NCBI RefSeq assembly: GCF_016313185.1 | Contig: NZ_CP066218.1 | Location: 744,001-808,000 of the forward strand | Direction: 5' to 3' | Source: Mycolicibacterium baixiangningiae | GTDB taxonomy: Bacteria; Actinomycetota; Actinomycetes; Mycobacteriales; Mycobacteriaceae | DNA: 64,000 nt | Notes under the pieces: model-generated | What the model was told of the DNA's origin: nothing | Seen by the model: the letters and a program-made list of their open reading frames with translations, nothing else | The model's database searches: none | Shown: positions 1 through 64,000 of the stretch, piece after piece | How the letters are laid out: each line of letters begins with the position of its first letter | Position numbering within the stretch: position 1 is the stretch's first letter | Translations under genes and position numbers: made by a program

Positions 1-1258
1 CCCCACACCCCGTCGCGGCGTCCCGCAAGGCTGCCAACCCCACGCCCTGCTCGCCCGGTGCGCGCAGATCGTGGAGGAGTTGTTCCCTGGTTATCTCGAC
101 GAACTGGTCGAGGCGGGCGCCCATCGGTGGGACGACGGTGACATGTCGAGGTTCGACGTCAGCTTCGGCGGCCATGTGCTCAAGCGCGACGGCCGACTCC
201 CGAAACCCGGAATCCTGATCCAGCACTACAGCAGCCGGCCACTGGTCGAACAACTCGTGCGCCGCCGCGTGTTCGCACTGCCGCAGGTGACCGTGCGCGA
301 CGGACACCATGTCAGGAGCCTGACCACGGCCGGATCGCGCGTCACGGGAGTGCGCATCTCCGACAACTCCTCTGTCACAGTGAGTCTCGATGCCGATCTG
401 GTCGTCGACGCCTCCGGTCGCGGGTCGCGCGCACCGGTGTTCCTCGCCGAACTCGGTTATGGGCGACCGGAGGTCGAGGAACTGCTCATCCGCGTCGCAT
501 ACGCAAGCATGCCGGTGCGGATGCCGCCCGGAACGCTGCGGCAGCACATGGTCATCCGGACGTTCGAGCCGGGACGCCCGCGCACCTTCGCCCTCTTCCG
601 CTGCGAGGGCGACACCTACTTGGTGTCCGCCGCCACGCTGGGCCCGATTCGCCCGCCGACCACACCGGCCGAACTCCTCGATTTCGGTGAAGGCATCGCT
701 CCCGCGTACGCTCTCGCCGCCGTACGGGCCGCAGAACCGCTGGCCGGTGTCAGCGTGCACCAGTATCCGAGCAACCGCTGGCGGCGCTACGACAAGATGA
801 GGCGCCTGCCGGAGGGTTTCATCGTCCTCGGGGACGCGCTCTGTAGCTTCAACCCCGTCTACGGGCAGGGTATGACGGTCGCCGCGATCGAGGCGACGAT
901 CCTGCGGGACTGCTTGCGTGGCGGCGACGCCGACTTGCCGCGTCGCTTCCACCGCGCCGCCGCCAGACCCGTCCGGGTGGCGTGGCAGACCGCGGTCGGA
1001 TCCGACCTCGCGCTGCCGGAAGTGCACGGCCGGCCGTCACCGTCGATGCGGTTGACCAACGCCTACACCGAACACGTGCTGCGGGCCGCCGAGGTCGATC
1101 CCCTTGTCGTCCAGGAGTTCCTGCGCGTGGTGGGGATGGTCGCGCCTCCCGCGAGCCTGCTGCACCCGGCGTTCATGATGCGGGTGGCGCGGGCAGGGCG
1201 GCGGCGCGCAGGGGCGCCGGGGGCGGGTGCTTCGGTCCTCACGGCAGCAGGGCAGTGA
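1..1258 (+). CDS. FAD-dependent monooxygenase-like oxidoreductase, 5' end cut by the window
   Basis: The reading frame is open from base 2, with GVPQG and HALL residues ahead of the first internal GTG at 71, so the true start and the N-terminal GxGxxG FAD motif lie outside the window. Visible family features are a VVDASGRGS segment (second dinucleotide-binding region) and FIVLGDALCSFNPVYGQGMTVA, cited here in parts: GDA followed by the NPVYGQG loop that contacts FAD in hydroxylases of the PHBH/geranylgeranyl-reductase fold. The substrate cannot be told. The 3' end overlaps the convergent LuxR gene by 20 bp. Confidence 0.85.
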   Translation, partial: PTPRRGVPQGCQPHALLARCAQIVEELFPGYLDELVEAGAHRWDDGDMSRFDVSFGGHVLKRDGRLPKPGILIQHYSSRPLVEQLVRRRVFALPQVTVRDGHHVRSLTTAGSRVTGVRISDNSSVTVSLDADLVVDASGRGSRAPVFLAELGYGRPEVEELLIRVAYASMPVRMPPGTLRQHMVIRTFEPGRPRTFALFRCEGDTYLVSAATLGPIRPPTTPAELLDFGEGIAPAYALAAVRAAEPLAGVSVHQYPSNRWRRYDKMRRLPEGFIVLGDALCSFNPVYGQGMTVAAIEATILRDCLRGGDADLPRRFHRAAARPVRVAWQTAVGSDLALPEVHGRPSPSMRLTNAYTEHVLRAAEVDPLVVQEFLRVVGMVAPPASLLHPAFMMRVARAGRRRAGAPGAGASVLTAAGQ

Positions 1259-2339
1259 GGAGACGGACCAGTTCGGCCTGCCGGTGCGTGTCCGTTTTGT
1301 CGAAGACGTGCTGCAGGTGGGTCTTGACCGTCGCGACGGACACCGACAGCTCCTCCGAGATCGGCGCCAGCCCCTGACCGCTCGTGACTCGTAGCGCGAC
1401 GTCGGATTCACCGTTGGTGAGGCCGAACAGGTTGCGCAGCATGTCCTTCGGCGGCTGCGGCCGGTCGTCGGGATCGACGATCACGAGCAGCGCTCTGGGA
1501 TCTTCGCCGTCGTGGTCCGCACCTGCGGGGAACGGGAACGTGTGTACGACGTAGGTCCGCCCGCCCGAGGGCCTCGGGCACAGCACCGACGCACCACTTC
1601 GGGCGCCGCCGACGTCCATCCCGAGCGCGGCGGCTACCGCCCGCTGGAGCGCGCCGTCCACGTCGGATCGGGCCGCACGAAGCCGGCCTGATCGCACCGT
1701 GAGGCCGTCGGCCCGGTGCAGTAGGTCCGAAGCTGCGGAATTACAATGCAGGACAACGTTGTTCGCGCAGAGCACCAGAACGGCCTGCCGCATGCTGTCG
1801 ATGGCTCCGGCGAGGTCCGCGGCGTCACGCCTCAGGTCGTCGAGGTGTTTCTCGGTGCGCAGCGTCTGTTGCAGGTGGGGGACCAGCGCGCGAACCAACT
1901 CCACCCGGTCGGGACCGGCGAACGGTTCGTCGAGCAGCGGCGCCGCGACGAGGAAACTGGTCAGCGACGGGGCGTCGGACAACCGCACGAAGACGCCGTC
2001 CTGCACGTCGAACCTGCGTATCCAGTCGAGGTTGAACTCCGAGCGGGCATCGATCGCGATCAGCGACTGGCCGTCACGGATGGTGCCGACGGGCGAGCGT
2101 TCGACGGCTTCCAGGACGTAGTCGATGCTTCGGTAGTAGGCGTTGTACGAGCTCTGCGCCTCCGGCACGATGCTGGCGTACTTCGCCAGGCGACTCGATC
2201 CGTCCGCGGTGATCATCGCGGCGGTGGTGGCGCCCAGCATGCCCCGCACCGCGTCCATGGCGTCCACCCACTGCTCGGGTGTGACAGCGGCGTCGTAGAT
2301 CGCCGAGACTAGGCGCGAGAACTCGTCGAGTGTGACCAT
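1239..2339 (-). CDS. LuxR-family (FixJ/NarL-type HTH) transcriptional regulator
   Basis: About 366 aa. The C-terminus (about residues 300-360) is a LuxR helix-turn-helix: GLTNGESDVALRV, then LSVSVATVKTHLQHVFDK and a hydrophobic tail. The N-terminal 200 residues look like a sensory PAS/GAF-like module, with LCANNVVLHCNSAASDLL resembling a PAS core. The frame stays open to 2648, but I chose the ATG at 2339 because AAGGGG lies 8 nt upstream and the residues before it look non-coding. It converges on the FAD monooxygenase and may control it. This type is common beside oxidoreductases in mycobacteria. No phosphoacceptor receiver domain is present. Confidence 0.85.
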   Translation of the reverse strand: MVTLDEFSRLVSAIYDAAVTPEQWVDAMDAVRGMLGATTAAMITADGSSRLAKYASIVPEAQSSYNAYYRSIDYVLEAVERSPVGTIRDGQSLIAIDARSEFNLDWIRRFDVQDGVFVRLSDAPSLTSFLVAAPLLDEPFAGPDRVELVRALVPHLQQTLRTEKHLDDLRRDAADLAGAIDSMRQAVLVLCANNVVLHCNSAASDLLHRADGLTVRSGRLRAARSDVDGALQRAVAAALGMDVGGARSGASVLCPRPSGGRTYVVHTFPFPAGADHDGEDPRALLVIVDPDDRPQPPKDMLRNLFGLTNGESDVALRVTSGQGLAPISEELSVSVATVKTHLQHVFDKTDTHRQAELVRLLTALLP

Positions 2340-2472
2340 CTCCGGCACCCCTTGCGGACAACCGTTCTCATCGCAAAACCCCCGTTTGTGCGTACACCGA
2401 CTGTAGTTCGTACCGGGCACGCTGACAGTGCTCGCGAAGAGGCTGCTTCCATCGTCAAAAGCAGAAGCGGGA

Positions 2473-4155
2473 CTACGCCTTGAGCGTGCGCACCGCCTGG
2501 ATGCGAGCCTGCAACTGATCTGACGTCGCTGCGGCCACCGGCGGCCCGCCACAGATACGGCGCAGCTCGTTGTGGATCCACCCGTGCGGCTTCCCGAGAC
2601 GGTGATGCGCCAGCGACACCAGGGTGTTGAGTTCCGACCGCAGCTCACGGAGCTGGCCGTAGGGGGTCACCGGCGGTGGCTCGCCGGAGGCGGTGCGCCT
2701 GGTGAGCTGCTCTTCCTGCCTACGACGCAACAGGTCTCGCATCTGAGCGGAATCGAGCAGCCCCGGTATCCCGAGGTAGTCGGCCTCCTCGTCACTGCCG
2801 GCCGGGGTGGCGGTGCCGAACGACGACCCGTCGAAGATCACCTGATCCAGTTCCGCGCTGGCTCCCAGGGATTCGAACCCGCGGTCCTCGTCGGTGGGCT
2901 CGCTGCGCCGGCGCTCGACGAGCTCCTCGTCGCCCATCGACTCCCGGTGGGGTTTGCCGAGCACATGGTCGCGTTGCGCTTCCATCTGGCTGGCCAGATC
3001 CAGCAGGGTCGGCACCGACGGCACGAAAATGCTCGCCGTCTCACCGGTGCGCCGCGACCGCACGAAGCGTCCGATCGCCTGAGCGAAGAACAGCGGCGTC
3101 GACGCACTGGTGGCGTAGACGCCGACCGCCAGTCGCGGCACGTCGACACCCTCGGACACCATCCGGACCGCCACCAGCCACGGGCTGTCCCCGGCCGCGT
3201 ACTCCGCGATCCGCGCCGACGACCCGGGGTCGTCGGAGAGCACCACCGTAGGAGCCTCGCCGGTCATCTTCGTCAGCAGCGCCGCGTACTGGCGGGCAGC
3301 GGTCTGATCGGTGGCGATGATCATCGCGCCGGCGTCGGGCATACCGCCGGCACGCAACTGTCGCAGCCGGGTGTCGGCGGCCTTGAGCACCGCCGGGATC
3401 CACTCGCCGTTGGCGTCGAGCACGGTGCGCCACGCCCGCGCGGTCTGTTCGGCGGACAGGGGTTCGCCGAGACGGGCGGCGTGCTCCTCGCCCGCGCTGC
3501 TGCGCCAGCGGGCCTCCCCGGAGTAGGCGAGGAAGATGACCGGCCGCACGACGCCGTCGGCCAAAGCGTCGGCATAGCCGTAGGTGTGGTCGGACTCCGA
3601 GCGCAGCAAACCCTCGGAGTCGGGGACGTACGAGACGAACGGGATGGGGCTGTCGTCACTGCGGAACGGTGTCCCGGTCAGCGACAGACGGCGGGTGGCG
3701 TCGTTGAACGCCTCACGCATCGCCTCACCCCACGTCTTGGCGTCACCGCCGTGGTGGATCTCGTCGAAGATGACGAGCGTCCGATAGTTCTCCGTGCGCA
3801 CCCGGTGCCGCGTGGGGTGGCTGGCGACCTGGGCGTAGGTGATCACGACCCCGTGGTACTCCGACGACGTCTGCGCCGAGGAGTTGCTGAACTTCGGGTC
3901 GAGCGCGATGCCCACCCGGGCGGCGGCCGTTGCCCACTGGATCTTGAGGTGTTCGGTGGGCACCACGACGGTGACGCGCTCGACGGTGCCGTCGGCCAGC
4001 AGTTCACCCGCGATGCGCAGGGCAAACGTGGTCTTCCCTGCGCCAGGGGTCGCGACCGCCAGGAAGTCGCGTGGTTTGGCGCCAAGATACCGCACCAATG
4101 CCCGACGCTGCCAGCCACGCAAAGCCTGGGTGTCGGGCGCTGCATATGCCCGCAC
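2473..4155 (-). CDS. DEAD/DEAH-box superfamily 2 helicase
   Basis: 560 aa with a GTG start, preceded by GAGGAG at 7 nt. A longer open frame to 4335 lacks helicase-like sequence. Superfamily 2 motifs appear in order: Walker A ATPGAGKTT (about residue 40), FDEIHHGG (motif II, DEIH), SLTGTPFRSD (motif III), and QAIGRFVRSRRTG (motif VI arginine finger). This layout resembles the helicase subunit of type I/III restriction enzymes and UvrB/RAD25-like repair helicases, but no nuclease or methylase is adjacent. It is divergent from the UvrA-like gene with a 218-bp gap, so a DNA-repair role is a reasonable inference. Located in the cytoplasm. Confidence 0.9.
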   Translation of the reverse strand: MRAYAAPDTQALRGWQRRALVRYLGAKPRDFLAVATPGAGKTTFALRIAGELLADGTVERVTVVVPTEHLKIQWATAAARVGIALDPKFSNSSAQTSSEYHGVVITYAQVASHPTRHRVRTENYRTLVIFDEIHHGGDAKTWGEAMREAFNDATRRLSLTGTPFRSDDSPIPFVSYVPDSEGLLRSESDHTYGYADALADGVVRPVIFLAYSGEARWRSSAGEEHAARLGEPLSAEQTARAWRTVLDANGEWIPAVLKAADTRLRQLRAGGMPDAGAMIIATDQTAARQYAALLTKMTGEAPTVVLSDDPGSSARIAEYAAGDSPWLVAVRMVSEGVDVPRLAVGVYATSASTPLFFAQAIGRFVRSRRTGETASIFVPSVPTLLDLASQMEAQRDHVLGKPHRESMGDEELVERRRSEPTDEDRGFESLGASAELDQVIFDGSSFGTATPAGSDEEADYLGIPGLLDSAQMRDLLRRRQEEQLTRRTASGEPPPVTPYGQLRELRSELNTLVSLAHHRLGKPHGWIHNELRRICGGPPVAAATSDQLQARIQAVRTLKA

Positions 4156-4373
4156 CCAGAGACTCCTCACTGATCGGACAGAGCCTAGCGCAACGGATTC
4201 CGGCCGCGCACTTCCGCATGGCGCGTCGCCGGACAGACGGTGTGTCGCCGTCACTCGCGATCGGGGCTCGGCAATTCGCTGCCCGGCGAGTCGTGCCGGC
4301 GCCCGCCGTGGCGTGCAGGGTGCAGCAAACGCCATGCGTGCCAGGGGACAACGTGGGTACTCTTCTGCGCACG

Positions 4374-6911
4374 ATGACGACCACCTCTGATCCGCCCAGC
4401 GACGAGCACGATCCGTGCGTGCGTGTCTATGGCACGCGGGTGCACAACCTCAAAGGCGTCGACGTCGCCGCTCCGCGTGACGCGCTCGTCGCGTTCACCG
4501 GCATCTCCGGGTCGGGCAAATCGTCGCTGGCGTTCGGCACCATCTACGCCGAGGCGCAACGCCGATACTTCGAGTCGGTCGCCCCGTACGCGCGGCGGTT
4601 ACTGCTGCCGACCGGCGCCCCGAAGGTGGACGACATCACCGGGTTGCCGCCCGCGGTCGCGCTGCAGCAGCGGAGGGGGACGGCCACGTCGCGGTCGACG
4701 GTGGGCACCGTCACAACACTGTCCAACCTGCTGCGGATGCTGTTCTCGCGTGCAGGCACCTACCCGCACGGTGCTACCGAACGCCTGGACTCTGACGCGT
4801 TCTCACCGAACACCGCTGTCGGGGCATGCCCGGAGTGTCACGGCCTGGGCCGGATCCATCAGGTGACGGAGGAGACGCTGGTTCCCGATCCGTCGCTGAC
4901 CATCCGGGAAGGCGCCGTCGCCGCGTGGCCGGGGGCGTGGCAGGGCCAGAACCTGCGCGACATCCTCATCACCCTCGGCTACGACATCGACAAGCCGTGG
5001 CGGAAACTGCCGAAGCGGCACCGTGATTGGATTCTCTTCACCGACGAGCAACCGACCGTCGAAATCGATCCGGGGCAGCACCCCGTCACCGCCGACTACC
5101 ACTACAACGGGACGTTCTCGAGTGCGGAACGTCACGTCCGGCACACCCTGGCCAACTCGCAGAGCGCGACGATGCGCCGCCGGGTGCTGCAGTACGTCAA
5201 CAGCGTCGCGTGCGGGTTGTGTCACGGGTCGGGACTGCGCCCGGAAGCGTTGAGGGTCACCTTCGCGGGCCGCACGATCGCCGACTACGTGGCGATGCCG
5301 CTGGCCGAACTCGCCGACACGCTACAACCGATCGCCGCGCGCACCGATGCGGCGGCGGCGTTCGAGTCGACGGCGTCCGGTGAGCTGACCGAGGTCGCCA
5401 CGATGATCGCCACCGACCTCGTCGCCCGCATCCAGGTGCTCATCGACCTGGGCCTGGGTTATCTGACACTCAACCGCCGCACCCCGACCGTCTCGCCGGG
5501 GGAACTGCAACGGCTCCGGTTGGCCACTCAGCTGCGCGCCGGGCTGTTCGGGGTGCTCTACGTCCTCGACGAACCGTCCGCGGGTCTGCACCCCGCCGAC
5601 GCCGAGCCCCTGCTGGACGTGCTGGATCGCCTTCGGCGAGCTGGCAATTCGGTGTTCTTGGTCGAACACGACATGGACGTGGTGCGCCGCGCCGACTGGA
5701 TCGTCGACGTCGGTCCCGGCGCAGGCGAACTCGGCGGGCAGATCCTCTACAGCGGTCCGGTGCCGGGTCTCGCCGACATCAGTGAATCGGTCACCGGCAG
5801 ATACCTCTTCGACACCGCACCGACGAGGGCCCGGTCGCCGCGCGCACCGTCGGAATGGCTACGGCTGCGGGGGATTTCGTCGCACAACCTGCGCGACGTC
5901 GACGTCGACCTGCCTCTCGGCGTCTTCACCGCGGTCACCGGTGTGTCGGGATCGGGTAAGTCGACGCTCGTGGGGAAAGTGCTCGGCGACGTGGTGAACC
6001 GCCATCTGGGCCGCGCGGTGTACCAGCTGGATTCCGACGCCGACGGCGAGGACTCAGACGCCGAGGTCGTCGACCTCGAGCACGATGCGTCCATCGGTGT
6101 GAGCGCCGAAGGAGTGGAGGCGATCACCCGGTTGGTGGCGGTCGACCAGCGGCCGATCGGGCGGACCCCCCGCTCGACGCTGGCCACCTACACCGGACTC
6201 TTCGACGCCGTCCGGCGCGAGTTCGCGGCGACGCCCGCGGCTCGTCGGAAAGGCTGGACAGCGGGCCGGTTCTCGTTCAACGTCGCCGAGGGCCGCTGCC
6301 CGACCTGTCAGGGCGAAGGCTTCGTATCGGTCGAATTGCTTTTCCTGCCAGGCACATACGGCACCTGCCCGACGTGTCAGGGAGCTCGCTACAACGAGGC
6401 CACCCTGGGGGTGCGATACCGCGACCGCACGATCGCCGATGTGCTCGCGATGACCGTCGACGAGGCGTCGGAGTTCTTCGCCGACAACGCGGGCGCCTCG
6501 CGCAGCCTGACGACGCTGCGCGAGGTGGGGCTCGGCTATCTGCGGCTCGGGCAACCCGCGACTGAACTGTCCGGCGGTGAGGCGCAGCGCATCAAACTGG
6601 CGTCGGAGCTTCAACGGCCCCGGCGCGGTCACACGCTCTACGTGCTGGACGAACCCACCACCGGGCTGCACCCGGCCGATGTGGACCTGCTCGATGCACA
6701 GCTGCACCGCCTCGTCGATGCGGGCAACACGGTCGTGGTGGCCGAACACGAGATGCGGATGGTCGCGGGGTCGGACTGGGTCGTCGACCTCGGACCCGGC
6801 GCGGGCACCGACGGCGGGCAGGTGGTCGCGACGGGAACGCCGCAGGAGGTAAGTAGGTCCGAGCGCAGCCGTACCGCTCCGTACCTGGCCGCGCGCCTGG
6901 TCACCCGGTGA
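4374..6911 (+). CDS. UvrA-like ABC ATPase (UvrA2 class)
   Basis: 845 aa, shorter than canonical UvrA (about 950-970). Two tandem ABC ATPase modules are visible: Walker A GISGSGKSSL near residue 45 and GVSGSGKSTL near 530. Zinc-binding CxxC pairs are at CPECHG/CGLCHGSG and CPTCQGEG/CPTCQG. The second signature is intact (LSGGEAQRIKLASEL); the first is altered to SPGELQRLRLATQL. The shorter length suggests reduced UvrB-binding/insertion regions, as in UvrA2 proteins linked to DNA-damage or drug tolerance. The ATG at 4374 begins the conserved protein, and the upstream extension to 4071 lies over the divergent helicase. A TACTCT hexamer at 4358-4363 may be its -10 element. Confidence 0.92.
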   Translation: MTTTSDPPSDEHDPCVRVYGTRVHNLKGVDVAAPRDALVAFTGISGSGKSSLAFGTIYAEAQRRYFESVAPYARRLLLPTGAPKVDDITGLPPAVALQQRRGTATSRSTVGTVTTLSNLLRMLFSRAGTYPHGATERLDSDAFSPNTAVGACPECHGLGRIHQVTEETLVPDPSLTIREGAVAAWPGAWQGQNLRDILITLGYDIDKPWRKLPKRHRDWILFTDEQPTVEIDPGQHPVTADYHYNGTFSSAERHVRHTLANSQSATMRRRVLQYVNSVACGLCHGSGLRPEALRVTFAGRTIADYVAMPLAELADTLQPIAARTDAAAAFESTASGELTEVATMIATDLVARIQVLIDLGLGYLTLNRRTPTVSPGELQRLRLATQLRAGLFGVLYVLDEPSAGLHPADAEPLLDVLDRLRRAGNSVFLVEHDMDVVRRADWIVDVGPGAGELGGQILYSGPVPGLADISESVTGRYLFDTAPTRARSPRAPSEWLRLRGISSHNLRDVDVDLPLGVFTAVTGVSGSGKSTLVGKVLGDVVNRHLGRAVYQLDSDADGEDSDAEVVDLEHDASIGVSAEGVEAITRLVAVDQRPIGRTPRSTLATYTGLFDAVRREFAATPAARRKGWTAGRFSFNVAEGRCPTCQGEGFVSVELLFLPGTYGTCPTCQGARYNEATLGVRYRDRTIADVLAMTVDEASEFFADNAGASRSLTTLREVGLGYLRLGQPATELSGGEAQRIKLASELQRPRRGHTLYVLDEPTTGLHPADVDLLDAQLHRLVDAGNTVVVAEHEMRMVAGSDWVVDLGPGAGTDGGQVVATGTPQEVSRSERSRTAPYLAARLVTR

Positions 6912-6914
6912 CGC

Positions 6915-7412
6915 TCACTCGACGAAGAAGTTGTCGTTCTTGACGAACCACTCTCGGCGCTCGTCGTCGGTCAGCTCGCCGAGCTGGGCCAGGCCTTCGA
7001 AGTAGTGCTCACGCGGGGCGCCCGGAGCGAACAGCATCAGGAGCGACGCGGCCTCGTCGGCCTCGTTGCGGAAGCCGTGGATGCCACCGGGCGGCACGTA
7101 GAGGAAGTCGTTCTTCGTGCCGTCCTTCCAGTCGGTGCCGTCGTAGAGCCTGATGCTGCCCGACAGCACGAAGAACGCCTCGGACATGGCGCGGTGGAAA
7201 TGCGGCCCCGGTCCGCCGCCGCGCGGGGCGATCTCCACGCGGTAGAGGCCGTAATCCCCGCCGGTCGCGTCCTGGTCGGCGAGATAGTGGTACTGGACCA
7301 GACCGAAGGAGTCGTAGTCCGGCGGCTCGTCTCCGCGCTTGAGCCACGCGCTGACCTCCGGTTCGTCCTTGGTGTAGCGCGGCGGGGGATAGGGCGGCAC
7401 GACCAGGGACAC
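6915..7412 (-). CDS. Small cupin-domain protein
   Basis: 165 aa from a GTG only 11 nt after the upstream SDR stop codon. A second GTG lies 12 nt further in; neither has a clear ribosome site, so translation may be coupled to the SDR gene. The cupin core is clear: GPHFHRAMSEAFFVLSGSI gives motif 1 (H-x-H ... E), and FLYVPPGGIHGFRN gives motif 2 with its histidine, so a mononuclear metal site is likely. The substrate is unknown. It ends 3 bp from the convergent UvrA-like gene. The SDR-cupin arrangement suggests one small operon for metabolism of an unidentified compound. Confidence 0.85.
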   Translation of the reverse strand: MSLVVPPYPPPRYTKDEPEVSAWLKRGDEPPDYDSFGLVQYHYLADQDATGGDYGLYRVEIAPRGGGPGPHFHRAMSEAFFVLSGSIRLYDGTDWKDGTKNDFLYVPPGGIHGFRNEADEAASLLMLFAPGAPREHYFEGLAQLGELTDDERREWFVKNDNFFVE

Positions 7413-7423
7413 AGGAGGAGAGC

Positions 7424-8320
7424 CTAGAGCGGAAACGTCACTCCGGTGAGCTGTTCGGAGACCGCCCACAGCCGGCGCGCCAGCGCTTCGTCGCGTGACT
7501 GGCTGCTGGAACCGACGAGCTTCGGGTACCCGCGCGTTTCGCCGATGCCGCTCGGCCCGTAGTACTGCCCGCCGCGCACCTCGGGGTCGGTCGCGGCCCG
7601 CAGCGTGGGCAGGGCGCCCATCGCCGGGCTCTGGGCGACGAGGGGAACCAGCGGGTTGAAGACGGACGGGAGGTGTCGCATCAGCTCGGTGTTGGACAGA
7701 CCCGGGTGGGCGGCCACGGCGATGGTGCCGGTCTCGCCGAGGCGGCGCTGCAGCTCGTAGGTGAACAGCAGGTTCGCCAGCTTCGACTGTCCGTAGGCGC
7801 CGACCCGGCTGTAGCTGCGTTCCCACTGCAGGTCGTCGAAGTGGATGGCGGCCTGGATGCGGTGCCCGACGCTGCTGACCGTCACCACCCGCGAATCCGG
7901 TACCGCCAGCAGGTTTTCCAGCAGCAGCCCGGTGAGTGCGAAGTGGCCGAGGTGGTTGGTGCCGAACTGCAGCTCGAAACCGTCCTCGGTGGTCTGCTTC
8001 GGCGGGTACATCACCCCGGCGTTGTTGATCAGCAGGTCGATGCGCGGGAACGCGGTGTTGAGTTCGTCGGCCGCGGCGCGGACCGACCGGAGCGAACCGA
8101 GGTCGAGGCTCTGGAGCGTGACTGTTGCGCCCGGCTGGGCGGCGGCGATCTCGTCGGCGGCCTTCTTGCCCTTCTCGGTGTCGCGCACCGCGAGCACGAC
8201 GTGTGCGCCGTGGGCGGCCAGCGCTTTGGCGGTGGCCAGGCCGAGGCCGGTGTTGGCGCCGGTGATGACCGCGGTGCGGCCTGACTGGGCGGGGATGTCG
8301 GCTGCGGTCCACTTCGGCAT
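7424..8320 (-). CDS. Short-chain dehydrogenase/reductase (retinol-dehydrogenase-like)
   Basis: 298 aa. Classical SDR motifs are present: TGANTGLG cofactor loop near residue 20, NNAGVM near 95, a catalytic serine in VVTVSSVGHR, and YGQSK with the catalytic tyrosine and lysine near residue 175. Starts at ATG with AGGAGG 5 nt upstream (8327-8332). Homologues of this type act on lipophilic alcohols, ketones or chlorophyll-like rings; the substrate here is unknown. The ribosome-binding region is squeezed against the divergent TetR fragment, whose start codon is only 15 bp away, leaving almost no room for a normal divergent promoter. Confidence 0.9.
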   Translation of the reverse strand: MPKWTAADIPAQSGRTAVITGANTGLGLATAKALAAHGAHVVLAVRDTEKGKKAADEIAAAQPGATVTLQSLDLGSLRSVRAAADELNTAFPRIDLLINNAGVMYPPKQTTEDGFELQFGTNHLGHFALTGLLLENLLAVPDSRVVTVSSVGHRIQAAIHFDDLQWERSYSRVGAYGQSKLANLLFTYELQRRLGETGTIAVAAHPGLSNTELMRHLPSVFNPLVPLVAQSPAMGALPTLRAATDPEVRGGQYYGPSGIGETRGYPKLVGSSSQSRDEALARRLWAVSEQLTGVTFPL

Positions 8321-8334
8321 GGGGTCCTCCTACA

Positions 8335-8817
8335 ATGAAAGCGGGACTTGCGGTCCCGGTCGACAAGATCGCCCGGCGCGCCGGCGTCGGCGCCGGCACG
8401 ATCTACCGTCACTTTCCCACCAAAGAGGCGTTGTACGCGGCCGTCGTCGAACACCGTCTCCACGAGATGGCCGACCGGGGCAGGCAGCTGCTGACATCCG
8501 GCGACCCCGGCGAGGCGCTGTTCGCGTTCCTGCGGGCGATGACGCTGGAGTGGGCTGCCTCCGACCACGTGCTGATCGATGCGCTGGCCGGGTGGGGTAT
8601 CGACGTCCACACCGTCACCCCCGAAGCGGACCGCGCCGCCCGCGCGCTGCTCGCCGAGCTGCTGGCCGCCGGGCAGGAGGCGGGTACCGTTCGAAGTGAC
8701 GTCGATGTGCCCGAACTCAAGGCGATCCTGGTCGGGTGCCAGGCCATCGGCGCGTACGACGGCGATGTCGCCGAACGGGCGACCACCGTGGTGATGGACG
8801 GTTTGCGCCCGCGCTGA
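8335..8817 (+). CDS. TetR-family regulator, apparently missing its N-terminal helix
   Basis: 160 aa. It begins directly at the helix-turn-helix: IARRAGVGAGTIYRHFPTKEALY is a textbook TetR recognition region (cited here as a long motif; key residues TIYRHF). TetR proteins normally carry 25-45 residues before this point, including helix 1. In-frame codons upstream of 8335 do not resemble that region and run into the divergent SDR gene, so the 5' part appears deleted. The C-terminal ligand domain (about residues 45-160) looks complete. It may be an inactive remnant or use an altered DNA-binding fold. It lies just upstream of the groEL2 promoter. Confidence 0.75.
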   Translation: MKAGLAVPVDKIARRAGVGAGTIYRHFPTKEALYAAVVEHRLHEMADRGRQLLTSGDPGEALFAFLRAMTLEWAASDHVLIDALAGWGIDVHTVTPEADRAARALLAELLAAGQEAGTVRSDVDVPELKAILVGCQAIGAYDGDVAERATTVVMDGLRPR

Positions 8818-8832
8818 ACGGTATGGCCGTGC

Positions 8833-8859
8833 CTTGCACTCTCCCTGGTCGAGTGCTAA
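8833..8859 (+). promoter_or_regulatory. CIRCE operator 1 (HrcA-binding) upstream of groEL2
   Basis: CTTGCACTC, nine bases, then GAGTGCTAA. This matches the CIRCE consensus (TTAGCACTC-N9-GAGTGCTAA) except for the first bases of the left arm. HrcA represses heat-shock genes through this element. Confidence 0.93.
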
Positions 8860-8866
8860 GAATGCA

Positions 8867-8893
8867 TTGGCACTCGCGACCGGTGAGTGCTAG
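8867..8893 (+). promoter_or_regulatory. CIRCE operator 2 upstream of groEL2
   Basis: TTGGCACTC, nine bases, then GAGTGCTAG. This second CIRCE copy starts 34 bp downstream of the start of the first, so both operators would face a similar side of the helix (about three turns). A tandem pair before groEL2 is consistent with tight HrcA control. Confidence 0.93.
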
Positions 8894-10633
<1,740 letters not shown>

Positions 10634-10647
10634 GTCCCTTTTGCGAG

Positions 10648-10680
10648 AGGCCCGGCTTGCTTCGGCGAGCCGGGCCTTTT
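10648..10680 (+). terminator. Rho-independent terminator after groEL2
   Basis: A 13-bp stem (AGGCCCGGCTTGC paired with GCGAGCCGGGCCT, one G-U) is closed by a UUCG tetraloop and followed by TTTT. It lies 14 bp after the groEL2 stop. It is the clearest intrinsic terminator in the window. Confidence 0.93.
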
Positions 10681-10709
10681 CGTATCCGCCTGCGGCCCGC
10701 CGCCTGCGC

Positions 10710-10766
10710 CGAGTGTGCGGTTTCATCCGCGACTCGCAGCGGCGGGAGTATCGATCCGCACACTCG
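10710..10766. repeat. Palindromic repeat, family A, copy 1 (upstream of DUF559 gene 1)
   Basis: Arms CGAGTGTGCGG (10710-10720) and CCGCACACTCG (10756-10766) enclose a 35-bp centre. Its reverse complement matches the copy at 11718-11772 at about 29 of 35 central positions and 9 of 10 arm positions, so the DUF559 gene sits between two inverted copies. Confidence 0.88.
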
Positions 10767-10798
10767 AGGCCTGTGGATGATGCGAGGCCTGTGGATGA
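10766..10798. repeat. Direct repeat with CTGTGGAT cores, 18-bp period
   Basis: GAGGCCTGTGGATGA occurs at 10766-10780 and again at 10784-10798, between the palindrome and the DUF559 gene. The CTGTGGAT cores resemble half of a mycobacterial DnaA box. A pair of CTGTGGAY cores with the same 18-bp spacing lies before the DUF222 gene (58707-58732). Confidence 0.75.
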
Positions 10799-10897
10799 CC
10801 CAGCGCTGAGGAACGCATACCGTCGGATGCCGCTGAGACCGTCGGCCCATGCAGATGATCAACGGCCCGTTTCTGGCCCGAGGCGCTCGACGACGGC

Positions 10898-11719
10898 GTG
10901 CTCACCTTCCGCGAGTTGCGACGGTTCCATCGCGCTGACTTTCCCGGCGTGTGGACGGTTCGCGGTAGCGACCCGCCGACGGATCAACGTGCCGGCGCGG
11001 CGTGGCTCTGGTCGGGCCGCAGAGCCGTGGTCGCGGGACTCTCCGCCTCGGCGTTGCACGGCGCCAAGTGGATCGGGTCCGACATCCCGATAGAACTGAT
11101 CCACACCAATCGGCGTCCCCCGGCCGGCGTCATCGTCCGCACTGAAAGGCTTGCTGCGGAAGAGGTTCAGACCATCGGACAGCTGCCGGTCACGTCCGCC
11201 GCTCGCACCGTCTTCGATCTCGGCCGGCGAATGTCGCTGCGCGACGGTGTGCAACGCATCGACGCGCTCCTGAATGCGACCGATGTCAAGATCCCCGAGG
11301 TCGAGACGGTCATCGCTCGACATCCGGGGGTTCGGGGGCTGCGGCAGCTGCGCGCGACACTCGGCCTCGTCGACGGCGGCGCGGAGTCGCCCTACGAATC
11401 CCTCACGCGCCTTGTCCTCGTGCAGGCCGGCTTTCCGCCCCCGCAGACTCAGATCGAAGTGTTCGACGACTACGGATGGGCCTTCGCACGCATCGACATG
11501 GGCTGGCCGGAGTACCTCGTCGGCGTGGACTTCGAGGGGGCGCACCACTGGACGGACCCCGGACAGCGGTCGGGGGACGTCGTGCGATACGCCCGCCTGT
11601 CGGAGCTCGGATGGATCGACGTCCGGTTGACCAGCGGCATCCTGCACACTCGCACGCAGTGGTTTCTCGACCGTGTCGGGGCAGCGCTCGAGTCCCGTGG
11701 GTGCCCGAAGACGTGGTGA
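10898..11719 (+). CDS. DUF559 (PD-(D/E)XK/Vsr-like) protein 1, probable +1 frameshift near its start
   Basis: 273 aa if begun at GTG 10898. The N-terminal third is winged-helix/AbiEi-antitoxin-like (ELRRFHRADFPGVW ... AAWLWSGRRAVVAGLSASAL). The C-terminal third has a nuclease-like core: E163/E167, D200 (RIDMGW) and D211-F-E213 before GAHHW. In another frame, ATG 10855 reads MINGPFLA and then, after removing one C of the CCC at 10877-10879, joins EALDDGVLTFRE. This matches VATEALESGELTRRDIRRR of the paralogue at 36077. The original gene therefore probably began at 10855 and has a one-base insertion; restart at the GTG may still give a protein. The stop codon overlaps palindrome copy 2. Confidence 0.78.
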   Translation: MLTFRELRRFHRADFPGVWTVRGSDPPTDQRAGAAWLWSGRRAVVAGLSASALHGAKWIGSDIPIELIHTNRRPPAGVIVRTERLAAEEVQTIGQLPVTSAARTVFDLGRRMSLRDGVQRIDALLNATDVKIPEVETVIARHPGVRGLRQLRATLGLVDGGAESPYESLTRLVLVQAGFPPPQTQIEVFDDYGWAFARIDMGWPEYLVGVDFEGAHHWTDPGQRSGDVVRYARLSELGWIDVRLTSGILHTRTQWFLDRVGAALESRGCPKTW

Positions 11720-11772
11720 CTGTGCGGATCGATACGCCGGCGGTGGCGAGTCGCGTATGAAACCGCACAGTC
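11718..11772. repeat. Palindromic repeat, family A, copy 2 (overlaps stop of DUF559 gene 1)
   Basis: Arms GACTGTGCGG (11718-11727) and CCGCACAGTC (11763-11772) enclose a 35-bp centre, 55 bp in all. It is inverted relative to the copy at 10710. The TGA stop of the DUF559 gene (11717-11719) overlaps the first two bases of the arm. Confidence 0.88.
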
Positions 11773-11904
11773 GCGCGGGGAGCGGAGCTGAGCCGGCGCA
11801 GGCTGCCGTCCGCGGACCAGCCTGGCGGGCCGCGCCTCGGTCAGACCAGATGGCCGACGATGGTGCCGTTGCGAATGACGAGATCGGATGTCATACCCGG
11901 AATG

Positions 11905-11910
11905 TACGGT
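11905..11910 (+). promoter_or_regulatory. Candidate -10 hexamer TACGGT for a leaderless VOC transcript
   Basis: The hexamer ends 6 nt before GTG 11917, placing the predicted transcription start at the first base of the gene. This spacing helped decide the start. Confidence 0.55.
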
Positions 11911-11916
11911 GACGGA

Positions 11917-12306
11917 GTGATCGATCACTTCGGAATCAACTGCGCCGATTTCGACAGGTCAAAAGAGTTCTACGACAAGGTGCTCGGCGTACTCGGCTTC
12001 ACGCGACAGATGGATTTCGGGGTGGCCATCGGCTACGGCACCGAAGGCCATGCTGCTTTCTGGATCGGCGATATGAACGCCGGCAACGTCCCCGGGCCGA
12101 ACCGCGAGATGCACGTCGCGTTCATGGCCAAGGACCCCGAGAGCGTGCAGGCGTTCTTCCGCACCGCCCTCGCGCTGGGCGCCGAGCCGCTGCACGAGCC
12201 GCGACTGTGGCCTGAGTATCACGAGAACTACTACGGCGCGTTCGTCCGCGATCCGGACGGAAACAACGTCGAGGCCGTCTTCCACGGCGGCGGTCCGCAG
12301 ACCTGA
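11917..12306 (+). CDS. VOC-family (glyoxalase/dioxygenase fold) protein
   Basis: 129 aa from GTG, beginning VIDHFGINCADFDRSKEFY, a standard vicinal-oxygen-chelate opening with a metal-ligand histidine at residue 4. The second half carries MHVAFMAKDPESVQAFF and ends with YGAFVRDPDGNNVEAV, including the ligand glutamate. It is a small single-domain member of the type annotated as glyoxalase/bleomycin-resistance-like; the substrate cannot be deduced. An ATG at 11902 (MYGDG...) is an alternative start, but the hexamer spacing and family N-terminus favour the GTG. It stands alone ahead of the DinB gene. Confidence 0.88.
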   Translation: MIDHFGINCADFDRSKEFYDKVLGVLGFTRQMDFGVAIGYGTEGHAAFWIGDMNAGNVPGPNREMHVAFMAKDPESVQAFFRTALALGAEPLHEPRLWPEYHENYYGAFVRDPDGNNVEAVFHGGGPQT

Positions 12307-12317
12307 CCTGCGGTGGG

Positions 12318-12323
12318 TAGGTT
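12318..12323 (+). promoter_or_regulatory. Candidate -10 hexamer TAGGTT for a leaderless DinB-family transcript
   Basis: TAGGTT ends 6 nt before ATG 12330; no ribosome-binding sequence is present between them. Confidence 0.6.
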
Positions 12324-12329
12324 GACCGT

Positions 12330-12848
12330 ATGCCTGACTCGGATGCGCCCGCCGCCCGCGAACTGTTGCGTGACTCGTTCACCCGCCTGATCGAGCACGT
12401 CGAGGAGCTGACCGACGATCTGACCGATGAGGTGGCGCTCTACCGTCCGACGGCGACAGCGAACAGCATCGCGTGGTTGCTGTGGCACAGTGCCCGCGTC
12501 CAGGACGTCCAACTCTGCGAGATCGCCGGGATCGAACAGGTGTGGACGCGGGAGGGGTGGGTCGACCAGTTCGGGCTCGATCTGCCGCGCGACGACACCG
12601 GCTACGGCCACAGCCCCGAGGACGTCGGCAAGGTGCGGGTCGCCGCCGACCTGCTGGCCGGTTACTACTCCGCCGTGCACAAGGCCACGCTGGCCTACGT
12701 CGCGTCAGTGACGCCCGAAGACCTCGCCCAGATCGTCGACCGCCGCTGGGATCCGCCGGTCACCGCCAGCGCCCGCCTGGTCAGCATCATCGACGACTGT
12801 ACCCAGCACCTCGGTCAGGCCGCCTACATCCAGGGCATCTCGCGCTGA
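12330..12848 (+). CDS. DinB-fold (DUF664-type) protein, Rv0443-like
   Basis: 172 aa, helical, beginning MPDSDAPAARELLRDSFTRL. Histidines in a DinB-like pattern occur at LLWHSARVQDVQ and DDCTQHLGQAAYIQG, which usually form a metal site in this four-helix fold. The family includes mycothiol-dependent enzymes such as maleylpyruvate isomerase and mycothiol S-transferases. A thiol-transfer role is therefore possible but unproven. In M. tuberculosis the equivalent gene is also just downstream of groEL2. One base separates its stop from the PAP2 gene, so the two are probably co-transcribed. Confidence 0.85.
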   Translation: MPDSDAPAARELLRDSFTRLIEHVEELTDDLTDEVALYRPTATANSIAWLLWHSARVQDVQLCEIAGIEQVWTREGWVDQFGLDLPRDDTGYGHSPEDVGKVRVAADLLAGYYSAVHKATLAYVASVTPEDLAQIVDRRWDPPVTASARLVSIIDDCTQHLGQAAYIQGISR

Positions 12849-12849
12849 G

Positions 12850-13386
12850 ATGAGGACAGCGTTGCATTGGTGGCCGGTGGTCGCCGTGGCCGGATTGTTC
12901 GCGCTGGGCTGGCTGGTCGGTAAGGGTTCGACCCCGCTCGACGACGATCTCCTGGCGTTCGACGTCCCGAACTGGCTGCTGGTGTACGTCAAGGCACCCG
13001 CCCTGGTGGCAGTGCTCGCCGTCGCGGTCGGCTACGCGCTGTGGCGCGGGCGGTGGCGGCTGGCGGTGGTGGCGGCCCTGTGCCCGCCGGTGGCCGTCGT
13101 CTCTGCGCAGCTGCTCAAGCGGGTGTTCGGCCGTGGCCGCGACGGGGAACTCGCCTACCCCAGTGGGCACGTCACTGCGCTGGTCGTGGTCGCCGGAATG
13201 GTCGTCCTCGTCGCCGGCGGTCGATTGTGGGCGGTGGTGCTGGCGACAGTGGCCGTCGTGGTCGGAATGATCTTGGTCGGGATGTCCTTCCACTACTTCA
13301 CCGACACCGTGGGGGCGCTGCTACTCGGTAGCGCCTATGTGGCGGTGGCGGCTCGCCTGGTGACCGGGCCGCGTTGCGTCACTTGA
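12850..13386 (+). CDS. PAP2-family integral membrane phosphatase
   Basis: 178 aa with five or six hydrophobic segments. Phosphatase signatures are present: LKRVFGRGRDGEL (motif 1, normally K-x6-R-P), PSGH at about residue 105 (motif 2) and SFHYFTDTVGA (motif 3, normally S-R-x5-H-x3-D; here the arginine is not obvious). Such enzymes dephosphorylate lipid phosphates such as undecaprenyl or decaprenyl pyrophosphate and phosphatidylglycerol phosphate at the membrane. It starts at ATG immediately after the DinB gene. The last codons lie in a perfect palindrome that may be an operator for the next gene. Confidence 0.87.
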   Translation: MRTALHWWPVVAVAGLFALGWLVGKGSTPLDDDLLAFDVPNWLLVYVKAPALVAVLAVAVGYALWRGRWRLAVVAALCPPVAVVSAQLLKRVFGRGRDGELAYPSGHVTALVVVAGMVVLVAGGRLWAVVLATVAVVVGMILVGMSFHYFTDTVGALLLGSAYVAVAARLVTGPRCVT

Positions 13387-13396
13387 CACGTGTCAA
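13383..13396. promoter_or_regulatory. Perfect 14-bp palindrome, probable repressor operator
   Basis: TTGACACGTGTCAA overlaps the PAP2 stop codon and lies 44 bp before the aldehyde dehydrogenase start. Its symmetry and position fit a TetR-type operator controlling the ALDH-membrane protein-P450 cluster. The cognate regulator is not obvious within this cluster. Confidence 0.65.
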
Positions 13397-13427
13397 CCCC
13401 GATGCGATCTGCGTCACAAAGGGTGGT

Positions 13428-13433
13428 TAACAT
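13428..13433 (+). promoter_or_regulatory. Candidate -10 hexamer TAACAT for the leaderless ALDH gene
   Basis: TAACAT ends 6 nt before ATG 13440, the usual geometry of leaderless mycobacterial promoters. Confidence 0.6.
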
Positions 13434-13439
13434 AGCCCT

Positions 13440-14948
13440 ATGACCGCGACGCCTGAGCTCGACCACAGCACCATCCGCAATCCCGCGACGGGTGCCGTCG
13501 CCGGGCAGGTGCGCTGGACCGACCCGGCCGACGTACCGCGAATCGCTGCCGGTCTACACGCGGCGCAGAAAGAGTGGGAGGCGCGGGGCGCCAAAGGGCG
13601 CGCCAAGGTGCTGGCCCGCTACGCCGTCTGGATGGGCGATCACCGCGCCGAGATCGAAGATCTGCTGATCAAGGAGACGGGCAAGTCCGCCGTCGACGCG
13701 GCGCAGGAAGTGCCACTGATCCTGATGATCACGTCGTACTACATCCGCACGATGGAGAAGGCGCTGGCGCCCGATCCACGTCGGGCGGCGCTGCCGTTCC
13801 TGTCGATCAAGAAGATCGACGTGCACTACCGGCCGCGCCCGGTCGTCGGGATCATCGCGCCGTGGAACTATCCGGTCGCCAATGCGCTGATGGACGCCAT
13901 CAGCGCGCTGGCCGCCGGTTGCGCGGTGCTGCTCAAACCGTCGGAGCGCACGCCGTTGACCGCAGAGCTGCTGCTGCGCGGCTGGCAGGACTCCGGCGCC
14001 CCCGAGGTGCTCGCGCTGGCCCAAGGTGCCCGCGAGGTGTCCGAGGCCGTCATCGACAACTCGGACTTCATCCAGTTCACCGGGTCGAGCGCCACGGGCG
14101 CGAAGGTGATGGAACGCGCCGCGCGCCGGCTCACCCCCGTCAGCCTCGAACTCGGCGGCAAGGATCCGATGATCGTGCTCGAGGACGCCGACGTGGAACT
14201 CGCCGCGCACGCCGCGGTGTGGGGTGCGATGTTCAACGCCGGCCAGACATGCGTGTCGGTGGAACGGGTGTACGTCCTGGACTCCGTCTACGAGAAGTTC
14301 GTCGACACCGTCGTGCGTGACGTCAAGAATCTCAAGGTGGGTGCGGGCGAGGGGAACGATGTCGGGGCGCTCATCGACGACGGTCAGGTGGCCGTCATCG
14401 AGCGGCACGTCGAGGACGCGGTCGCCAAGGGCGCCAAGGCACTCACCGGCGGCAAACGGCGCAGCGGCCCGGGGAGCTTCTACGAGCCCACAGTGCTCGT
14501 CGACGTCGACCACTCGATGGCGTGTATGACCGAGGAAACCTTCGGTCCGACGCTGCCGATCATGAAGGTGTCCTCGGCTGACGAAGCGGTCCGCCTGGCC
14601 AACGACAGCCCGTACGGACTGTCGGCCGCCGTCTTCTCCAAGGACATCGAGCGGGCGAAAGCCGTTGCGCTGCAACTGGACTGCGGCGGTGTGAACGTCA
14701 ACGACGTCATCTCCAACCTGATGTGCACCACCGCCCCGATGGGCGGCTGGAAGACCTCGGGTATCGGTGCGCGGTTCGGCGGACCGGAGGGCCTGCGCAA
14801 GTACTGCCGCATCGAGACGGTGGTCGCCCCGCGGACGAATGTCGGTGCCGGCGGCAACTACTACAACAACTCGCCCAGAGCGCTCAAGCGGATGAACACG
14901 ATGATGACCAAGCTCGCGCTGATCCGTCCGCGCCGTATGGCCAAGTAA
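13440..14948 (+). CDS. NAD(P)-dependent aldehyde dehydrogenase
   Basis: 502 aa. The family layout is complete: GIIAPWNYPV near residue 140, FTGSSATGAKV (Rossmann loop), general-base glutamate in SLELGGKDP and catalytic cysteine in NAGQTCVSVER near residue 277. The C-terminal NYYNNSPRALKRMNTMM extension, with many basic residues after the catalytic domain, resembles succinate-semialdehyde/fatty-aldehyde dehydrogenases that touch membranes. It heads a same-strand cluster with a membrane protein and a cytochrome P450. Oxidation of a hydrophobic aldehyde generated by the P450 is plausible but unproven. Confidence 0.9.
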   Translation: MTATPELDHSTIRNPATGAVAGQVRWTDPADVPRIAAGLHAAQKEWEARGAKGRAKVLARYAVWMGDHRAEIEDLLIKETGKSAVDAAQEVPLILMITSYYIRTMEKALAPDPRRAALPFLSIKKIDVHYRPRPVVGIIAPWNYPVANALMDAISALAAGCAVLLKPSERTPLTAELLLRGWQDSGAPEVLALAQGAREVSEAVIDNSDFIQFTGSSATGAKVMERAARRLTPVSLELGGKDPMIVLEDADVELAAHAAVWGAMFNAGQTCVSVERVYVLDSVYEKFVDTVVRDVKNLKVGAGEGNDVGALIDDGQVAVIERHVEDAVAKGAKALTGGKRRSGPGSFYEPTVLVDVDHSMACMTEETFGPTLPIMKVSSADEAVRLANDSPYGLSAAVFSKDIERAKAVALQLDCGGVNVNDVISNLMCTTAPMGGWKTSGIGARFGGPEGLRKYCRIETVVAPRTNVGAGGNYYNNSPRALKRMNTMMTKLALIRPRRMAK

Positions 14949-14964
14949 GGCGGCGGCGCACGGC

Positions 14965-15834
14965 GTGCGGTTTGTCCTGACAGCCCTGCTGTGGCTGCTG
15001 ACGACGGTGATGTTGGCCGTCGCCGTGCCCGCAGTGTGGGCGCAGCAGAACGTGGTCAGTGAGCAGGGCTACGCCGACCTCGCCGCGTCGGCGGCCACCG
15101 ATACGCGGCTGCAGGACGCGATGGCCGACGAGCTCACCACGCAGATCACCGCGCTCGTCGCCGATCGCGGGTACGGGCTGAATGAGATGCTGGTGCACCA
15201 GGTCGCCGCGGCCTACACCGGTAACGCCGGCTTCCCGGGTCAGTTCGGGCAGGCCAACCGCATCGCGCATCGGTGGATGTTCACCGACGACATCCCGCAC
15301 GCCAACACCGACGATCAGTGGTTGATCGATATCGCCCCGATGCTCTCGGATCCGTCGCTGGCGGCCACACTCGGCAACCTCGACCTGGACGTACCCGACA
15401 CGCTGATGGTCCCGGTCACCGTGCCCTCACCCGAACTGCGGCCGGGCCGTCTCCAGACGATCGCGACGTGGGGCCCATGGGTCAGCATCGGCACGGCGGT
15501 GCTCACCGGGGTGCTCGCGCTGCTCACCCTCGCGAGTTCCCGACGCCGCGGTAAAGGACTTGCGGCGCTGGGTGTTTCGGCTCTGCTGGTCGGTGCGGCA
15601 GGCTGGGCCGGCCTCGAGGTGGCCAACCGCTACGTCGACGATGCGCTCAACCGCACCGAGGGGAACTTCCGCCGGATCGCCGAGGAGATGGTCATCCACG
15701 CCGAGGACAGCCTGCACCACTGGCTGAACCTGACACTGATCGGCGGTGTGGCATTGGTGGTGATCGGTGTGGTGGCGTCGATGCTCGGTGGGCTGCGGCG
15801 CCAACCGGAGTTAACAGGCGGGGTCGAGCGGTAG
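14965..15834 (+). CDS. Predicted membrane protein with an extracytoplasmic domain, unknown function
   Basis: 289 aa from GTG 14965, 16 bp after the ALDH stop. An N-terminal signal anchor (VLTALLWLLTTVMLAVAVPAVWA) is followed by about 140 soluble residues, a pair of hydrophobic helices near residues 172-215 and a final helix near 250-272. I recognise no catalytic motif. Conserved multi-pass proteins of this shape occur beside P450s and dehydrogenases in mycobacteria, but no function is known. Tight spacing suggests co-transcription with the ALDH. Confidence 0.8.
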   Translation: MRFVLTALLWLLTTVMLAVAVPAVWAQQNVVSEQGYADLAASAATDTRLQDAMADELTTQITALVADRGYGLNEMLVHQVAAAYTGNAGFPGQFGQANRIAHRWMFTDDIPHANTDDQWLIDIAPMLSDPSLAATLGNLDLDVPDTLMVPVTVPSPELRPGRLQTIATWGPWVSIGTAVLTGVLALLTLASSRRRGKGLAALGVSALLVGAAGWAGLEVANRYVDDALNRTEGNFRRIAEEMVIHAEDSLHHWLNLTLIGGVALVVIGVVASMLGGLRRQPELTGGVER

Positions 15835-15898
15835 CGCAGGTCCCGAACTCCAGCGCCTCTGCAGTTTGGCAGGGTGCCGCCCGGGGAAACGCAAGATC

Positions 15899-17251
15899 AT
15901 GGGAGCGAGTGGGCATCGACTGACCGGGGTGCGGGCGGCCACGGCGCTGGCCGATCTTGGTTCGGCATCGATCGCCGCCGGCGTGATCGCCCGGCGCCGG
16001 CCCGCTGTGCGGGCGCTGGAGACCGTGCAGGCCGACGCCAGGGCGGTCCGTCGGATGCAGTTGCTCCGAGAGGAATTCGGCGCCGGACCCGTTGAGCTGG
16101 TACTCCCCGGCCGGCGCATGGTGGTCGTGCTCGACCCGACAGACGTGGGCCGGGTGCTCGCCGAAGCGCCCGACCCGTTCCACCCCGCCAACCGTGAGAA
16201 GCGCAAGGCGCTCGAATGGTTCCAGCCGCACGGTGTGCTGATCTCCCAGGGACCCATTCGTCAGCAGCGGCGCGTCCTCAATGACTCGGCGCTGGACTCC
16301 GGCGCCGAGATGCACCGGCTCGCCGGCGCCTTCGCCGACGTGATCACCAGCGAGGCGCGCGAGCTGGTGGACACGGTGACGGTCCGCGGCAGCATGGACG
16401 CCAACCAGTTCATGGCCGCGTGGTGGCGGATCGTGCGCAGAGTGGCCCTCGGCGATCGCGCCCGGGACGACGAGGAGATCACCGATGCGCTCCTGCGACT
16501 GCGCAGGGCCGGTAACTGGTCGTTCCTGTCGCTGCCGCACTACCGCAAACGCGCTAAGTTCCTGGAGCGGCTCTACGACTATGTGGAGGATCCGCAGATC
16601 GGAACGCTGGCCGCCGCGGTGGCAGACGTGCCCACCCGCGGCGCCGTCGACCCGGTGGGCCAGCTGCCGCAGTGGCTGTTCGCGTTCGACGCGGCGGGGA
16701 TGGCGCAGCTGCGGGCGCTGGCCGCGCTGGCCACCCACCCCAACGCGATGGTCAGGGCCATCGAGGATTCGGCTCAGCCCGATCAGCTGCGGTTGCGGCC
16801 GTTCCTGCGGTCATCGATCCTCGAATCGGTGCGGTTGTGGCCGACGACGCCGACGATCCTGCGGGATACGACCGCGGACACGACATGGCGCGACGGTGCG
16901 GTCACCATCGAGAAGGGCGCCGGAGTGATGATCGTGACGCCGGCCTTCCACCGCGACCCGCAGTTGCTGCCGTTCGCGCACGACTTCGTGCCGGACATCT
17001 GGCTCGACGGACGTGCCCGGTCCTATCCGCAGCTGGTGCCGTTCTCGGCGGGTCCGGCCGAATGCCCCGGGCGCAACCTGGTGCTGTTCGCGACGAGCAC
17101 GCTGCTGGCGAACCTGTTGAACGCGTTGGACTTCCGCTTGTCGTCGACGCCGCAGCTGTCACCGGAGGAGCCGCTGCCGGTGACCTTCAACCAGTACGGC
17201 GTGGAATTCACGGTTCAGCCGGTGACGTCGTCGGCAGGGTCGCTGTCGTGA
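15899..17251 (+). CDS. Cytochrome P450
   Basis: 450 aa from ATG 15899 (GGGGAAA about 10 nt upstream). The heme-binding loop PFSAGPAECPGRNLV carries Cys389, and the K-helix ExxR is E309-S-V-R312. The I-helix reads FDAAGMAQ, without the usual acid-threonine pair, so proton delivery may be atypical. A basic N-terminus (RRRPAVRALE) is unusual for a soluble bacterial P450. The overall sequence diverges from the common CYP125/CYP142 sterol types; the substrate is unknown. The 3' end overlaps a convergent frameshifted membrane gene. Redox partners are not encoded nearby. Confidence 0.9.
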   Translation: MGASGHRLTGVRAATALADLGSASIAAGVIARRRPAVRALETVQADARAVRRMQLLREEFGAGPVELVLPGRRMVVVLDPTDVGRVLAEAPDPFHPANREKRKALEWFQPHGVLISQGPIRQQRRVLNDSALDSGAEMHRLAGAFADVITSEARELVDTVTVRGSMDANQFMAAWWRIVRRVALGDRARDDEEITDALLRLRRAGNWSFLSLPHYRKRAKFLERLYDYVEDPQIGTLAAAVADVPTRGAVDPVGQLPQWLFAFDAAGMAQLRALAALATHPNAMVRAIEDSAQPDQLRLRPFLRSSILESVRLWPTTPTILRDTTADTTWRDGAVTIEKGAGVMIVTPAFHRDPQLLPFAHDFVPDIWLDGRARSYPQLVPFSAGPAECPGRNLVLFATSTLLANLLNALDFRLSSTPQLSPEEPLPVTFNQYGVEFTVQPVTSSAGSLS

Positions 17252-17881
17252 TCGGTGGCGCCAGCGAGCCAGTAGTAGGTGACTCCGTAGGCCAGCACGG
17301 GTGCCAGAAACAGCGGGAGTGATGCGACGGCGACCACCGCAAACGGCACGTTTTTGCTTGCGGGCCACCGGAAACCCGTCGCGCACATCGAGATGGCCCG
17401 TCACCAACAGCATCGTGGCGAGGACTGCACCTATCCCGACGGTCGTGCCGCTGAGGCCAGCCCGGAGAGCTGAGGCGGCCGCGGCGATGCTGAAGATGGC
17501 CAGTGTCCACCACACCTTCCGGGCGGTGACGAGACCGGCATACGCGTCCGGCGGCGGGGGAGGCGCCTGAGCCGGTGGGTCGGGACGACTGTCCACCAGC
17601 GTGTAGGCGTGAATGGTGTTACCGATCTTGAGGAACGGAGTGCGCATGTAGGCCACACATACGGCTGCAATCAAACCGACGGCCACGGCGGCGGCTGCCA
17701 TTCGCCACCCGCGATCTGCGAACGCACAGGAAATAACGGATATGCCGATGAACCAACTCCACCAGTAGAGATGACGCGCGACACGGCGGCTTCCGACAAT
17801 TGCGGCGGCGAGGCAGCCAGCGACGACGACGACGCCACCGACCAGGATGAGGTGGTCAGGCGCCATCAACGAGAACTGCAC
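17215..17881 (-). pseudogene. Membrane-protein paralogue 1, broken by a single-base frameshift
   Basis: The first frame (GTG 17881) encodes four hydrophobic segments and a proline-rich linker (RPDPPAQAPPPPPDAY). At the run of five T at 17351-17355 (five A on the coding strand) it loses homology. Skipping one base gives VARKQNVPFAVVAV, matching VARGQWVPFTLIAV in the next gene, and continues LFLAPVLAYGVTYYWLAGATDHDSD to a stop at 17215. Without the shift the frame runs to 17159, deep in the P450 gene. The repaired product would be about 221 aa, near the paralogue's 229. This is a homopolymer insertion, a sequencing error, or slippage-based expression. Confidence 0.78.
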
Positions 17882-17972
17882 CTACCCGTCATAGTCGTCG
17901 CCCATATTCCCGCCGAGTCCTTACCGCCCGCGCCAAACGCGAGGGCTCCGGTGATGGCGCCGATGATAGACC

Positions 17973-18662
17973 TCACGACGGAAATTTCTTGCGCAAGTGT
18001 GGATGAGCGCGATACTCCATCGACCGCTTGGGTCGCAGCGGCCATCGCCTGCCTAGCGCATAGCCCCCGCCGTACAGCGCGGCGAAAGTGCCCAATGTCG
18101 CCACGGCGATGAGCGTGAACGGCACCCATTGCCCCCGGGCGACTCGGTACTCCCACGACGAATCCTGGTGTCCCGCAATCAGAGGAACAAGCACCATCAC
18201 TGCGCCTGCACCGAGCGCGTACAGCGGGCCTTCGCGCTGTGTCACGAACACCACGATCACGAACGCGCAGGCGATCATGATCACCGCGAACAACCACCAA
18301 GTTTTTGTGGCAGTGGCGAACCCACCGTAGGAGTCGGGAGCCGGGTCGTGGCCAGGTTGCCCATTGGGGCGCGAATCACCTCCGGCGTCGACGTTGTCCC
18401 AGACGCTGAAGGCGTACGTGCGCCCCCGGATCCTGATATGCGACGTGCTCATGTAGGCCCTGATTGACATCCCGACGGCTAGCGCGACCGCAAGACCGAA
18501 TCCGCCACCCAGCTGTGGGGGATACAGCACGAAGAACGCAGACACCGAGGCGATGACGGTTCCCGTCCAGTAGAGGCGTCGCTCAGTGCGTTCATTGTTT
18601 GAGGGCAGAAGCGGTAGAAGCACGCCGAGGACCGCTAGAACCGCGAAGACTGGGTTGACCAT
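17973..18662 (-). CDS. Membrane-protein paralogue 2, intact
   Basis: 229 aa from ATG 18662 (MVNPVFAVLAVLGV). Four predicted membrane helices flank a soluble loop with SHIRIRGRTYAFSVWDN and a glycine/proline-rich linker. The final helix pair reads VPFTLIAVATLGTFAALYGGGYALG. It is related to the broken copies on both sides, and all three lie on the minus strand, so this is a tandem gene family. I recognise no enzymatic motif and no named family. The frame is open to 18725, but the extra residues lack hydrophobicity and family resemblance. Confidence 0.72.
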   Translation of the reverse strand: MVNPVFAVLAVLGVLLPLLPSNNERTERRLYWTGTVIASVSAFFVLYPPQLGGGFGLAVALAVGMSIRAYMSTSHIRIRGRTYAFSVWDNVDAGGDSRPNGQPGHDPAPDSYGGFATATKTWWLFAVIMIACAFVIVVFVTQREGPLYALGAGAVMVLVPLIAGHQDSSWEYRVARGQWVPFTLIAVATLGTFAALYGGGYALGRRWPLRPKRSMEYRAHPHLRKKFPS

Positions 18663-18721
18663 GGGCTTACTTCGCCACTGTCGCGGTCCTGAGCGGTCTG
18701 CAGAGCCAGGCGTCGGAATGA

Positions 18722-19065
18722 TCACCGCTCATCGGCTTGGGCGATCGCGGGCGGCGGGTCCGGCTTTCTGTCGCGCTCATAGAACGCATACGTCGTTCCG
18801 CGAAGCTGATGTGAGAAGTGTAGGCAAATGCGATGAGGGCGATGACAACGACGGCTGCCACTCCAATGAATACGGCAGATCGCCAGTCCGGCAACCGGGA
18901 AGCGGATACAAGCCCGATGCCGGATAGGCACCCGAACCAGTACACGCGACGCTCAATCGAAGCGGGAGAAAGTGTTCGCGACCTCCACAGCGGGAACATG
19001 CCGCCAACTACTCCCAGCGCTATGAGACCTACTCCAACCTTTCCTACGAGGTCGTCATCTATCAT
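18722..19065 (-). pseudogene. Membrane-protein paralogue 3, frameshifted and truncated
   Basis: The start region MIDDDLVGKVGVGLIALGVVGG and two helices match the paralogues in one frame as far as AYTSHIS. The family continuation RGTTYAFYERDRKPDPPP is in another frame, joined at about 18803-18806, where one base appears deleted (compare SHIRIRGRTYAF in paralogue 2). It then stops at 18722 in the linker, lacking the second helix pair. Its start overlaps the end of the DUF2563-like gene by 4 bp. Decay of this copy looks more advanced than that of copy 1. Confidence 0.72.
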
Positions 19066-19478
19066 CGGCTGAATCTCCAAGCCTTACTTGGCAACTGGCA
19101 CAGGGATCGCCGCCGGCGGACCCAGTGAGCTGACCGACGTCCAAATATTGAGCCCGAGGGCCATCCGCAGGCGAGCTCTCTGCGCACGGAGCTGACATGT
19201 GACGCGCTCGTCTCATCCTGTGCGAGGAAGGCTGCGGCACCTGCACTCGCCTTTTCAGACAGGTCGCTCAATCTCGCGTGGTGCTCTTGCATGGTGGTCG
19301 TTTGTGCTTCGTCTGCGCGGCGCAATGCGGCTTCGAACTCGTTTGCGGTATCGAAATCGCCGAAGATGCCATTTGTCATCTGTGTTGCTGCAAACCGCCC
19401 CGCGCCTCGGCGGACGATCTCGCCCGCGCTTCTCGAGAAGCCAGCACCCATGCGTAGCAAATCGGCATCAACGAACAA
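19062..19478 (-). CDS. Small DUF2563-like mycobacterial protein
   Basis: 138 aa from TTG 19478, chosen because GGGAGGG lies 4-5 nt before it and MFVDADLLRMGA matches the N-terminus I associate with the mycobacterial DUF2563 family. The core GIFGDFDTANEFEAALRRA and a helical second half (HHARLSDLSEKASAGAAAF) fit a WXG100-like helical hairpin. After about residue 97 (SSVRRE) the sequence becomes arginine/tryptophan-rich and unlike the family, so the C-terminal 40 residues may be read in a shifted frame. An alternative frame also stays open there (ALGLNIWTSVSSLGPPAA). Possible secretion by a type VII system is inference only. Confidence 0.6.
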   Translation of the reverse strand: MFVDADLLRMGAGFSRSAGEIVRRGAGRFAATQMTNGIFGDFDTANEFEAALRRADEAQTTTMQEHHARLSDLSEKASAGAAAFLAQDETSASHVSSVRRELACGWPSGSIFGRRSAHWVRRRRSLCQLPSKAWRFSR

Positions 19479-19837
19479 GTGGCCCTCCCATGCTTTGCTG
19501 AAACCATACCGTCCGTCGTCCGTCCGGCATGTCGGTAATTAAGGCCGCAAACACCATGAACGCGCAGCAGAAGTTCGCGACAACGCGCGGCTCTCGTCAA
19601 GGCCACCGTCTCCGGCACATGCTGAACATTGACATCCGCGAGCTCTAAGCGAGAGCCGCTTTGTCGACGTCTCGCGCGGACATCGCTGGGCCATCGAGAG
19701 GGCTCCGAGCTGCCCGCGCTGTTATGGGTTGTTCCTCGCGATGATGAGTTGTGTGCGTTGTGCCCATCGATCGCTGCCAAAGGTGGCACGCAGACTTAGC
19801 CGGCGAGTTGGAAGTGGCGATCCCGGTCGAGGCCGGT
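19479..19837. other. 359-bp region with no supported gene
   Basis: Short open frames here have no recognisable protein features or ribosome sites, and composition is slightly more AT-rich than the flanks. It separates two minus-strand genes and probably holds the promoter of the DUF2563-like gene. I see no palindromic repeat or RNA gene in it. Confidence 0.5.
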
Positions 19838-20578
19838 TTACCGTCGAGCTGTTCGGAAGTTCTCGAGCATCGCATTGGCGAGGTCGATTGCCCGATTCTG
19901 TTCCCGCGGCGTATCAGGGGAAGGGTCTGTGATCGGCAGCGATATATCGACGATGCCGTTCTCGGTCACTCCCAAAGCGCGCTCATCTCGAACCGGCACA
20001 CCCGTCGGGGAGGTCGAGTTCACAGTCACGACGGCCGACAGGACGTTGCCCGTCACCTCGACGTCGGCGATGGTGTCAGTGAACGTGCCATAGGCATCGG
20101 AATCCATGACCGTCTTACCGTCACACTGCTTCCATTGCTCCACGAACTCGGCGAACAGCGAGCCGGCGTCCGCTGCGCTAGCCAGAACTACCGCGCCGTA
20201 GGTCATCGGACCGTCGGTCACGAAAGTCGTCGCTTCGACGGAGGCTGCGTTGTAGGTCTGCACCTCGAGGGGGGCGGTCACCGCAAAGCACTGAGGCTCG
20301 GTGATCTCACCCTTCACCGCGGCCGTGTTGCGAAGATCAGTGACGCCACGTACGGGCGGGTGCTCGCCGTCAGTGGTGATTTGGTAGCCAACTGCCCGGG
20401 ACAGATCGTCGTCGCTCGGGAGTGCGTTGGTCAACCAGCCATACTCATGTGCCAGCGAAGTGCTGCGCTCAGGCAGTACTTCTCCCGGCGCCGGCTTTCC
20501 GTTGACGGAGTCGGTACAGCCCAGTGTCAACAGGCCTGCGCATACCACTGTGCACATCCGCGCCGAAGTTCGGGACAT
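19838..20578 (-). CDS. Lipoprotein with PknH-type extracellular sensor domain
   Basis: 246 aa. A signal peptide with lipobox LLTLGC (lipidated cysteine near residue 21) marks a cell-surface lipoprotein. The remainder resembles the PknH-like extracellular domain found on mycobacterial Ser/Thr kinases and on many stand-alone lipoproteins. Features of that domain include a pair of cysteines (PQCFAVTAP and WKQCDGKTV, probably one disulfide) and the sequence AAVKGEITEPQCF. No kinase is adjacent. ATG 20578 was preferred to GTG 20584. It is upstream of no obvious partner and its ligand is unknown. Confidence 0.8.
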   Translation of the reverse strand: MSRTSARMCTVVCAGLLTLGCTDSVNGKPAPGEVLPERSTSLAHEYGWLTNALPSDDDLSRAVGYQITTDGEHPPVRGVTDLRNTAAVKGEITEPQCFAVTAPLEVQTYNAASVEATTFVTDGPMTYGAVVLASAADAGSLFAEFVEQWKQCDGKTVMDSDAYGTFTDTIADVEVTGNVLSAVVTVNSTSPTGVPVRDERALGVTENGIVDISLPITDPSPDTPREQNRAIDLANAMLENFRTARR

Positions 20579-20609
20579 GATCACCGGGTAATCGTCATAG
20601 ATCGCGGCG

Positions 20610-22610
20610 TCACGCCCCCAGCGTCCGCAACAGGAACTCGTAGATCAGCGCCGCTCGGAACGCCGCCTGCGAATTGTCCGCGGCGCCGCCGTGTCCGCCC
20701 TCGATGTTCTCGTAGTACTGCACCGGCTGACCCGCGTCTTCCAGCGCCGCGGTCATCTTGCGGGCATGGCCGGGGTGCACCCGGTCGTCGCGCGTCGAGG
20801 TGGTGATGAGCACCGGCGGATACCTGCGCTCGGACGAGATGTTCTGGTAGGGCGAGTATTCCGAGATGAACTCCCAGTCACCCGGATCGTCGGGGTTGCC
20901 GTACTCGGCCACCCACGACGCTCCGGCCAGCAGCAGGTGGAACCGACGCATGTCGAGTAGCGGCACGCTGCACACCAGCGCTCCGAACAACTCCGGATAC
21001 TGCGTGAGCATGATGCCCATGAGCAGCCCACCGTTGCTGCCGCCCTGGGCGCCCAGCTGGTCGACCGTGGTGATTCCGCGCTCGACGAGATCGGCTGCCA
21101 CAGCGGCGAAGTCCTCGCCGACGAGGTGCCGGCCCTCGCGCATCGCCTGGGTGTGCCACGTCGGCCCGTACTCGCCGCCGCCGCGGATGTTCGCCAGCAC
21201 GTAGGTCCCGCCCCGCGACAACCACAGCCGGCCCAGCACACCGTCGTAGCCGGGCGTCCGCGCCACCTCGAAACCGCCGTAGCCGCCCAGCAGCGTCGGC
21301 CCCGGTGCCTGCTTGTGCCGGTGTCCGACCACGAAGTACGGGATCTTCGTGCCGTCCGCTGACGTGGCGAAATGCTGGTCGACCTTCAGGTCGGCGGCGT
21401 CGAAAAATGAAGGCGCACGCTTGATCTCGGTCAGCTCGCCGCCAGCCATCCCGTGCAGCAGCCGCGAGGGGGTGTCGAAACCGCTGGAGTCCAGGAAGAT
21501 CTCGTCACCGAGGTCGTCGGCGGCCACGATCACGGTGTTGGTGTTGTCCGGCAACCCGGGCACGGGCTGCGCCGTCCACGCACCGGGGGTGTACACGTCG
21601 ACCCGGCTCGCGACATCGGCGAGGGTGACGACGACCAGCCGGTCGCGGGTCCACGCGTAGTGGTGCAGGCACGTGTGCTCGTCGGGCTCGAACACCACCT
21701 GCAGCTGCTGTGTCCCGCTGCGGTATTCGTCGTAGTTCGCGGCGAGCAGCGACCCCGCGCGGTACTGCTCGGTGCCGGTGTCCCAGTCGGTGCGCAGCTC
21801 GATGAGCAGCCACTCCCGGTGCGCCGACACCGTGGCGTCGGTCGGCGCGTCGATGCGGATGAGCTCACCGCCGCGCAACTCGTAGACCTCGTCGTTGAAG
21901 AAGTCGACGGCGCGACGCACCATCGTGCGCTCGAAACCCGGGGTGAGGTCTACCGACGCGGTGACGATGACGTCGGTCGCGTCGCCGGAGAAGACCGTCT
22001 CCGCCTCGGCCAACGGCGTGCCGCGGCGCCACCGCTTGACCAGCCGCGGGTAGCCGGATTCGGTCAGCGCGCCCTCCCCGAAATCCGTGCCCACCAGCAC
22101 GGTGTCCTCGTCCTCCCAGCTGATCGCCGTCTTGGCTTCGGGGAGTTCGAACCCGTCATCGACGAATTGCCGTGCGGCGATGTCGAATTCCCGCACTATC
22201 GCGGCGTCCGCACCGCCGCGTGAAAGGCTCACCAGTGCGCGGGTGTGGTCGGGTTCGAGGACGTCGGAGCCCGCCCACACCCAGTTCTCGTCGTCGGCCC
22301 GCGCCAGCGCGTCGACGTCGATGACGACGTCCCACTCCGGTTCCTCGGTGCGGTAACTCTCCAGCGTGGTCCGCCGCCACAACCCCCGCGGGTTGGCCGC
22401 ATCGCGCCAGAAGTTGTAGAGGTATTCGCCGCGGCGGCGGACGTAGGGGATGCGCGCATCGGTGTCGAGCACCTCGAGCGCTTCGGTGCGCATCTGCTCG
22501 AACCGCTCACCGCCGAGGTCGGCAAGGGTCGGTTCGTTGTGCCGTCGCACCCAGTCCAGGGCGTCGTCGCCGGTGATGTCCTCGAGCCACAGGTACGCGT
22601 CGTCAGTCAC
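20610..22610 (-). CDS. S9-family prolyl oligopeptidase (Rv0457c-like)
   Basis: 666 aa with a GTG start (MTDDAYLWLEDITGDDALDWV). The N-terminal two thirds form a beta-propeller-like region, and the C-terminal alpha/beta-hydrolase holds the catalytic triad: serine in GGSNGGLL, aspartate in TRDDRVHPGHA and histidine in EGGHGG. No signal peptide is visible, so it acts in the cytosol on short proline-containing peptides. It lies 22 bp downstream of the FMO gene on the same strand and may share its transcript. Length and motifs are normal for the family. Confidence 0.93.
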   Translation of the reverse strand: MTDDAYLWLEDITGDDALDWVRRHNEPTLADLGGERFEQMRTEALEVLDTDARIPYVRRRGEYLYNFWRDAANPRGLWRRTTLESYRTEEPEWDVVIDVDALARADDENWVWAGSDVLEPDHTRALVSLSRGGADAAIVREFDIAARQFVDDGFELPEAKTAISWEDEDTVLVGTDFGEGALTESGYPRLVKRWRRGTPLAEAETVFSGDATDVIVTASVDLTPGFERTMVRRAVDFFNDEVYELRGGELIRIDAPTDATVSAHREWLLIELRTDWDTGTEQYRAGSLLAANYDEYRSGTQQLQVVFEPDEHTCLHHYAWTRDRLVVVTLADVASRVDVYTPGAWTAQPVPGLPDNTNTVIVAADDLGDEIFLDSSGFDTPSRLLHGMAGGELTEIKRAPSFFDAADLKVDQHFATSADGTKIPYFVVGHRHKQAPGPTLLGGYGGFEVARTPGYDGVLGRLWLSRGGTYVLANIRGGGEYGPTWHTQAMREGRHLVGEDFAAVAADLVERGITTVDQLGAQGGSNGGLLMGIMLTQYPELFGALVCSVPLLDMRRFHLLLAGASWVAEYGNPDDPGDWEFISEYSPYQNISSERRYPPVLITTSTRDDRVHPGHARKMTAALEDAGQPVQYYENIEGGHGGAADNSQAAFRAALIYEFLLRTLGA

Positions 22611-22632
22611 GCACCCATTGTGCGCGACCGCC

Positions 22633-24462
22633 TCAGCTCAGGTGGTGCACCTCCTGCAGCCCGTACACCGGTGTCGGGACTCCTTCGAAGCGGGCCTTGA
22701 GTTGCAGTGCCAGATACAGCGAGTAATGCCGCGACTGGTGCAGGTTGCCGCCGTGGAACCACAGGTTCTCCTGCTGCGTCGGCTTCCACATGTTGCGCTG
22801 CTCACCCTCCCACGGCCCGGGGTCCTTGGTGGTCGACGAGCCCAGACCCCACACCTTGCCCACCTTGTCGGCCACGTCCTGGCCGATCAGGTCGGCGGCC
22901 CAGCCGTTCATCGAGCCGTAGCCCGTCGCGTAGACCACCACGTCGGCCGGCAGTTCGGTGCCGTCGTCCAGCACCACCGAGTTCTCGGTCAGATGCGACA
23001 CCTGACCGTGGGCGAGCCTGATCGTCCCGTCGGCCACCAGATCGCACGCCCCGACGTCGATGTAGTAGCCCGAACCGCGGCGCAGATACTTCATGAACAG
23101 GCCGGAACCGTCGTCGCCCCAATCCAATTCGAACCCCGCGGCCGTCAGCCGTTCGTAGAAGTCCTTGTCCCGGTCCCGGATCGCGTCGTAGATCGGCTTC
23201 TGGAACTCGTGCATGATCCGGTACGGCAGCGACGCGAACGTCAGGTCGGCCTTCTCCGTCGTCATCCCCGCTGCGAGGGCGCGCTCCGAATACAGGTCCC
23301 CGAGGCCGAGATCCATCAGCGAATCCGATTTCACGATGTGCGTCGACGAGCGCTGCACCATCGTCGTGTCGACGCCGTTCTCGACCAGCGCCTTGCAGAT
23401 GTCGTGGGCGGAGTTGTTCGACCCGATCACGACGGCGTGCATCCCGACGTAGCGATCCGGTCCGGGATGGGCGCTGGAGTGGTGCTGCTCGCCGCGGAAC
23501 ACGTCCTGGCCCGGCAACGTCGGGACGTTGGGTTTGCCGGACATGCCGGTGGCCAGGATCAGCTGTGTCGGGCGCAGCGTGAGGCGCTCCCCGTCGCGGT
23601 CCACCTCGACCGTCCACGTCTTCGTCTCCTCGTCGAACGAGGCCGACAGGCAGGACGTCTTCGACCAGTACGGCACCTCCATCACCCGGGTGTAGAACTC
23701 CAGCCAGTCGCCGATCTTGTCCTTCGGCGCGAACACCGGCCAGTTCTGCGGGAACGGCAGGTAGGGCAGGTGGTCGTACCACACCGGATCGTGCAAACAC
23801 AGCGACTTGTAGCGCTTGCGCCACTGGTCGCCCGGCCGCTCGTGGCGGTCGACGACGATCGCGGGCACCCCGAGCTGGCGCAGCCGCGCGCCGAGCGCGA
23901 TACCGCCCTGCCCACCGCCGATCACCAGCGCATAAGGCTGCACCGTCCGCCCGAGCGCCGCTTCCTCTTCGGCGCGCTTCTCCGCCCAGGACCGCGGATC
24001 GGGATCGGACCCGTGGACCGCGCCGAGCACCCGCGACGGCCCCTTCGGCTCCTCGTGGTCCTTGAGCTCCTGCATGGCGGTCAGCAGCGTCCAGGCCACA
24101 TCATTTCCCGCGGAGTCGCCCCGCAGCCGCAGGTGCCCGACGCCGCGGCCGACGGCGGTCTCGAACTCGATGAACGCCGTCGTGACGTCGCCGTCGGCCG
24201 TGGGGGCCTCCCGGGTCCGGAAGTGCGCGGGATCTGTCTCGGCGAGCCGGGTGATGAGCATGTCGGCGATACCGTCGCGACCTTCGAGGGTCTTGAGGTT
24301 CCAGGTGAACGCGACCAGGTCGCGCCAGAAGCTGTCGGTCGCGAACTTCGCCACCACGCGCTCGATGTCACGCACCGCCAGGGCGGCTTCGAAGTCGGCG
24401 AGCCAGGCGTCGACGCGCTGCTGCGGGGTCAGGTCCGTGGTGGGTTCCAGGGTCTGTGTCAT
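22633..24462 (-). CDS. Flavin-containing monooxygenase with N-terminal NTF2-like domain
   Basis: 609 aa from ATG 24462. Residues 1-150 form an NTF2/SnoaL-like domain (RVDAWLADFEAALAVRDIERVVAKFA). From about residue 190 a flavin monooxygenase follows: FAD loop VIGGGQGGIALGARL, then NADPH loop VVIGSNNSAHDIC and the FMO-type ATGMSGKPNVP. A second ATGYGSMNG motif is near the C-terminus. The fused architecture is common in mycobacterial and other actinobacterial FMOs acting on ketones or aromatics. It is divergent from the GAF regulator, aldehyde dehydrogenase and DUF779 genes, suggesting coordinated oxidation of a small volatile compound. The substrate is not established. Confidence 0.9.
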   Translation of the reverse strand: MTQTLEPTTDLTPQQRVDAWLADFEAALAVRDIERVVAKFATDSFWRDLVAFTWNLKTLEGRDGIADMLITRLAETDPAHFRTREAPTADGDVTTAFIEFETAVGRGVGHLRLRGDSAGNDVAWTLLTAMQELKDHEEPKGPSRVLGAVHGSDPDPRSWAEKRAEEEAALGRTVQPYALVIGGGQGGIALGARLRQLGVPAIVVDRHERPGDQWRKRYKSLCLHDPVWYDHLPYLPFPQNWPVFAPKDKIGDWLEFYTRVMEVPYWSKTSCLSASFDEETKTWTVEVDRDGERLTLRPTQLILATGMSGKPNVPTLPGQDVFRGEQHHSSAHPGPDRYVGMHAVVIGSNNSAHDICKALVENGVDTTMVQRSSTHIVKSDSLMDLGLGDLYSERALAAGMTTEKADLTFASLPYRIMHEFQKPIYDAIRDRDKDFYERLTAAGFELDWGDDGSGLFMKYLRRGSGYYIDVGACDLVADGTIRLAHGQVSHLTENSVVLDDGTELPADVVVYATGYGSMNGWAADLIGQDVADKVGKVWGLGSSTTKDPGPWEGEQRNMWKPTQQENLWFHGGNLHQSRHYSLYLALQLKARFEGVPTPVYGLQEVHHLS

Positions 24463-24472
24463 GTGACACAGG

Positions 24473-24533
24473 GCACACCGCGGGACGGGGTGTGCACAAG
24501 GGTTGCACGCCGTTGCACCGCCGCGTGCAACCC
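24473..24533. promoter_or_regulatory. Cluster of inverted repeats in the divergent FMO/GAF-regulator promoter
   Basis: Two nested signals are present. GCACACC (24473-24479) pairs with GGTGTGC (24489-24495). GGGTTGCACG (24500-24509) pairs with CGTGCAACCC (24524-24533), with a further GTTGCAC between. They are probably binding sites for the GAF regulator encoded next door, by analogy with AcoR/MimR-type regulators; this is inference. Confidence 0.65.
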
Positions 24534-24626
24534 GATGCAGCTCTTTCGAGATGTGGCCGCGGTCACATAGAACAGCGGGATGGCAACCGCATTGGCGCGC
24601 AGCTGTGACGGGGAGCACAATCGGCT

Positions 24627-25945
24627 GTGATGCCTCGTCCGCCTGTTCCCGAGCCCGCTGTCGCAGCGGGTGAGGACCCGCGTCAGTACGCCCGGCTGAT
24701 GTCGGCGGTCTACGACGCCACCATGGCGGGTGACCGCGCCCCGGCGCGACCCCGCAGGGTCATCGAGGAATCCTGGCACCGGCTGATGGCGCGTGGCATC
24801 GAGCCCGACGCGCTGCCCGAACCCGAGGTGGAGGGCACCACGCTGGAGGAGTTGCGCCAGTCGTCGGGCCTGATGTCGGTGCTCGAGGATCTCTCGCGTG
24901 GGCTGGAATCGCTGATCGTCGAAGGCGCCAACATCCTGGTGGTCGCCGATGCGCGCGGGCGGGTGCTGTGGCGGGCGGGTTCCCGTGCGGTTCTCGGATC
25001 CGCGGATCGGCTGGGCTTCATCGAGGGTGCGCACTGGGGCGAGAACGCGGTCGGCACCAACGCCATCGGCACTGCGCTGATGTCGAACACCGCGGTGCAG
25101 GTGTTCTCCGCCGAGCACTACTCGCGCAGCCACCACCCGTGGACGTGCGCCGGCGCCCCCATCAAGGACCCCCGCACCGGCCACGTCATCGGCGTGGTCG
25201 ACGTGTCCGGTCCCGCAGCCACCGTGCATCCGACGACGGTGGCGCTGGTCGACGCCGTCGCGCGCCTCGCCGAATCCCGTCTGCGCGAACAACACAACCG
25301 CACACTGAACAGCCTGCGGATGGTCGCCGCGCCCATCCTCGCCCGCATCGGCAGCCCCGCCCTTGCGGTCGACCCCGACGGCTGGGTAGCCGCGGTCGAC
25401 TCGCTTCCGCCGCACCACCGGATCGCGCTGCCCCGCGAGGTCGCGCCCGGCCGCCTGCTCGTCCCGGCCCTGGGACTGTGCGACGTCGATCCGCTGCCCG
25501 GCGGATGGCTGGTCAGGTTGGCCGACGACCACGAAGCCGCCGCCGGGGTCGGGGCGCAGGTCGCGCTGGACCTGCGCAACCCTGACGCGCCGGCACTGCA
25601 GATGGTCGGCCAGGTCGGCGGCTGGCGCCGTTCCCTGAGACTGCGGCACGCGGAAATCCTTCTCGCACTGTCGATTCGATGCGAAGGACGGTCGGCGCCC
25701 GAGTTGGCCGTCGACCTGTACGGCGATGCGTCGCGGGTGGTGACGGTGCGCGCCGAGGTGTCGCGGATGCGCAAGCAGTTCGGCGGACTGCTCGCCGCAC
25801 AGCCGTACCGCATCGCCCACTCCGTACGTCTCGACGTGCAGTACCCCGCCGACATGATGCGGCTCCTGCCCACGTCGACCGCTCCCGTCGTCCACGCCGC
25901 CCGTCTCGAACGCCCGAATTCCCAACCCCTTCAAGGAGGAAACGC

Positions 25946-25949
<4 letters not shown>
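24627..25949 (+). CDS. GAF-domain transcriptional regulator (AcoR-like, without sigma-54 AAA+ domain)
   Basis: 440 aa; GTG 24627 and ATG 24630 are adjacent candidate starts behind GGGGAG. The N-terminus carries the AcoR-type [21 protein letters not shown] helix, followed by a GAF domain (about residues 85-215) with [37 protein letters not shown] split here as key segments. The usual AAA+ module is absent; the C-terminal region instead has a helical DNA-binding-like segment ([25 protein letters not shown]). This actinobacterial variant typically activates alcohol/acetone/aldehyde operons. The stop overlaps the ALDH start (ATGA), so the two are translationally coupled. Confidence 0.85.
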
Positions 25950-27468
<1,519 letters not shown>

Positions 27469-27469
<1 letters not shown>

Positions 27470-28023
27470 TGGATGCCGAACGTGAGCTCGTGCGCGACGA
27501 TTCGCCCGGATCTCGTGCACAAGCTCACGTTCGCCCGCCCCGGGCGCTCGTCACCCAGGCCGCGGCGGACCTCCTCACCGGACTGCAGGGGCGTCACGGC
27601 GCGTTGATGTTCCACCAGTCCGGCGGCTGCTGCGACGGGTCGTCGCCGATGTGCTACCCCGACGGGGAGTTCATCGTCGGCGATCGCGACGTCCTGCTGG
27701 CGGTGCTCGACGTCGGAGTCGACGGCGTGCCGGTCTGGATCTCCGGCCCGCAGTTCGACACGTGGAAACACACCCAGCTCGTCATCGACGTGGTTCCCGG
27801 CCGCGGCGGCGGGTTCAGCCTCGAGGCGCCCGAAGGGATGCGGTTCCTCAGCCGAGGGCGCGCCTTCACCGATGGGGAGAACACCGCCCTCGACCAGGAA
27901 CCGCCGCTGACGGGCGCCCGGTACGCCGACGGAGACCGCCCGCCGAAGCGTGCTCCGGTCGTCGCGGTGGCCGAAGACGCGTGCCCGATACCCGGGAGGC
28001 GCGCCGCGCGCGTGCAGGGTTGA
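27469..28023 (+). CDS. DUF779 protein with a palindrome-derived N-terminus
   Basis: 185 aa if begun at ATG 27469, which overlaps the ALDH stop (TGATG). The DUF779 core starts at about residue 22 (RPPRALVTQAAADLL) and includes HQSGGCCDGSSPMC and FDTWKHTQLVIDVV, with likely metal-binding cysteines and histidine. Residues 4-21 are encoded by the palindromic repeat at 27477-27533, and no other start codon lies close to the core. The repeat therefore seems to have inserted at the gene boundary and been kept as an in-frame extension. A C-terminal tail of about 40 residues also exceeds the core. Works with aldehyde dehydrogenases of this type; exact role unknown. Confidence 0.82.
27477..27533. repeat. 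Palindromic repeat at the ALDH/DUF779 junction (family C)
   Basis: Arms CGAACGTGAGCT (27477-27488) and AGCTCACGTTCG (27522-27533) enclose 33 bp. Total length of 57 bp is close to the palindromes at the DUF559 loci, although the sequence differs. It lies wholly inside the predicted DUF779 coding region, just after its start codon. Confidence 0.85.
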
Positions 28024-28051
28024 CGGCGCCGGCGGCGTTATCGTCGAATGC

Positions 28052-28330
28052 GTGATACCGCTGCCGCGCCCCTGGCTGCTGACCAGTGCGATGTTGGTCG
28101 GCGCCGCGGTCGGGTTGGTGGCCGCCGTCACGTCGACACTGCTGATCACGGCCACCGTCCGCCCTGACGTCGTCATCGCGCTGGCCGTCGGCGTGCCCAG
28201 CGTGCTCGGCGTACTCATGGTCCTGATCGCGGGCAAGCGCTGGGTCACCACAGTGGGGGCGTTCGTGCTGGCCGTCGCGCCGGGCTGGCTGGGCGCACTG
28301 GCGCTGATCGAGGTGGTCAACGGTGGCTGA
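28052..28330 (+). CDS. Small hydrophobic membrane protein (Rv0460-like by position)
   Basis: 92 aa from GTG 28052 (VIPLPRPWLLTSAMLVGAA). Three hydrophobic segments cover nearly the whole length, and no functional motif is visible. Synteny with Rv0460 between DUF779 and the Rv0461-like gene supports it as a real gene. Its last 8 bp overlap the start of the next gene. Confidence 0.72.
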   Translation: MIPLPRPWLLTSAMLVGAAVGLVAAVTSTLLITATVRPDVVIALAVGVPSVLGVLMVLIAGKRWVTTVGAFVLAVAPGWLGALALIEVVNGG

Positions 28331-28922
28331 CAAGAAGAAGGACACCACTGTGGCTGAACACGTGGGGGCCGAACACGCGGGGGCCGAACACGCGGGGGGC
28401 GAGCACACGTCGCCGTACCTGCCGACATTCGACACCGGCGGATTCAGCCGACCCGACCCGGTGGGGCCGCTGGCCGCGAAGCCCGAACACACGCTCACCC
28501 TCGACCGGGATCCCGACCCCGACCCCGACCCGATCGCGTACCAGGCGCTCGAGTTCGACCCCGAGTCGGAGCCGTTGGTCGTCCCGCCCGCGCAGCCGCT
28601 GTCCCTGCCGGGTTCCTACCAGTTCCTCAAACGCTGGGTGTTCGCGCTGGTGCTCGCGGCGGTGTGGGTGGTCGCCGCACCCGTCGGAGCAGGTTTCTAC
28701 TACTGGTGGGTCGGCGACCTGGATCCCGACAAGACGTGGCCGGTCTACGGCGTCCTGGTCTACCTCGTCTGCTGCACGGTCGCCGGTCTGGTCGTCGCCA
28801 TGGTGGCGAGGAAGCCGGTGATCTCGGCGCTGGCGATCGCGCTGATGTCGGCGCCGCTCGCGTCCACCGCCGGTGCGGCCGCGCTCTACGGCGGCTACGT
28901 ATTCGGTTGGATCGCACGCTGA
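28323..28922 (+). CDS. Membrane protein with charged N-terminus (Rv0461-like)
   Basis: 199 aa from GTG 28323, overlapping the previous gene by 8 bp. The cytosolic N-terminal 95 residues are hydrophilic, with a GAEHA repeat (15-bp DNA unit, about three copies at 28356-28403) and a DPDPDPDP stretch. Three transmembrane helices follow from about residue 107 ([18 protein letters not shown]) to the C-terminus. A second GTG at 28350 lies in the same frame and could be the true start. Function unknown; it precedes lpdC as in M. tuberculosis. Confidence 0.75.
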
Positions 28923-28940
28923 CATAGCCGCCCCGACCAT

Positions 28941-28946
28941 TAGGGT
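28941..28946 (+). promoter_or_regulatory. Candidate -10 hexamer TAGGGT for lpdC
   Basis: TAGGGT ends 7 nt before GTG 28954, supporting a leaderless start there rather than at GTG 28948. Confidence 0.55.
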
Positions 28947-28953
28947 GGTGAAC

Positions 28954-30354
28954 GTGACCCACTATGACGTCGTCGTTCTCGGAGCCGGTCCCGGCGGATA
29001 CGTCTCGGCTATTCGCGCCGCCCAACTCGGGCTGAACACCGCCATCATCGAACCCAAGTACTGGGGCGGCGTGTGTCTGAACGTGGGGTGCATTCCCTCG
29101 AAGGCGCTGCTGCGCAACGCCGAACTGGTGCACATCTTCACCAAGGAGGCCAAGACCTTCGGTATCAGCGGTGAGGCGAGCTTCGACTACGGCGCCGCCT
29201 ACGACCGCAGCCGCAAGGTCGCCGAAGGCCGCGTCGCCGGCGTGCACTTCCTGATGAAGAAGAACAAGATCACCGAGATCGGTGGGTACGGGAAGTTCAC
29301 CGACGACCACACCATCGAGGTCGACCTCAACGACGGCGGCACCGAGACGGTCACCTTCGACAACGCGATCATCTCGACCGGCGCCAGCACCCGACTGGTT
29401 CCCAACACGTCGCTGTCGGAGAACGTCGTCACCTACGAAGAGCAGATCATGGAGCGGGAACTGCCCGGCTCGATCGTCATCGCCGGTGCCGGCGCCATCG
29501 GCATGGAGTTCGGATACGTTCTGAAGAACTACGGGGTCGACGTCACGATCGTCGAGTTCCTCCCGCGCGCGCTGCCCAACGAGGATGCCGAGGTCTCCAA
29601 GGAGATCGAAAAGCAGTTCAAGAAGCTGGGCGTCAAGATCCTCACCGGCACCAAGGTCGAGTCCATCAAGGACGAAGGCGGCGACGGCTCCGTCATCGTC
29701 ACCGTCAGCAAGGACGGCAAGTCCCAGGAGCTCAAGGCCGACAAGGTGATGCAGGCCATCGGCTTCTCGCCCAACGTCGAGGGCTACGGCCTGGACAAGG
29801 CCGGTGTCGAGTTGACCGATCGCAAGGCCATCGGCATCGACGACTACATGCGCACCAACAAGCCGCACATCTACGCGATCGGTGACGTCACCGGCAAGCT
29901 GCAACTCGCTCACGTCGCCGAGGCGATGGGTGTGGTGGCGGCCGAGACCATCGCCGGCGCGGAGACGCTGCCGCTGGGCGACTACCGGATGATGCCGCGC
30001 GCCACGTTCTGCCAGCCACAGGTCGCCAGCTTCGGGCTCACCGAGGAGCAGGCCCGCGAGGAGGGCTACGACGTCAAGGTCGCGAAATTCCCCTTCACCG
30101 CCAACGGCAAGGCACACGGGATGGGCGCCCCGGCCGGTTTCGTCAAGCTCATCGCCGACGCCAAATACGGTGAGCTGATCGGCGGCCATCTCATCGGCCA
30201 CGACGTCTCCGAACTGCTGCCCGAACTCACCCTCGCGCAGAAATGGGATCTGACCGCCAACGAACTGGCTCGCAACGTGCACACCCACCCGACGATGTCG
30301 GAGGCGCTGCAGGAAGCCTTCCACGGCCTCGTCGGCCACATGATCAACTTTTGA
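28954..30354 (+). CDS. lpdC: Dihydrolipoamide dehydrogenase LpdC
   Basis: 466 aa, beginning [22 protein letters not shown] as in the M. tuberculosis enzyme (FAD loop GAGPGG). The redox-active disulfide is in [16 protein letters not shown], the NAD loop is [13 protein letters not shown] and the C-terminal catalytic His-Glu dyad lies in [14 protein letters not shown]. It is the E3 subunit of pyruvate and branched-chain dehydrogenase complexes. In mycobacteria it also supports the AhpC/AhpD/DlaT peroxynitrite reductase. It is followed by a short membrane gene whose TTG start overlaps the lpdC stop. Confidence 0.97.
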
Positions 30355-30620
30355 GAAACGAGATCGTCGCCGGTGTCGGCGGATTCGTGGTCGGCCACAT
30401 CCTGTGGCTGATCGCGATCTCACTGGCCACCAACGCCACCGACGTCAGCACGTGGGTGCTGGTGGTGGCCGGTCTGTCGTTCGTGCTGGGCGCCGTCGCG
30501 GGCTATCTCGGGTGGCGCAAGTTCCAGCGCACGTCCTATGTATGGTCGACGTTCCTGTGGGGCCTGGCGGTCTCGCCGGTGCTGTTCTCGATCATCGTCC
30601 TGGGCGTGACGTACCTGTAG
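30351..30620 (+). CDS. Small membrane protein (Rv0463-like)
   Basis: 89 aa from TTG 30351, overlapping the lpdC TGA (TTGA). Three predicted transmembrane helices ([56 protein letters not shown]) make up most of the protein. No motif suggests an activity. The overlap with lpdC and conserved position in mycobacteria support a real, co-translated gene. Confidence 0.78.
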
Positions 30621-30623
30621 CGG

Positions 30624-31160
30624 TCAGTCCGGGAAGTCCAGCGGCACCTGCAGCGTCGCGATCGTCGCCGCCAGACCGTCGTAATGTGCTGCGAGCAAGC
30701 AGAATTCGATGAGCTGCGGTTTCGTCAGATGCCGGGCCAGTATCGCCCACGTCTGTGGCGACACCCCACGGGTGACCACGAACTCGTCGGTCGCGGTGAC
30801 GAGCACCCGCTGCCGGTCGGTGAGGCCCGCGGCGTCGGGGCCCTCGAAGATCCTGGCCTGCAGCTCGGCGTTCAGGCCGCGACTGCGGGCCAGCCGACGA
30901 TGCTGCTGCAGCTCGTATTCACACTCCCGCAGATGGCCCACCCGCAGGATCACGATCTCGGCGTCCTGGCGGGACAACTTGCCCAGCGGGCCGAGCAGCA
31001 CACCGCTGTAGGGCAGGAACGCCAGGAACAGCAGACGGTGCTGGCCCAGCACGGTGAACAGGCTGAACCGTGGCGCGCGGATGGCCCGTGCGCCGGCCTT
31101 CGCGATCACCCAGTTGAGCGGTCCGAGTTCCCGGAACCCCCCGGGCGCGATACGGGTCAC
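30624..31160 (-). CDS. Carboxymuconolactone decarboxylase/AhpD-fold protein (Rv0464c-like)
   Basis: 178 aa from GTG 31160, whose start overlaps the ramB stop (GTGA). The AhpD-like helical core is seen in LSRQDAEIVILRVGHLRECEYELQQHRRLARSRG, cited for E-x-E and the histidine. Only one cysteine is present at the usual CxxC position (REC-E), so a disulfide reductase activity is doubtful. Co-translation with ramB suggests a role in the same metabolic response. The reaction is unknown. Confidence 0.85.
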   Translation of the reverse strand: MTRIAPGGFRELGPLNWVIAKAGARAIRAPRFSLFTVLGQHRLLFLAFLPYSGVLLGPLGKLSRQDAEIVILRVGHLRECEYELQQHRRLARSRGLNAELQARIFEGPDAAGLTDRQRVLVTATDEFVVTRGVSPQTWAILARHLTKPQLIEFCLLAAHYDGLAATIATLQVPLDFPD

Positions 31161-32584
31161 GACTGCTTCACCAGATACGGCGAGACCGTGGACCGGTGCT
31201 CGTCGAGGTCGAGGGCCCGGCCGAGAGCGGGGAACGCCCGCTGCGGACAGTTGTCCCGCTCGCAGACGCGGCAGCCGGCCCCGATGGGTGTCGCATTGTC
31301 ACCAGAAAGATCCAATCCCTCCGAGTAGACCAGCCGATGCGCGTGGCGCAATTCGCAACCGAGGCCGATCGCGAACGTCTTACCCGGCTGACCATAGCGC
31401 GAGGCGCGGCGCTCCACCGTCCGCGCCACCCACAGGTAATTGCGGCCGTCAGGCATCTGGGCGATCTGGACGAGGATCTTGCCCGGGTTGGCGAAGGTCT
31501 CGTAGACGTTCCACAGCGGGCACGTACCGCCGCTGGACGAGAAGTGAAAGCCCGTCGCGGACTGGCGCTTCGACATGTTGCCGGCACGGTCGACCCGGAC
31601 GAAGGAGAACGGCACTCCCCGCATCGACGGCCGTTGCAGCGTGGAGAGCCGGTGCCCGATCGTCTCGTAGCTGACCGAGTAGAACGCCGAGAGCCGTTCG
31701 ACGTCGTAACGGAAGTTCTCCGCGACGTCGTGGAACTGCCGGTAGGGGAGCACCGTCGCGGCGGCGAAGTAGTTGGCCAGGCCGAGGCGGGCCAGGGTGC
31801 GCGACTCGTCGCTGGTGAACATGCCCTCGTCGACCATCTTGTCGATGAGGGCGCCGAATTCGAGGTAGGCCAGTTCGGCGGCCATCTTGAACACCTGCTG
31901 TCCGACCGACAGGTGGGTGCTCATCTCGAGGGTCTTGGTGCCGGGTTCGAACCGGTGCAGCACCGTGTCTCCCAGGTCGATGCGGCGCACGATGTGCACA
32001 CCGTGGACCGTCGACAGCCGGTTGGAGAGTTCGCCGGCGAGGTCGCCGCGGTGCATGCGCATGCGGACCGTCAGGTCCTCGGCGGCGCTGTCGAGCTCGT
32101 GCAGGTAGTTCTGGCGTTGGTAGAAGTAGTCGCGGACTTCCTCGTGGGGCATCGTGATCGACCCGGAGCCGCTGCCTCCCATACTGGCACCGCTGTAGCG
32201 GTCCTCGGTCGCCGCGGCCAGCTGCGTCGTGGTCAGCCGGTAGCGGCGGTGCAGGTTGACCATCGCGCGGGCCAGCGTCGGATGCGCCATCACCATGTCG
32301 GCGATCTCGGATACGTCGACGTCGACGCCCAGGTCGCGGTCCATGGCCACCTCGCGGAGTTCGGCGACCAGCCGGGTGTCGTCCTGGGAGGCGAAGAAGG
32401 TCGCGTCGACACCGAACACCTCGGTGATGCGCAGGAGTACCGCGACCGTCAGAGGACGGACGTCGTGCTCGATCTGATTGAGGTAGCTCGGTGAGATCTC
32501 GAGCATCTGCGCCAGCGCGGCCTGGCTGTATCCCCGTTCGCTACGCAGTTGCCGAACCCGCGACCCCACGAACGTTTTTGGCAC
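31157..32584 (-). CDS. ramB: RamB-type regulator of acetate/glyoxylate genes
   Basis: 475 aa from GTG 32584 (MPKTFVGSRVRQLRSERGYSQ). An XRE helix-turn-helix (about residues 5-60: AALAQMLEISPSYLNQIEHDVRPL) is followed by an IrrE/DUF955-like helical region and the short-chain fatty-acyl regulator domain with a cysteine-rich C-terminus (CPLWN; GCRVCERDNCPQR), probably an Fe-S or metal site. In M. tuberculosis and Corynebacterium, RamB represses isocitrate lyase and its own gene. The adjacent thioesterase and aceA match the M. tuberculosis order. Putative own-gene operator: GTTGCGAA at 32603-32610. Confidence 0.95.
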   Translation of the reverse strand: MPKTFVGSRVRQLRSERGYSQAALAQMLEISPSYLNQIEHDVRPLTVAVLLRITEVFGVDATFFASQDDTRLVAELREVAMDRDLGVDVDVSEIADMVMAHPTLARAMVNLHRRYRLTTTQLAAATEDRYSGASMGGSGSGSITMPHEEVRDYFYQRQNYLHELDSAAEDLTVRMRMHRGDLAGELSNRLSTVHGVHIVRRIDLGDTVLHRFEPGTKTLEMSTHLSVGQQVFKMAAELAYLEFGALIDKMVDEGMFTSDESRTLARLGLANYFAAATVLPYRQFHDVAENFRYDVERLSAFYSVSYETIGHRLSTLQRPSMRGVPFSFVRVDRAGNMSKRQSATGFHFSSSGGTCPLWNVYETFANPGKILVQIAQMPDGRNYLWVARTVERRASRYGQPGKTFAIGLGCELRHAHRLVYSEGLDLSGDNATPIGAGCRVCERDNCPQRAFPALGRALDLDEHRSTVSPYLVKQS

Positions 32585-32602
32585 GTCAACCAGCGTAACA
32601 AC

Positions 32603-32625
32603 GTTGCGAATCAGTTGCTTCGCAG
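32603..32625 (-). promoter_or_regulatory. Candidate RamB autoregulatory site
   Basis: TTCGCAAC on the minus strand (32603-32610), 19 bp before the ramB start, plus TTCGCAG (32619-32625) on the plus strand. The same 8-mer occurs twice upstream of aceA. Confidence 0.6.
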
Positions 32626-32704
32626 TCTTGGCACGGGGCAGGCTGTGGCAGTATCGGGGCGCCTGGTATCAACACGCCGGGCAGTGAGCCAGGGAGGACC
32701 GCAG

Positions 32705-33523
32705 GTGGCCGGCACGATGTCCGCAGGCACGGGGCTGAGCAAGACCATGATGCCGGTGCCCGATCCCCACCCCGACGTCTTCGACACCGGCTGGCCGCTG
32801 CGGGTCGCCGACGTCGACCGCACCGGACGGCTGAAGTTCGACGCCGCGACCCGCCACATTCAGGACATCGGGTCCGACCACCTTCGCGAACTCGGCTACG
32901 AGGCGACGCACCCGCTGTGGATCGTGCGGCGCACGATGATCGACCTGATCCGCCCCATCGAGTTCCAGGACATGCTGCGGCTGCGGCGCTGGTGCTCGGG
33001 CACGTCGAACCGGTGGTGCGAGATGCGGGTCCGCATAGACGGCCGCAAGGGCGGGCTGATGGAGTCCGAGGCGTTCTGGATCAACATCAACCGCGAGACC
33101 CAGGGGCCCGCGCGTATCTCCGACGACTTCATCGCCGGGTTGCAGCGCACCACCGACGTCAACCGGTTGCGCTGGAAGGCATACCTGAGCGCGGGCAGTC
33201 GCGACGACGCCCGGGAGATCCGTGAGTATCCGGTGCGGGTCAGCGACATCGACATCTTCGACCATATGAACAACTCGGTGCACTGGTCGGTGGTCGAGGA
33301 CTACCTGTACCACCATCCCGAGTTGCTGCGGGCGCCGCTTCGGGTGACGATCGAACACGACCTTCCCGTGGCTCTCGGCGACAAGCTCGAGATCATCTCT
33401 CACGTCCATCCGGCCGGATCGACCGACAAGTTCGGTGTGGATCTGGTGGATCGGACTGTTACAACGCTCACATATGCGGTCGGCGACGAGACAAAAGCCA
33501 TCGCATGCCTGTTCGCGCTCTGA
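32705..33523 (+). CDS. Acyl-ACP/acyl-CoA thioesterase, double hot-dog (Rv0466-like)
   Basis: 272 aa from GTG 32705, behind GGGAGGA at 6-7 nt; ATG 32717 is a weaker alternative. Two hot-dog halves are visible, with WPLRVADVDRTGRLKFDAATRHIQD near the start and VRVSDIDIFDHMNNSVHWSVVEDY near residue 185. The DHMNN segment resembles the FatA/FatB-like catalytic asparagine-histidine region. It probably releases fatty acids from ACP or CoA. It sits between ramB and aceA in the same arrangement as M. tuberculosis, suggesting a link to fatty-acid metabolism. Confidence 0.9.
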   Translation: MAGTMSAGTGLSKTMMPVPDPHPDVFDTGWPLRVADVDRTGRLKFDAATRHIQDIGSDHLRELGYEATHPLWIVRRTMIDLIRPIEFQDMLRLRRWCSGTSNRWCEMRVRIDGRKGGLMESEAFWININRETQGPARISDDFIAGLQRTTDVNRLRWKAYLSAGSRDDAREIREYPVRVSDIDIFDHMNNSVHWSVVEDYLYHHPELLRAPLRVTIEHDLPVALGDKLEIISHVHPAGSTDKFGVDLVDRTVTTLTYAVGDETKAIACLFAL

Positions 33524-33538
33524 CGTTCCCGGTTTAAC

Positions 33539-33552
33539 AGTACGAGCGTACT
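33539..33552. promoter_or_regulatory. Short inverted repeat upstream of aceA
   Basis: AGTACG-AG-CGTACT, a perfect 6-bp inverted repeat 14 bp after the thioesterase stop and about 240 bp before aceA. It could be an operator half-site or a weak terminator; there is no T-run. Confidence 0.4.
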
Positions 33553-33610
33553 GACCAGCGGAAACCGGTTACTCGCGAGTAGCTACTGAACCGGTCAAGC
33601 AACGTGCGTC

Positions 33611-33648
33611 TTCGCAACCTTCGCAACTTCCCGAACGCGCTTGGCAAA
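33611..33648 (+). promoter_or_regulatory. Candidate RamB/PrpR operator cluster before aceA
   Basis: TTCGCAAC at 33611-33618 and 33620-33627, then TTGGCAAA at 33641-33648. These TTNGCAA-type sites resemble the TTTGCAAA motif recognised by RamB/PrpR regulators. They lie 140-180 bp before the aceA start; the same TTCGCAAC occurs in the ramB promoter. Confidence 0.68.
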
Positions 33649-33788
33649 AGTTGGCGACTGAAACGGGTGGACCTGCGGTTATGCGGTAGTGCATCCTCGG
33701 ATTAGCACAGCAGTGAAGTCGTGCTGGTGTTAACAAGCCGGGAACTCCGGCAGCACCGGTAGCGATGCAAGTAAACGAAGGAGCTCCC

Positions 33789-35075
<1,287 letters not shown>

Positions 35076-35088
35076 GAGCATCCATCGC

Positions 35089-35146
35089 CGAGCGCACGGT
35101 TGTTGCACGCAAACGTCGAGTAGACGTGACAACAACCGTGCGCTCG
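35089..35146. repeat. Palindromic repeat, family B, copy 1 (between aceA and fadB2)
   Basis: Perfect 17-bp arms CGAGCGCACGGTTGTTG (35089-35105) and its complement (35130-35146) around a 24-bp centre containing ACGCAAACGTCGAG. Same architecture and orientation as copies at 36034 and 37000. As RNA it would form a strong hairpin between aceA and fadB2. Confidence 0.93.
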
Positions 35147-35166
35147 TCGTCTGTTAGGAAGTAGCA

Positions 35167-36027
35167 GTGAGCAATCCCATTGAACGAGTAGGCGTGATCG
35201 GTGCCGGGCAGATGGGCGCGGGTATCGCCGAGGTGTCCGCCCGCGCGGGTGTCGACGTGCTGGCGTTCGAGACCACCGATGCACTCGTCACCGCGGGCCG
35301 CAACCGCATCACCAAATCGCTCGAGCGCGGCGTGAGCGTCGGCAAGGTCACCGACCGCGAGAAGTCCGCGGCGCTGGGGAAGCTGCGCTTCACCACCTCG
35401 CTGGCGGATTTCGCGGACCGCCAGCTGGTGATCGAGGCGATCATCGAAGACGTGGCGATCAAGGCCAAGGTCTTCGCCGAGCTCGACAGGGTCATCACCG
35501 ACCCCGACGCCGTGCTGGCGTCGAACACCTCGAGCATCCCGATCATGAAACTGGGTGCGGCCACGCAGAATCCGGCCCGCGTGCTGGGCCTGCACTTCTT
35601 CAACCCGGTGCCGGTGCTGCCGCTGGTCGAGCTGGTCGGCACGCTGACCACCTCTGAGGCGGCGATCGCCCGGACGGAGCAGTTCGCCAGTGACGTGCTC
35701 GGGAAGCAGGTGGTGCGCTGCAGTGACCGGTCGGGTTTCGTGGTGAACGCGCTGCTGGTGCCGTATCTGCTGTCGGCGATCCGGATGGTCGAGGCGGGCT
35801 TCGCCACCATCGAGGACGTCGACAAGGCCGTCGTCGCGGGCCTGTCGCATCCGATGGGGCCGCTGCGGTTGAGCGATCTGATCGGCCTGGACACCATGAA
35901 GCTGATCGCCGACGCGATGTTCGACGAGCTCAAGGACGCCCACTACGCCCCGCCGCCGCTGCTGCTGCGCATGGTCGAGGCGGGTCAGCTGGGCAAGAAG
36001 AGCGGCCAGGGCTTCTACAAGTATTAG
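35167..36027 (+). CDS. fadB2: 3-hydroxybutyryl-CoA dehydrogenase FadB2
   Basis: 286 aa from GTG 35167 with GGAAG 6-7 nt upstream. The NAD loop VGVIGAGQMGAGIAEV opens the protein; ASNTSSIPI, LHFFNPVPVLPLVELV and DRSGFVVNALLVPYLLSAIRM carry the catalytic histidine-glutamate and dimer residues of the HBDH family. It interconverts acetoacetyl-CoA and 3-hydroxybutyryl-CoA. It is flanked on both sides by family-B palindromes (35089 and 36034). It is probably co-induced with aceA on fatty acids, although the intervening palindrome could separate the transcripts. Confidence 0.95.
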   Translation: MSNPIERVGVIGAGQMGAGIAEVSARAGVDVLAFETTDALVTAGRNRITKSLERGVSVGKVTDREKSAALGKLRFTTSLADFADRQLVIEAIIEDVAIKAKVFAELDRVITDPDAVLASNTSSIPIMKLGAATQNPARVLGLHFFNPVPVLPLVELVGTLTTSEAAIARTEQFASDVLGKQVVRCSDRSGFVVNALLVPYLLSAIRMVEAGFATIEDVDKAVVAGLSHPMGPLRLSDLIGLDTMKLIADAMFDELKDAHYAPPPLLLRMVEAGQLGKKSGQGFYKY

Positions 36028-36033
36028 CTATTG

Positions 36034-36097
36034 CGCCGAGCGCACGGTTGTTGTACGCAAACGTCGAGTAGAGCCGTCAACAACCGTGCACTCGGCG
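36034..36097. repeat. Palindromic repeat, family B, copy 2 (contains stop of DUF559 gene 2)
   Basis: 20-bp arms with one mismatch (36034-36053 and 36078-36097) around a 24-bp centre containing ACGCAAACGTCGAG. The last six codons and the stop of the minus-strand DUF559 gene (36077-36097) are read from this repeat. Confidence 0.93.
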
Positions 36098-36940
36098 AGC
36101 CTTCATCACCCGGTCGATGATCTCGGCCCTGCGGTAGCGGAGCTGGGTAGCACTCACACGAACGATCAGCCAACCTCGCGCCGCGAGGAACTCGAGGCGT
36201 TCGATGTCCCCGGCGTAGTCGTCGGGATTGGTGAAGTGCTGTTCGCCGTCGTACTCGACACCGACCCGGATGTCCGGCCAACCCAAGTCGATGCGGCGAA
36301 CGACTCGTCCGCGGTCGTCGTGCACCGGTATCTGTGTCACTGGTCGCGGCAACCCTGACCGCACGAGCAGTAGACGCAGTCGGGTTTCCTGCGGGGACTC
36401 GGCGCCGGCGTCGACCAGTGTCATCGTCCTGCGCAGCCGGCGAATGCCCCTGGCCCCGGAATGACGTGCGGCGACCGCGTCGACGGCCGGGGGTGCCACG
36501 CCGGTCGCGTTGAGCAGTGCGTCGAGGCGGATGACGCCCATCTGTTCGGTGAGTCGGCGCCCGAGGTCGTAAGCCGTTCTGGCGACGGTCGTGCAGCGCA
36601 TGGCGTCGACCACGCACACCTCGTCGTCACGAAAGTTGTTGCAGCGCGCGATCATTCCTCTGGCTGCCGGGCGGCGGGAATGGGCGATCTCCACGGGTGC
36701 ATCCGGCGCAATCCAACGACTGCCGAGCACAGCCGCCGCGCAGTGCCCGGTGAGCGTGGCCCGCCTTCCCGACCAGAGCCAGGCCGCCCGTGCCCGGTCC
36801 GCAGCAGTCAGTTCGGCGCCGTTGGGCACGTAAACATTGCGATAGACCATCGTGTAGCGCCGCCGGATGTCCCGGCGCGTCAGTTCGCCCGACTCGAGCG
36901 CTTCCGTGGCGACGACGAGTGTGGCTCCCACGCCTCTCAT
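36077..36940 (-). CDS. DUF559 (PD-(D/E)XK/Vsr-like) protein 2, flanked by palindromes
   Basis: 287 aa from ATG 36940; a longer frame to 36982 adds unlike residues. The N-terminal winged-helix/AbiEi-like part (VATEALESGELTRRDIRRRY, then RAAWLWSGRRATLTGHCAAAVLG) and C-terminal nuclease-like core (E181/E185, D218 in RIDLGWPD, E229 and D231 in VEYDGEQHF) match the gene at 10898. The VE-Y-D-G signature resembles Vsr/very-short-patch and DUF559 nucleases. Its C-terminal RRVHGC is encoded by palindrome copy 2, and copy 3 lies 59 bp upstream. The target is unknown; involvement in movement or processing of its palindromes is a hypothesis. Confidence 0.85.
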   Translation of the reverse strand: MRGVGATLVVATEALESGELTRRDIRRRYTMVYRNVYVPNGAELTAADRARAAWLWSGRRATLTGHCAAAVLGSRWIAPDAPVEIAHSRRPAARGMIARCNNFRDDEVCVVDAMRCTTVARTAYDLGRRLTEQMGVIRLDALLNATGVAPPAVDAVAARHSGARGIRRLRRTMTLVDAGAESPQETRLRLLLVRSGLPRPVTQIPVHDDRGRVVRRIDLGWPDIRVGVEYDGEQHFTNPDDYAGDIERLEFLAARGWLIVRVSATQLRYRRAEIIDRVMKARRVHGC

Positions 36941-36984
36941 CGTCAGGCCGCCGGGGCGCCCGACCCGACGGCAATTGCTCAACC

Positions 36985-36993
36985 TGTGGACAA
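36985..36993 (-). promoter_or_regulatory. DnaA-box-like 9-mer upstream of DUF559 gene 2
   Basis: TGTGGACAA on the plus strand (TTGTCCACA on the minus strand) matches the mycobacterial DnaA-box consensus exactly. It lies between the DUF559 gene start and palindrome copy 3. Confidence 0.45.
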
Positions 36994-36999
36994 CTGCGG

Positions 37000-37057
37000 C
37001 GACTGCACGGTTGTTGTACGCAAACGTCGAGAGGGGGTGTCAACAACCGTGCAGTCG
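37000..37057. repeat. Palindromic repeat, family B, copy 3 (upstream of DUF559 gene 2)
   Basis: Perfect 17-bp arms CGACTGCACGGTTGTTG (37000-37016) and complement (37041-37057) around a 24-bp centre beginning TACGCAAACGTCGAG. It is in the same orientation as copies 1 and 2, so the pair around the gene is direct, unlike the inverted pair of family A. Confidence 0.93.
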
Positions 37058-37073
37058 GCGCAAGCTAGGAACG

Positions 37074-37934
37074 CTAGGCGTCGGCGAGGCGCTTCTTCTC
37101 CGCCTCGACGTCGAAATCCGCTGGCGGCCACGAAAGATCGAGACGTTCGAGCGCCTCGATCAGCAGCTCGGTCACGGCCAGGCGCGCGTACCACTTACGG
37201 TCGCAGGGGATGACGTGCCACGGCGCGTATTCGGACGATGTGCGCTCGAGCATCGCTTGATAGGCCTCTTGGTAGCGCGGCCACAGCATCCGCTCGTCGA
37301 CGTCGGCGGGGTTGTACTTCCAGTACTTGTCTGGCCGGGAGAGGCGCTCGGCCAACCGCTTCTTCTGCTCGTCGAGTGACACGAACATCGTGACCTTGAC
37401 GATCGTCGTGCCGTCGAGGACGAGCCGCTTCTCGAAGTCGTTGATGGTGTCGTAACGGGTGCTCCAGACCTCGGGTGCCACGAGGTCGTGCACCCGCACG
37501 ATCAGCACGTCCTCGTAGTGTGAACGGTCGAACACCCCGATATGTCCCGGCGTCGGCAGCTTCCGCTCGATGCGCCAGAGGAAATCGTGGGCCAGCTCCT
37601 CATCGGTCGGCTTGCCGAAGTTGGCGTACTGAATTCCCTGCGGATTGCCAGCTCCCACAACGTGTTTGACGATGCCGCCCTTGCCTGCGGTGTCCATTCC
37701 CTGCAGCACCAGCAACACCTTGCGATTGTCGCCGGCAAGGCTGTTGGCGTAGAGCATCTCCTGCAGTTCGGCGAACCGTTCGGTCCGCTTCGCCAGTAGG
37801 TCGACCGCGTCGCTCTTGTTTCCCTTGAACCCCGGCGTCGCATTGGTCTCGATGGTGGCGACGGAGTCGCCCGGTCTGAACGCCAGATGGATGTGCGGCT
37901 CGTGCGTCCACAGCTCGGGCAGGTCTTCGGTCAC
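37074..37934 (-). CDS. Polyphosphate kinase 2-family enzyme (PPK2)
   Basis: 286 aa from GTG 37934. Walker A GMDTAGKGGIVKHV, the lid/Walker B region GVFDRSHYEDVLIVRVHD and the downstream DRKWYARLAV define the PPK2 P-loop kinase family. Such enzymes transfer phosphate between polyphosphate and nucleotides (GDP, ADP or AMP, depending on class). Single-domain size fits class I or III. M. tuberculosis does not carry this gene at this position, so it is a local insertion relative to that order. It sits downstream of a TetR gene on the same strand with a 16-bp gap. Confidence 0.92.
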   Translation of the reverse strand: MTEDLPELWTHEPHIHLAFRPGDSVATIETNATPGFKGNKSDAVDLLAKRTERFAELQEMLYANSLAGDNRKVLLVLQGMDTAGKGGIVKHVVGAGNPQGIQYANFGKPTDEELAHDFLWRIERKLPTPGHIGVFDRSHYEDVLIVRVHDLVAPEVWSTRYDTINDFEKRLVLDGTTIVKVTMFVSLDEQKKRLAERLSRPDKYWKYNPADVDERMLWPRYQEAYQAMLERTSSEYAPWHVIPCDRKWYARLAVTELLIEALERLDLSWPPADFDVEAEKKRLADA

Positions 37935-37950
37935 GACGCCAGTCAAGCAG

Positions 37951-38664
37951 CTATGGCGGCAGAATCGGGGACGGATGCGGTTCGGACCGGAACTTGTCCA
38001 GCGAGCCACCCACTTCGACGATGCCGCACAACGCACTCCACGACAGCATCGTGAGGTAGTCGATGAGTTCGTCGGCGGTCATCCGCGGATGCGACATCCA
38101 CGAGTGCGTGGCCAACTGCACCCCGCCGACGATGTGATAGGCCCACGGTTCGACACCGCCGGTGTCCATCCCGGCCCCGGCCATGCGGCGGCGCAACATC
38201 ACCGCGAGCATGCGCGCGATGATCTGCTCGGAGTTGGCGACGGCCTTGCTCTTGCTGGCCGAGTTGTTCGCCATGACGAAGCGGTAGGGCTCGGGCTCGT
38301 TGGCGACGGTCTGCACGTAGACCTTGATGATCTCGCGGGTCAGGTCGTAGCCGTCGAGGTTCGAGGTCAGCGCGGCGGCCATGTTCGGGATCAGAGTGAT
38401 CTGGGCGAAGCGCATCATCACTGCGGTGGTGAGGTCGTTCTTGTCTACGAAGTAGCGGTACAGGACGGTCTTGGAAACCCCGATCTCGGCGGCGATCTCG
38501 TCCATGCTGACGTTGCTGCCCAGCCGACGGATCGCTTCGAGGGTGCCGTCGACCAATTCGTTGCGGCGTTCGACCTTGTGCTGATGCCAGCGCCGCTTCC
38601 GACCATCGGTCTTGACCGCCAAAGGCGGGGTCTGTTGTGCCACTATCCCCGGAGTCCCATTCAC
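37951..38664 (-). CDS. TetR-family transcriptional regulator (Rv0472c-like)
   Basis: 237 aa from GTG 38664. The complete N-terminal DNA-binding domain is seen (RRNELVDGTLEAIRRLGSNVSMDEIAAEIGVSKTVLYRYF, with VLYRYF as the recognition helix), followed by a 150-residue ligand domain. A basic stretch (KTDGRKRRWHQHK) precedes the helix-turn-helix. In M. tuberculosis the homologue lies next to the DUF445 gene, as here. The ligand is unknown; it may regulate itself, PPK2 and the divergent DUF445 gene. Confidence 0.9.
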   Translation of the reverse strand: MNGTPGIVAQQTPPLAVKTDGRKRRWHQHKVERRNELVDGTLEAIRRLGSNVSMDEIAAEIGVSKTVLYRYFVDKNDLTTAVMMRFAQITLIPNMAAALTSNLDGYDLTREIIKVYVQTVANEPEPYRFVMANNSASKSKAVANSEQIIARMLAVMLRRRMAGAGMDTGGVEPWAYHIVGGVQLATHSWMSHPRMTADELIDYLTMLSWSALCGIVEVGGSLDKFRSEPHPSPILPP

Positions 38665-38735
38665 TAGTCCTTCTCGATACTACGGCCGATGGGCTCCGGC
38701 AGCCGCGTTTGACCGAGGGGCTCGCGCGATAGCGG

Positions 38736-40070
38736 ATGATGGACAACGTGTCATCCACACAGCACGCCGACCCGGCCGCACCGCGGTCCAGCTTCGCCGA
38801 GGCGATCGCGGGCGCGGACTCGGCGGCCGACGCCGAACGCCGCCGCGGTCTGCGGCGCATGAAGTCCGTCGCGCTGGGCTTCCTGCTCGGTGCCACGGCG
38901 ATCTTCCTGCTCTGCACCTGGGTCCAATCGCAGGGCACCGCCGCGCCGTGGGTCGGTTATGTGCGCGCCGCCGCCGAGGCCGGAATGGTCGGTGCGCTCG
39001 CCGACTGGTTCGCGGTCACCGCGCTGTTCAAGCATCCGCTGGGCATCCCGATCCCGCACACCGCGATCATCAAGCGCAAGAAGGATCAGCTCGGCGAGGG
39101 GCTGGGCGAGTTCATCCGCGAGAACTTCCTGTCCGCCGAGAACGTGGAGACCAAGCTGCGCGACGCCGACGTGGCGGGCCGGCTCGGCAAGTGGCTGTCC
39201 GACCGCTCGCACGCCGAACGGGTGGCCAAGGAGACGGCCACCGTGCTGCGGGTGCTGGTGGAGATGCTGCGCGACGAGGACGTGCAGGACCTGCTCGACC
39301 GAATGATCGTCAAGCGGATCGCCGAACCGCAGTGGGGCCCGCCGGTGGGGCGGGTGCTGTCCGAACTGCTGCAGGCGGGCCGCCAGGAGGCGCTCATCCA
39401 GCTGCTCGCCGACCGGGCGTTCGAGTGGTCGCTGAACGCGGGTGAGGTCATCGAGCGGGTCATCGAGCGCGATTCACCGCAGTGGTCGCCGCGCTGGGTC
39501 GACCATCTCGTGGGGGACCGGATCCACCGTGAGCTGATGGACTTCACCGACAAGGTGCGGCGCAACCCCGACCACGAGCTGCGCCGGTCGGCCACCAAGT
39601 TCCTGTTCGAGTTCGCCGACGATCTGCAGAACGACGACGCGACCATTCGGCGCGCGGAGAACGTCAAGGAACAGATCATGGCGCGCGACGAGGTGGCGCG
39701 GGCGGCGGAGACGGCGTGGACTGCGGCCAAGCGCATCATCCTCGAGTCCGTCGACGATCCCTCGTCGACGTTGCGCGCCCGCATCGCCGATTCGGTCATG
39801 CGGATCGGGGAGAGTTTGCGCGACGACGTCGACATGCGGGACAAGGTGGACGGCTGGATCATCCGCGCGGCCCAGCACGTGGTGGGCGAATACGGCGCCG
39901 AGATCACCACGATCGTCACCGACACCGTCCAGCGCTGGGACGCCGACGAGGCCAGCCGGCGCATCGAGTCGCACGTCGGCCGCGACCTGCAGTTCATCCG
40001 GATCAACGGCACCGTGGTCGGGTCGCTCGCCGGCCTCGCGATCTATTCGATAGCTCAGCTACTGTTCTGA
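38736..40070 (+). CDS. DUF445 membrane-anchored protein (Rv0473-like)
   Basis: 444 aa from ATG 38736 (a second ATG follows immediately). An N-terminal transmembrane helix (SVALGFLLGATAIFLLCTW, residues about 44-62) is followed by AAEAGMVGALADWFAVTALFKHPLGIPIPHTAIIKRKKDQ, the DUF445 hallmark around GALADWFAV. A long helical region and a C-terminal hydrophobic helix (GSLAGLAIYSIAQLLF) complete the fold. The family is related to YjiN; its function is unknown. It diverges from the TetR gene. Confidence 0.9.
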   Translation: MMDNVSSTQHADPAAPRSSFAEAIAGADSAADAERRRGLRRMKSVALGFLLGATAIFLLCTWVQSQGTAAPWVGYVRAAAEAGMVGALADWFAVTALFKHPLGIPIPHTAIIKRKKDQLGEGLGEFIRENFLSAENVETKLRDADVAGRLGKWLSDRSHAERVAKETATVLRVLVEMLRDEDVQDLLDRMIVKRIAEPQWGPPVGRVLSELLQAGRQEALIQLLADRAFEWSLNAGEVIERVIERDSPQWSPRWVDHLVGDRIHRELMDFTDKVRRNPDHELRRSATKFLFEFADDLQNDDATIRRAENVKEQIMARDEVARAAETAWTAAKRIILESVDDPSSTLRARIADSVMRIGESLRDDVDMRDKVDGWIIRAAQHVVGEYGAEITTIVTDTVQRWDADEASRRIESHVGRDLQFIRINGTVVGSLAGLAIYSIAQLLF

Positions 40071-40083
40071 CCTGCGCTAGCTA

Positions 40084-40103
40084 GTGCTTGCAATTGTTAG
40101 CAC
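40084..40103. promoter_or_regulatory. Inverted repeat upstream of the XRE-hbhA operon
   Basis: GTGCT and AGCAC (40084-40088, 40099-40103) around a CAATTG centre form an imperfect 20-bp palindrome about 60 bp before the XRE start. It is a plausible operator for that regulator. Confidence 0.5.
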
Positions 40104-40162
40104 CCCCGCGTACGGTGGGTTTGTCGTCGATCGGATACCCGCGTTTCGAGGGGGTGACCACC

Positions 40163-40648
40163 ATGCCGCAGGACGAGAATCTTGCCGCCGTGGTGACCAA
40201 CGCCGCGCAGGACATCGGGAGCTTCATCCGGAGTCAGCGCGAGGCGGCGCAGGTGTCCGTACGGCAGTTGGCCGAGAAGGCAGGGGTCAGCAATCCCTAC
40301 CTCAGCCAGATCGAGCGGGGATTGCGGAAACCGTCCGCTGACGTGCTCAACCAGATCGCCAAGGCGTTGCGGGTCTCGGCCGAAGTGCTCTACGTCCAAG
40401 CCGGGATCCTCGAACCCAGCGAACCCGGACAGGTCCGCGACGCCATCGTGAACGACACGGCGATCACCGAGCGGCAGAAGCAGGTGCTGCTCGACATCTA
40501 CACCTCGTTCTGCCAACAGAACGAGGCAGCCGTAGGCGACGTGGATGAGGAGCCGACGAGTGACCACCCACCGGTCGACGTCGACCTGATCGAACGCGCA
40601 CTAGGAACCACCCCCCAAGATCCCGGAAAGGACATCCACCATGGCTGA
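40163..40648 (+). CDS. XRE-family regulator upstream of hbhA (Rv0474-like)
   Basis: 161 aa from ATG 40163 behind GAGGGGGTG. The helix-turn-helix is [36 protein letters not shown] (about residues 38-73; key SNPYLSQIE). The C-terminal half is acidic and may act in dimerisation. The stop overlaps the hbhA ATG by 8 bp, so it is translationally coupled to hbhA, as in M. tuberculosis. It probably regulates its own operon. Confidence 0.92.
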
Positions 40649-41270
40649 GAAGAACACCCAGGTCGAGATCGAAGACCTCAAGGCCCCGCTGCTCGCCGCG
40701 GTCGGCGCTGCCGATCTGGCCCTGGCCACCGTGAACGAGATCGTCGCGAGCCTGCTCGAGCGCGCCGAAGAGGCCCGCGGCGACGCCAACAGCCGCGTCG
40801 AGGAGAGCCGCGCCCGCATCAACAAGCTTCAGGGAGAACTCCCGACCCAGGTCGTGGAGCTGCGCGAGCGGCTGACCGCCGACGAGCTGCGTCGTGCCGC
40901 CGAGGGCTACGCCGAGGCCGCGCAGAGCACCTACGCCAAGCTCGTCGAGCGTGGCGAGGCCGCACTCGAGCGCCTGCGCAGCCAGCCCGGCTTCACCGAC
41001 GCCGCCAACCGCGTCGAGAACTACACCGATCAGGCCGTCGACTTGACCGAGCAGGCCCTGGGCAACGTGGCGTCACAGACCCGCGCCGTCGGTGAGCGCG
41101 CCGCCAAACTCGTCGGTGTCGAGCTGCCGAAGAAGACCGAGGAGGCTGCCGCGCCGGTCAAGCAGGCCGCCAAGAAGGCGCCCGCCGCCGAGAAGACCCC
41201 CGCCAAGAAGGCTCCCGCCAAGAAGGCGCCGGCCAAGAAGGCTCCGGCCAAGAAGGTCACGCAGAAGTAA
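40641..41270 (+). CDS. hbhA: Heparin-binding hemagglutinin HbhA
   Basis: 209 aa. A long alpha-helical/coiled-coil region (residues about 20-160) ends in a lysine/alanine/proline-rich tail with repeated KKAPA units (15-bp DNA repeat), the heparan-sulfate-binding domain of HBHA. There is no signal peptide, as is known for HBHA, which is nevertheless surface-exposed and methylated on C-terminal lysines in pathogens. Environmental species also carry it, with effects on aggregation and storage-lipid inclusions. AAGG about 12 nt before the ATG and the overlap with the XRE stop support this start. Confidence 0.95.
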
Positions 41271-41300
41271 CTCGAATTCGACCGCGCGATGACGCCCGCA

Positions 41301-41306
41301 TAGGCT
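41301..41306 (+). promoter_or_regulatory. Candidate -10 hexamer TAGGCT for leaderless DUF2516 gene
   Basis: TAGGCT ends 6 nt before GTG 41313. It allows expression separate from hbhA. Confidence 0.55.
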
Positions 41307-41312
41307 GGTGAG

Positions 41313-41597
41313 GTGATACTTGCCGACCTTGCGGGCGTCATCGTCCTGGGTCTCGTCCTGATCGTGTTGGTCGTGGGTGTTTACTCCTTCGTCCACGCCG
41401 CGATACAGCGCACCGACGCCTACACCGCGGCCGGGAAACTCACCAAGCCGGTATGGCTGGCGATCCTCGGCGGCGGTGTTCTCGTCTGCCTGCTCTTCCG
41501 CGATGCGTTCGGCGCCGCGGTCTGCGCGTGCGCGGCCGGTGTCTACCTGGTCGATGTCCGGCCGAAGATCCTCGAGATCCAGGGAAAGTCGCGGTAG
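41313..41597 (+). CDS. DUF2516 small membrane protein (Rv0476-like)
   Basis: 94 aa from GTG 41313. Two strongly hydrophobic helices ([24 protein letters not shown] and [15 protein letters not shown], then [15 protein letters not shown]) fill most of the protein, which ends [13 protein letters not shown] in a basic tail. It fits the DUF2516 family conserved in mycobacteria after hbhA. Function unknown. Confidence 0.85.
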
Positions 41598-41601
41598 GTC
41601 G

Positions 41602-42042
41602 GTGCGTTTCTCCCTCGCTGCCGTGACGGCGGCCCTGGTCCTGCCGCTCTCGGCGTCTCTTTCGATGTCTCTTTCAACGGTCGTCGCGCCGTCCGCTTCC
41701 GCGCAACCCGCCCCGCCGCCGCCCTACATCGACCACGTCACGTGGGCCAAATGGGGCGACCTGTCCAGCCTGCGCGTCTATCCGACGGCCGCGGGCAGAC
41801 GGGCCGCGGGTCAGGTCGGCACCGTCACGGAAGCCGAGCACGCCTGGGCCGAGGTGCTGGCCGCCTCACCCGACGCCGCCATCCCCGGCATGCGTGAACA
41901 GTTCGACTGCCACTGGCAGTTCGCGGAGTTCGCCCAGCCCGGAAAGACCAGCTGGAACCTGGAGCCGTGGCGGCCTGAGGTCCCCGTCGAGCAGATGGTG
42001 GCCGCCGGCTGCAATCCCGGCGGTACCGAAGAGCCGTTCTGA
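41602..42042 (+). CDS. Secreted DUF2599-type protein (Rv0477-like)
   Basis: 146 aa from GTG 41602. A Sec signal peptide (residues 1-35, ending PSASAQP, likely cleavage after ASA) is followed by [25 protein letters not shown] and two cysteines (FDCHWQF and AAGCNPG) that could form a disulfide. It is small and probably exported to the periplasm or cell wall. The stop overlaps the deoC start (TGATG). Function unknown. Confidence 0.83.
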
Positions 42043-42722
42043 TGGGCAGGTGGAGCCGCGAACGCGTGGCCGGACTCGTCGACCACACGCTGCTCAAGCC
42101 CGAAGCGACCGAGGGCGACGTCGACACGCTCGTCCACGAGGCCGCGGAACTCGACGTCTACGCGGTCTGTGTGTCGCCGTCGATGGTGCCCGCCGCCATG
42201 CGCGCGCGTCCGTTCATGACGAAGGTCGCCGCCGTCGTCGGGTTCCCGTCCGGTAAACACCTGCCCGGCGTCAAGGCCCACGAAGCCGCGCTCGCCGTCG
42301 CCGCGGGCGCCGACGAGATCGACATGGTGATCGACGTCGGCGCCATGCTCAGCGGTGACGTGGCCGCGGTGCACGCCGACATCGCCGCCGTCCGCGCCGG
42401 CATCGGGGAGCGCGCCCTGCTCAAGGTGATCGTGGAATCCGCCGCGCTGCTTCAATACGGCGGCGAGCAGGTGCTGATCGACGCGTGTCTGGCGGCGAAG
42501 TCGGCCGGCGCCGAATACGTCAAGACCTCGACGGGCTTTCACCCCTGCGGCGGCGCCTCGGTGACCGCGGTGGAGATCATGGCCGCGACCGTCGGCCCCA
42601 TGATCGAGGTCAAAGCCAGCGGCGGTATCCGCACCGCCGCGGACGCGGTCGCCATGCTCGACGCGGGCGCGACCCGGTTGGGACTGTCCGGTACCCGCGC
42701 CGTGCTCGACGGGCTGGACTGA
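42042..42722 (+). CDS. deoC: Deoxyribose-phosphate aldolase
   Basis: 226 aa. The Schiff-base lysine is Lys161 in EYVKTSTGF; the second lysine and aspartate of the TIM-barrel aldolase are in LLKVIVESA and [16 protein letters not shown]-type phosphate-binding residues lie in [13 protein letters not shown]. It cleaves 2-deoxyribose-5-phosphate to glyceraldehyde-3-phosphate and acetaldehyde, salvaging nucleosides. The acetaldehyde could feed the aldehyde dehydrogenase at 25946. Its start overlaps the stop of the secreted DUF2599 gene. Confidence 0.95.
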
Positions 42723-42725
42723 GCG

Positions 42726-43598
42726 TCACAGCCCGTTGAAGCAGGGGTCCTCGCCGCTCTTGGGGATCTCCGCGTTCTGCGTCGCCAACAGCGCCGTGAT
42801 TCCGGTGTCGGTGACCTCGATGCTCTGCGCCTTGATGTCCATCGGATAGTTCTCCGTCAGCCCGGCGGTGAACGCGTTCAACGCGGGCTGCACGGCTTCG
42901 CGGGGGAGCGTGAACCCCAGCCCGGTCAGCTGCTGCACCTGCAGCGTGATCCCGCCGTTGGCGACCTCGGGCTTGGCCGTGATGCTGCCCAGCGCACCCT
43001 CCAGCTCGATGGTGCCATCTGACGGGTTGGTGCTCACCCCGGTCAGGAAGCTGCCGAACAGCGGAATCGCGTCCTGGACCGTCTGGGTGATGCCCTCCGA
43101 CGCCCAGGTGACGTTCACGGCCATCGAGCCGATGCTGCCGCTGGAGTTCGCGGAGTCCTCCAGGCGGACGTCCTTGATGTCGATGCCGACCTTCATACCC
43201 TTGGCGTTACGGATCTGATTGCCGGCGGTCTCGATGTCGATGTTCGTGTAGTGGCCGGTCATGTGCTGCAGCAGGAACGGCGGCATCGCCCCGAACGACG
43301 CGGTGGCCTGGTCCTCGACGATGCAGGACACCACGCGCGAGACCACGTCGTCGGCGCGGTTGCGGGCGTACAACTCCCCGCCGAGCAGACCGGCCGCGAT
43401 CAGCGCCACCACGATGACGACGGCCAGCACGATCGACAGCGGATCGCTGAACACGTCCTTGAGCTTCGCCAGGACGGAGCCGCGTTCCTTCGGCGGTTCC
43501 CCGCCCGGGCCGGGCGCCGACGGCGGTCCACCCTGCGAAAACGGCGGGGGAGGCGGGACTGGCGGCTGGCTGGCCGGACGGGCCCAGGGATCGGTCAC
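42726..43598 (-). CDS. DUF2993-like membrane-anchored protein (Rv0479c-like)
   Basis: 290 aa from GTG 43598. A proline-rich cytosolic N-terminus (SQPPVPPPPPFSQGGPPS) leads to one transmembrane helix near residues 55-80 (LSIVLAVVIVVALIAAGLL). The external domain resembles DUF2993/LmeA-like lipid-binding folds (MTGHYTNIDIETAGNQIRNAKGMKVGIDIKDV, cited for the repeated beta-strand pattern). LmeA functions in lipomannan elongation; this one is unassigned. Its GTGA start overlaps the stop of the nitrilase gene, so the two are coupled. Confidence 0.8.
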   Translation of the reverse strand: MTDPWARPASQPPVPPPPPFSQGGPPSAPGPGGEPPKERGSVLAKLKDVFSDPLSIVLAVVIVVALIAAGLLGGELYARNRADDVVSRVVSCIVEDQATASFGAMPPFLLQHMTGHYTNIDIETAGNQIRNAKGMKVGIDIKDVRLEDSANSSGSIGSMAVNVTWASEGITQTVQDAIPLFGSFLTGVSTNPSDGTIELEGALGSITAKPEVANGGITLQVQQLTGLGFTLPREAVQPALNAFTAGLTENYPMDIKAQSIEVTDTGITALLATQNAEIPKSGEDPCFNGL

Positions 43599-44410
43599 GC
43601 CCGCGATTCTGCCCTACCCGGTGAGTCGACCTCCGCGCGGTTGTCCAGCACGGCGATGGTCTCGCGCACCGTGCGCGCGGCGTCCAGATCGAGGTCGGCG
43701 ACCAGCAGTTGAGGGTCGGGACCCGCCGCGGCCACCACATCTCCGGTCGCCGAGGCGACCAGGCTGCCGCCGATCCCGGTCGGTCCGGACGCCGCCACCT
43801 CGTCACCCGGATAGGCCTGGTCGACGGCCGCGAGGTAGCCGGTGGTGTCGAGCGCGCGGGCCCGCGCCAGCAGCGTCCACTGGTCGAGCTTGCCCGGACC
43901 CGCACCCCACGAGGCGTGCACGGTGATCAGCTCCGCACCACGACGGGCCAACTCGACGTAGAGCTCGGGAAAGCGGATGTCGTAACAGGTCGTCAAGCCG
44001 ACCTCGACGCCCGCGACGGTGATCGTGACGGGCTCCGAACCTGGTGCGACAGTGCGGGATTCGCGGAATCCGAACGCGTCGTAGAGGTGGATCTTGTGGT
44101 AGTGGGCGTCCACTCCGCGGCCCGCGGCGATCAAGGTGTTGAGGACCCGGCCGTCGCCACTCGGGGTGAACATCCCGGCGACGACAGTGACGCCGGCGCG
44201 GTCGGCGATGGACCGCACCGCACCGGCCCACGGTCCGTCGAGCGGTTCGGCGACCGGAGCCAGCGGGACACCGAACCGGCACATCGTCGCCTCGGGGAAC
44301 AGCACCAGTTGCGCGCCGGCGTCGACGGCGCGACGGGTGAAGTCCTCGACCACCTCGAGGTTGGCCGCGGGGTCGGTGCCGGCGGCGATCTGCGCACACG
44401 CGATCCGCAT
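43595..44410 (-). CDS. Carbon-nitrogen hydrolase (nitrilase/omega-amidase fold, Rv0480c-like)
   Basis: 271 aa from ATG 44410, the family-like start MRIACAQIAAG; ATG 44422 adds four residues. The catalytic Glu-Lys-Cys triad is in LVLFPEAT, AHYHKIHLYD and VGLTTCYDIRFPE. It hydrolyses an amide C-N bond, probably an omega-amide or N-acyl compound. The stop overlaps the DUF2993 gene start. The exact substrate is not deducible. Confidence 0.92.
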   Translation of the reverse strand: MRIACAQIAAGTDPAANLEVVEDFTRRAVDAGAQLVLFPEATMCRFGVPLAPVAEPLDGPWAGAVRSIADRAGVTVVAGMFTPSGDGRVLNTLIAAGRGVDAHYHKIHLYDAFGFRESRTVAPGSEPVTITVAGVEVGLTTCYDIRFPELYVELARRGAELITVHASWGAGPGKLDQWTLLARARALDTTGYLAAVDQAYPGDEVAASGPTGIGGSLVASATGDVVAAAGPDPQLLVADLDLDAARTVRETIAVLDNRAEVDSPGRAESRA

Positions 44411-44537
44411 GGCTCTGGACATGGCGTCAGCCTACGGGCGCGATCCGGTTGCAACACGTCGTTAACGCCGGTCGCGAACCGCTGTAACGACGCGGGGTTT
44501 GTCTGTCGGGCGAATCGCAGGGCAAGGAGGCTTTCCG

Positions 44538-46049
44538 ATGGTGCTTCTCGGAGTGGGGATCAGCATCGCCGTCGTGGTTTTCGTCGGTTTCCTCGTCTCC
44601 CGGCGGATCGCGGGCGACAGCGCCAACTTCCTCGTCGGCGGCCGGACACTGCCGCTCGTGCTGGTCGGCGGCGCGCTGATGGGTTCGGCTGTCGACACCA
44701 ACGCCACCCTGGGCAACACCGACCTGGCTTCGCAGTTCGGCTTCTGGGCCGGTGCCTGCCTGCCGCTGGGCCTGGCCCTGTGCCTGTTCTTCACCGGCCT
44801 GTTCTTCGCCAAGCCGATGAACCGGATGGGGCTGACGTCGTTCCCCGACTACTACCGGCTGCGGTTCGGCCGTGGCGTGGAAGTGGCCGCCTCGGTCATG
44901 CTGATCCTCGGCTTCTGCATCCTCGTGGCGGGCAATCTCGTGGCGGGTGGATTTCTGTTCAACTACTTCCTCGGCATCCCGTACTGGCTCGGCACGGTCA
45001 TCATCGCGGTGCTGGCCGTGGCCTACGCCGGGACCGGCGGGCTGCTGGCCGACGCGTACACCGCGATCATCCAGATGACGATGATCCTGGTCGGCGCGGT
45101 CGGCCTGCTGATCTGGATGGCCACCACCCACGGTCTGTCGATCGAGGAGGGGATGGGTCCGCTGGACCTCGGCCAGATGACCGATCCCGCGCAGGGCGCC
45201 ACGGTCAACTGGGCGACGCTGATCGCGCTGGGCATCGGCGACATCGTGGCGATCGATTTCATGCAGCGGGTCTTCGCCGCGAAGTCGCCGGAGACGGCGC
45301 GGCGGGCCTGCTTCGGGGCGGCGGCCGGCGTGGTCGCGATCTGCGTGCCGTTCGGACTCGTCGTGCTCTCGGCGAAGGCGTTCCTGCCCGAAGAACTCGA
45401 CGGGCCGATCCTGCTGGTACTGCTCGACGGGTACGCACCGCTGGCGCTGACGGTCCTGGTGCTGTGCGGGCTCGTCGGCGCGTCCATGAGCACCGCCAAC
45501 GGCGCGATCCTGGCCATCTCCAACGTCTCCGTGCGCAACCTCGGCGGCGTCCGACGCATGCGGGTGCCGGATCAGGTCGACCCGCTGCTGCGGGCCACCC
45601 GCATCGCGATGGTCCCGGTGACCCTGCTGGCCATCGCGATCGCGATCTACGTCAAACAGACGGGAATCCTGCTGACCCTCGCCTTCGACCTGCTGCTGGC
45701 CTGTCTGGTGGTCCCGTTCGTCCTCGGCCTCATCTGGCGCAGGGGGACGACCGCCGCTGCCCTGGTGTCCATCGTCGTCGGCCTGACGGTGCGCCTGGTG
45801 CTGTTCGTGATGACGCCGACGATGTACGGCCTGGACAACACGATCCTCTACGTCCCCAACGGCGTCTTCGACGCGTCGTTCGACGGCTGGCCGACGTTCA
45901 TCGCGTTCGCCGCGTCGCTGGCCACCTACGTCGTGATCGCGCTCGTCAGCCCGCCCGCGCCGATCCGTGGACTCGACATCCAGGTCGCCGAGGATCTCGA
46001 CGATGCGCTGGCCGGTGCGCCCGGCCGGGAGCCGGTCGCCTCACGGTGA
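44538..46049 (+). CDS. Sodium:solute symporter family transporter
   Basis: 503 aa from ATG behind AAGGAGG. Thirteen or so hydrophobic segments; conserved SSS features include FLVGGRTLPLVLVGGALMGSAVDTNATLGNT near the N-terminus and GLVGASMSTANGAILAISNVSVRN near residue 330, where Na+-binding Ser/Thr usually lie. The APGREPV tail is cytosolic. The substrate may be an amino acid, sugar, acetate or other small solute. It overlaps the convergent methyltransferase gene by 9 bp. Confidence 0.9.
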   Translation: MVLLGVGISIAVVVFVGFLVSRRIAGDSANFLVGGRTLPLVLVGGALMGSAVDTNATLGNTDLASQFGFWAGACLPLGLALCLFFTGLFFAKPMNRMGLTSFPDYYRLRFGRGVEVAASVMLILGFCILVAGNLVAGGFLFNYFLGIPYWLGTVIIAVLAVAYAGTGGLLADAYTAIIQMTMILVGAVGLLIWMATTHGLSIEEGMGPLDLGQMTDPAQGATVNWATLIALGIGDIVAIDFMQRVFAAKSPETARRACFGAAAGVVAICVPFGLVVLSAKAFLPEELDGPILLVLLDGYAPLALTVLVLCGLVGASMSTANGAILAISNVSVRNLGGVRRMRVPDQVDPLLRATRIAMVPVTLLAIAIAIYVKQTGILLTLAFDLLLACLVVPFVLGLIWRRGTTAAALVSIVVGLTVRLVLFVMTPTMYGLDNTILYVPNGVFDASFDGWPTFIAFAASLATYVVIALVSPPAPIRGLDIQVAEDLDDALAGAPGREPVASR

Positions 46050-46838
46050 CGGAGACACGGTTTCCCACGGCACCGTGAGCACCCCGTCCCGCATCCTGCG
46101 CCGCGGCTGTTCGACCGGGATGCCCTCGTCGGCCAGCAGCTCCAGCATCGCGCGCCAGCGGATCCGCGGTCCGAAGACGCCGTGACCCGCCGCGCTGGCC
46201 CACGCCCGGTCCGCCGCGGTGAACAGCCGGTGGATCGGCTGACCGGGCACGTTGTGGTGGATCAGCACTTTCGGGAGGCGTTCGGCGAGATCGGACGGAC
46301 GCTCGATGGCGAACGGATCGCACGCCAGCGTGAGGCTGACCGGGCCCGCGGCGTCCAGCAGCACCCACGCGCACCGACGGCCCAACTCGTCGCAGGTGCC
46401 GTCGACGATGAGACCGCCGGGCGCCAACCGGCTCCGCATCACGTCCCACGCCCCGCGGACCGCCTCCACCGGGTACTGCCGCAGCACGTTGAACGCCCGC
46501 ACCAGCACCGGCTGCAACCCCGCCAGCTCGAAGCCGCCGAGCGCGAACTCGACCTCCGTCGCCGCGACGGCGCGGGCGGCCGCGACACGCTCCGGGTGGA
46601 TCTCCAGGCCGACGACGCGCGCATCGGGACGCACCGAGCGCAGCCGGGCCGCCAGCTCCAGCGTGGTGACCGGGAGCGCGCCGTAGCCCAGGTCGACGAC
46701 CAGCGGATCGGCCGCCGACAGCAGCGCCGTCCGCACGCGCGGGGAGTGCACCAGCCAGCGGTCACTGCGGCGCAGCCGGTTGTGCCCCGTCGTGCCGCGG
46801 GTGAGAACGCCGATCGGGGTGTTCGGACGCTGCATCAT
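46041..46838 (-). CDS. Class I SAM-dependent methyltransferase-like protein
   Basis: 265 aa; ATG 46838 and the next codon (ATG 46835) are equally possible. Motif I is VVDLGYGALPVTTLELAARL, then VVGLEIHPERVAAA (acidic motif II) and LAPGGLIVDGTCDELG near residue 140. The usual GxGxG is changed to GYGALPV, seen in some mycobacterial members. The methyl acceptor is unknown. It is separated by only 5 bp from the upstream DUF2505 gene, so the minus-strand genes 47892-46041 may be one transcript. Confidence 0.85.
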   Translation of the reverse strand: MMQRPNTPIGVLTRGTTGHNRLRRSDRWLVHSPRVRTALLSAADPLVVDLGYGALPVTTLELAARLRSVRPDARVVGLEIHPERVAAARAVAATEVEFALGGFELAGLQPVLVRAFNVLRQYPVEAVRGAWDVMRSRLAPGGLIVDGTCDELGRRCAWVLLDAAGPVSLTLACDPFAIERPSDLAERLPKVLIHHNVPGQPIHRLFTAADRAWASAAGHGVFGPRIRWRAMLELLADEGIPVEQPRRRMRDGVLTVPWETVSPSP

Positions 46839-46843
46839 CGGCT

Positions 46844-47359
46844 TCAGCGGCGGCCGCTGACCCGTTCGGCGGTGAACCGCTGTTCACCGTCGAACAGGTG
46901 GCGCATGTTGGTCAGAATGAGGTCTTCGAGGGTGCCGCCGACCAGCGGGATGGAGACCTTGCAGGAGCTGCGCACCCGCAACTGGCTGCCGGTCGCGGTG
47001 TCGGCCAGTTCGTAGCGGCCGTCGAGCCGCCCCGGCGCACGGGGCATCGTGGCGGCGAAGGTGCCCTCGGCGCGCGCGGCGGCGGCGTCGAACGGAGCGA
47101 AGTGCTGTTCGCGGGTGATCACCAGGTCGACCGGCATCACCTTGCGGGCGATCGGCGGCAGATCGTCGCGCGGCATCACCTGCCGCAGCGCGATGTCGGT
47201 GCCGCGCGCATCGGACCGGAACAGGGTCAGCTCGGTGCGCGGATTGAGCTCCCGGTAGACCTCGGCCAGCGTGCGCCAGTACTCCTCGGAGGTGAACTGC
47301 GCGTGGATGTGTGCGGCGGGCGCGTCGAACGTGACGGTGTGTTCCATCCGCCGACTCAT
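46844..47359 (-). CDS. DUF2505 protein A (START/SRPBCC-like)
   Basis: 171 aa; ATG 47359 chosen, with ATG 47347 (MEHTVTFDAP) as the alternative. The sequence has the pattern of DUF2505: TVTFDAPAAHIHAQFTSEEYWRTLAE at the start and VSIPLVGGTLEDLILTNM near residue 135. The fold is START-like with a hydrophobic cavity, suggesting lipid or polyketide-like ligand binding. It is paralogous to the next upstream gene (VPLVGGKIENFIGNG), a tandem duplication. Confidence 0.85.
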   Translation of the reverse strand: MSRRMEHTVTFDAPAAHIHAQFTSEEYWRTLAEVYRELNPRTELTLFRSDARGTDIALRQVMPRDDLPPIARKVMPVDLVITREQHFAPFDAAAARAEGTFAATMPRAPGRLDGRYELADTATGSQLRVRSSCKVSIPLVGGTLEDLILTNMRHLFDGEQRFTAERVSGRR

Positions 47360-47382
47360 GGGAGCTCAGGCTACGCGCCCGC

Positions 47383-47892
47383 TCAGACGTTCTCCGTGAT
47401 CCACACCGTGGTGAACCGCTGCTCGGCGATGATCAGGTCGACCAGCCCGTTGCCGATGAAGTTCTCGATCTTGCCGCCGACGAGCGGCACCCGCACCTCG
47501 ACCGTCGCATTGAGTTCGAGCCGGGACCCGCCGGCGGCGCCGGGGACGAGCTGCGCCGTGCCGGTCAGCGTGACCGGCGCGCCGGGGATGGAGCCGGTGA
47601 CCGTCGCGGTGGCCCTGCCGTCCTGCACGGCGGTCCAGGTCTCCTCGCGCTGGATTGACAGGTCACCGCGGTGGAACTGCGCGACCACACCGGGCAGCCG
47701 GTCGGCGCGCAGCGTCTGCGTGGTGGTGACCTTGACGGTGCCGTCGTCACCGACGGTCATCCCGTCGAGCGTGGCGTCGTCGGCGCCGGAATCCGCGAGC
47801 CGCGCCAGCCAGTACCGTTCGTCGCTGAGCGCTCGGTGCACCTGGTCGACGGTGCCCTCGTAGTCGGCGGCCAAGTCGAATGAGCGCGGCAT
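47383..47892 (-). CDS. DUF2505 protein B (Rv0481c-like)
   Basis: 169 aa from ATG 47892. Same DUF2505 layout as the downstream paralogue: SFDLAADYEGTVDQVHRALSDERYW at the start and VRVPLVGGKIENFIGNGLVDLI before the C-terminal helix. It corresponds in position to Rv0481c, just before murB on the opposite strand, so the DUF2505 A gene is the extra copy. Ligand-binding function is inferred from the START-like family only. Confidence 0.87.
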   Translation of the reverse strand: MPRSFDLAADYEGTVDQVHRALSDERYWLARLADSGADDATLDGMTVGDDGTVKVTTTQTLRADRLPGVVAQFHRGDLSIQREETWTAVQDGRATATVTGSIPGAPVTLTGTAQLVPGAAGGSRLELNATVEVRVPLVGGKIENFIGNGLVDLIIAEQRFTTVWITENV

Positions 47893-47904
47893 AGCTGGCC
47901 AGGC

Positions 47905-47910
47905 TACCGT
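47905..47910 (+). promoter_or_regulatory. Candidate -10 hexamer TACCGT for murB
   Basis: TACCGT ends 8 nt before GTG 47919; no ribosome-binding sequence is present. Confidence 0.45.
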
Positions 47911-47918
47911 TACCGGCC

Positions 47919-49010
47919 GTGGGTAGCGGCGGGCAGGAGCGAAGTGACCCGGGGAGGAACTTCGGTCAGGAACTCGCGGGCGCGGTGGTCGAGGCCGACG
48001 TCGCACTGGCCCCGCTGACCACGTTGCGGGTCGGGCCCGTCGCGCGCCGGCTGGTCACCGCCGCCAGCAGCGAACAGCTCATCGCGGCCCTGCGTGCACC
48101 GGCTTTCCGGGACGGGCTGATCCTGGCCGGCGGGTCGAACGTGGTGCTGGCCGACGACCTCGACGAGCTCACCGTGATCCGCGTCGCCAACACCGAGATC
48201 ACCGTGCGAGACGGCCTCGTGCTGGCGGAGGCCGGCGCGAACTGGGACGACGTCGTGGTCACCGCACTGGCGCACGGCCTCGGCGGGCTGGAGTGCCTTT
48301 CGGGCATCCCCGGATCGGCCGGTGCCACCCCGGTACAGAACGTCGGCGCCTACGGGGCCGAGGTCGCCGACACCATCCGGCGCGTCCGGCTGTTCGACCG
48401 GCGCACGGGACGCGACGTCTGGGTGGCGCCGCAGGAGATGGCGTTCGGATACCGCACCAGCGTGCTGAAGCACTCGCCACATGCCGTGGTGCTCGAGGTG
48501 GAGTTCTCCCTCGACGTCGAGGGGCGCAGCGCGCCGCTGCGCTACGGCGAACTCGCCAGGGCGCTGGACGTCGCACCCGGCGATCGTGCCGATCCGGTCC
48601 GGGTGCGCGAGGCGGTTCTGGCGCTGCGCCGCGGCAAGGGCATGGTGCTCGACGACGCCGACCCGGACACCTGGAGCGTCGGGTCCTTCTTCACCAACCC
48701 CGTGGTGACGGCGGCGGAGTACCAACGCCTCACCGCCCAGGTGGACGGCCCGGTGCCCAGCTACCCGGCCGCGGACGGGGTGAAGCTGGCGGCCGGCTGG
48801 CTGGTCGAACGCGCGGGGTTCGGCAAGGGCTACCCAGCCGACGGTGCCCCGGCCCGGCTGTCGACCAAACATGCGCTGGCTGTGACCAATCGGGGCCACG
48901 CCAGCACCGCCGACGTGATTGCGCTGGCCAGAACGGTGCGCGACGGTGTGCGCACGGCCTTCGGAATCGAACTCGCCCCCGAGCCGACACTGGTCGGCTG
49001 CTCGCTCTAG
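47919..49010 (+). CDS. murB: UDP-N-acetylenolpyruvoylglucosamine reductase MurB
   Basis: 363 aa from GTG 47919. Type I MurB motifs are present: [13 protein letters not shown] and [12 protein letters not shown] (FAD binding), [33 protein letters not shown] with the catalytic serine, and a C-terminal glutamate in [10 protein letters not shown]. It makes UDP-MurNAc in the cytosol for peptidoglycan. It is followed 15 bp later by an L,D-transpeptidase gene, so two cell-wall steps are co-located, as in M. tuberculosis. Confidence 0.96.
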
Positions 49011-49025
49011 GTATCGTCGCTATAC

Positions 49026-50318
49026 GTGAGTGCCGCCGACAAGTCGCCGCCGATGACCAGGCGGCGTGCCCTGACCGCGCTGGCGGTCGGACTCGTCGCG
49101 CCCGGTGCGCTCGCGGCCTGCAGCCGGTCGGCCAGCAACACCCCTGACCCGGCGGAAGCGCCGGCCTCGGCCTCGCTGTCGTTCGAACCGGCAACCTCGG
49201 CCACCGACGTCTTACCCACGGATCCGGTGCGGGTCGAGGTCGCCGGCGGCTGGTTCCAGCGGGTGGCCCTGACCAACGCCGAAGGCCGGCCCGTCGCGGG
49301 CGCGCTGAACCACGACCGCAACGTCTTCACCGTCGGCGAACCGCTCGGCTACGGCGTGACCTACAGCTGGTCCGGTTCGGCGGTCGGCGAGGACGGAAAA
49401 GCCGTACCCGTCCGGGGTGAGTTCACCACGCTCGATCCGTCGACCCAGGTCAACGGGCAGTTCCAGCTGTCCGACGGGCAGACCGTCGGCGTCGCCGCTC
49501 CCGTCATCCTGCAGTTCGACGCGTCGATCGACGACAAGGACAGGGCGACGGTCGAGAAGGCGCTGTCGGTCACCACGAACCCGCCCACCGAGGGCAGCTG
49601 GGCGTGGCTGCCCGACGAAGCCGCCGGGTCACGGGTGCACTGGCGCAGCAAGGAGTACTTCGCTCCCGGTACGACGGTGCGGGTGGACGCCAGGCTCTAC
49701 GGGGTGAAATTCGGCGAGGACGCGTACGGCGCCGCCGACTCGTCGCTCGACTTCAGCATCGGCCGCCGGCAGGTGGTCAAGGCCGAGGCATCGAGCCACC
49801 GCATCCAGGTGATCGACCAGGCGGGCGCGGTGATCATGGACTTCCCGTGCAGCTACGGCGAGGGCGACCTGGACCGCAACGTCACCCGCAGCGGCATCCA
49901 CGTGGTCACCGAGAAGTACGAGGACTTCTACATGACCAACCCCGCCGCCGGATACGCCAATGTCCGCGAGCGGTTCGCGGTGCGGATCTCCAACAACGGC
50001 GAGTTCATCCACTGCAACCCCAACAGCCTCGGTTCGCAGGGCAACAGCAACGTCACCAACGGATGCATCAACCTGAACCTGGAGAATTCGCAGCAGTACT
50101 TCAACTCCGCGATGTACGGCGATCCGGTCGAGGTGACGGGCACCCGCATCCAGCTGTCCTACGCCGACGGCGACATCTGGGACTGGGCCGTGTCGTGGGA
50201 CGAATGGAAGTCGATGTCGGCGCTGTCGGAGGCGAACGCGCCGACGGGCATCCCCAGCACGGCACCTGTCACGCCGACGGGCGCCCCGCAGCCGGTCGAC
50301 AGCCGTCCCGGCGGGTAG
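49026..50318 (+). CDS. L,D-transpeptidase lipoprotein (LprQ/LdtMt5-like)
   Basis: 430 aa from GTG 49026. A lipobox (ALAACS; Cys near residue 37) follows a twin-arginine-like basic N-terminus ([13 protein letters not shown]), suggesting export and lipidation. Two Ig-like domains precede the YkuD catalytic domain (about residues 255-375), with [15 protein letters not shown] and the active Cys347 in [10 protein letters not shown]. Most Ldts have SHGC; the asparagine before glycine-cysteine here is the Ldt5-type variant. It forms 3-3 peptidoglycan crosslinks in the cell wall. A proline-rich tail ([17 protein letters not shown]) follows. Confidence 0.93.
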
Positions 50319-50345
50319 GTCTCTCGTCGGTTCGGCAGCGATGGG

Positions 50346-51101
50346 TCAGCGTCGGTTGAAGCGTGATCCGCTCGCGCCGCTGACTTGATCACGTGGCCGG
50401 ACCACGATCAGGTCCAGGTCGACGTGGGACGGTCGGCTCGCGACGAACCCGATCACCTCGGCGATGTCCTCGGCCACCAGCGGGGTGACCCCCTCGTAGA
50501 CCTTCGCCGCGCGTTCCTCGTCACCCTCGAACCGGTTCAGCGAGAACTCGGTCTGCACCATGCCGGGCGCGACTTCGGTGAGCCGCACCGGCTTTCCGAG
50601 TAGCTCACTGCGCAGCGTGCGGTGCAGGACGCCCTGGGCGTGTTTGGCCGAGGTGTAGCCGCCGCCGTTGTCGTAGATCTCCACGGCGGCGATCGAGGTG
50701 ACGGTGACGATCAGTCCGTCGCCGGAGGCGATCAGCTTCGGCAGCAGCGCACGTGTCACCAGCAGCGTGCCGAGCACGTTGGCCTCCCACATCCATCGCC
50801 AGTGCTCGATGTCGGCGTCGGCGATCGGGTCCAGTCCGCGGGCGCCGCCGGCGTTGTTGACCAGCACATCCACGCGGTCCAGCGCCTCGGCCAACGCGGA
50901 GACCGCCTCGGCGGAAGTGACGTCGGCCACAATCGCCGTGCCGCCGATCTCCTCGGCGATAGCCGTGATGGGCTCTTCGCGACGGGCTACGCAGATCACG
51001 TGAAAGCCTTGTGCGGCAAGGGTTCTCGCAGTGGCGGCACCGATACCCGCACTGGCGCCGGTGACCACTGCGACGCGCTGGTCGCCTCCTGGAGTCGTCA
51101 T
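50346..51101 (-). CDS. Short-chain dehydrogenase/reductase (Rv0484c-like)
   Basis: 251 aa from ATG 51101. SDR motifs: VVTGASAGIGAATA (cofactor loop), VDVLVNNAGGARG, SIAAVEIYDNGGGYTSAKHA with the catalytic Ser, Tyr and Lys. The frame is open to 51398 but upstream residues are unlike the family. Convergent with the L,D-transpeptidase (27-bp gap) and divergent from the ROK regulator. The substrate is unknown. Confidence 0.92.
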   Translation of the reverse strand: MTTPGGDQRVAVVTGASAGIGAATARTLAAQGFHVICVARREEPITAIAEEIGGTAIVADVTSAEAVSALAEALDRVDVLVNNAGGARGLDPIADADIEHWRWMWEANVLGTLLVTRALLPKLIASGDGLIVTVTSIAAVEIYDNGGGYTSAKHAQGVLHRTLRSELLGKPVRLTEVAPGMVQTEFSLNRFEGDEERAAKVYEGVTPLVAEDIAEVIGFVASRPSHVDLDLIVVRPRDQVSGASGSRFNRR

Positions 51102-51242
51102 CTGCCCAACTCTAGTCAGCGTGCTAAATTCGATTCGTGTTCTCCGGTGGTCAGGGCTTCGACGCACGGCACTGTTGTTGTCGTCGCGTACTTCGCCGCG
51201 CCTGACCGAACCCAGGGATCCGTTTCCCGTTGAGTCGTAGGT

Positions 51243-52598
51243 GTGGCCAGAACCCACCCGCCGACTCTCCCGAAGGACAATCCCGTGCGCGCCACCCTCA
51301 CCCCCGCCCCCGTCGTTCCCGCCGCGGTGCGTCGTCGGCCCGCATCCAAGCGGCCGCTCGTCGCGGCGCCGCCACCGCGGATCCCCCATCAGCGCCACGT
51401 CGTCGCTCCGGCGCTGAAAGTCGCTGACGCAGCGGCTGCCTCGGTCTTCGCCGCCGCGCGTCTGCGCGGTCCGATCGCCCGCGATGCCATCGCCCGAGTC
51501 ACCGGTCTGAGCATCGCCACCGTCAACCGTCAGGTCAGCGCGCTACTCGACGCCGCGATCCTGCGGGAGCGCGCCGACCTCGCCGTATCGGGCGCCATCG
51601 GTCGCCCGCGGGTGCCCGTCGAGGTCAACCACGAACCGTTCCTCACCCTGGGCATCCACATCGGCGCCAAGATCACGAGCATCGTCGCGACCGATCTGTT
51701 CGGCCGGACGCTCGACGTGGTGGAGACCCCGACGCCGAGAGGACCGCAGGAGGCGGCGCTCACGGTGCTGTCGGTCAGCGCCCGCAAATACCTGAGCCGG
51801 TGGCACCGGCGCCGTCCGCTGTGGGTCGGCGTTGCCGCCGGCGGTGTCGTCGACGGTGGCAGCGGCTATCTGGACCACCCGCGGCTGGGTTGGTCGCAGG
51901 CCCCCGTCGGGCCGGTGCTCGCCGAATCGCTGGGGTTGCCGGTATCGGTGGCCTCACACGTCGACGCGATGGCCGGGGCCGAGCTGCTGCTGGGCTCGCG
52001 CAGGCCCGCCGCCGCGTCCTCGTCGACGAGCCTGTACGTCTACGCCAGGGAGACGGTCGGCTTCGCGTTGTCGATCGACGGCCGGGTGCACTCGCCGACC
52101 AGCGGGCCCGGCACCATCGCGGCGCTGCCCGCCCAGTCTGAATTGCTCGGCGGCAGCGGGCAATTGGAGTCGACGGTCAGCGACGAGGCGGTGCTCACCG
52201 CCGCCCGCGGGCAGCGCATCATCGCTCCCGAAGGGCCGACGTCGACGATGGCGGCGGTGCTGCGCGCGGCGCGTCAGGGCAACGAGTCGGCGCAGGCGTT
52301 GTTGGGTGAGCGGGCACGGGTGCTCGGCGAGGCGGTGGCGTTGCTGCGCGACATGCTCAACCCCGACGACCTGGTGGTCGGCGGGCAGGCGTTCACCGAA
52401 TACCCCGAGGCCATGCCGCTGGTCGAAGCGGCGTTCGCCGCGCGTTCGGTGCTGCCCTCGCGCGCCATCCGGCTGACCACTTTCGGCAACCGGGTGCAGG
52501 AGGCCGGCGCCGGGGTGGTGTCACTGGGTGGGCTCTACGCCGACCCGATCGCCGCGATGCGGCGGGTGTCGCCCCGCCGTCCCGAAGCGGCGTCGTGA
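51243..52598 (+). CDS. ROK-family transcriptional regulator (Rv0485-like)
   Basis: 451 aa from GTG 51243. A basic, disordered N-terminus is followed by a MarR-like winged helix (about residues 70-115: RDAIARVTGLSIATVNRQVSALLDAAIL) and a ROK sugar-kinase-like domain (LGIHIGAKITSIVATDLFG; WVGVAAGGVVDGG). The kinase catalytic and zinc motifs (ENDANAA and CxCGxxGC) are not evident, so it is probably a sensor only. In M. tuberculosis the homologue affects expression of cell-surface PE/PPE genes and virulence. Upstream of mshA. Confidence 0.9.
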   Translation: MARTHPPTLPKDNPVRATLTPAPVVPAAVRRRPASKRPLVAAPPPRIPHQRHVVAPALKVADAAAASVFAAARLRGPIARDAIARVTGLSIATVNRQVSALLDAAILRERADLAVSGAIGRPRVPVEVNHEPFLTLGIHIGAKITSIVATDLFGRTLDVVETPTPRGPQEAALTVLSVSARKYLSRWHRRRPLWVGVAAGGVVDGGSGYLDHPRLGWSQAPVGPVLAESLGLPVSVASHVDAMAGAELLLGSRRPAAASSSTSLYVYARETVGFALSIDGRVHSPTSGPGTIAALPAQSELLGGSGQLESTVSDEAVLTAARGQRIIAPEGPTSTMAAVLRAARQGNESAQALLGERARVLGEAVALLRDMLNPDDLVVGGQAFTEYPEAMPLVEAAFAARSVLPSRAIRLTTFGNRVQEAGAGVVSLGGLYADPIAAMRRVSPRRPEAAS

Positions 52599-52634
52599 CA
52601 GCGCCGTCGTGACGGCGTGCCGATGACCGGGGTG

Positions 52635-52640
52635 TAGACA
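52635..52640 (+). promoter_or_regulatory. Candidate -10 hexamer TAGACA for mshA
   Basis: TAGACA (with a following T) ends 7 nt before GTG 52648, fitting a leaderless mshA transcript. Confidence 0.5.
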
Positions 52641-52647
52641 TGAGTGC

Positions 52648-53967
52648 GTGCGCCTAGCAACGGACCAGCTCGGTAGGCCGCCCCAGCGAGTAGCCGTGTT
52701 GTCGGTGCACACGTCGCCGCTGGCGCAGCCCGGCACCGGCGATGCCGGCGGTATGAACGTCTACGTTCTGCAGAGCGCGCTGCACATGGCGCGCCGCGGT
52801 GTCGAGGTGGAGATCTTCACCCGCGCCACGTCGTCGGCCGATCCGTCGGTCGTGCGGGTGGCGCCGGGCGTCCTGGTGCGCAACGTCGTCGCAGGGCCGT
52901 TCGAGGGGCTCGACAAATACGATCTGCCGACCCAGCTGTGCGCGTTCACCGCCGGCGTGCTGCGCGCCGAGGCGACCCACGAACCCGGCTACTACGACAT
53001 CGTGCACTCGCACTACTGGCTGTCCGGTCAGGTCGGCTGGCTGGCGCGGGACCGCTGGGCGGTGCCGCTGGTGCACACCGCGCACACGCTCGCCGCGGTG
53101 AAGAATGCCGCACTGGCCGAAGGGGACTCACCCGAACCGCCGCTGCGTGCCGTCGGCGAGCAGCAGGTGGTCGACGAGGCCGACCGGTTGATCGTCAACA
53201 CCGAACTCGAAGCAGAGCAACTGGTTTCGCTACATCACGCCGATCGCTCGCGGATCGACGTGGTGCATCCCGGTGTCGACCTGGAGACATTCACACCCGG
53301 TGACCGGGGTGCGGCCCGCGCCGCGCTCGGACTGGACCAGCGCGAGACCGTCGTCGCGTTCGTCGGACGCATCCAGCCGCTGAAGGCCCCCGACATCCTG
53401 TTGCGCGCGGCGGCGAAACTACCCGACGTGCGGGTGGTCATCGCCGGCGGACCGTCGGGCAGCGGTCTGGCCGCCCCGGACACCCTGGTGGCGCTCGCCG
53501 ACGAGCTGGGTATCTCGGCGCGCGTGACGTTCCTGCCGCCGCAGTCTCGGGAGGATCTGGTTCGGGTGTACCGCGCCGCGGATCTGGTTGCGGTGCCGAG
53601 TTACTCGGAGTCGTTCGGGCTGGTCGCGGTCGAAGCGCAGGCGTGCGGAACCCCGGTGGTTGCCGCGTCGGTCGGCGGGCTGCCGGTCGCGGTGCGTGAC
53701 GGGGTGACCGGCGCGCTGGTCGACGGCCACGACGCCGGAGACTGGGCGCACACCATCGACTCGCTGCTGTCGCGCGGTCCGGACACCATGCGGCAGGCCG
53801 CGGTCGAGCATGCGGCCACCTTCTCGTGGGCCACCACCGTAGACGACCTGCTGGCCAGTTACGGCCGGGCCATCAGCGACTACCGCGACCGGCGTCCCCG
53901 CGACGAGGGAACGCTCTCGCGCCGCACCGCGCGGCGGTTCTCGCGGCGGCGGGGAGTGCGGGCATGA
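52648..53967 (+). CDS. mshA: D-inositol-3-phosphate glycosyltransferase MshA (mycothiol biosynthesis)
   Basis: 439 aa. GT4 glycosyltransferase: [28 protein letters not shown] contains the nucleotide-sugar loop (GDAGGMN), and the C-terminal UDP-GlcNAc site includes [15 protein letters not shown] and the E-x7-E motif in [19 protein letters not shown]. It joins GlcNAc to 1-L-inositol-1-phosphate, the first step of mycothiol synthesis. ATGA overlap couples it to the YbjN gene. The DinB-fold protein at 12330 belongs to a superfamily that includes mycothiol-using enzymes. Confidence 0.97.
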
Positions 53968-54494
53968 GCATCAGGCAGACGATCGTAAACACGTTGGAGG
54001 AACACGATCTGGCCTACACGTTCCACGACGGCGCGCACGGCGGACTGCCCGGCATCATCGTCGAACTGCCCGGCGAACGCCGCCTGAAGACCAACACGAT
54101 CCTGTCGATCGGCGAGCATTCGGTCCGCATCGAGGCGTTCGTCTGCCGCAAACCCGACGAGAACCACGAAGGCGTGTACCGGTTCATGCTCAAGCGCAAC
54201 CGGCGCCTCTACGGGGTGGCCTACACCCTCGACAACGTCGGCGACATCTATCTCGTCGGGCGGATGGCGTTGCACTCGGTCACTCCCGACGAGATCGACC
54301 GCATCCTCGGCCAGGTCCTCGAAGCCGTCGACGCCGATTTCAACACCCTCCTCGAACTCGGGTTCCGCACCTCCATCCAGAAGGAATGGGAGTGGCGGGT
54401 CTCGCGCGGTGAGTCGCTGAACAACCTCAAGGCGTTCCGCCACCTCATCGACGATCCCGACGGTGAGCAGGGCGCGGGCGGCGCAGCCCCCTGA
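53964..54494 (+). CDS. YbjN-domain protein (Rv0487-like)
   Basis: 176 aa, start overlapping the mshA stop. The YbjN/type III chaperone-like fold is suggested by [36 protein letters not shown] and by [25 protein letters not shown]. The C-terminus is acidic and flexible. The function is unknown; tight coupling to mshA is conserved in M. tuberculosis. The Rv0488 (LysE) gene that follows in M. tuberculosis is absent here, leaving only 42 bp to gpmA. Confidence 0.87.
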
Positions 54495-54536
54495 CGGTGA
54501 AGGTGCGCTTCGCGGTCCCCGTGAGAGGATTCAGCC

Positions 54537-55283
54537 ATGGGAGATTCGACGCTGATCCTGCTCCGTCACGGCGAAAGTGAATGGAACGCGCTCAATCTGT
54601 TCACCGGGTGGGTCGACGTCGACCTGACCGAGAAGGGCAGGGCCGAGGCCGCGCGGGCGGGTGAGCTGATCGGCGACCTGGACCGGCTGCCCGACGTGCT
54701 CTACACCTCGCTGCTGCGCCGGGCCATCACCACCGCGAACATCGCGCTGGACAAGGCGGACCGGCACTGGATCCCGGTACACCGCGACTGGCGGCTCAAC
54801 GAGCGGCACTACGGCGCGCTGCAGGGGCTGAACAAGGCCGAGACCAAAGAGAAGTACGGCGAGGACCAGTTCATGGCCTGGCGGCGCAGCTATGACACGC
54901 CGCCCCCGGCGATCGAGGCGGGCAGCGAGTACAGCCAGGACAGCGACCCCCGCTACGCCGACATCGGCGGCGGGCCGCTCACCGAATGCCTCGCCGACGT
55001 GGTCGCCCGCTTCGTCCCGTACTTCGAGGAGACGATCGTGCCGGACCTGCGCGCGGGCAAGACCGTGCTGATCGCCGCGCACGGTAACTCGCTGCGCGCG
55101 CTGGTCAAGTACCTCGACGGGATGTCCGACGACGACGTCGTCGGCCTCAACATCCCCACCGGCATCCCGCTGCGGTACGACCTGGACTCGGAGCTCAAGC
55201 CCACCGTGGCGGGCGGCACCTACCTCGATCCGGACGCCGCGGCGGCCGGCGCGGCGGCGGTCGCCTCGCAGGGTGCGAAGTAA
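54537..55283 (+). CDS. gpmA: 2,3-bisphosphoglycerate-dependent phosphoglycerate mutase
   Basis: 248 aa. The catalytic phosphohistidine is His11 in [10 protein letters not shown]; the second histidine is in [14 protein letters not shown]. The [25 protein letters not shown] and [24 protein letters not shown] segments are typical dPGM residues. It interconverts 3- and 2-phosphoglycerate in glycolysis/gluconeogenesis. It precedes senX3-regX3, an arrangement common in mycobacteria; the intervening 117 bp contain the regulatory sites of senX3. Confidence 0.96.
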
Positions 55284-55290
55284 GGCGTAA

Positions 55291-55319
55291 TGCGAACACG
55301 CGGTGAACTGCGGCCGAAC
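55291..55319 (-). promoter_or_regulatory. PHO-box-like array (candidate RegX3-binding site) before senX3
   Basis: On the minus strand three heptamers repeat with an 11-bp period: GTTCGGC, CGCA, GTTCACC, GCGT, GTTCGCA. The middle unit matches the actinobacterial PHO-box heptamer GTTCACC exactly. The array lies 82-110 bp before the senX3 start, and GTTCACCGC also occurs at 55375-55383. It probably mediates phosphate-starvation autoregulation. Confidence 0.75.
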
Positions 55320-55388
55320 TCCTGCGTTTCAGACTGTGACTTGTCTTGATTTGGCCGCACGCTGCTGGGATGACGTTCACCGCATGCG

Positions 55389-55394
55389 TACGAT
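55389..55394 (+). promoter_or_regulatory. Candidate -10 hexamer TACGAT for senX3
   Basis: TACGAT ends 6 nt before GTG 55401, so the senX3 transcript is probably leaderless. Confidence 0.6.
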
Positions 55395-55400
55395 TTTCGC

Positions 55401-56579
55401 GTGAGTGTGGTTTCCGCGCTGCTGATGACGGCAGTCGTGGCGCTACTCACGCTGCTGGTGGGCGTGGGGGTTGGCGTCGCGCTCACCCCACGGGTGGAGA
55501 AGCGGCGCCGGCGGCGGGCGGCCGAGGCGGCGGGTATCACGGTGTCGCAGATGCTGGCCCACATCGTGTCGTCGTCGCCGGTCGGGATCGTGGTCGTCGA
55601 CAAATTCCGTGACGTGGTCTACAGCAATGCCCGGGCGGCCGAACTCGGCCTGGTCAGGGAGCGGTTGCTCGACGAACGGGCGTGGCAGGCCGCCCAGCGC
55701 ACCCTGAGCGCCGGGGAGGACATCCAGGTCGACCTGTCCCCGCGCAAGGTCGCCCACCCCGGCCGGTCGGGTCTGTCGGTGCGCGGCACGGTGCGGCTGC
55801 TCACCGCGGCGGACCGCCGCTTCGCGGTCGTGTACGTCGACGACCAGTCCGAATACGCCCGCATGGAAGCCACTCGCAGGGACTTTGTTGCCAACGTGAG
55901 CCACGAACTCAAGACCCCGGTCGGCGCGATGGGGTTGCTCGCCGAAGCGCTGCTGGCCTCGGCCGACGACCCCGAGACCGTGCGGCACTTCGCCGACAAG
56001 ATGGTCGCCGAAGCCCACCGCCTCGCCGACATGGTGGGCGAGCTGATCGAATTGTCCCGGCTGCAGGGCGCCGAGCGGCTGCCGGACCTCGGCGCCGTCG
56101 ACGTGGACACCGTCGTCTCCGAGGCGCTGTCGCGACACAAGGTGGCGGCCGACAACGCCGACATCGCGATCACCACCGACACCCCGACCGGGTACAAGGT
56201 GCTGGGTGACCAGCCCCTGCTGGTCACCGCGCTGGCAAACCTCGTGTCGAACGCCATCGCCTACTCGCCGCGCGGCACGTCGGTGTCGGTGAGCCGGCGG
56301 CGCCGCGGCGACAACATCGAGATCTCGGTGACCGACCGCGGGATCGGCATCGACAAGGACGATCAGGAGCGGGTCTTCGAACGCTTCTTCCGGGTCGACA
56401 AGGCGCGGTCCAGGGCGACCGGCGGCACCGGGCTCGGCCTCGCGATCGTCAAACACGTCGCCGCCAATCACAACGGAGCCATCCGGCTGTGGAGTCAGCC
56501 GGGTACCGGATCGACGTTCACCTTGTCGATTCCGGCCCACCCCCACTCCGAAGATCCGGACGATGTAACGACCCAATAG
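55401..56579 (+). CDS. senX3: Phosphate-sensing histidine kinase SenX3
   Basis: 392 aa from GTG 55401. N-terminal membrane anchor (residues 1-28), a PAS-like domain (about 45-150: [22 protein letters not shown]), dimerisation/phosphoacceptor helix with His168 in [15 protein letters not shown], then N box [17 protein letters not shown] and G boxes VTDRGIGID and GTGLGLAIV. It phosphorylates RegX3 when phosphate is scarce, likely controlled by the PstSCAB/PhoU system encoded elsewhere. Only 15 bp separate it from regX3. Confidence 0.97.
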
Positions 56580-56594
56580 GAGGACCAGAGACCT

Positions 56595-57281
56595 ATGACC
56601 AGTGTGTTGATCGTGGAGGACGAGGAGTCCTTGGCCGATCCCCTGGCCTTCCTGCTGCGCAAAGAGGGGTTCGAAACCACCATCGTGGCTGACGGGCCCT
56701 CGGCGCTGGCGGAGTTCGACCGTGCCGGTGCCGACATCGTGCTGTTGGACCTGATGCTGCCCGGGATGAGCGGCACCGACGTCTGCAAGCAGCTGCGTGC
56801 CCGGTCCAGTGTGCCGGTGATCATGGTGACCGCCCGCGACAGCGAGATCGACAAGGTCGTCGGGCTGGAGCTCGGCGCCGACGACTACGTCACCAAACCG
56901 TATTCGGCCCGCGAGCTGATCGCGCGGATCCGGGCGGTGCTGCGTCGCGGCGTGGACGCGGACGACCCCGGCATTCCCGACGGGGTGCTCGAGGCCGGAC
57001 CCGTCCGGATGGACGTCGAACGCCACGTGGTCAGCGTCAACGGTGAACCGATCACGTTGCCGCTCAAGGAGTTCGATCTTCTCGAATACCTGATGCGCAA
57101 CAGTGGGCGGGTGTTGACCCGCGGTCAGCTCATCGACCGGGTGTGGGGTGCGGACTATGTCGGTGACACCAAAACCCTTGACGTTCACGTGAAGCGGCTG
57201 CGGTCGAAGATCGAGGCGGATCCCGCCAACCCGGTCCACCTGGTCACGGTGCGGGGCCTGGGGTACAAGCTCGAGGGCTGA
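56595..57281 (+). CDS. regX3: Phosphate-response regulator RegX3
   Basis: 228 aa from ATG behind AGGAGG. Receiver domain with acidic pocket VEDEE, phosphoacceptor Asp52 (LLDLMLPG), conserved Thr/Ser (VTARD) and Lys (VTKPYS); OmpR/PhoB-type winged helix in residues about 130-228 (LPLKEFDLLEYLMRNSGRVLTRGQLIDRVWG). The M. tuberculosis senX3-regX3 gap carries MIRU repeats; here it does not. The 3' end overlaps the convergent DUF222 gene by 38 bp, so antisense effects are possible. Confidence 0.97.
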   Translation: MTSVLIVEDEESLADPLAFLLRKEGFETTIVADGPSALAEFDRAGADIVLLDLMLPGMSGTDVCKQLRARSSVPVIMVTARDSEIDKVVGLELGADDYVTKPYSARELIARIRAVLRRGVDADDPGIPDGVLEAGPVRMDVERHVVSVNGEPITLPLKEFDLLEYLMRNSGRVLTRGQLIDRVWGADYVGDTKTLDVHVKRLRSKIEADPANPVHLVTVRGLGYKLEG

Positions 57282-58644
57282 GCCCACCGCTCTGCTCGAC
57301 CGCCGCCGTCGGCCGGCACAGTGACGGGAAGAGGAGCGCACTGCCGGGGTGGGTGGTGTGGGCCCGGCCGCCCGGCGACCGCCACACCACCGTGCCGTCC
57401 GGCAGCTGCTCGTCGCGCCACTCTCCGGATCGCTTGAGCCGCTGGTGTTCCCGGCACAGCGCTTTCAGGTTGGCCGCCTGGGTGGGGCCTGCCGGCCACG
57501 GGATCGTGTGGTTGATGCCGCACTGCTGCGCCGGCTGATCGCACCCGGGAAAGCGACACGTCAGATCGCGGCACCGGACGAAGTCGGCGAGCGCCTGCGA
57601 CGGTGTGCAGCCCTTCTCCGGTGGCGCGGCGCCCGGGTGGACCAGCCTTCGGATGGTCGCCGAACGGCCCACCTCGGCGAGCACCGGTGCGGGCAGTATG
57701 CCCCCGCCGAGCATCACGCCGGGGCCCGCGATCGTCGGCCCGGTCGGTGCGGGCTGCCAGAAGGCCTCGCCCAGCGTCATCTGCCGCAGCGTCTTGCCTG
57801 GCCCCTTGCGCTCCGGGTCGGCGCCGTCGAGCTGTGCGCCGACACTGGCCGAAAGGCTTGTCTCCTCGGCGATCACGTGCACCACCACGCAGCCCGGTGT
57901 CGTTATCGCGGCGGCACACCGTGTGCGACCGCAGCGGCATTCGAGTCCGTCGTCACCGCTGACCAACGCCCCGAGCGCGTCGGCGCGGCGTTGTCCGAGG
58001 TCCCGCGGATCGTCGTCGCACACCGCGCGCGCCATGCTGTCGAGGCGGTTGTCGAGTACCGCTGCGTCGTCGGCGTACAGCGTGGCCCACACCGCCCCGG
58101 TGCCGCTGCCGTCGGGCACGTCAACCGTCACGCCGCGGGAACGCGCCGCGATCCCGGTGCGGCGCAACGCATACGGATCGTGACGGTCGACCCAGTAGTC
58201 GATCGCCTGCTCGGCTCTGTCGGCGGTCAGCCGCATCCAGGTGTCCGCGTGCGCCGCGACGGCGGAGTCGACGGCGGCCATCGTCTCGGCGTCCTTGATC
58301 AGCGCGGTGCGGAAGGCGACGGCGTTCACCAGCCGGTAGGAGACCGCGCCGGTGGCGAACACCTCGGCGAGGCGCGGCAACCGGTCGTGCAGCGCCTTCG
58401 CCACGGTCAGCTGATGCGATGCGACGCCGAGGGACACGTTCATCTCCGCGCCCACTTCGGCGCTGACCGCATCCCAGTTGGCCAGGCACCGCTGCTCGCG
58501 TTCGGCGGCGTCCACCTCACCCAGGCGCGATTCGAGCAGCTCCGCGACGGCCTTCAGTCGCCGCGCGCATGCGGCGTTCTCCGCCTGTGCCCACGCGCCG
58601 ACGGCCGCGGCACCGGATACACCTTCGACCAGTTCTTCGAACAT
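57244..58644 (-). CDS. DUF222/HNH endonuclease-like protein (13E12 repeat family)
   Basis: 466 aa. The N-terminal DUF222 helical region (VAELLESRLGEVDAAEREQRCLANWD) precedes an HNH nuclease (about residues 360-415) with CRFPGCDQPAQQCGINHTIPW, ANLKALCREHQRLK giving the Cys4 zinc sites and catalytic His. These 13E12-type proteins are numerous in mycobacteria and one may mark intron- or repeat-like genes. Duplicated CTGTGGAY motifs lie upstream with the same 18-bp spacing as before DUF559 gene 1. The natural target and function are unknown. Overlaps the end of regX3. Confidence 0.92.
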   Translation of the reverse strand: MFEELVEGVSGAAAVGAWAQAENAACARRLKAVAELLESRLGEVDAAEREQRCLANWDAVSAEVGAEMNVSLGVASHQLTVAKALHDRLPRLAEVFATGAVSYRLVNAVAFRTALIKDAETMAAVDSAVAAHADTWMRLTADRAEQAIDYWVDRHDPYALRRTGIAARSRGVTVDVPDGSGTGAVWATLYADDAAVLDNRLDSMARAVCDDDPRDLGQRRADALGALVSGDDGLECRCGRTRCAAAITTPGCVVVHVIAEETSLSASVGAQLDGADPERKGPGKTLRQMTLGEAFWQPAPTGPTIAGPGVMLGGGILPAPVLAEVGRSATIRRLVHPGAAPPEKGCTPSQALADFVRCRDLTCRFPGCDQPAQQCGINHTIPWPAGPTQAANLKALCREHQRLKRSGEWRDEQLPDGTVVWRSPGGRAHTTHPGSALLFPSLCRPTAAVEQSGGLSPRACTPGPAP

Positions 58645-58706
58645 GCTTGCGAACGCTAGCCGCGGGCGCTGACACGCCGACGCGTGGACTCGGCGATCTC
58701 GCCGCC

Positions 58707-58732
58707 CTGTGGATGCACCCGCCGCTGTGGAC
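58707..58732. promoter_or_regulatory. Paired CTGTGGAY motifs upstream of the DUF222 gene
   Basis: CTGTGGAT (58707-58714) and CTGTGGAC (58725-58732), 18 bp apart. The spacing and core equal those at 10771-10796 before DUF559 gene 1. They may be DnaA-related or nuclease-target sites. Confidence 0.5.
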
Positions 58733-58740
58733 GAGCGGGG

Positions 58741-59043
58741 TCAACCCGCGAGGCCGCCCATGATCTCGAACACCTCGAAGGTGTTCACCCCCGCAAGCAC
58801 CGACGGGTCGTGTCTGCCGATCTCCAGGACCTCGGCCCGGTCGGCCGCGCGCACCACGCCCAACCCCCAGACACCCTCCGGATCGGCCACCGGACCGTAG
58901 ACCACGACCTTTCCGGCCTGCAGCAGCTCGCGCCAGTAGTCCTGGTGCCCGGCCATCGCCTGCTGTTCGTCGGCCGTCATCGTCTGCGCGAAGTCGGCGC
59001 GCGGCGGCACGAGCTTGAACAGGAACAACCCCTGTGTGCTCAC
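58741..59043 (-). CDS. YCII-domain protein
   Basis: 100 aa from GTG 59043, which overlaps the stop of the upstream gene (GTGA). The YciI-like ferredoxin fold is indicated by [47 protein letters not shown] (key His in AGHQDYW and the GPV turn). Such proteins are small dehydratase- or isomerase-like enzymes, generally of unknown substrate. Co-translated with the Rv0495c-like gene. Confidence 0.85.
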
Positions 59044-59858
59044 TGCGCCGCCCGGGTCGCGGGATGCACCGCGATCAGTCCGAGGCCGCTGCGCCGCCGG
59101 CACATGGCCGCCATCTCTGCATAGGCCTTCTCGCCGAGCAATTCGGTCAGCTCGGGGCCGTAGGACTCGTACACCTGCCGCGCGCCGACGTGCGCGGCCG
59201 GATCGCCGGTGCAGTACCAGTGCAGATCGGCACCGCCCTCACCCCAGCCGCGGCGGTCGTACTCGGTGATCGTCGTCCGCAGGATCTCCGAACCGTCGGG
59301 ACGCGTCACCCAGTCCTGTGTCCGGCGAATCGGCAACTGCCAGCACACGTCGGGCTTCATCGTCAGCGGTTCGACGCCCAGTTTGAGGGCCTTGCTGTGC
59401 AGCGCGCAGCCGATGCCGCCGGGGAAGCCCGGCCGGTTGAGGAAAATGCAGGCGCCCTTGTACTTACGGGTCCGCAGGTTGGGTTTGTCGTCGTATTCGT
59501 CCATCTCGAGATAGCCCTTCTTACCCAGGCCTTTCTCGCGGAACTGCCAGTCGTCGGCGGTCAGGTGGGAGACGGCGTCGTCGAGGCGGGCCCGGTCGTC
59601 GTCGTCAGACAGGAACGCTCCGTGCGAGCAGCAGCCGTCGTCCGGCCGGCCTTCGACGGTGCCCTGGCAGGCCGGTGTGCCGAAGACACACGTCCACCGC
59701 GACAGCAACCACGTCATGTCCGCGGCGATCAGGTGCTCGGAATTGTCCGGGTCGTAGAACTCGACCCACTCACGGGCGAAGTCGAGCTCCACCTCGCCGG
59801 GATGGGCTGGCATCACGGATGCCAACGCTACCCGCCCCACCGGGGAGCCGCGCCGCAC
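59040..59858 (-). CDS. Cysteine-rich conserved protein (Rv0495c-like)
   Basis: 272 aa with the GTG at 59858, the last start before a segment I expect to be conserved ([17 protein letters not shown]); the frame is open to 59945, into the divergent ppx promoter, and an ATG at 59813 is a shorter option. About seven cysteines ([45 protein letters not shown]) and conserved histidines suggest a metal or Fe-S site. Widely conserved in actinobacteria but without an assigned reaction. Likely a cytosolic oxidoreductase-type or zinc protein; this is inference. Confidence 0.85.
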
Positions 59859-59901
59859 CTGAAGAGGGGTGTCGGCGCGAGGACGGGCAGCGCCGACGGG
59901 A

Positions 59902-59907
59902 TAGGTT
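59902..59907 (+). promoter_or_regulatory. Candidate -10 hexamer TAGGTT for ppx
   Basis: TAGGTT ends 6 nt before GTG 59914, fitting a leaderless transcript. Confidence 0.6.
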
Positions 59908-59913
59908 GGAACC

Positions 59914-60957
59914 GTGCGACTGGGCGTTCTCGACGTGGGCAGCAATACCGTTCACCTGCTTGTGGTGGACGCTCGGCGGGGTGGCCACCCGACGCCGATG
60001 AGCTCGACCAAGGCGTCCCTGCGGCTGGCCGAGGCGATCGACAACTCCGGAAAACTCACCCGCAAGGGGGCCGACCGGCTCGTCGACACCGTCGACGAAT
60101 TCGCCAAGATCGCCGCGAGTTCGGGCTGCGCGGAGTTGATGGCGTTCGCCACCTCCGCGGTGCGCGACGCCACCAACTCCGATGATGTGCTGGCGCGCGT
60201 GCTCGCCGAGACCGGTGTGCGGCTGCGGGTGCTCAGCGGCGTCGACGAGTCGCGGTTGACGTTCCTGGCCGTGCGGCGCTGGTACGGCTGGAGCGCGGGC
60301 CGCATCATCAACATCGACATCGGCGGGGGCTCGCTGGAACTGTCCAACGGCGTCGACGAGGAACCCGAGGTCGCGCTGTCGCTGCCGCTGGGCGCCGGCC
60401 GCCTGACCCGCGAATGGCTACCCGACGATCCGCCGGGCCGGCGCCGGGTGGCGATGCTGCGGGACTGGCTGGCCACCGAACTGTCGGATGCGGGCACCGA
60501 GCTGCTCGAAGCGGGCAGCCCCGACTTGACCGTCGCGACGTCGAAGACGTTCCGGAGCCTCGCGCGCCTCACCGGTGCCGCGCCGTCGGGGGCGGGGCCG
60601 CGGGTCAAGCGGACGCTGACGGTGACAGGGCTGCGGCAGCTCATAGCTTTCATCTCTAGGATGACCGCGGCCGACCGAGCGGAATTGGAAGGGGTGAGTG
60701 CCGAGCGAGCGCCACAGATCGTGGCCGGAGCGTTGGTGGCTGAGGCGAGTATGCGGGCGCTCGGAATCGAGTCCGTGGACATCTGTCCGTGGGCGTTGCG
60801 GGAGGGTCTGATTCTGCGGAAACTCGACAGTGAGGCCGACGGGAGTCCGTTCGTCGGCGTCAGCGGTGTGGGTGAACTCGCCGCGGTGGAGACGCCCGTG
60901 CGGGATGCTGGACACAAGGCGCTCAGCCCAACTGCCACTAAAGGCAACACACGATGA
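59914..60957 (+). CDS. ppx: Exopolyphosphatase/pppGpp phosphohydrolase (Ppx/GppA, Rv0496-like)
   Basis: 347 aa. The ASKHA phosphatase phosphate-1 loop is [16 protein letters not shown] and phosphate-2 loop [12 protein letters not shown]; the catalytic glutamate is in [10 protein letters not shown]. The short single-domain form matches M. tuberculosis PPX1 (hydrolyses short-chain polyphosphate) rather than a full GppA. Together with PPK2 (37074) and SenX3-RegX3 this gives the window several phosphate-metabolism genes. ATGA overlap with the next gene. Confidence 0.94.
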
Positions 60958-62111
60958 CAGAACCAGATAACAGCTCCAGCAACACCCGGCCGATCTCCGT
61001 CGCCGAGTTGCTGGCGAAGAACGGCAGCATCGGCGCGCCTCCCGTCGGGGGCCGGCGCAGGCGTCGCCGCGGCAACGCCGATGCGGTGACCGTCGCTGAA
61101 CTCACCGGTGAGATCCCGATCATCAGCGACCGCTCGCACGACGCCCGCGAGGAACCGGCCGCCGACCACCACGCCGACGAGACCTCCCGCATCCCGCTCA
61201 ACGGCGCCGGGCAGCAGACGGTCATCGAGCCTGAACCGCAGACCACCGAGGCCGACGTCATCGAGGCCGACGTCATCGAGGCCGACGTCATCGAGGCCGA
61301 CGTCACCGAGACCGCTGATGTCACCGACACGGTCGGTGCGAACGAGACCACCGACGTCACGGAACCGGTCGACAGCGAGCCGGCGGCCGACGTCATCGAC
61401 GTCATCGAGGCCGACGTCATCGAGGCCGACGAATTCGAGGCCGACGAATTCGACGCCGATGTCATCGTCGTCGAGGTCATCGAGGACGAGGACGACGACG
61501 AGTCCGTCGATCTCACACCGGGCAGCGCTGTCGGCGCCGAGGAGATGAGTCCCGACCCGCTCCTCGATGACGACGACGAGACCGCGGCGGATCTGGGCGA
61601 TCCGCCGATGGACCTCGACGAGCCCGCGCGGCTCGAACGCTCCGACGACGACGAGTTGCCGTCCTATCTGCGGTCCTCGGCCGGCCCGTTGTTCGGCGGT
61701 GGCACCGTCGCCGACGACCTCGCCCGGCGGGGTAAGCGCACCCGCACGATCAACGAGGACGACCTGGTCGACGTCGAGGTCGAGGACGCCGACGAAGAGG
61801 ACCTCGAAGAGGAGGACCTGCACGACGAGGTCGCGCCGGACGGTCGTATGGCGGCGTTCCTGCGGGGCGCCTGGATCGTCGGGCAGTGCATCATCGCGGT
61901 CGCATTCGGTGCGGGCCTGTTCATCGCCTTCGACCAGCTGTGGAAGTGGAACAACATCGTCGCCCTGGTGCTGTCGGTGCTGGTCATTCTCGGATTGGTG
62001 GTGGGGGTGCGCGTGGTGCGCAAGACCGAGGACATCGGCAGCACACTCATCGCCGTGGCGGTCGGCGCCTTGGTCACGCTGGGGCCGCTCGCGTTGTTGC
62101 AGTCCGGCTAG
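60954..62111 (+). CDS. Acidic membrane protein with EADVI repeats (Rv0497-like)
   Basis: 385 aa, start overlapping the ppx stop. The N-terminus has a basic patch (GGRRRRRRGNADAV), then an acidic disordered region of 200 residues with tandem EADVI units, then three hydrophobic segments (GAWIVGQCIIAVAFGAGLFIAF; NIVALVLSVLVILGLVVGV; STLIAVAVGALVTLGPLALL). It is longer than the M. tuberculosis homologue I recall (about 310 aa), mainly owing to the repeats. Function unknown; repeat number could vary among strains. Confidence 0.83.
   Translation: MTEPDNSSSNTRPISVAELLAKNGSIGAPPVGGRRRRRRGNADAVTVAELTGEIPIISDRSHDAREEPAADHHADETSRIPLNGAGQQTVIEPEPQTTEADVIEADVIEADVIEADVTETADVTDTVGANETTDVTEPVDSEPAADVIDVIEADVIEADEFEADEFDADVIVVEVIEDEDDDESVDLTPGSAVGAEEMSPDPLLDDDDETAADLGDPPMDLDEPARLERSDDDELPSYLRSSAGPLFGGGTVADDLARRGKRTRTINEDDLVDVEVEDADEEDLEEEDLHDEVAPDGRMAAFLRGAWIVGQCIIAVAFGAGLFIAFDQLWKWNNIVALVLSVLVILGLVVGVRVVRKTEDIGSTLIAVAVGALVTLGPLALLQSG
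61248..61466 (+). repeat. Two blocks of 15-bp tandem coding repeats (EADVI/EADEF)
   Basis: GAGGCCGACGTCATC occurs four times at 61248-61307 (last copy one base different) and the unit with variants four more times at 61407-61466. Being a multiple of 3, unit gain or loss keeps frame. Confidence 0.9.
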
Positions 62112-62118
62112 TCACCCT

Positions 62119-62976
62119 GTGCGCCCCGCGATCAAGGTCGGTCTGTCGACGGCCTCGGTCTACCCGCTGAGGACCGAGGCCGCTTTCGAGTACGCCGCAC
62201 GCCTCGGCTACGACGGTGTCGAGCTGATGGTGTGGGCCGAGGCCGTCAGCCAGGATGTCGACGCCGTCGCCAAGCTGTCCGAGCGCTACGGCATGCCGGT
62301 GCTGTCGGTGCACGCGCCGTGCCTGCTGATCTCCCAGCGGGTGTGGGGCGCCAACCCGATCCCCAAACTCGACCGCAGCGTGCGCGCCGCCGAACAACTC
62401 GGCGCGCAGACCGTCGTCGTCCATCCGCCGTTCCGATGGCAGCGCCGCTACGCCGAAGGGTTCAGCGAACAGGTCGCCGAACTCGAGGCGGGCAGCGACG
62501 TGATGGTCGCCGTGGAGAACATGTTCCCGTTTCGCACCGACCGGTTCTTCGGCGTCGGTCAGACGTCGATCGAGCGGATGCGCAAACGCGGCGGCAGACC
62601 GGGGCCGGCCATCTCGGCGTTCGCCCCGTCCTACGACCCGCTCGACGGTGAGCACGCGCACTACACCCTCGACCTGTCCCACACGGCGACCGCGGGCACC
62701 GACGCGGTCGAGATGGCGCAGCGGATGGGCATCGATGGTCCGGACGGGCTGGTGCACCTGCACCTGGCCGACGGCAGCGGCGCCTCGGCCGACGAGCACC
62801 TCGTCCCCGGCCGCGGCACCCAACCGACCGCCGAGGTGTGCCAGATGCTGGCCAACGGTGACTTCAGCGGGCATGTGATCCTCGAGGTCACCACGTCCGG
62901 GGCGCGTACCGCCAACGAGCGCGAGGCGCTGCTGCGCGAATCGCTGCAGTACGCCAGGGCGCACCTGCTGCGCTGA
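62119..62976 (+). CDS. Sugar phosphate isomerase/epimerase-like TIM-barrel protein (Rv0498-like)
   Basis: 285 aa from GTG 62119. Xylose-isomerase-like TIM barrel: VGLSTASVYPLRTEAAFEYAARLGYDGVELMVW at the start, then LSVHAPCLLI, VVVHPPFRW, VAVENMFP and HYTLDLSHTATAG with likely metal-binding glutamate, histidine and aspartate. The family includes sugar isomerases and AP endonuclease-like enzymes; no specific substrate can be assigned. It lies 8 bp after the acidic membrane protein gene and before the thioesterase, probably one operon. Confidence 0.88.
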   Translation: MRPAIKVGLSTASVYPLRTEAAFEYAARLGYDGVELMVWAEAVSQDVDAVAKLSERYGMPVLSVHAPCLLISQRVWGANPIPKLDRSVRAAEQLGAQTVVVHPPFRWQRRYAEGFSEQVAELEAGSDVMVAVENMFPFRTDRFFGVGQTSIERMRKRGGRPGPAISAFAPSYDPLDGEHAHYTLDLSHTATAGTDAVEMAQRMGIDGPDGLVHLHLADGSGASADEHLVPGRGTQPTAEVCQMLANGDFSGHVILEVTTSGARTANEREALLRESLQYARAHLLR

Positions 62977-62994
62977 GAAGACGGAGGACCACGG

Positions 62995-63807
62995 ATGTCT
63001 AGTTCGACCCTGTTCGCCGATGCGATGGCGCTGACCGCGCTGGGCGACGGCGTCTACGGCGGGCAGCTCAACGAGCACTGGACGATCGGGCCGAAGGTGC
63101 ACGGCGGCGCCATGCTGGCGCTGTGCGCGAACGCCGCGCGCACTGAGCACGGCGGCGAGGGCGTGGAACCGATTGCGGTGTCGGCGAACTTCCTGTGGGC
63201 GCCCGACCCGGGGCCGATGCAGGTCGTCACGACGGTGCGCAAACGCGGCCGCCGGGTGAGCCTGATCGACGTCGAACTCCTCCAAGGGGACAGAAGTGCG
63301 GTGCGCGCGGCGATCACCCTCGGGGAGCCAGAGCACGACGTGGCACCGCTGCTGTCGGCCAACCCGGTCGTGCCGTTGATGACGCCGGAGCCCCCGCCGG
63401 GGCTGGCGCCGATCGGCCCGGGTCATCACATGGCCGACATCGTGCACCTCGCGCACGGGTGCGACATCCGGCCGTCGCTCACCACGATGGCGCCGCGCTC
63501 CGACGGCGGGCCGCCGGTGATCGAGTACTGGGTCCGGCCCCACGGCGCCGCGCCCGACGTCCTCTTCGCGCTGCTGTGTGGCGACGTGTCGGCTCCGGTG
63601 ACGTTCGGGGTCAACCGGTTCGGTTGGGCGCCCACGGTGCAGCTGACGGCCTTCCTGCGGGCCCGGCCCGCCGACGGCTGGCTGCGGGTGATCTGCACGA
63701 CGACGCAGATCGGCCAGGAGTGGTTCGACGCGGACCACATCGTCGTCGACTGCGAGGGCCACATCATCGTGCAGAGCCGGCAGTTGGCGATGGTGCCCGC
63801 CGCTTAG
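62995..63807 (+). CDS. Thioesterase-family double hot-dog protein (Rv0499-like)
   Basis: 270 aa from ATG behind GGAGGA. Two hot-dog halves: IGPKVHGGAMLALCANAA (central helix of the first) and VRPHGAAPDVLFALLCGDVSAPVTFG (second). The layout resembles acyl-CoA thioesterase II-like (TesB-type) mycobacterial proteins. The catalytic aspartate/glutamine positions cannot be certified by eye. Probably hydrolyses an acyl-CoA; substrate unknown. Confidence 0.85.
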   Translation: MSSSTLFADAMALTALGDGVYGGQLNEHWTIGPKVHGGAMLALCANAARTEHGGEGVEPIAVSANFLWAPDPGPMQVVTTVRKRGRRVSLIDVELLQGDRSAVRAAITLGEPEHDVAPLLSANPVVPLMTPEPPPGLAPIGPGHHMADIVHLAHGCDIRPSLTTMAPRSDGGPPVIEYWVRPHGAAPDVLFALLCGDVSAPVTFGVNRFGWAPTVQLTAFLRARPADGWLRVICTTTQIGQEWFDADHIVVDCEGHIIVQSRQLAMVPAA

Positions 63808-63870
63808 TGACGCGTCGGATGGCGCGCGCCGGATGATGACGTCCGCGCCCGACATGCCATGCTTTGGCGC

Positions 63871-64000
63871 ATGGCCAGAATCGCGATCATCGGTGGCGGA
63901 AGTATGGGCGAAGCACTGCTGTCCGGCATGCTCCGGGCGGGCAGACAGGTCAAGGATCTGGTGGTCGCCGAGAAGCATCCGGAGCGCGCGAAGTTCCTCG
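63871..64000 (+). CDS. proC: Pyrroline-5-carboxylate reductase, 3' end cut by the window
   Basis: The first 43 residues read MARIAIIGGGSMGEALLSGM and continue in frame to the window end. The Rossmann loop GGGSMGEAL is typical of ProC, which makes proline from pyrroline-5-carboxylate with NADPH. Position after the Rv0499-like gene matches M. tuberculosis proC (Rv0500). The remaining 85% lies outside the window. Confidence 0.92.
   Translation, partial: MARIAIIGGGSMGEALLSGMLRAGRQVKDLVVAEKHPERAKFL

Follow-up and report, generated by a model that had tools for sequence, protein, structure and literature searches.

Nuclease genes with an AbiEi-like module lie between cognate palindromes that also occur as dispersed, gene-less copies in Mycolicibacterium baixiangningiae and its relatives

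Genes for proteins with an AbiEi-like N-terminal module and a C-terminal MTES_1575/DUF559-type nuclease domain lie between two copies of a palindrome whose sequence depends on the nuclease. Cognate copies of the palindrome are dispersed elsewhere in the genome, orthologous sites are polymorphic for their presence, and the nuclease gene is under purifying selection. We propose that such a unit is probably a sequence-specific nuclease bracketed by its cognate palindromes and spreading solo copies of them, in a REPIN/RAYT-like manner with an unrelated nuclease. A nuclease situated among scattered palindromes, with sister nucleases accompanied by other palindromes, has the appearance of a selfish partnership between nuclease and repeat.

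The features below were annotated in the window, the whole 64,000-nucleotide stretch that was analysed.

10710..10765, no strand assigned: family A palindrome, upstream copy, an imperfect hairpin with outer arms CGAGTGTGCGG / CCGCACACTCG
10898..11719, + strand: nuclease gene A, AbiEi-like and MTES_1575/DUF559-type, whose main open frame opens at GTG 10898
11718..11773, no strand assigned: family A palindrome, downstream copy, inverted and overlapping the stop codon of gene A
27472..27533, no strand assigned: family C solo palindrome at a gene 5′ end, missing at the orthologous site in the genomes G014 and G052
35086..35149, no strand assigned: family B solo palindrome with no nuclease attached
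36032..36097, no strand assigned: family B palindrome that takes in the stop codon at the 3′ end of gene B
36077..36982, - strand: nuclease gene B, a paralogue of gene A
36995..37060, no strand assigned: family B palindrome upstream of gene B, the second flanking copy

The two family A copies are 56 nt each, are 86% complementary to each other (inverted) and have a spacing of 952 nt; the TGA stop codon of gene A (11717-11719) is shared with the start of the downstream copy at 11718. The family B copies around gene B (66 nt) match by 86% in direct orientation. A previous inspection of the letters and open reading frames (the sequence-only reading) had described an inverted pair at about 85% framing a nuclease gene, a downstream copy overlapping the stop codon and a paralogue at 36077 with the same layout and another repeat, all of which the present coordinates bear out. 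It had also held that the arms and centres of the two families differ completely, which was too strong; compared by eye, families A and B have an outer CGAG, a subsequent CGGTT and their architecture in common. Single-strand DNA folding, compared with shuffled sequences, gave z = -2.8 and -4.6 for the family A copies and z = -6.6 and -8.3 for the family B copies. An Rfam scan of 10600-11900 returned a single match, far under the gathering score. According to Pfam scans, gene A is neighboured by Cpn60 (groEL2), glyoxalase-like and DinB/MST-like proteins, and gene B by 3HCDH and PPK2 proteins. The family C solo palindrome at 27472-27533 reads in frame with the gene 5′ end at which it lies and seems to extend the N-terminus of the product.

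The only Pfam match of the gene A protein was to MTES_1575, at 20.2 bits (cut-off 38.2), while the gene B protein matched MTES_1575 at 33.6 bits (cut-off 38.2) and DUF559 at 20.0 bits (cut-off 20.6), and another paralogue, L005, matched DUF559 at 23.8 bits, over the cut-off of 20.6. Gene A had been called a DUF559 gene in the sequence-only reading; this stands by way of its 38-47% protein identity to nine paralogues, some of which match DUF559, and does not stand as a direct Pfam match. Across the eight proteins scanned with Pfam at E values up to 1, we found MTES_1575, DUF559, AbiEi_1 (slightly under the cut-off, in L086 only) and a weak DprA_WH, and no Y1 transposase. PADLOC models of AbiEi matched the N-terminal part (four proteins scanned), with best E values of 8e-11 for gene A and 8.6e-7 for gene B. 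The C-terminal MTES_1575/DUF559 domain is presumably of the PD-(D/E)XK type. In L081, a relative 82% identical to the gene A protein whose AlphaFold model has a mean pLDDT of 93, the residues E184, D217 and H234 (L081 numbering) are invariant across 39 sequences, and we take them to be the putative catalytic residues. A sequence-profile search of solved structures yielded TALE proteins and a few others, which we regarded as chance matches. The DUF559 entry of Pfam is still listed as of unknown function.

Between gene A and L081, dN was 0.10 and dS 0.86, and dN/dS was about 0.09-0.21 across the 11 pairs compared; with dN so far under dS, the protein is generally under purifying selection. In the window, about 18 N-terminal codons known from the relatives (10849-10898) do not share the frame in which the rest of the gene is read, and this copy of gene A may be N-terminally disrupted. 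Relatives of gene A were found in 22 of 246 genomes across the phylum (E <= 1e-15), five genomes of the genus had from 6 to at least 9 scored matches each, and the M. baixiangningiae genome has paralogues at 12 places (E <= 0.001).

A matching repeat pair flanks 10 of these 12 paralogues, nine of them by BLAST and the tenth (L005) by alignment. L006 and L010 (families F and J) each carry a single flanking palindrome with no second copy, and families G, H and M are palindromic only imperfectly. The locus L011 (G000 5066531-5069770) holds a nuclease remnant, an 80-aa match in a 133-aa frame, that still lies between a pair of family K palindromes.

To quantify the association, we took 80 named mycobacterial loci (the best of at least 560 confirmed candidates) and compared the upstream flank of each with its downstream flank. 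The two flanks matched at >=40 bits in 48 of the 80 loci (32 fell under this value), at >=35 bits in 54 and at >=30 bits in 68. Among 6320 cross-locus pairs, the corresponding numbers were 269 (4.3%), 5.9% and 591 (9.4%); some cross-locus matches are expected because related nucleases have palindromes in common. Three same-locus controls gave no match at >=40 bits (0/73, 0/67 and 0/67, versus 44/73 for the unit flanks), 1, 0 and 0 matches at >=35 bits, and 2, 3 and 3 at >=30 bits. These counts support the modular nuclease-palindrome unit that the sequence-only reading had inferred, and at the levels of >=35 and >=30 bits a flanking element common to both sides is present at most of the named loci rather than missing from them. 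The flanking copies have a median length of about 59 nt. At the 54 loci with matches of >=35 bits, they are direct in 33 cases and inverted in 21; counted from the end of the stop codon, the downstream copy has a median start of -1 (at or before that end in 31 of the 54), and the median distance from the end of the upstream copy to the aligned start is 111 nt (81-155 for the 10-90% range).

The layout extends beyond the genus. From the draw of 246 genomes across the phylum, we used 28 of the 30 fetched loci, dropping two of M. baixiangningiae itself; 20 of the 28 lie outside the genus. Eleven of the 20 had a flank match of >=40 bits, compared with 0 of 756 cross pairs, and nine fell under it. 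For seven of the 11, one copy or both tested as palindromic at p <= 0.01, and the matching flanks of L260, L265, L266 and L270 were not palindromic by this test. A phage collection contained no match to the nuclease. In a plasmid collection, three records carried a relative, and the two examined, from Tsukamurella tyrosinosolvens and an Arthrobacter sp., both have the palindrome pair; judged from gene content and size, these two records may be chromosomal. Matching palindromes elsewhere in the plasmid collection came only from the respective strain itself (20 places spread over 8 records, and 10 over 2 records; one palindrome may be counted on both strands).

Palindrome similarity tracks nuclease identity. 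Upstream copies were paired with downstream copies from other loci, using 90 loci with L011 and L012 left out. In the nuclease identity bins below 55%, palindromes matched at >=35 bits in 0%, 0.2%, 0.9% and 0.4% of the pairs; the proportion rose to 5.7% at 55-60% identity, 30% at 60-70% and 80% above 70%. That the repeats are nuclease-specific, as the sequence-only reading had suggested from two loci, is supported by this rise. Common descent of whole units, in which the flanks are co-inherited with the gene, contributes part of the result.

The palindromes also occur without the gene, which the sequence-only reading had missed; the likely meaning accordingly shifts from a flanked gene to a nuclease with a dispersed repeat population. 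With one palindrome per family as the query, further copies with no adjoining nuclease match were found in the M. baixiangningiae genome for 11 of the 12 families (all but F), including at least one dispersed copy each for families H, I and M. The copies number from at least 1 to about 10 per family; because only part of the candidates was scored (40 of 138 in the genome-wide search, up to 6 per genome elsewhere), the own-genome and cross-genome copy numbers are minimum values. Relative to heuristically called genes, 25 of 32 solo copies are found no more than 20 bp from a gene 3′ end, and the spacers of the 32 are convergent in 12 cases, co-directional in 18, divergent in 1 and unclear in 1. 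The solo copies near gene 3′ ends resemble in position the GTAG and CGTC REPs, as these are described in a part of PMC3733652.

Several arrangements of solo palindromes were seen besides. One gene is followed by two adjacent palindromes, of families D and A, at G000 608656-608800 (L019). Three family A palindromes at G093:C4:59154, 59297 and 59440 form a tandem array with 143 bp spacing, like REPIN clusters. At the family C solo site L233 in G095, three tandem copies of a sequence of about 32 nt directly precede the palindrome. In G095:C23, at about 15997-16496 (L224), a sequence that by eye resembles a family K palindrome lies at the spacer orthologous to that of the family A solo at G000 4233416; one intergenic site with an apparent K palindrome in G095 and an A palindrome in G000 suggests that different families may use the same spacer.

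The ends of the copies were inspected for sequence tags and duplications. GTAG was present near the end of 3 of 55 own copies (background 5.3%) and CGTC near the end of 5 of 55 (background 22%). CGA was present near the end of 48 of 55 own copies (background 60%) and at 40 of 76 ends of the named loci versus 22%. With element ends set by a crude hairpin search, target-site repeats of >=4 nt occurred at 4 copies versus 3.9 expected from re-paired flanks (51 of the 55 copies scored), and this lack of a duplication signal leaves no direct mark of an insertion chemistry. ACGT at 5807882 and GTCACCC at 4819494 were suggestive singly and were dropped since the pooled test was null.

Dispersed palindromes and nucleases were then compared for co-occurrence in 148 genomes, after removal of palindromes within 2.5 kb of a nuclease. 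Dispersed family A palindromes were found in 24 of the 32 genomes with nuclease A versus 13 of the 116 without it, by raw counts that ignore shared ancestry. For family B, under the same disregard of ancestry, the counts were 18/42 with the nuclease versus 12/106 without it at E <= 1e-84, 15/16 versus 15/132 at a nuclease identity of >=60%, and 14/14 versus 16/134 at >=63%, these two identity cut-offs having been picked after the data were seen. No dispersed copy was found in 8 of the 32 genomes with nuclease A and in 24 of the 42 with nuclease B by the E cut-off. Conversely, palindromes occur without a detected cognate nuclease, for family A in G068 (at least 6), G008 (at least 4) and G098 (at least 4), and for family B in G039 (at least 6), G081 (at least 6) and G107 (at least 5).

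To assess whether the palindromes come and go, we compared orthologous sites; 18 of 29 queried solo sites were aligned with relatives. Twelve of the 18, designated by family and genome position, were empty in one or more relatives whose flanking sequence aligned on either side: A4835037, A2764591, C771472 (window 27472), D822744, E5807882, E2352587, E1312952, E5351878, E4606228, G4819494, J5830832 and K1922048. At J5830832, K1922048, E5351878 and D822744 the difference is ragged, with more or less than the palindrome missing or unrelated bases left. B779086 (window 35086; partial in G052) and B5258723 were filled in the relatives compared, and B4852277 was filled in G095 and mostly missing in G014. 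The state of A4233416 and A2232967 is uncertain, and the alignment for D1070993 was uninformative. For A4233416 and K1922048 the assessment draws on part of the alignment.

Whole units vary likewise. The unit C site, where M. baixiangningiae has the full unit, has neither gene nor palindrome in G014 and G019 (both taken from match coordinates) and a single C palindrome without the gene in G052. Such empty and solo states, which answer the concern of the sequence-only reading with empty sites that lack repeats at the boundaries, imply that palindrome and gene come and go together or stepwise. At the groEL2 site of unit A, G019 has a solo A palindrome without the gene, and G024, G136, G093, G043, G013, G009, G070 and G071 have the full unit. 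The protein-level comparison behind this used the groEL2, VOC, DinB12330, L001, L004, L005, L011 and L012 entries and left out L002, L003 and L006-L010. The gene and both palindromes of unit H are absent from G095, again by match coordinates. G052 has no gene and hardly any palindrome sequence at the site of unit I, where the last 13-16 nt or so of the downstream palindrome are left, a remnant that suggests deletion. Alignments were forced into the gene region in the comparisons with G019 for C, G014 for I, G095 for H and D, and G019 for G.

In layout and population behaviour, the nearest known system is the REPtron or REPIN-RAYT. In both, an enzyme gene lies between imperfect palindromes, different enzymes go with different repeat families and gene-less copies lie near gene 3′ ends, as far as the relevant parts of PMC3733652 and PMC3116915 describe the known system. 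The present units differ in having an AbiEi-like module with an MTES_1575/DUF559-type domain and no Y1/HUH match, in the small number of copies (at least 1 to about 10 per family), in the absence of a GTAG tag, and in their distribution, having been searched for and found in Actinomycetota only. Lacking both the Y1/HUH transposase and the GTAG tag, they are therefore no members of REPIN-RAYT. AbiE type IV toxin-antitoxin systems resemble the units in that the N-terminal part matches AbiEi models and AbiEi binds paired inverted repeats; they differ in that the proteins described here have a C-terminal nuclease domain and the palindromes flank the gene at either end and recur at other genomic places. 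No AbiEii (DUF1814) toxin gene was present among the five proteins neighbouring genes A and B in the Pfam scan, and an AbiE toxin-antitoxin operon was ruled out for lack of a toxin gene next to A or B. TIRtrons and MITEs likewise combine a gene having terminal repeats with gene-less copies; the repeats here, in contrast, are hairpins that are direct at 33 and inverted at 21 of 54 loci, with no transposase domain and no target-site duplication signal. The null duplication test also speaks against a DDE element that duplicates its target. An identity as integron attC sites was set aside on general grounds.

For the preferred reading, a sequence-specific nuclease that spreads its own palindromes, we envisage the following mechanism. 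The unit would consist of the nuclease gene and two copies of its cognate palindrome of 55-65 nt. In many of the palindromes, a centre of 15-24 nt separates two arms of about 20 bp, and AbiEi and its mycobacterial homologue Rv2827c bind paired 23 bp inverted repeats that are 3 or 13 bp apart, according to a part of PMC7319586. The arms fall into the size class of AbiEi sites, which is why we propose recognition by the N-terminal module combined with cutting by the nuclease: the AbiEi-like module would bind the arms of about 20 bp and the MTES_1575/DUF559 domain would cut within the arms or next to them. New solo palindromes, mainly next to stop codons, could then arise at the cut through repair by the host or through copying. 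The gene, single-copy per family, might act in trans as a resident helper, in the role ascribed to RAYTs with respect to REPINs. We infer, too, that dispersal of the palindromes is caused by the nuclease and not by some other factor.

The palindromes could instead be operators, through whose upstream copy the AbiEi-like module represses its own gene while the dispersed copies are regulated sites or decoys, with no nuclease-driven mobility. The PADLOC match of the gene A N-terminal part to AbiEi (8e-11) and the median distance of 111 nt between the end of the upstream copy and the aligned start (54 loci) are in keeping with this, as is the autoregulation of AbiEi and Rv2827c through paired 23 bp inverted repeats in their own promoters (part of PMC7319586). 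We nevertheless consider it unlikely: no operator is needed at the stop codon, where the second copy lies (starting at or before the end of the codon in 31 of 54 loci), 25 of 32 solos are within 20 bp of a gene 3′ end and only 1 of 32 is in a divergent spacer, and orthologous sites are polymorphic for the presence of the palindrome. Another route, host recombination or an unrelated transposase, might spread the palindromes, with the nuclease as a domesticated partner engaged in processing, guarding or using them, for instance to distinguish self from foreign DNA. Genomes rich in copies in which no cognate nuclease was detected would fit such a division of labour, purifying selection on the nuclease gene would too, and a part of the REPIN paper (PMC3116915) raises addiction or a host role for RAYTs. 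Against these points, palindrome identity follows nuclease identity, and a repeat pair that brackets the nuclease gene in distant genera sits less easily with movement by another enzyme; we regard this route as fairly unlikely.

Homing or cassette exchange, in which unit-less alleles are cut, the unit is copied in and solos are recombination remnants like solo LTRs, would account for the unit C site, which is empty, solo or full in different species and whose two copies are direct, and for the remnant of about 13-16 nt at the unit I site in G052, which resembles a deletion leftover. Homing endonucleases of the EDxHD and PD-(D/E)XK types exist, are likewise encoded by small and potentially selfish nuclease genes, and may be related to the MTES_1575/DUF559-type domain. 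The units described here, however, are not bound to one conserved target and have a dispersed repeat family alongside. For several families the solos outnumber the units and occupy many unrelated sites, where homing would concern one allelic site, and the copies are inverted at 21 of 54 loci, which simple deletion does not reduce to a solo; we thus judge homing quite unlikely. The groEL2 gene adjoins 5 of the 20 loci L081-L100, and this fraction, together with the solos at many unrelated sites, led us to reject an endonuclease homing to a single site. Finally, chance palindromes are plentiful in GC-rich genomes and downstream hairpins could terminate transcription, so that coincidence, ordinary terminators or REP-like noise have to be considered; with the same-locus and cross-locus controls as they are at the present sample size and a palindrome sequence that depends on the nuclease, this is extremely improbable.

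No description of the nuclease-palindrome association was found in the open-access literature searched (PMC, with bioRxiv and subscription journals outside its scope). The chances appear to us even that the units constitute a separate class of selfish, palindrome-propagating systems across Actinomycetota, in which an AbiEi-type module joined to a PD-(D/E)XK nuclease recognises its own palindrome and copies it into gene ends by a chemistry other than HUH or DDE, in fast-changing pairs and with up to a dozen families per genome. If the reading of a nuclease that spreads its cognate palindromes is true, DUF559-type genes would gain a natural substrate and a testable role, a class of mycobacterial intergenic hairpins would be explained, and REPIN-like repeat populations would have arisen with an enzyme unrelated to RAYTs. 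The parallel pairs of nuclease and palindrome would then offer a natural set from which to learn how the AbiEi-type module reads DNA.
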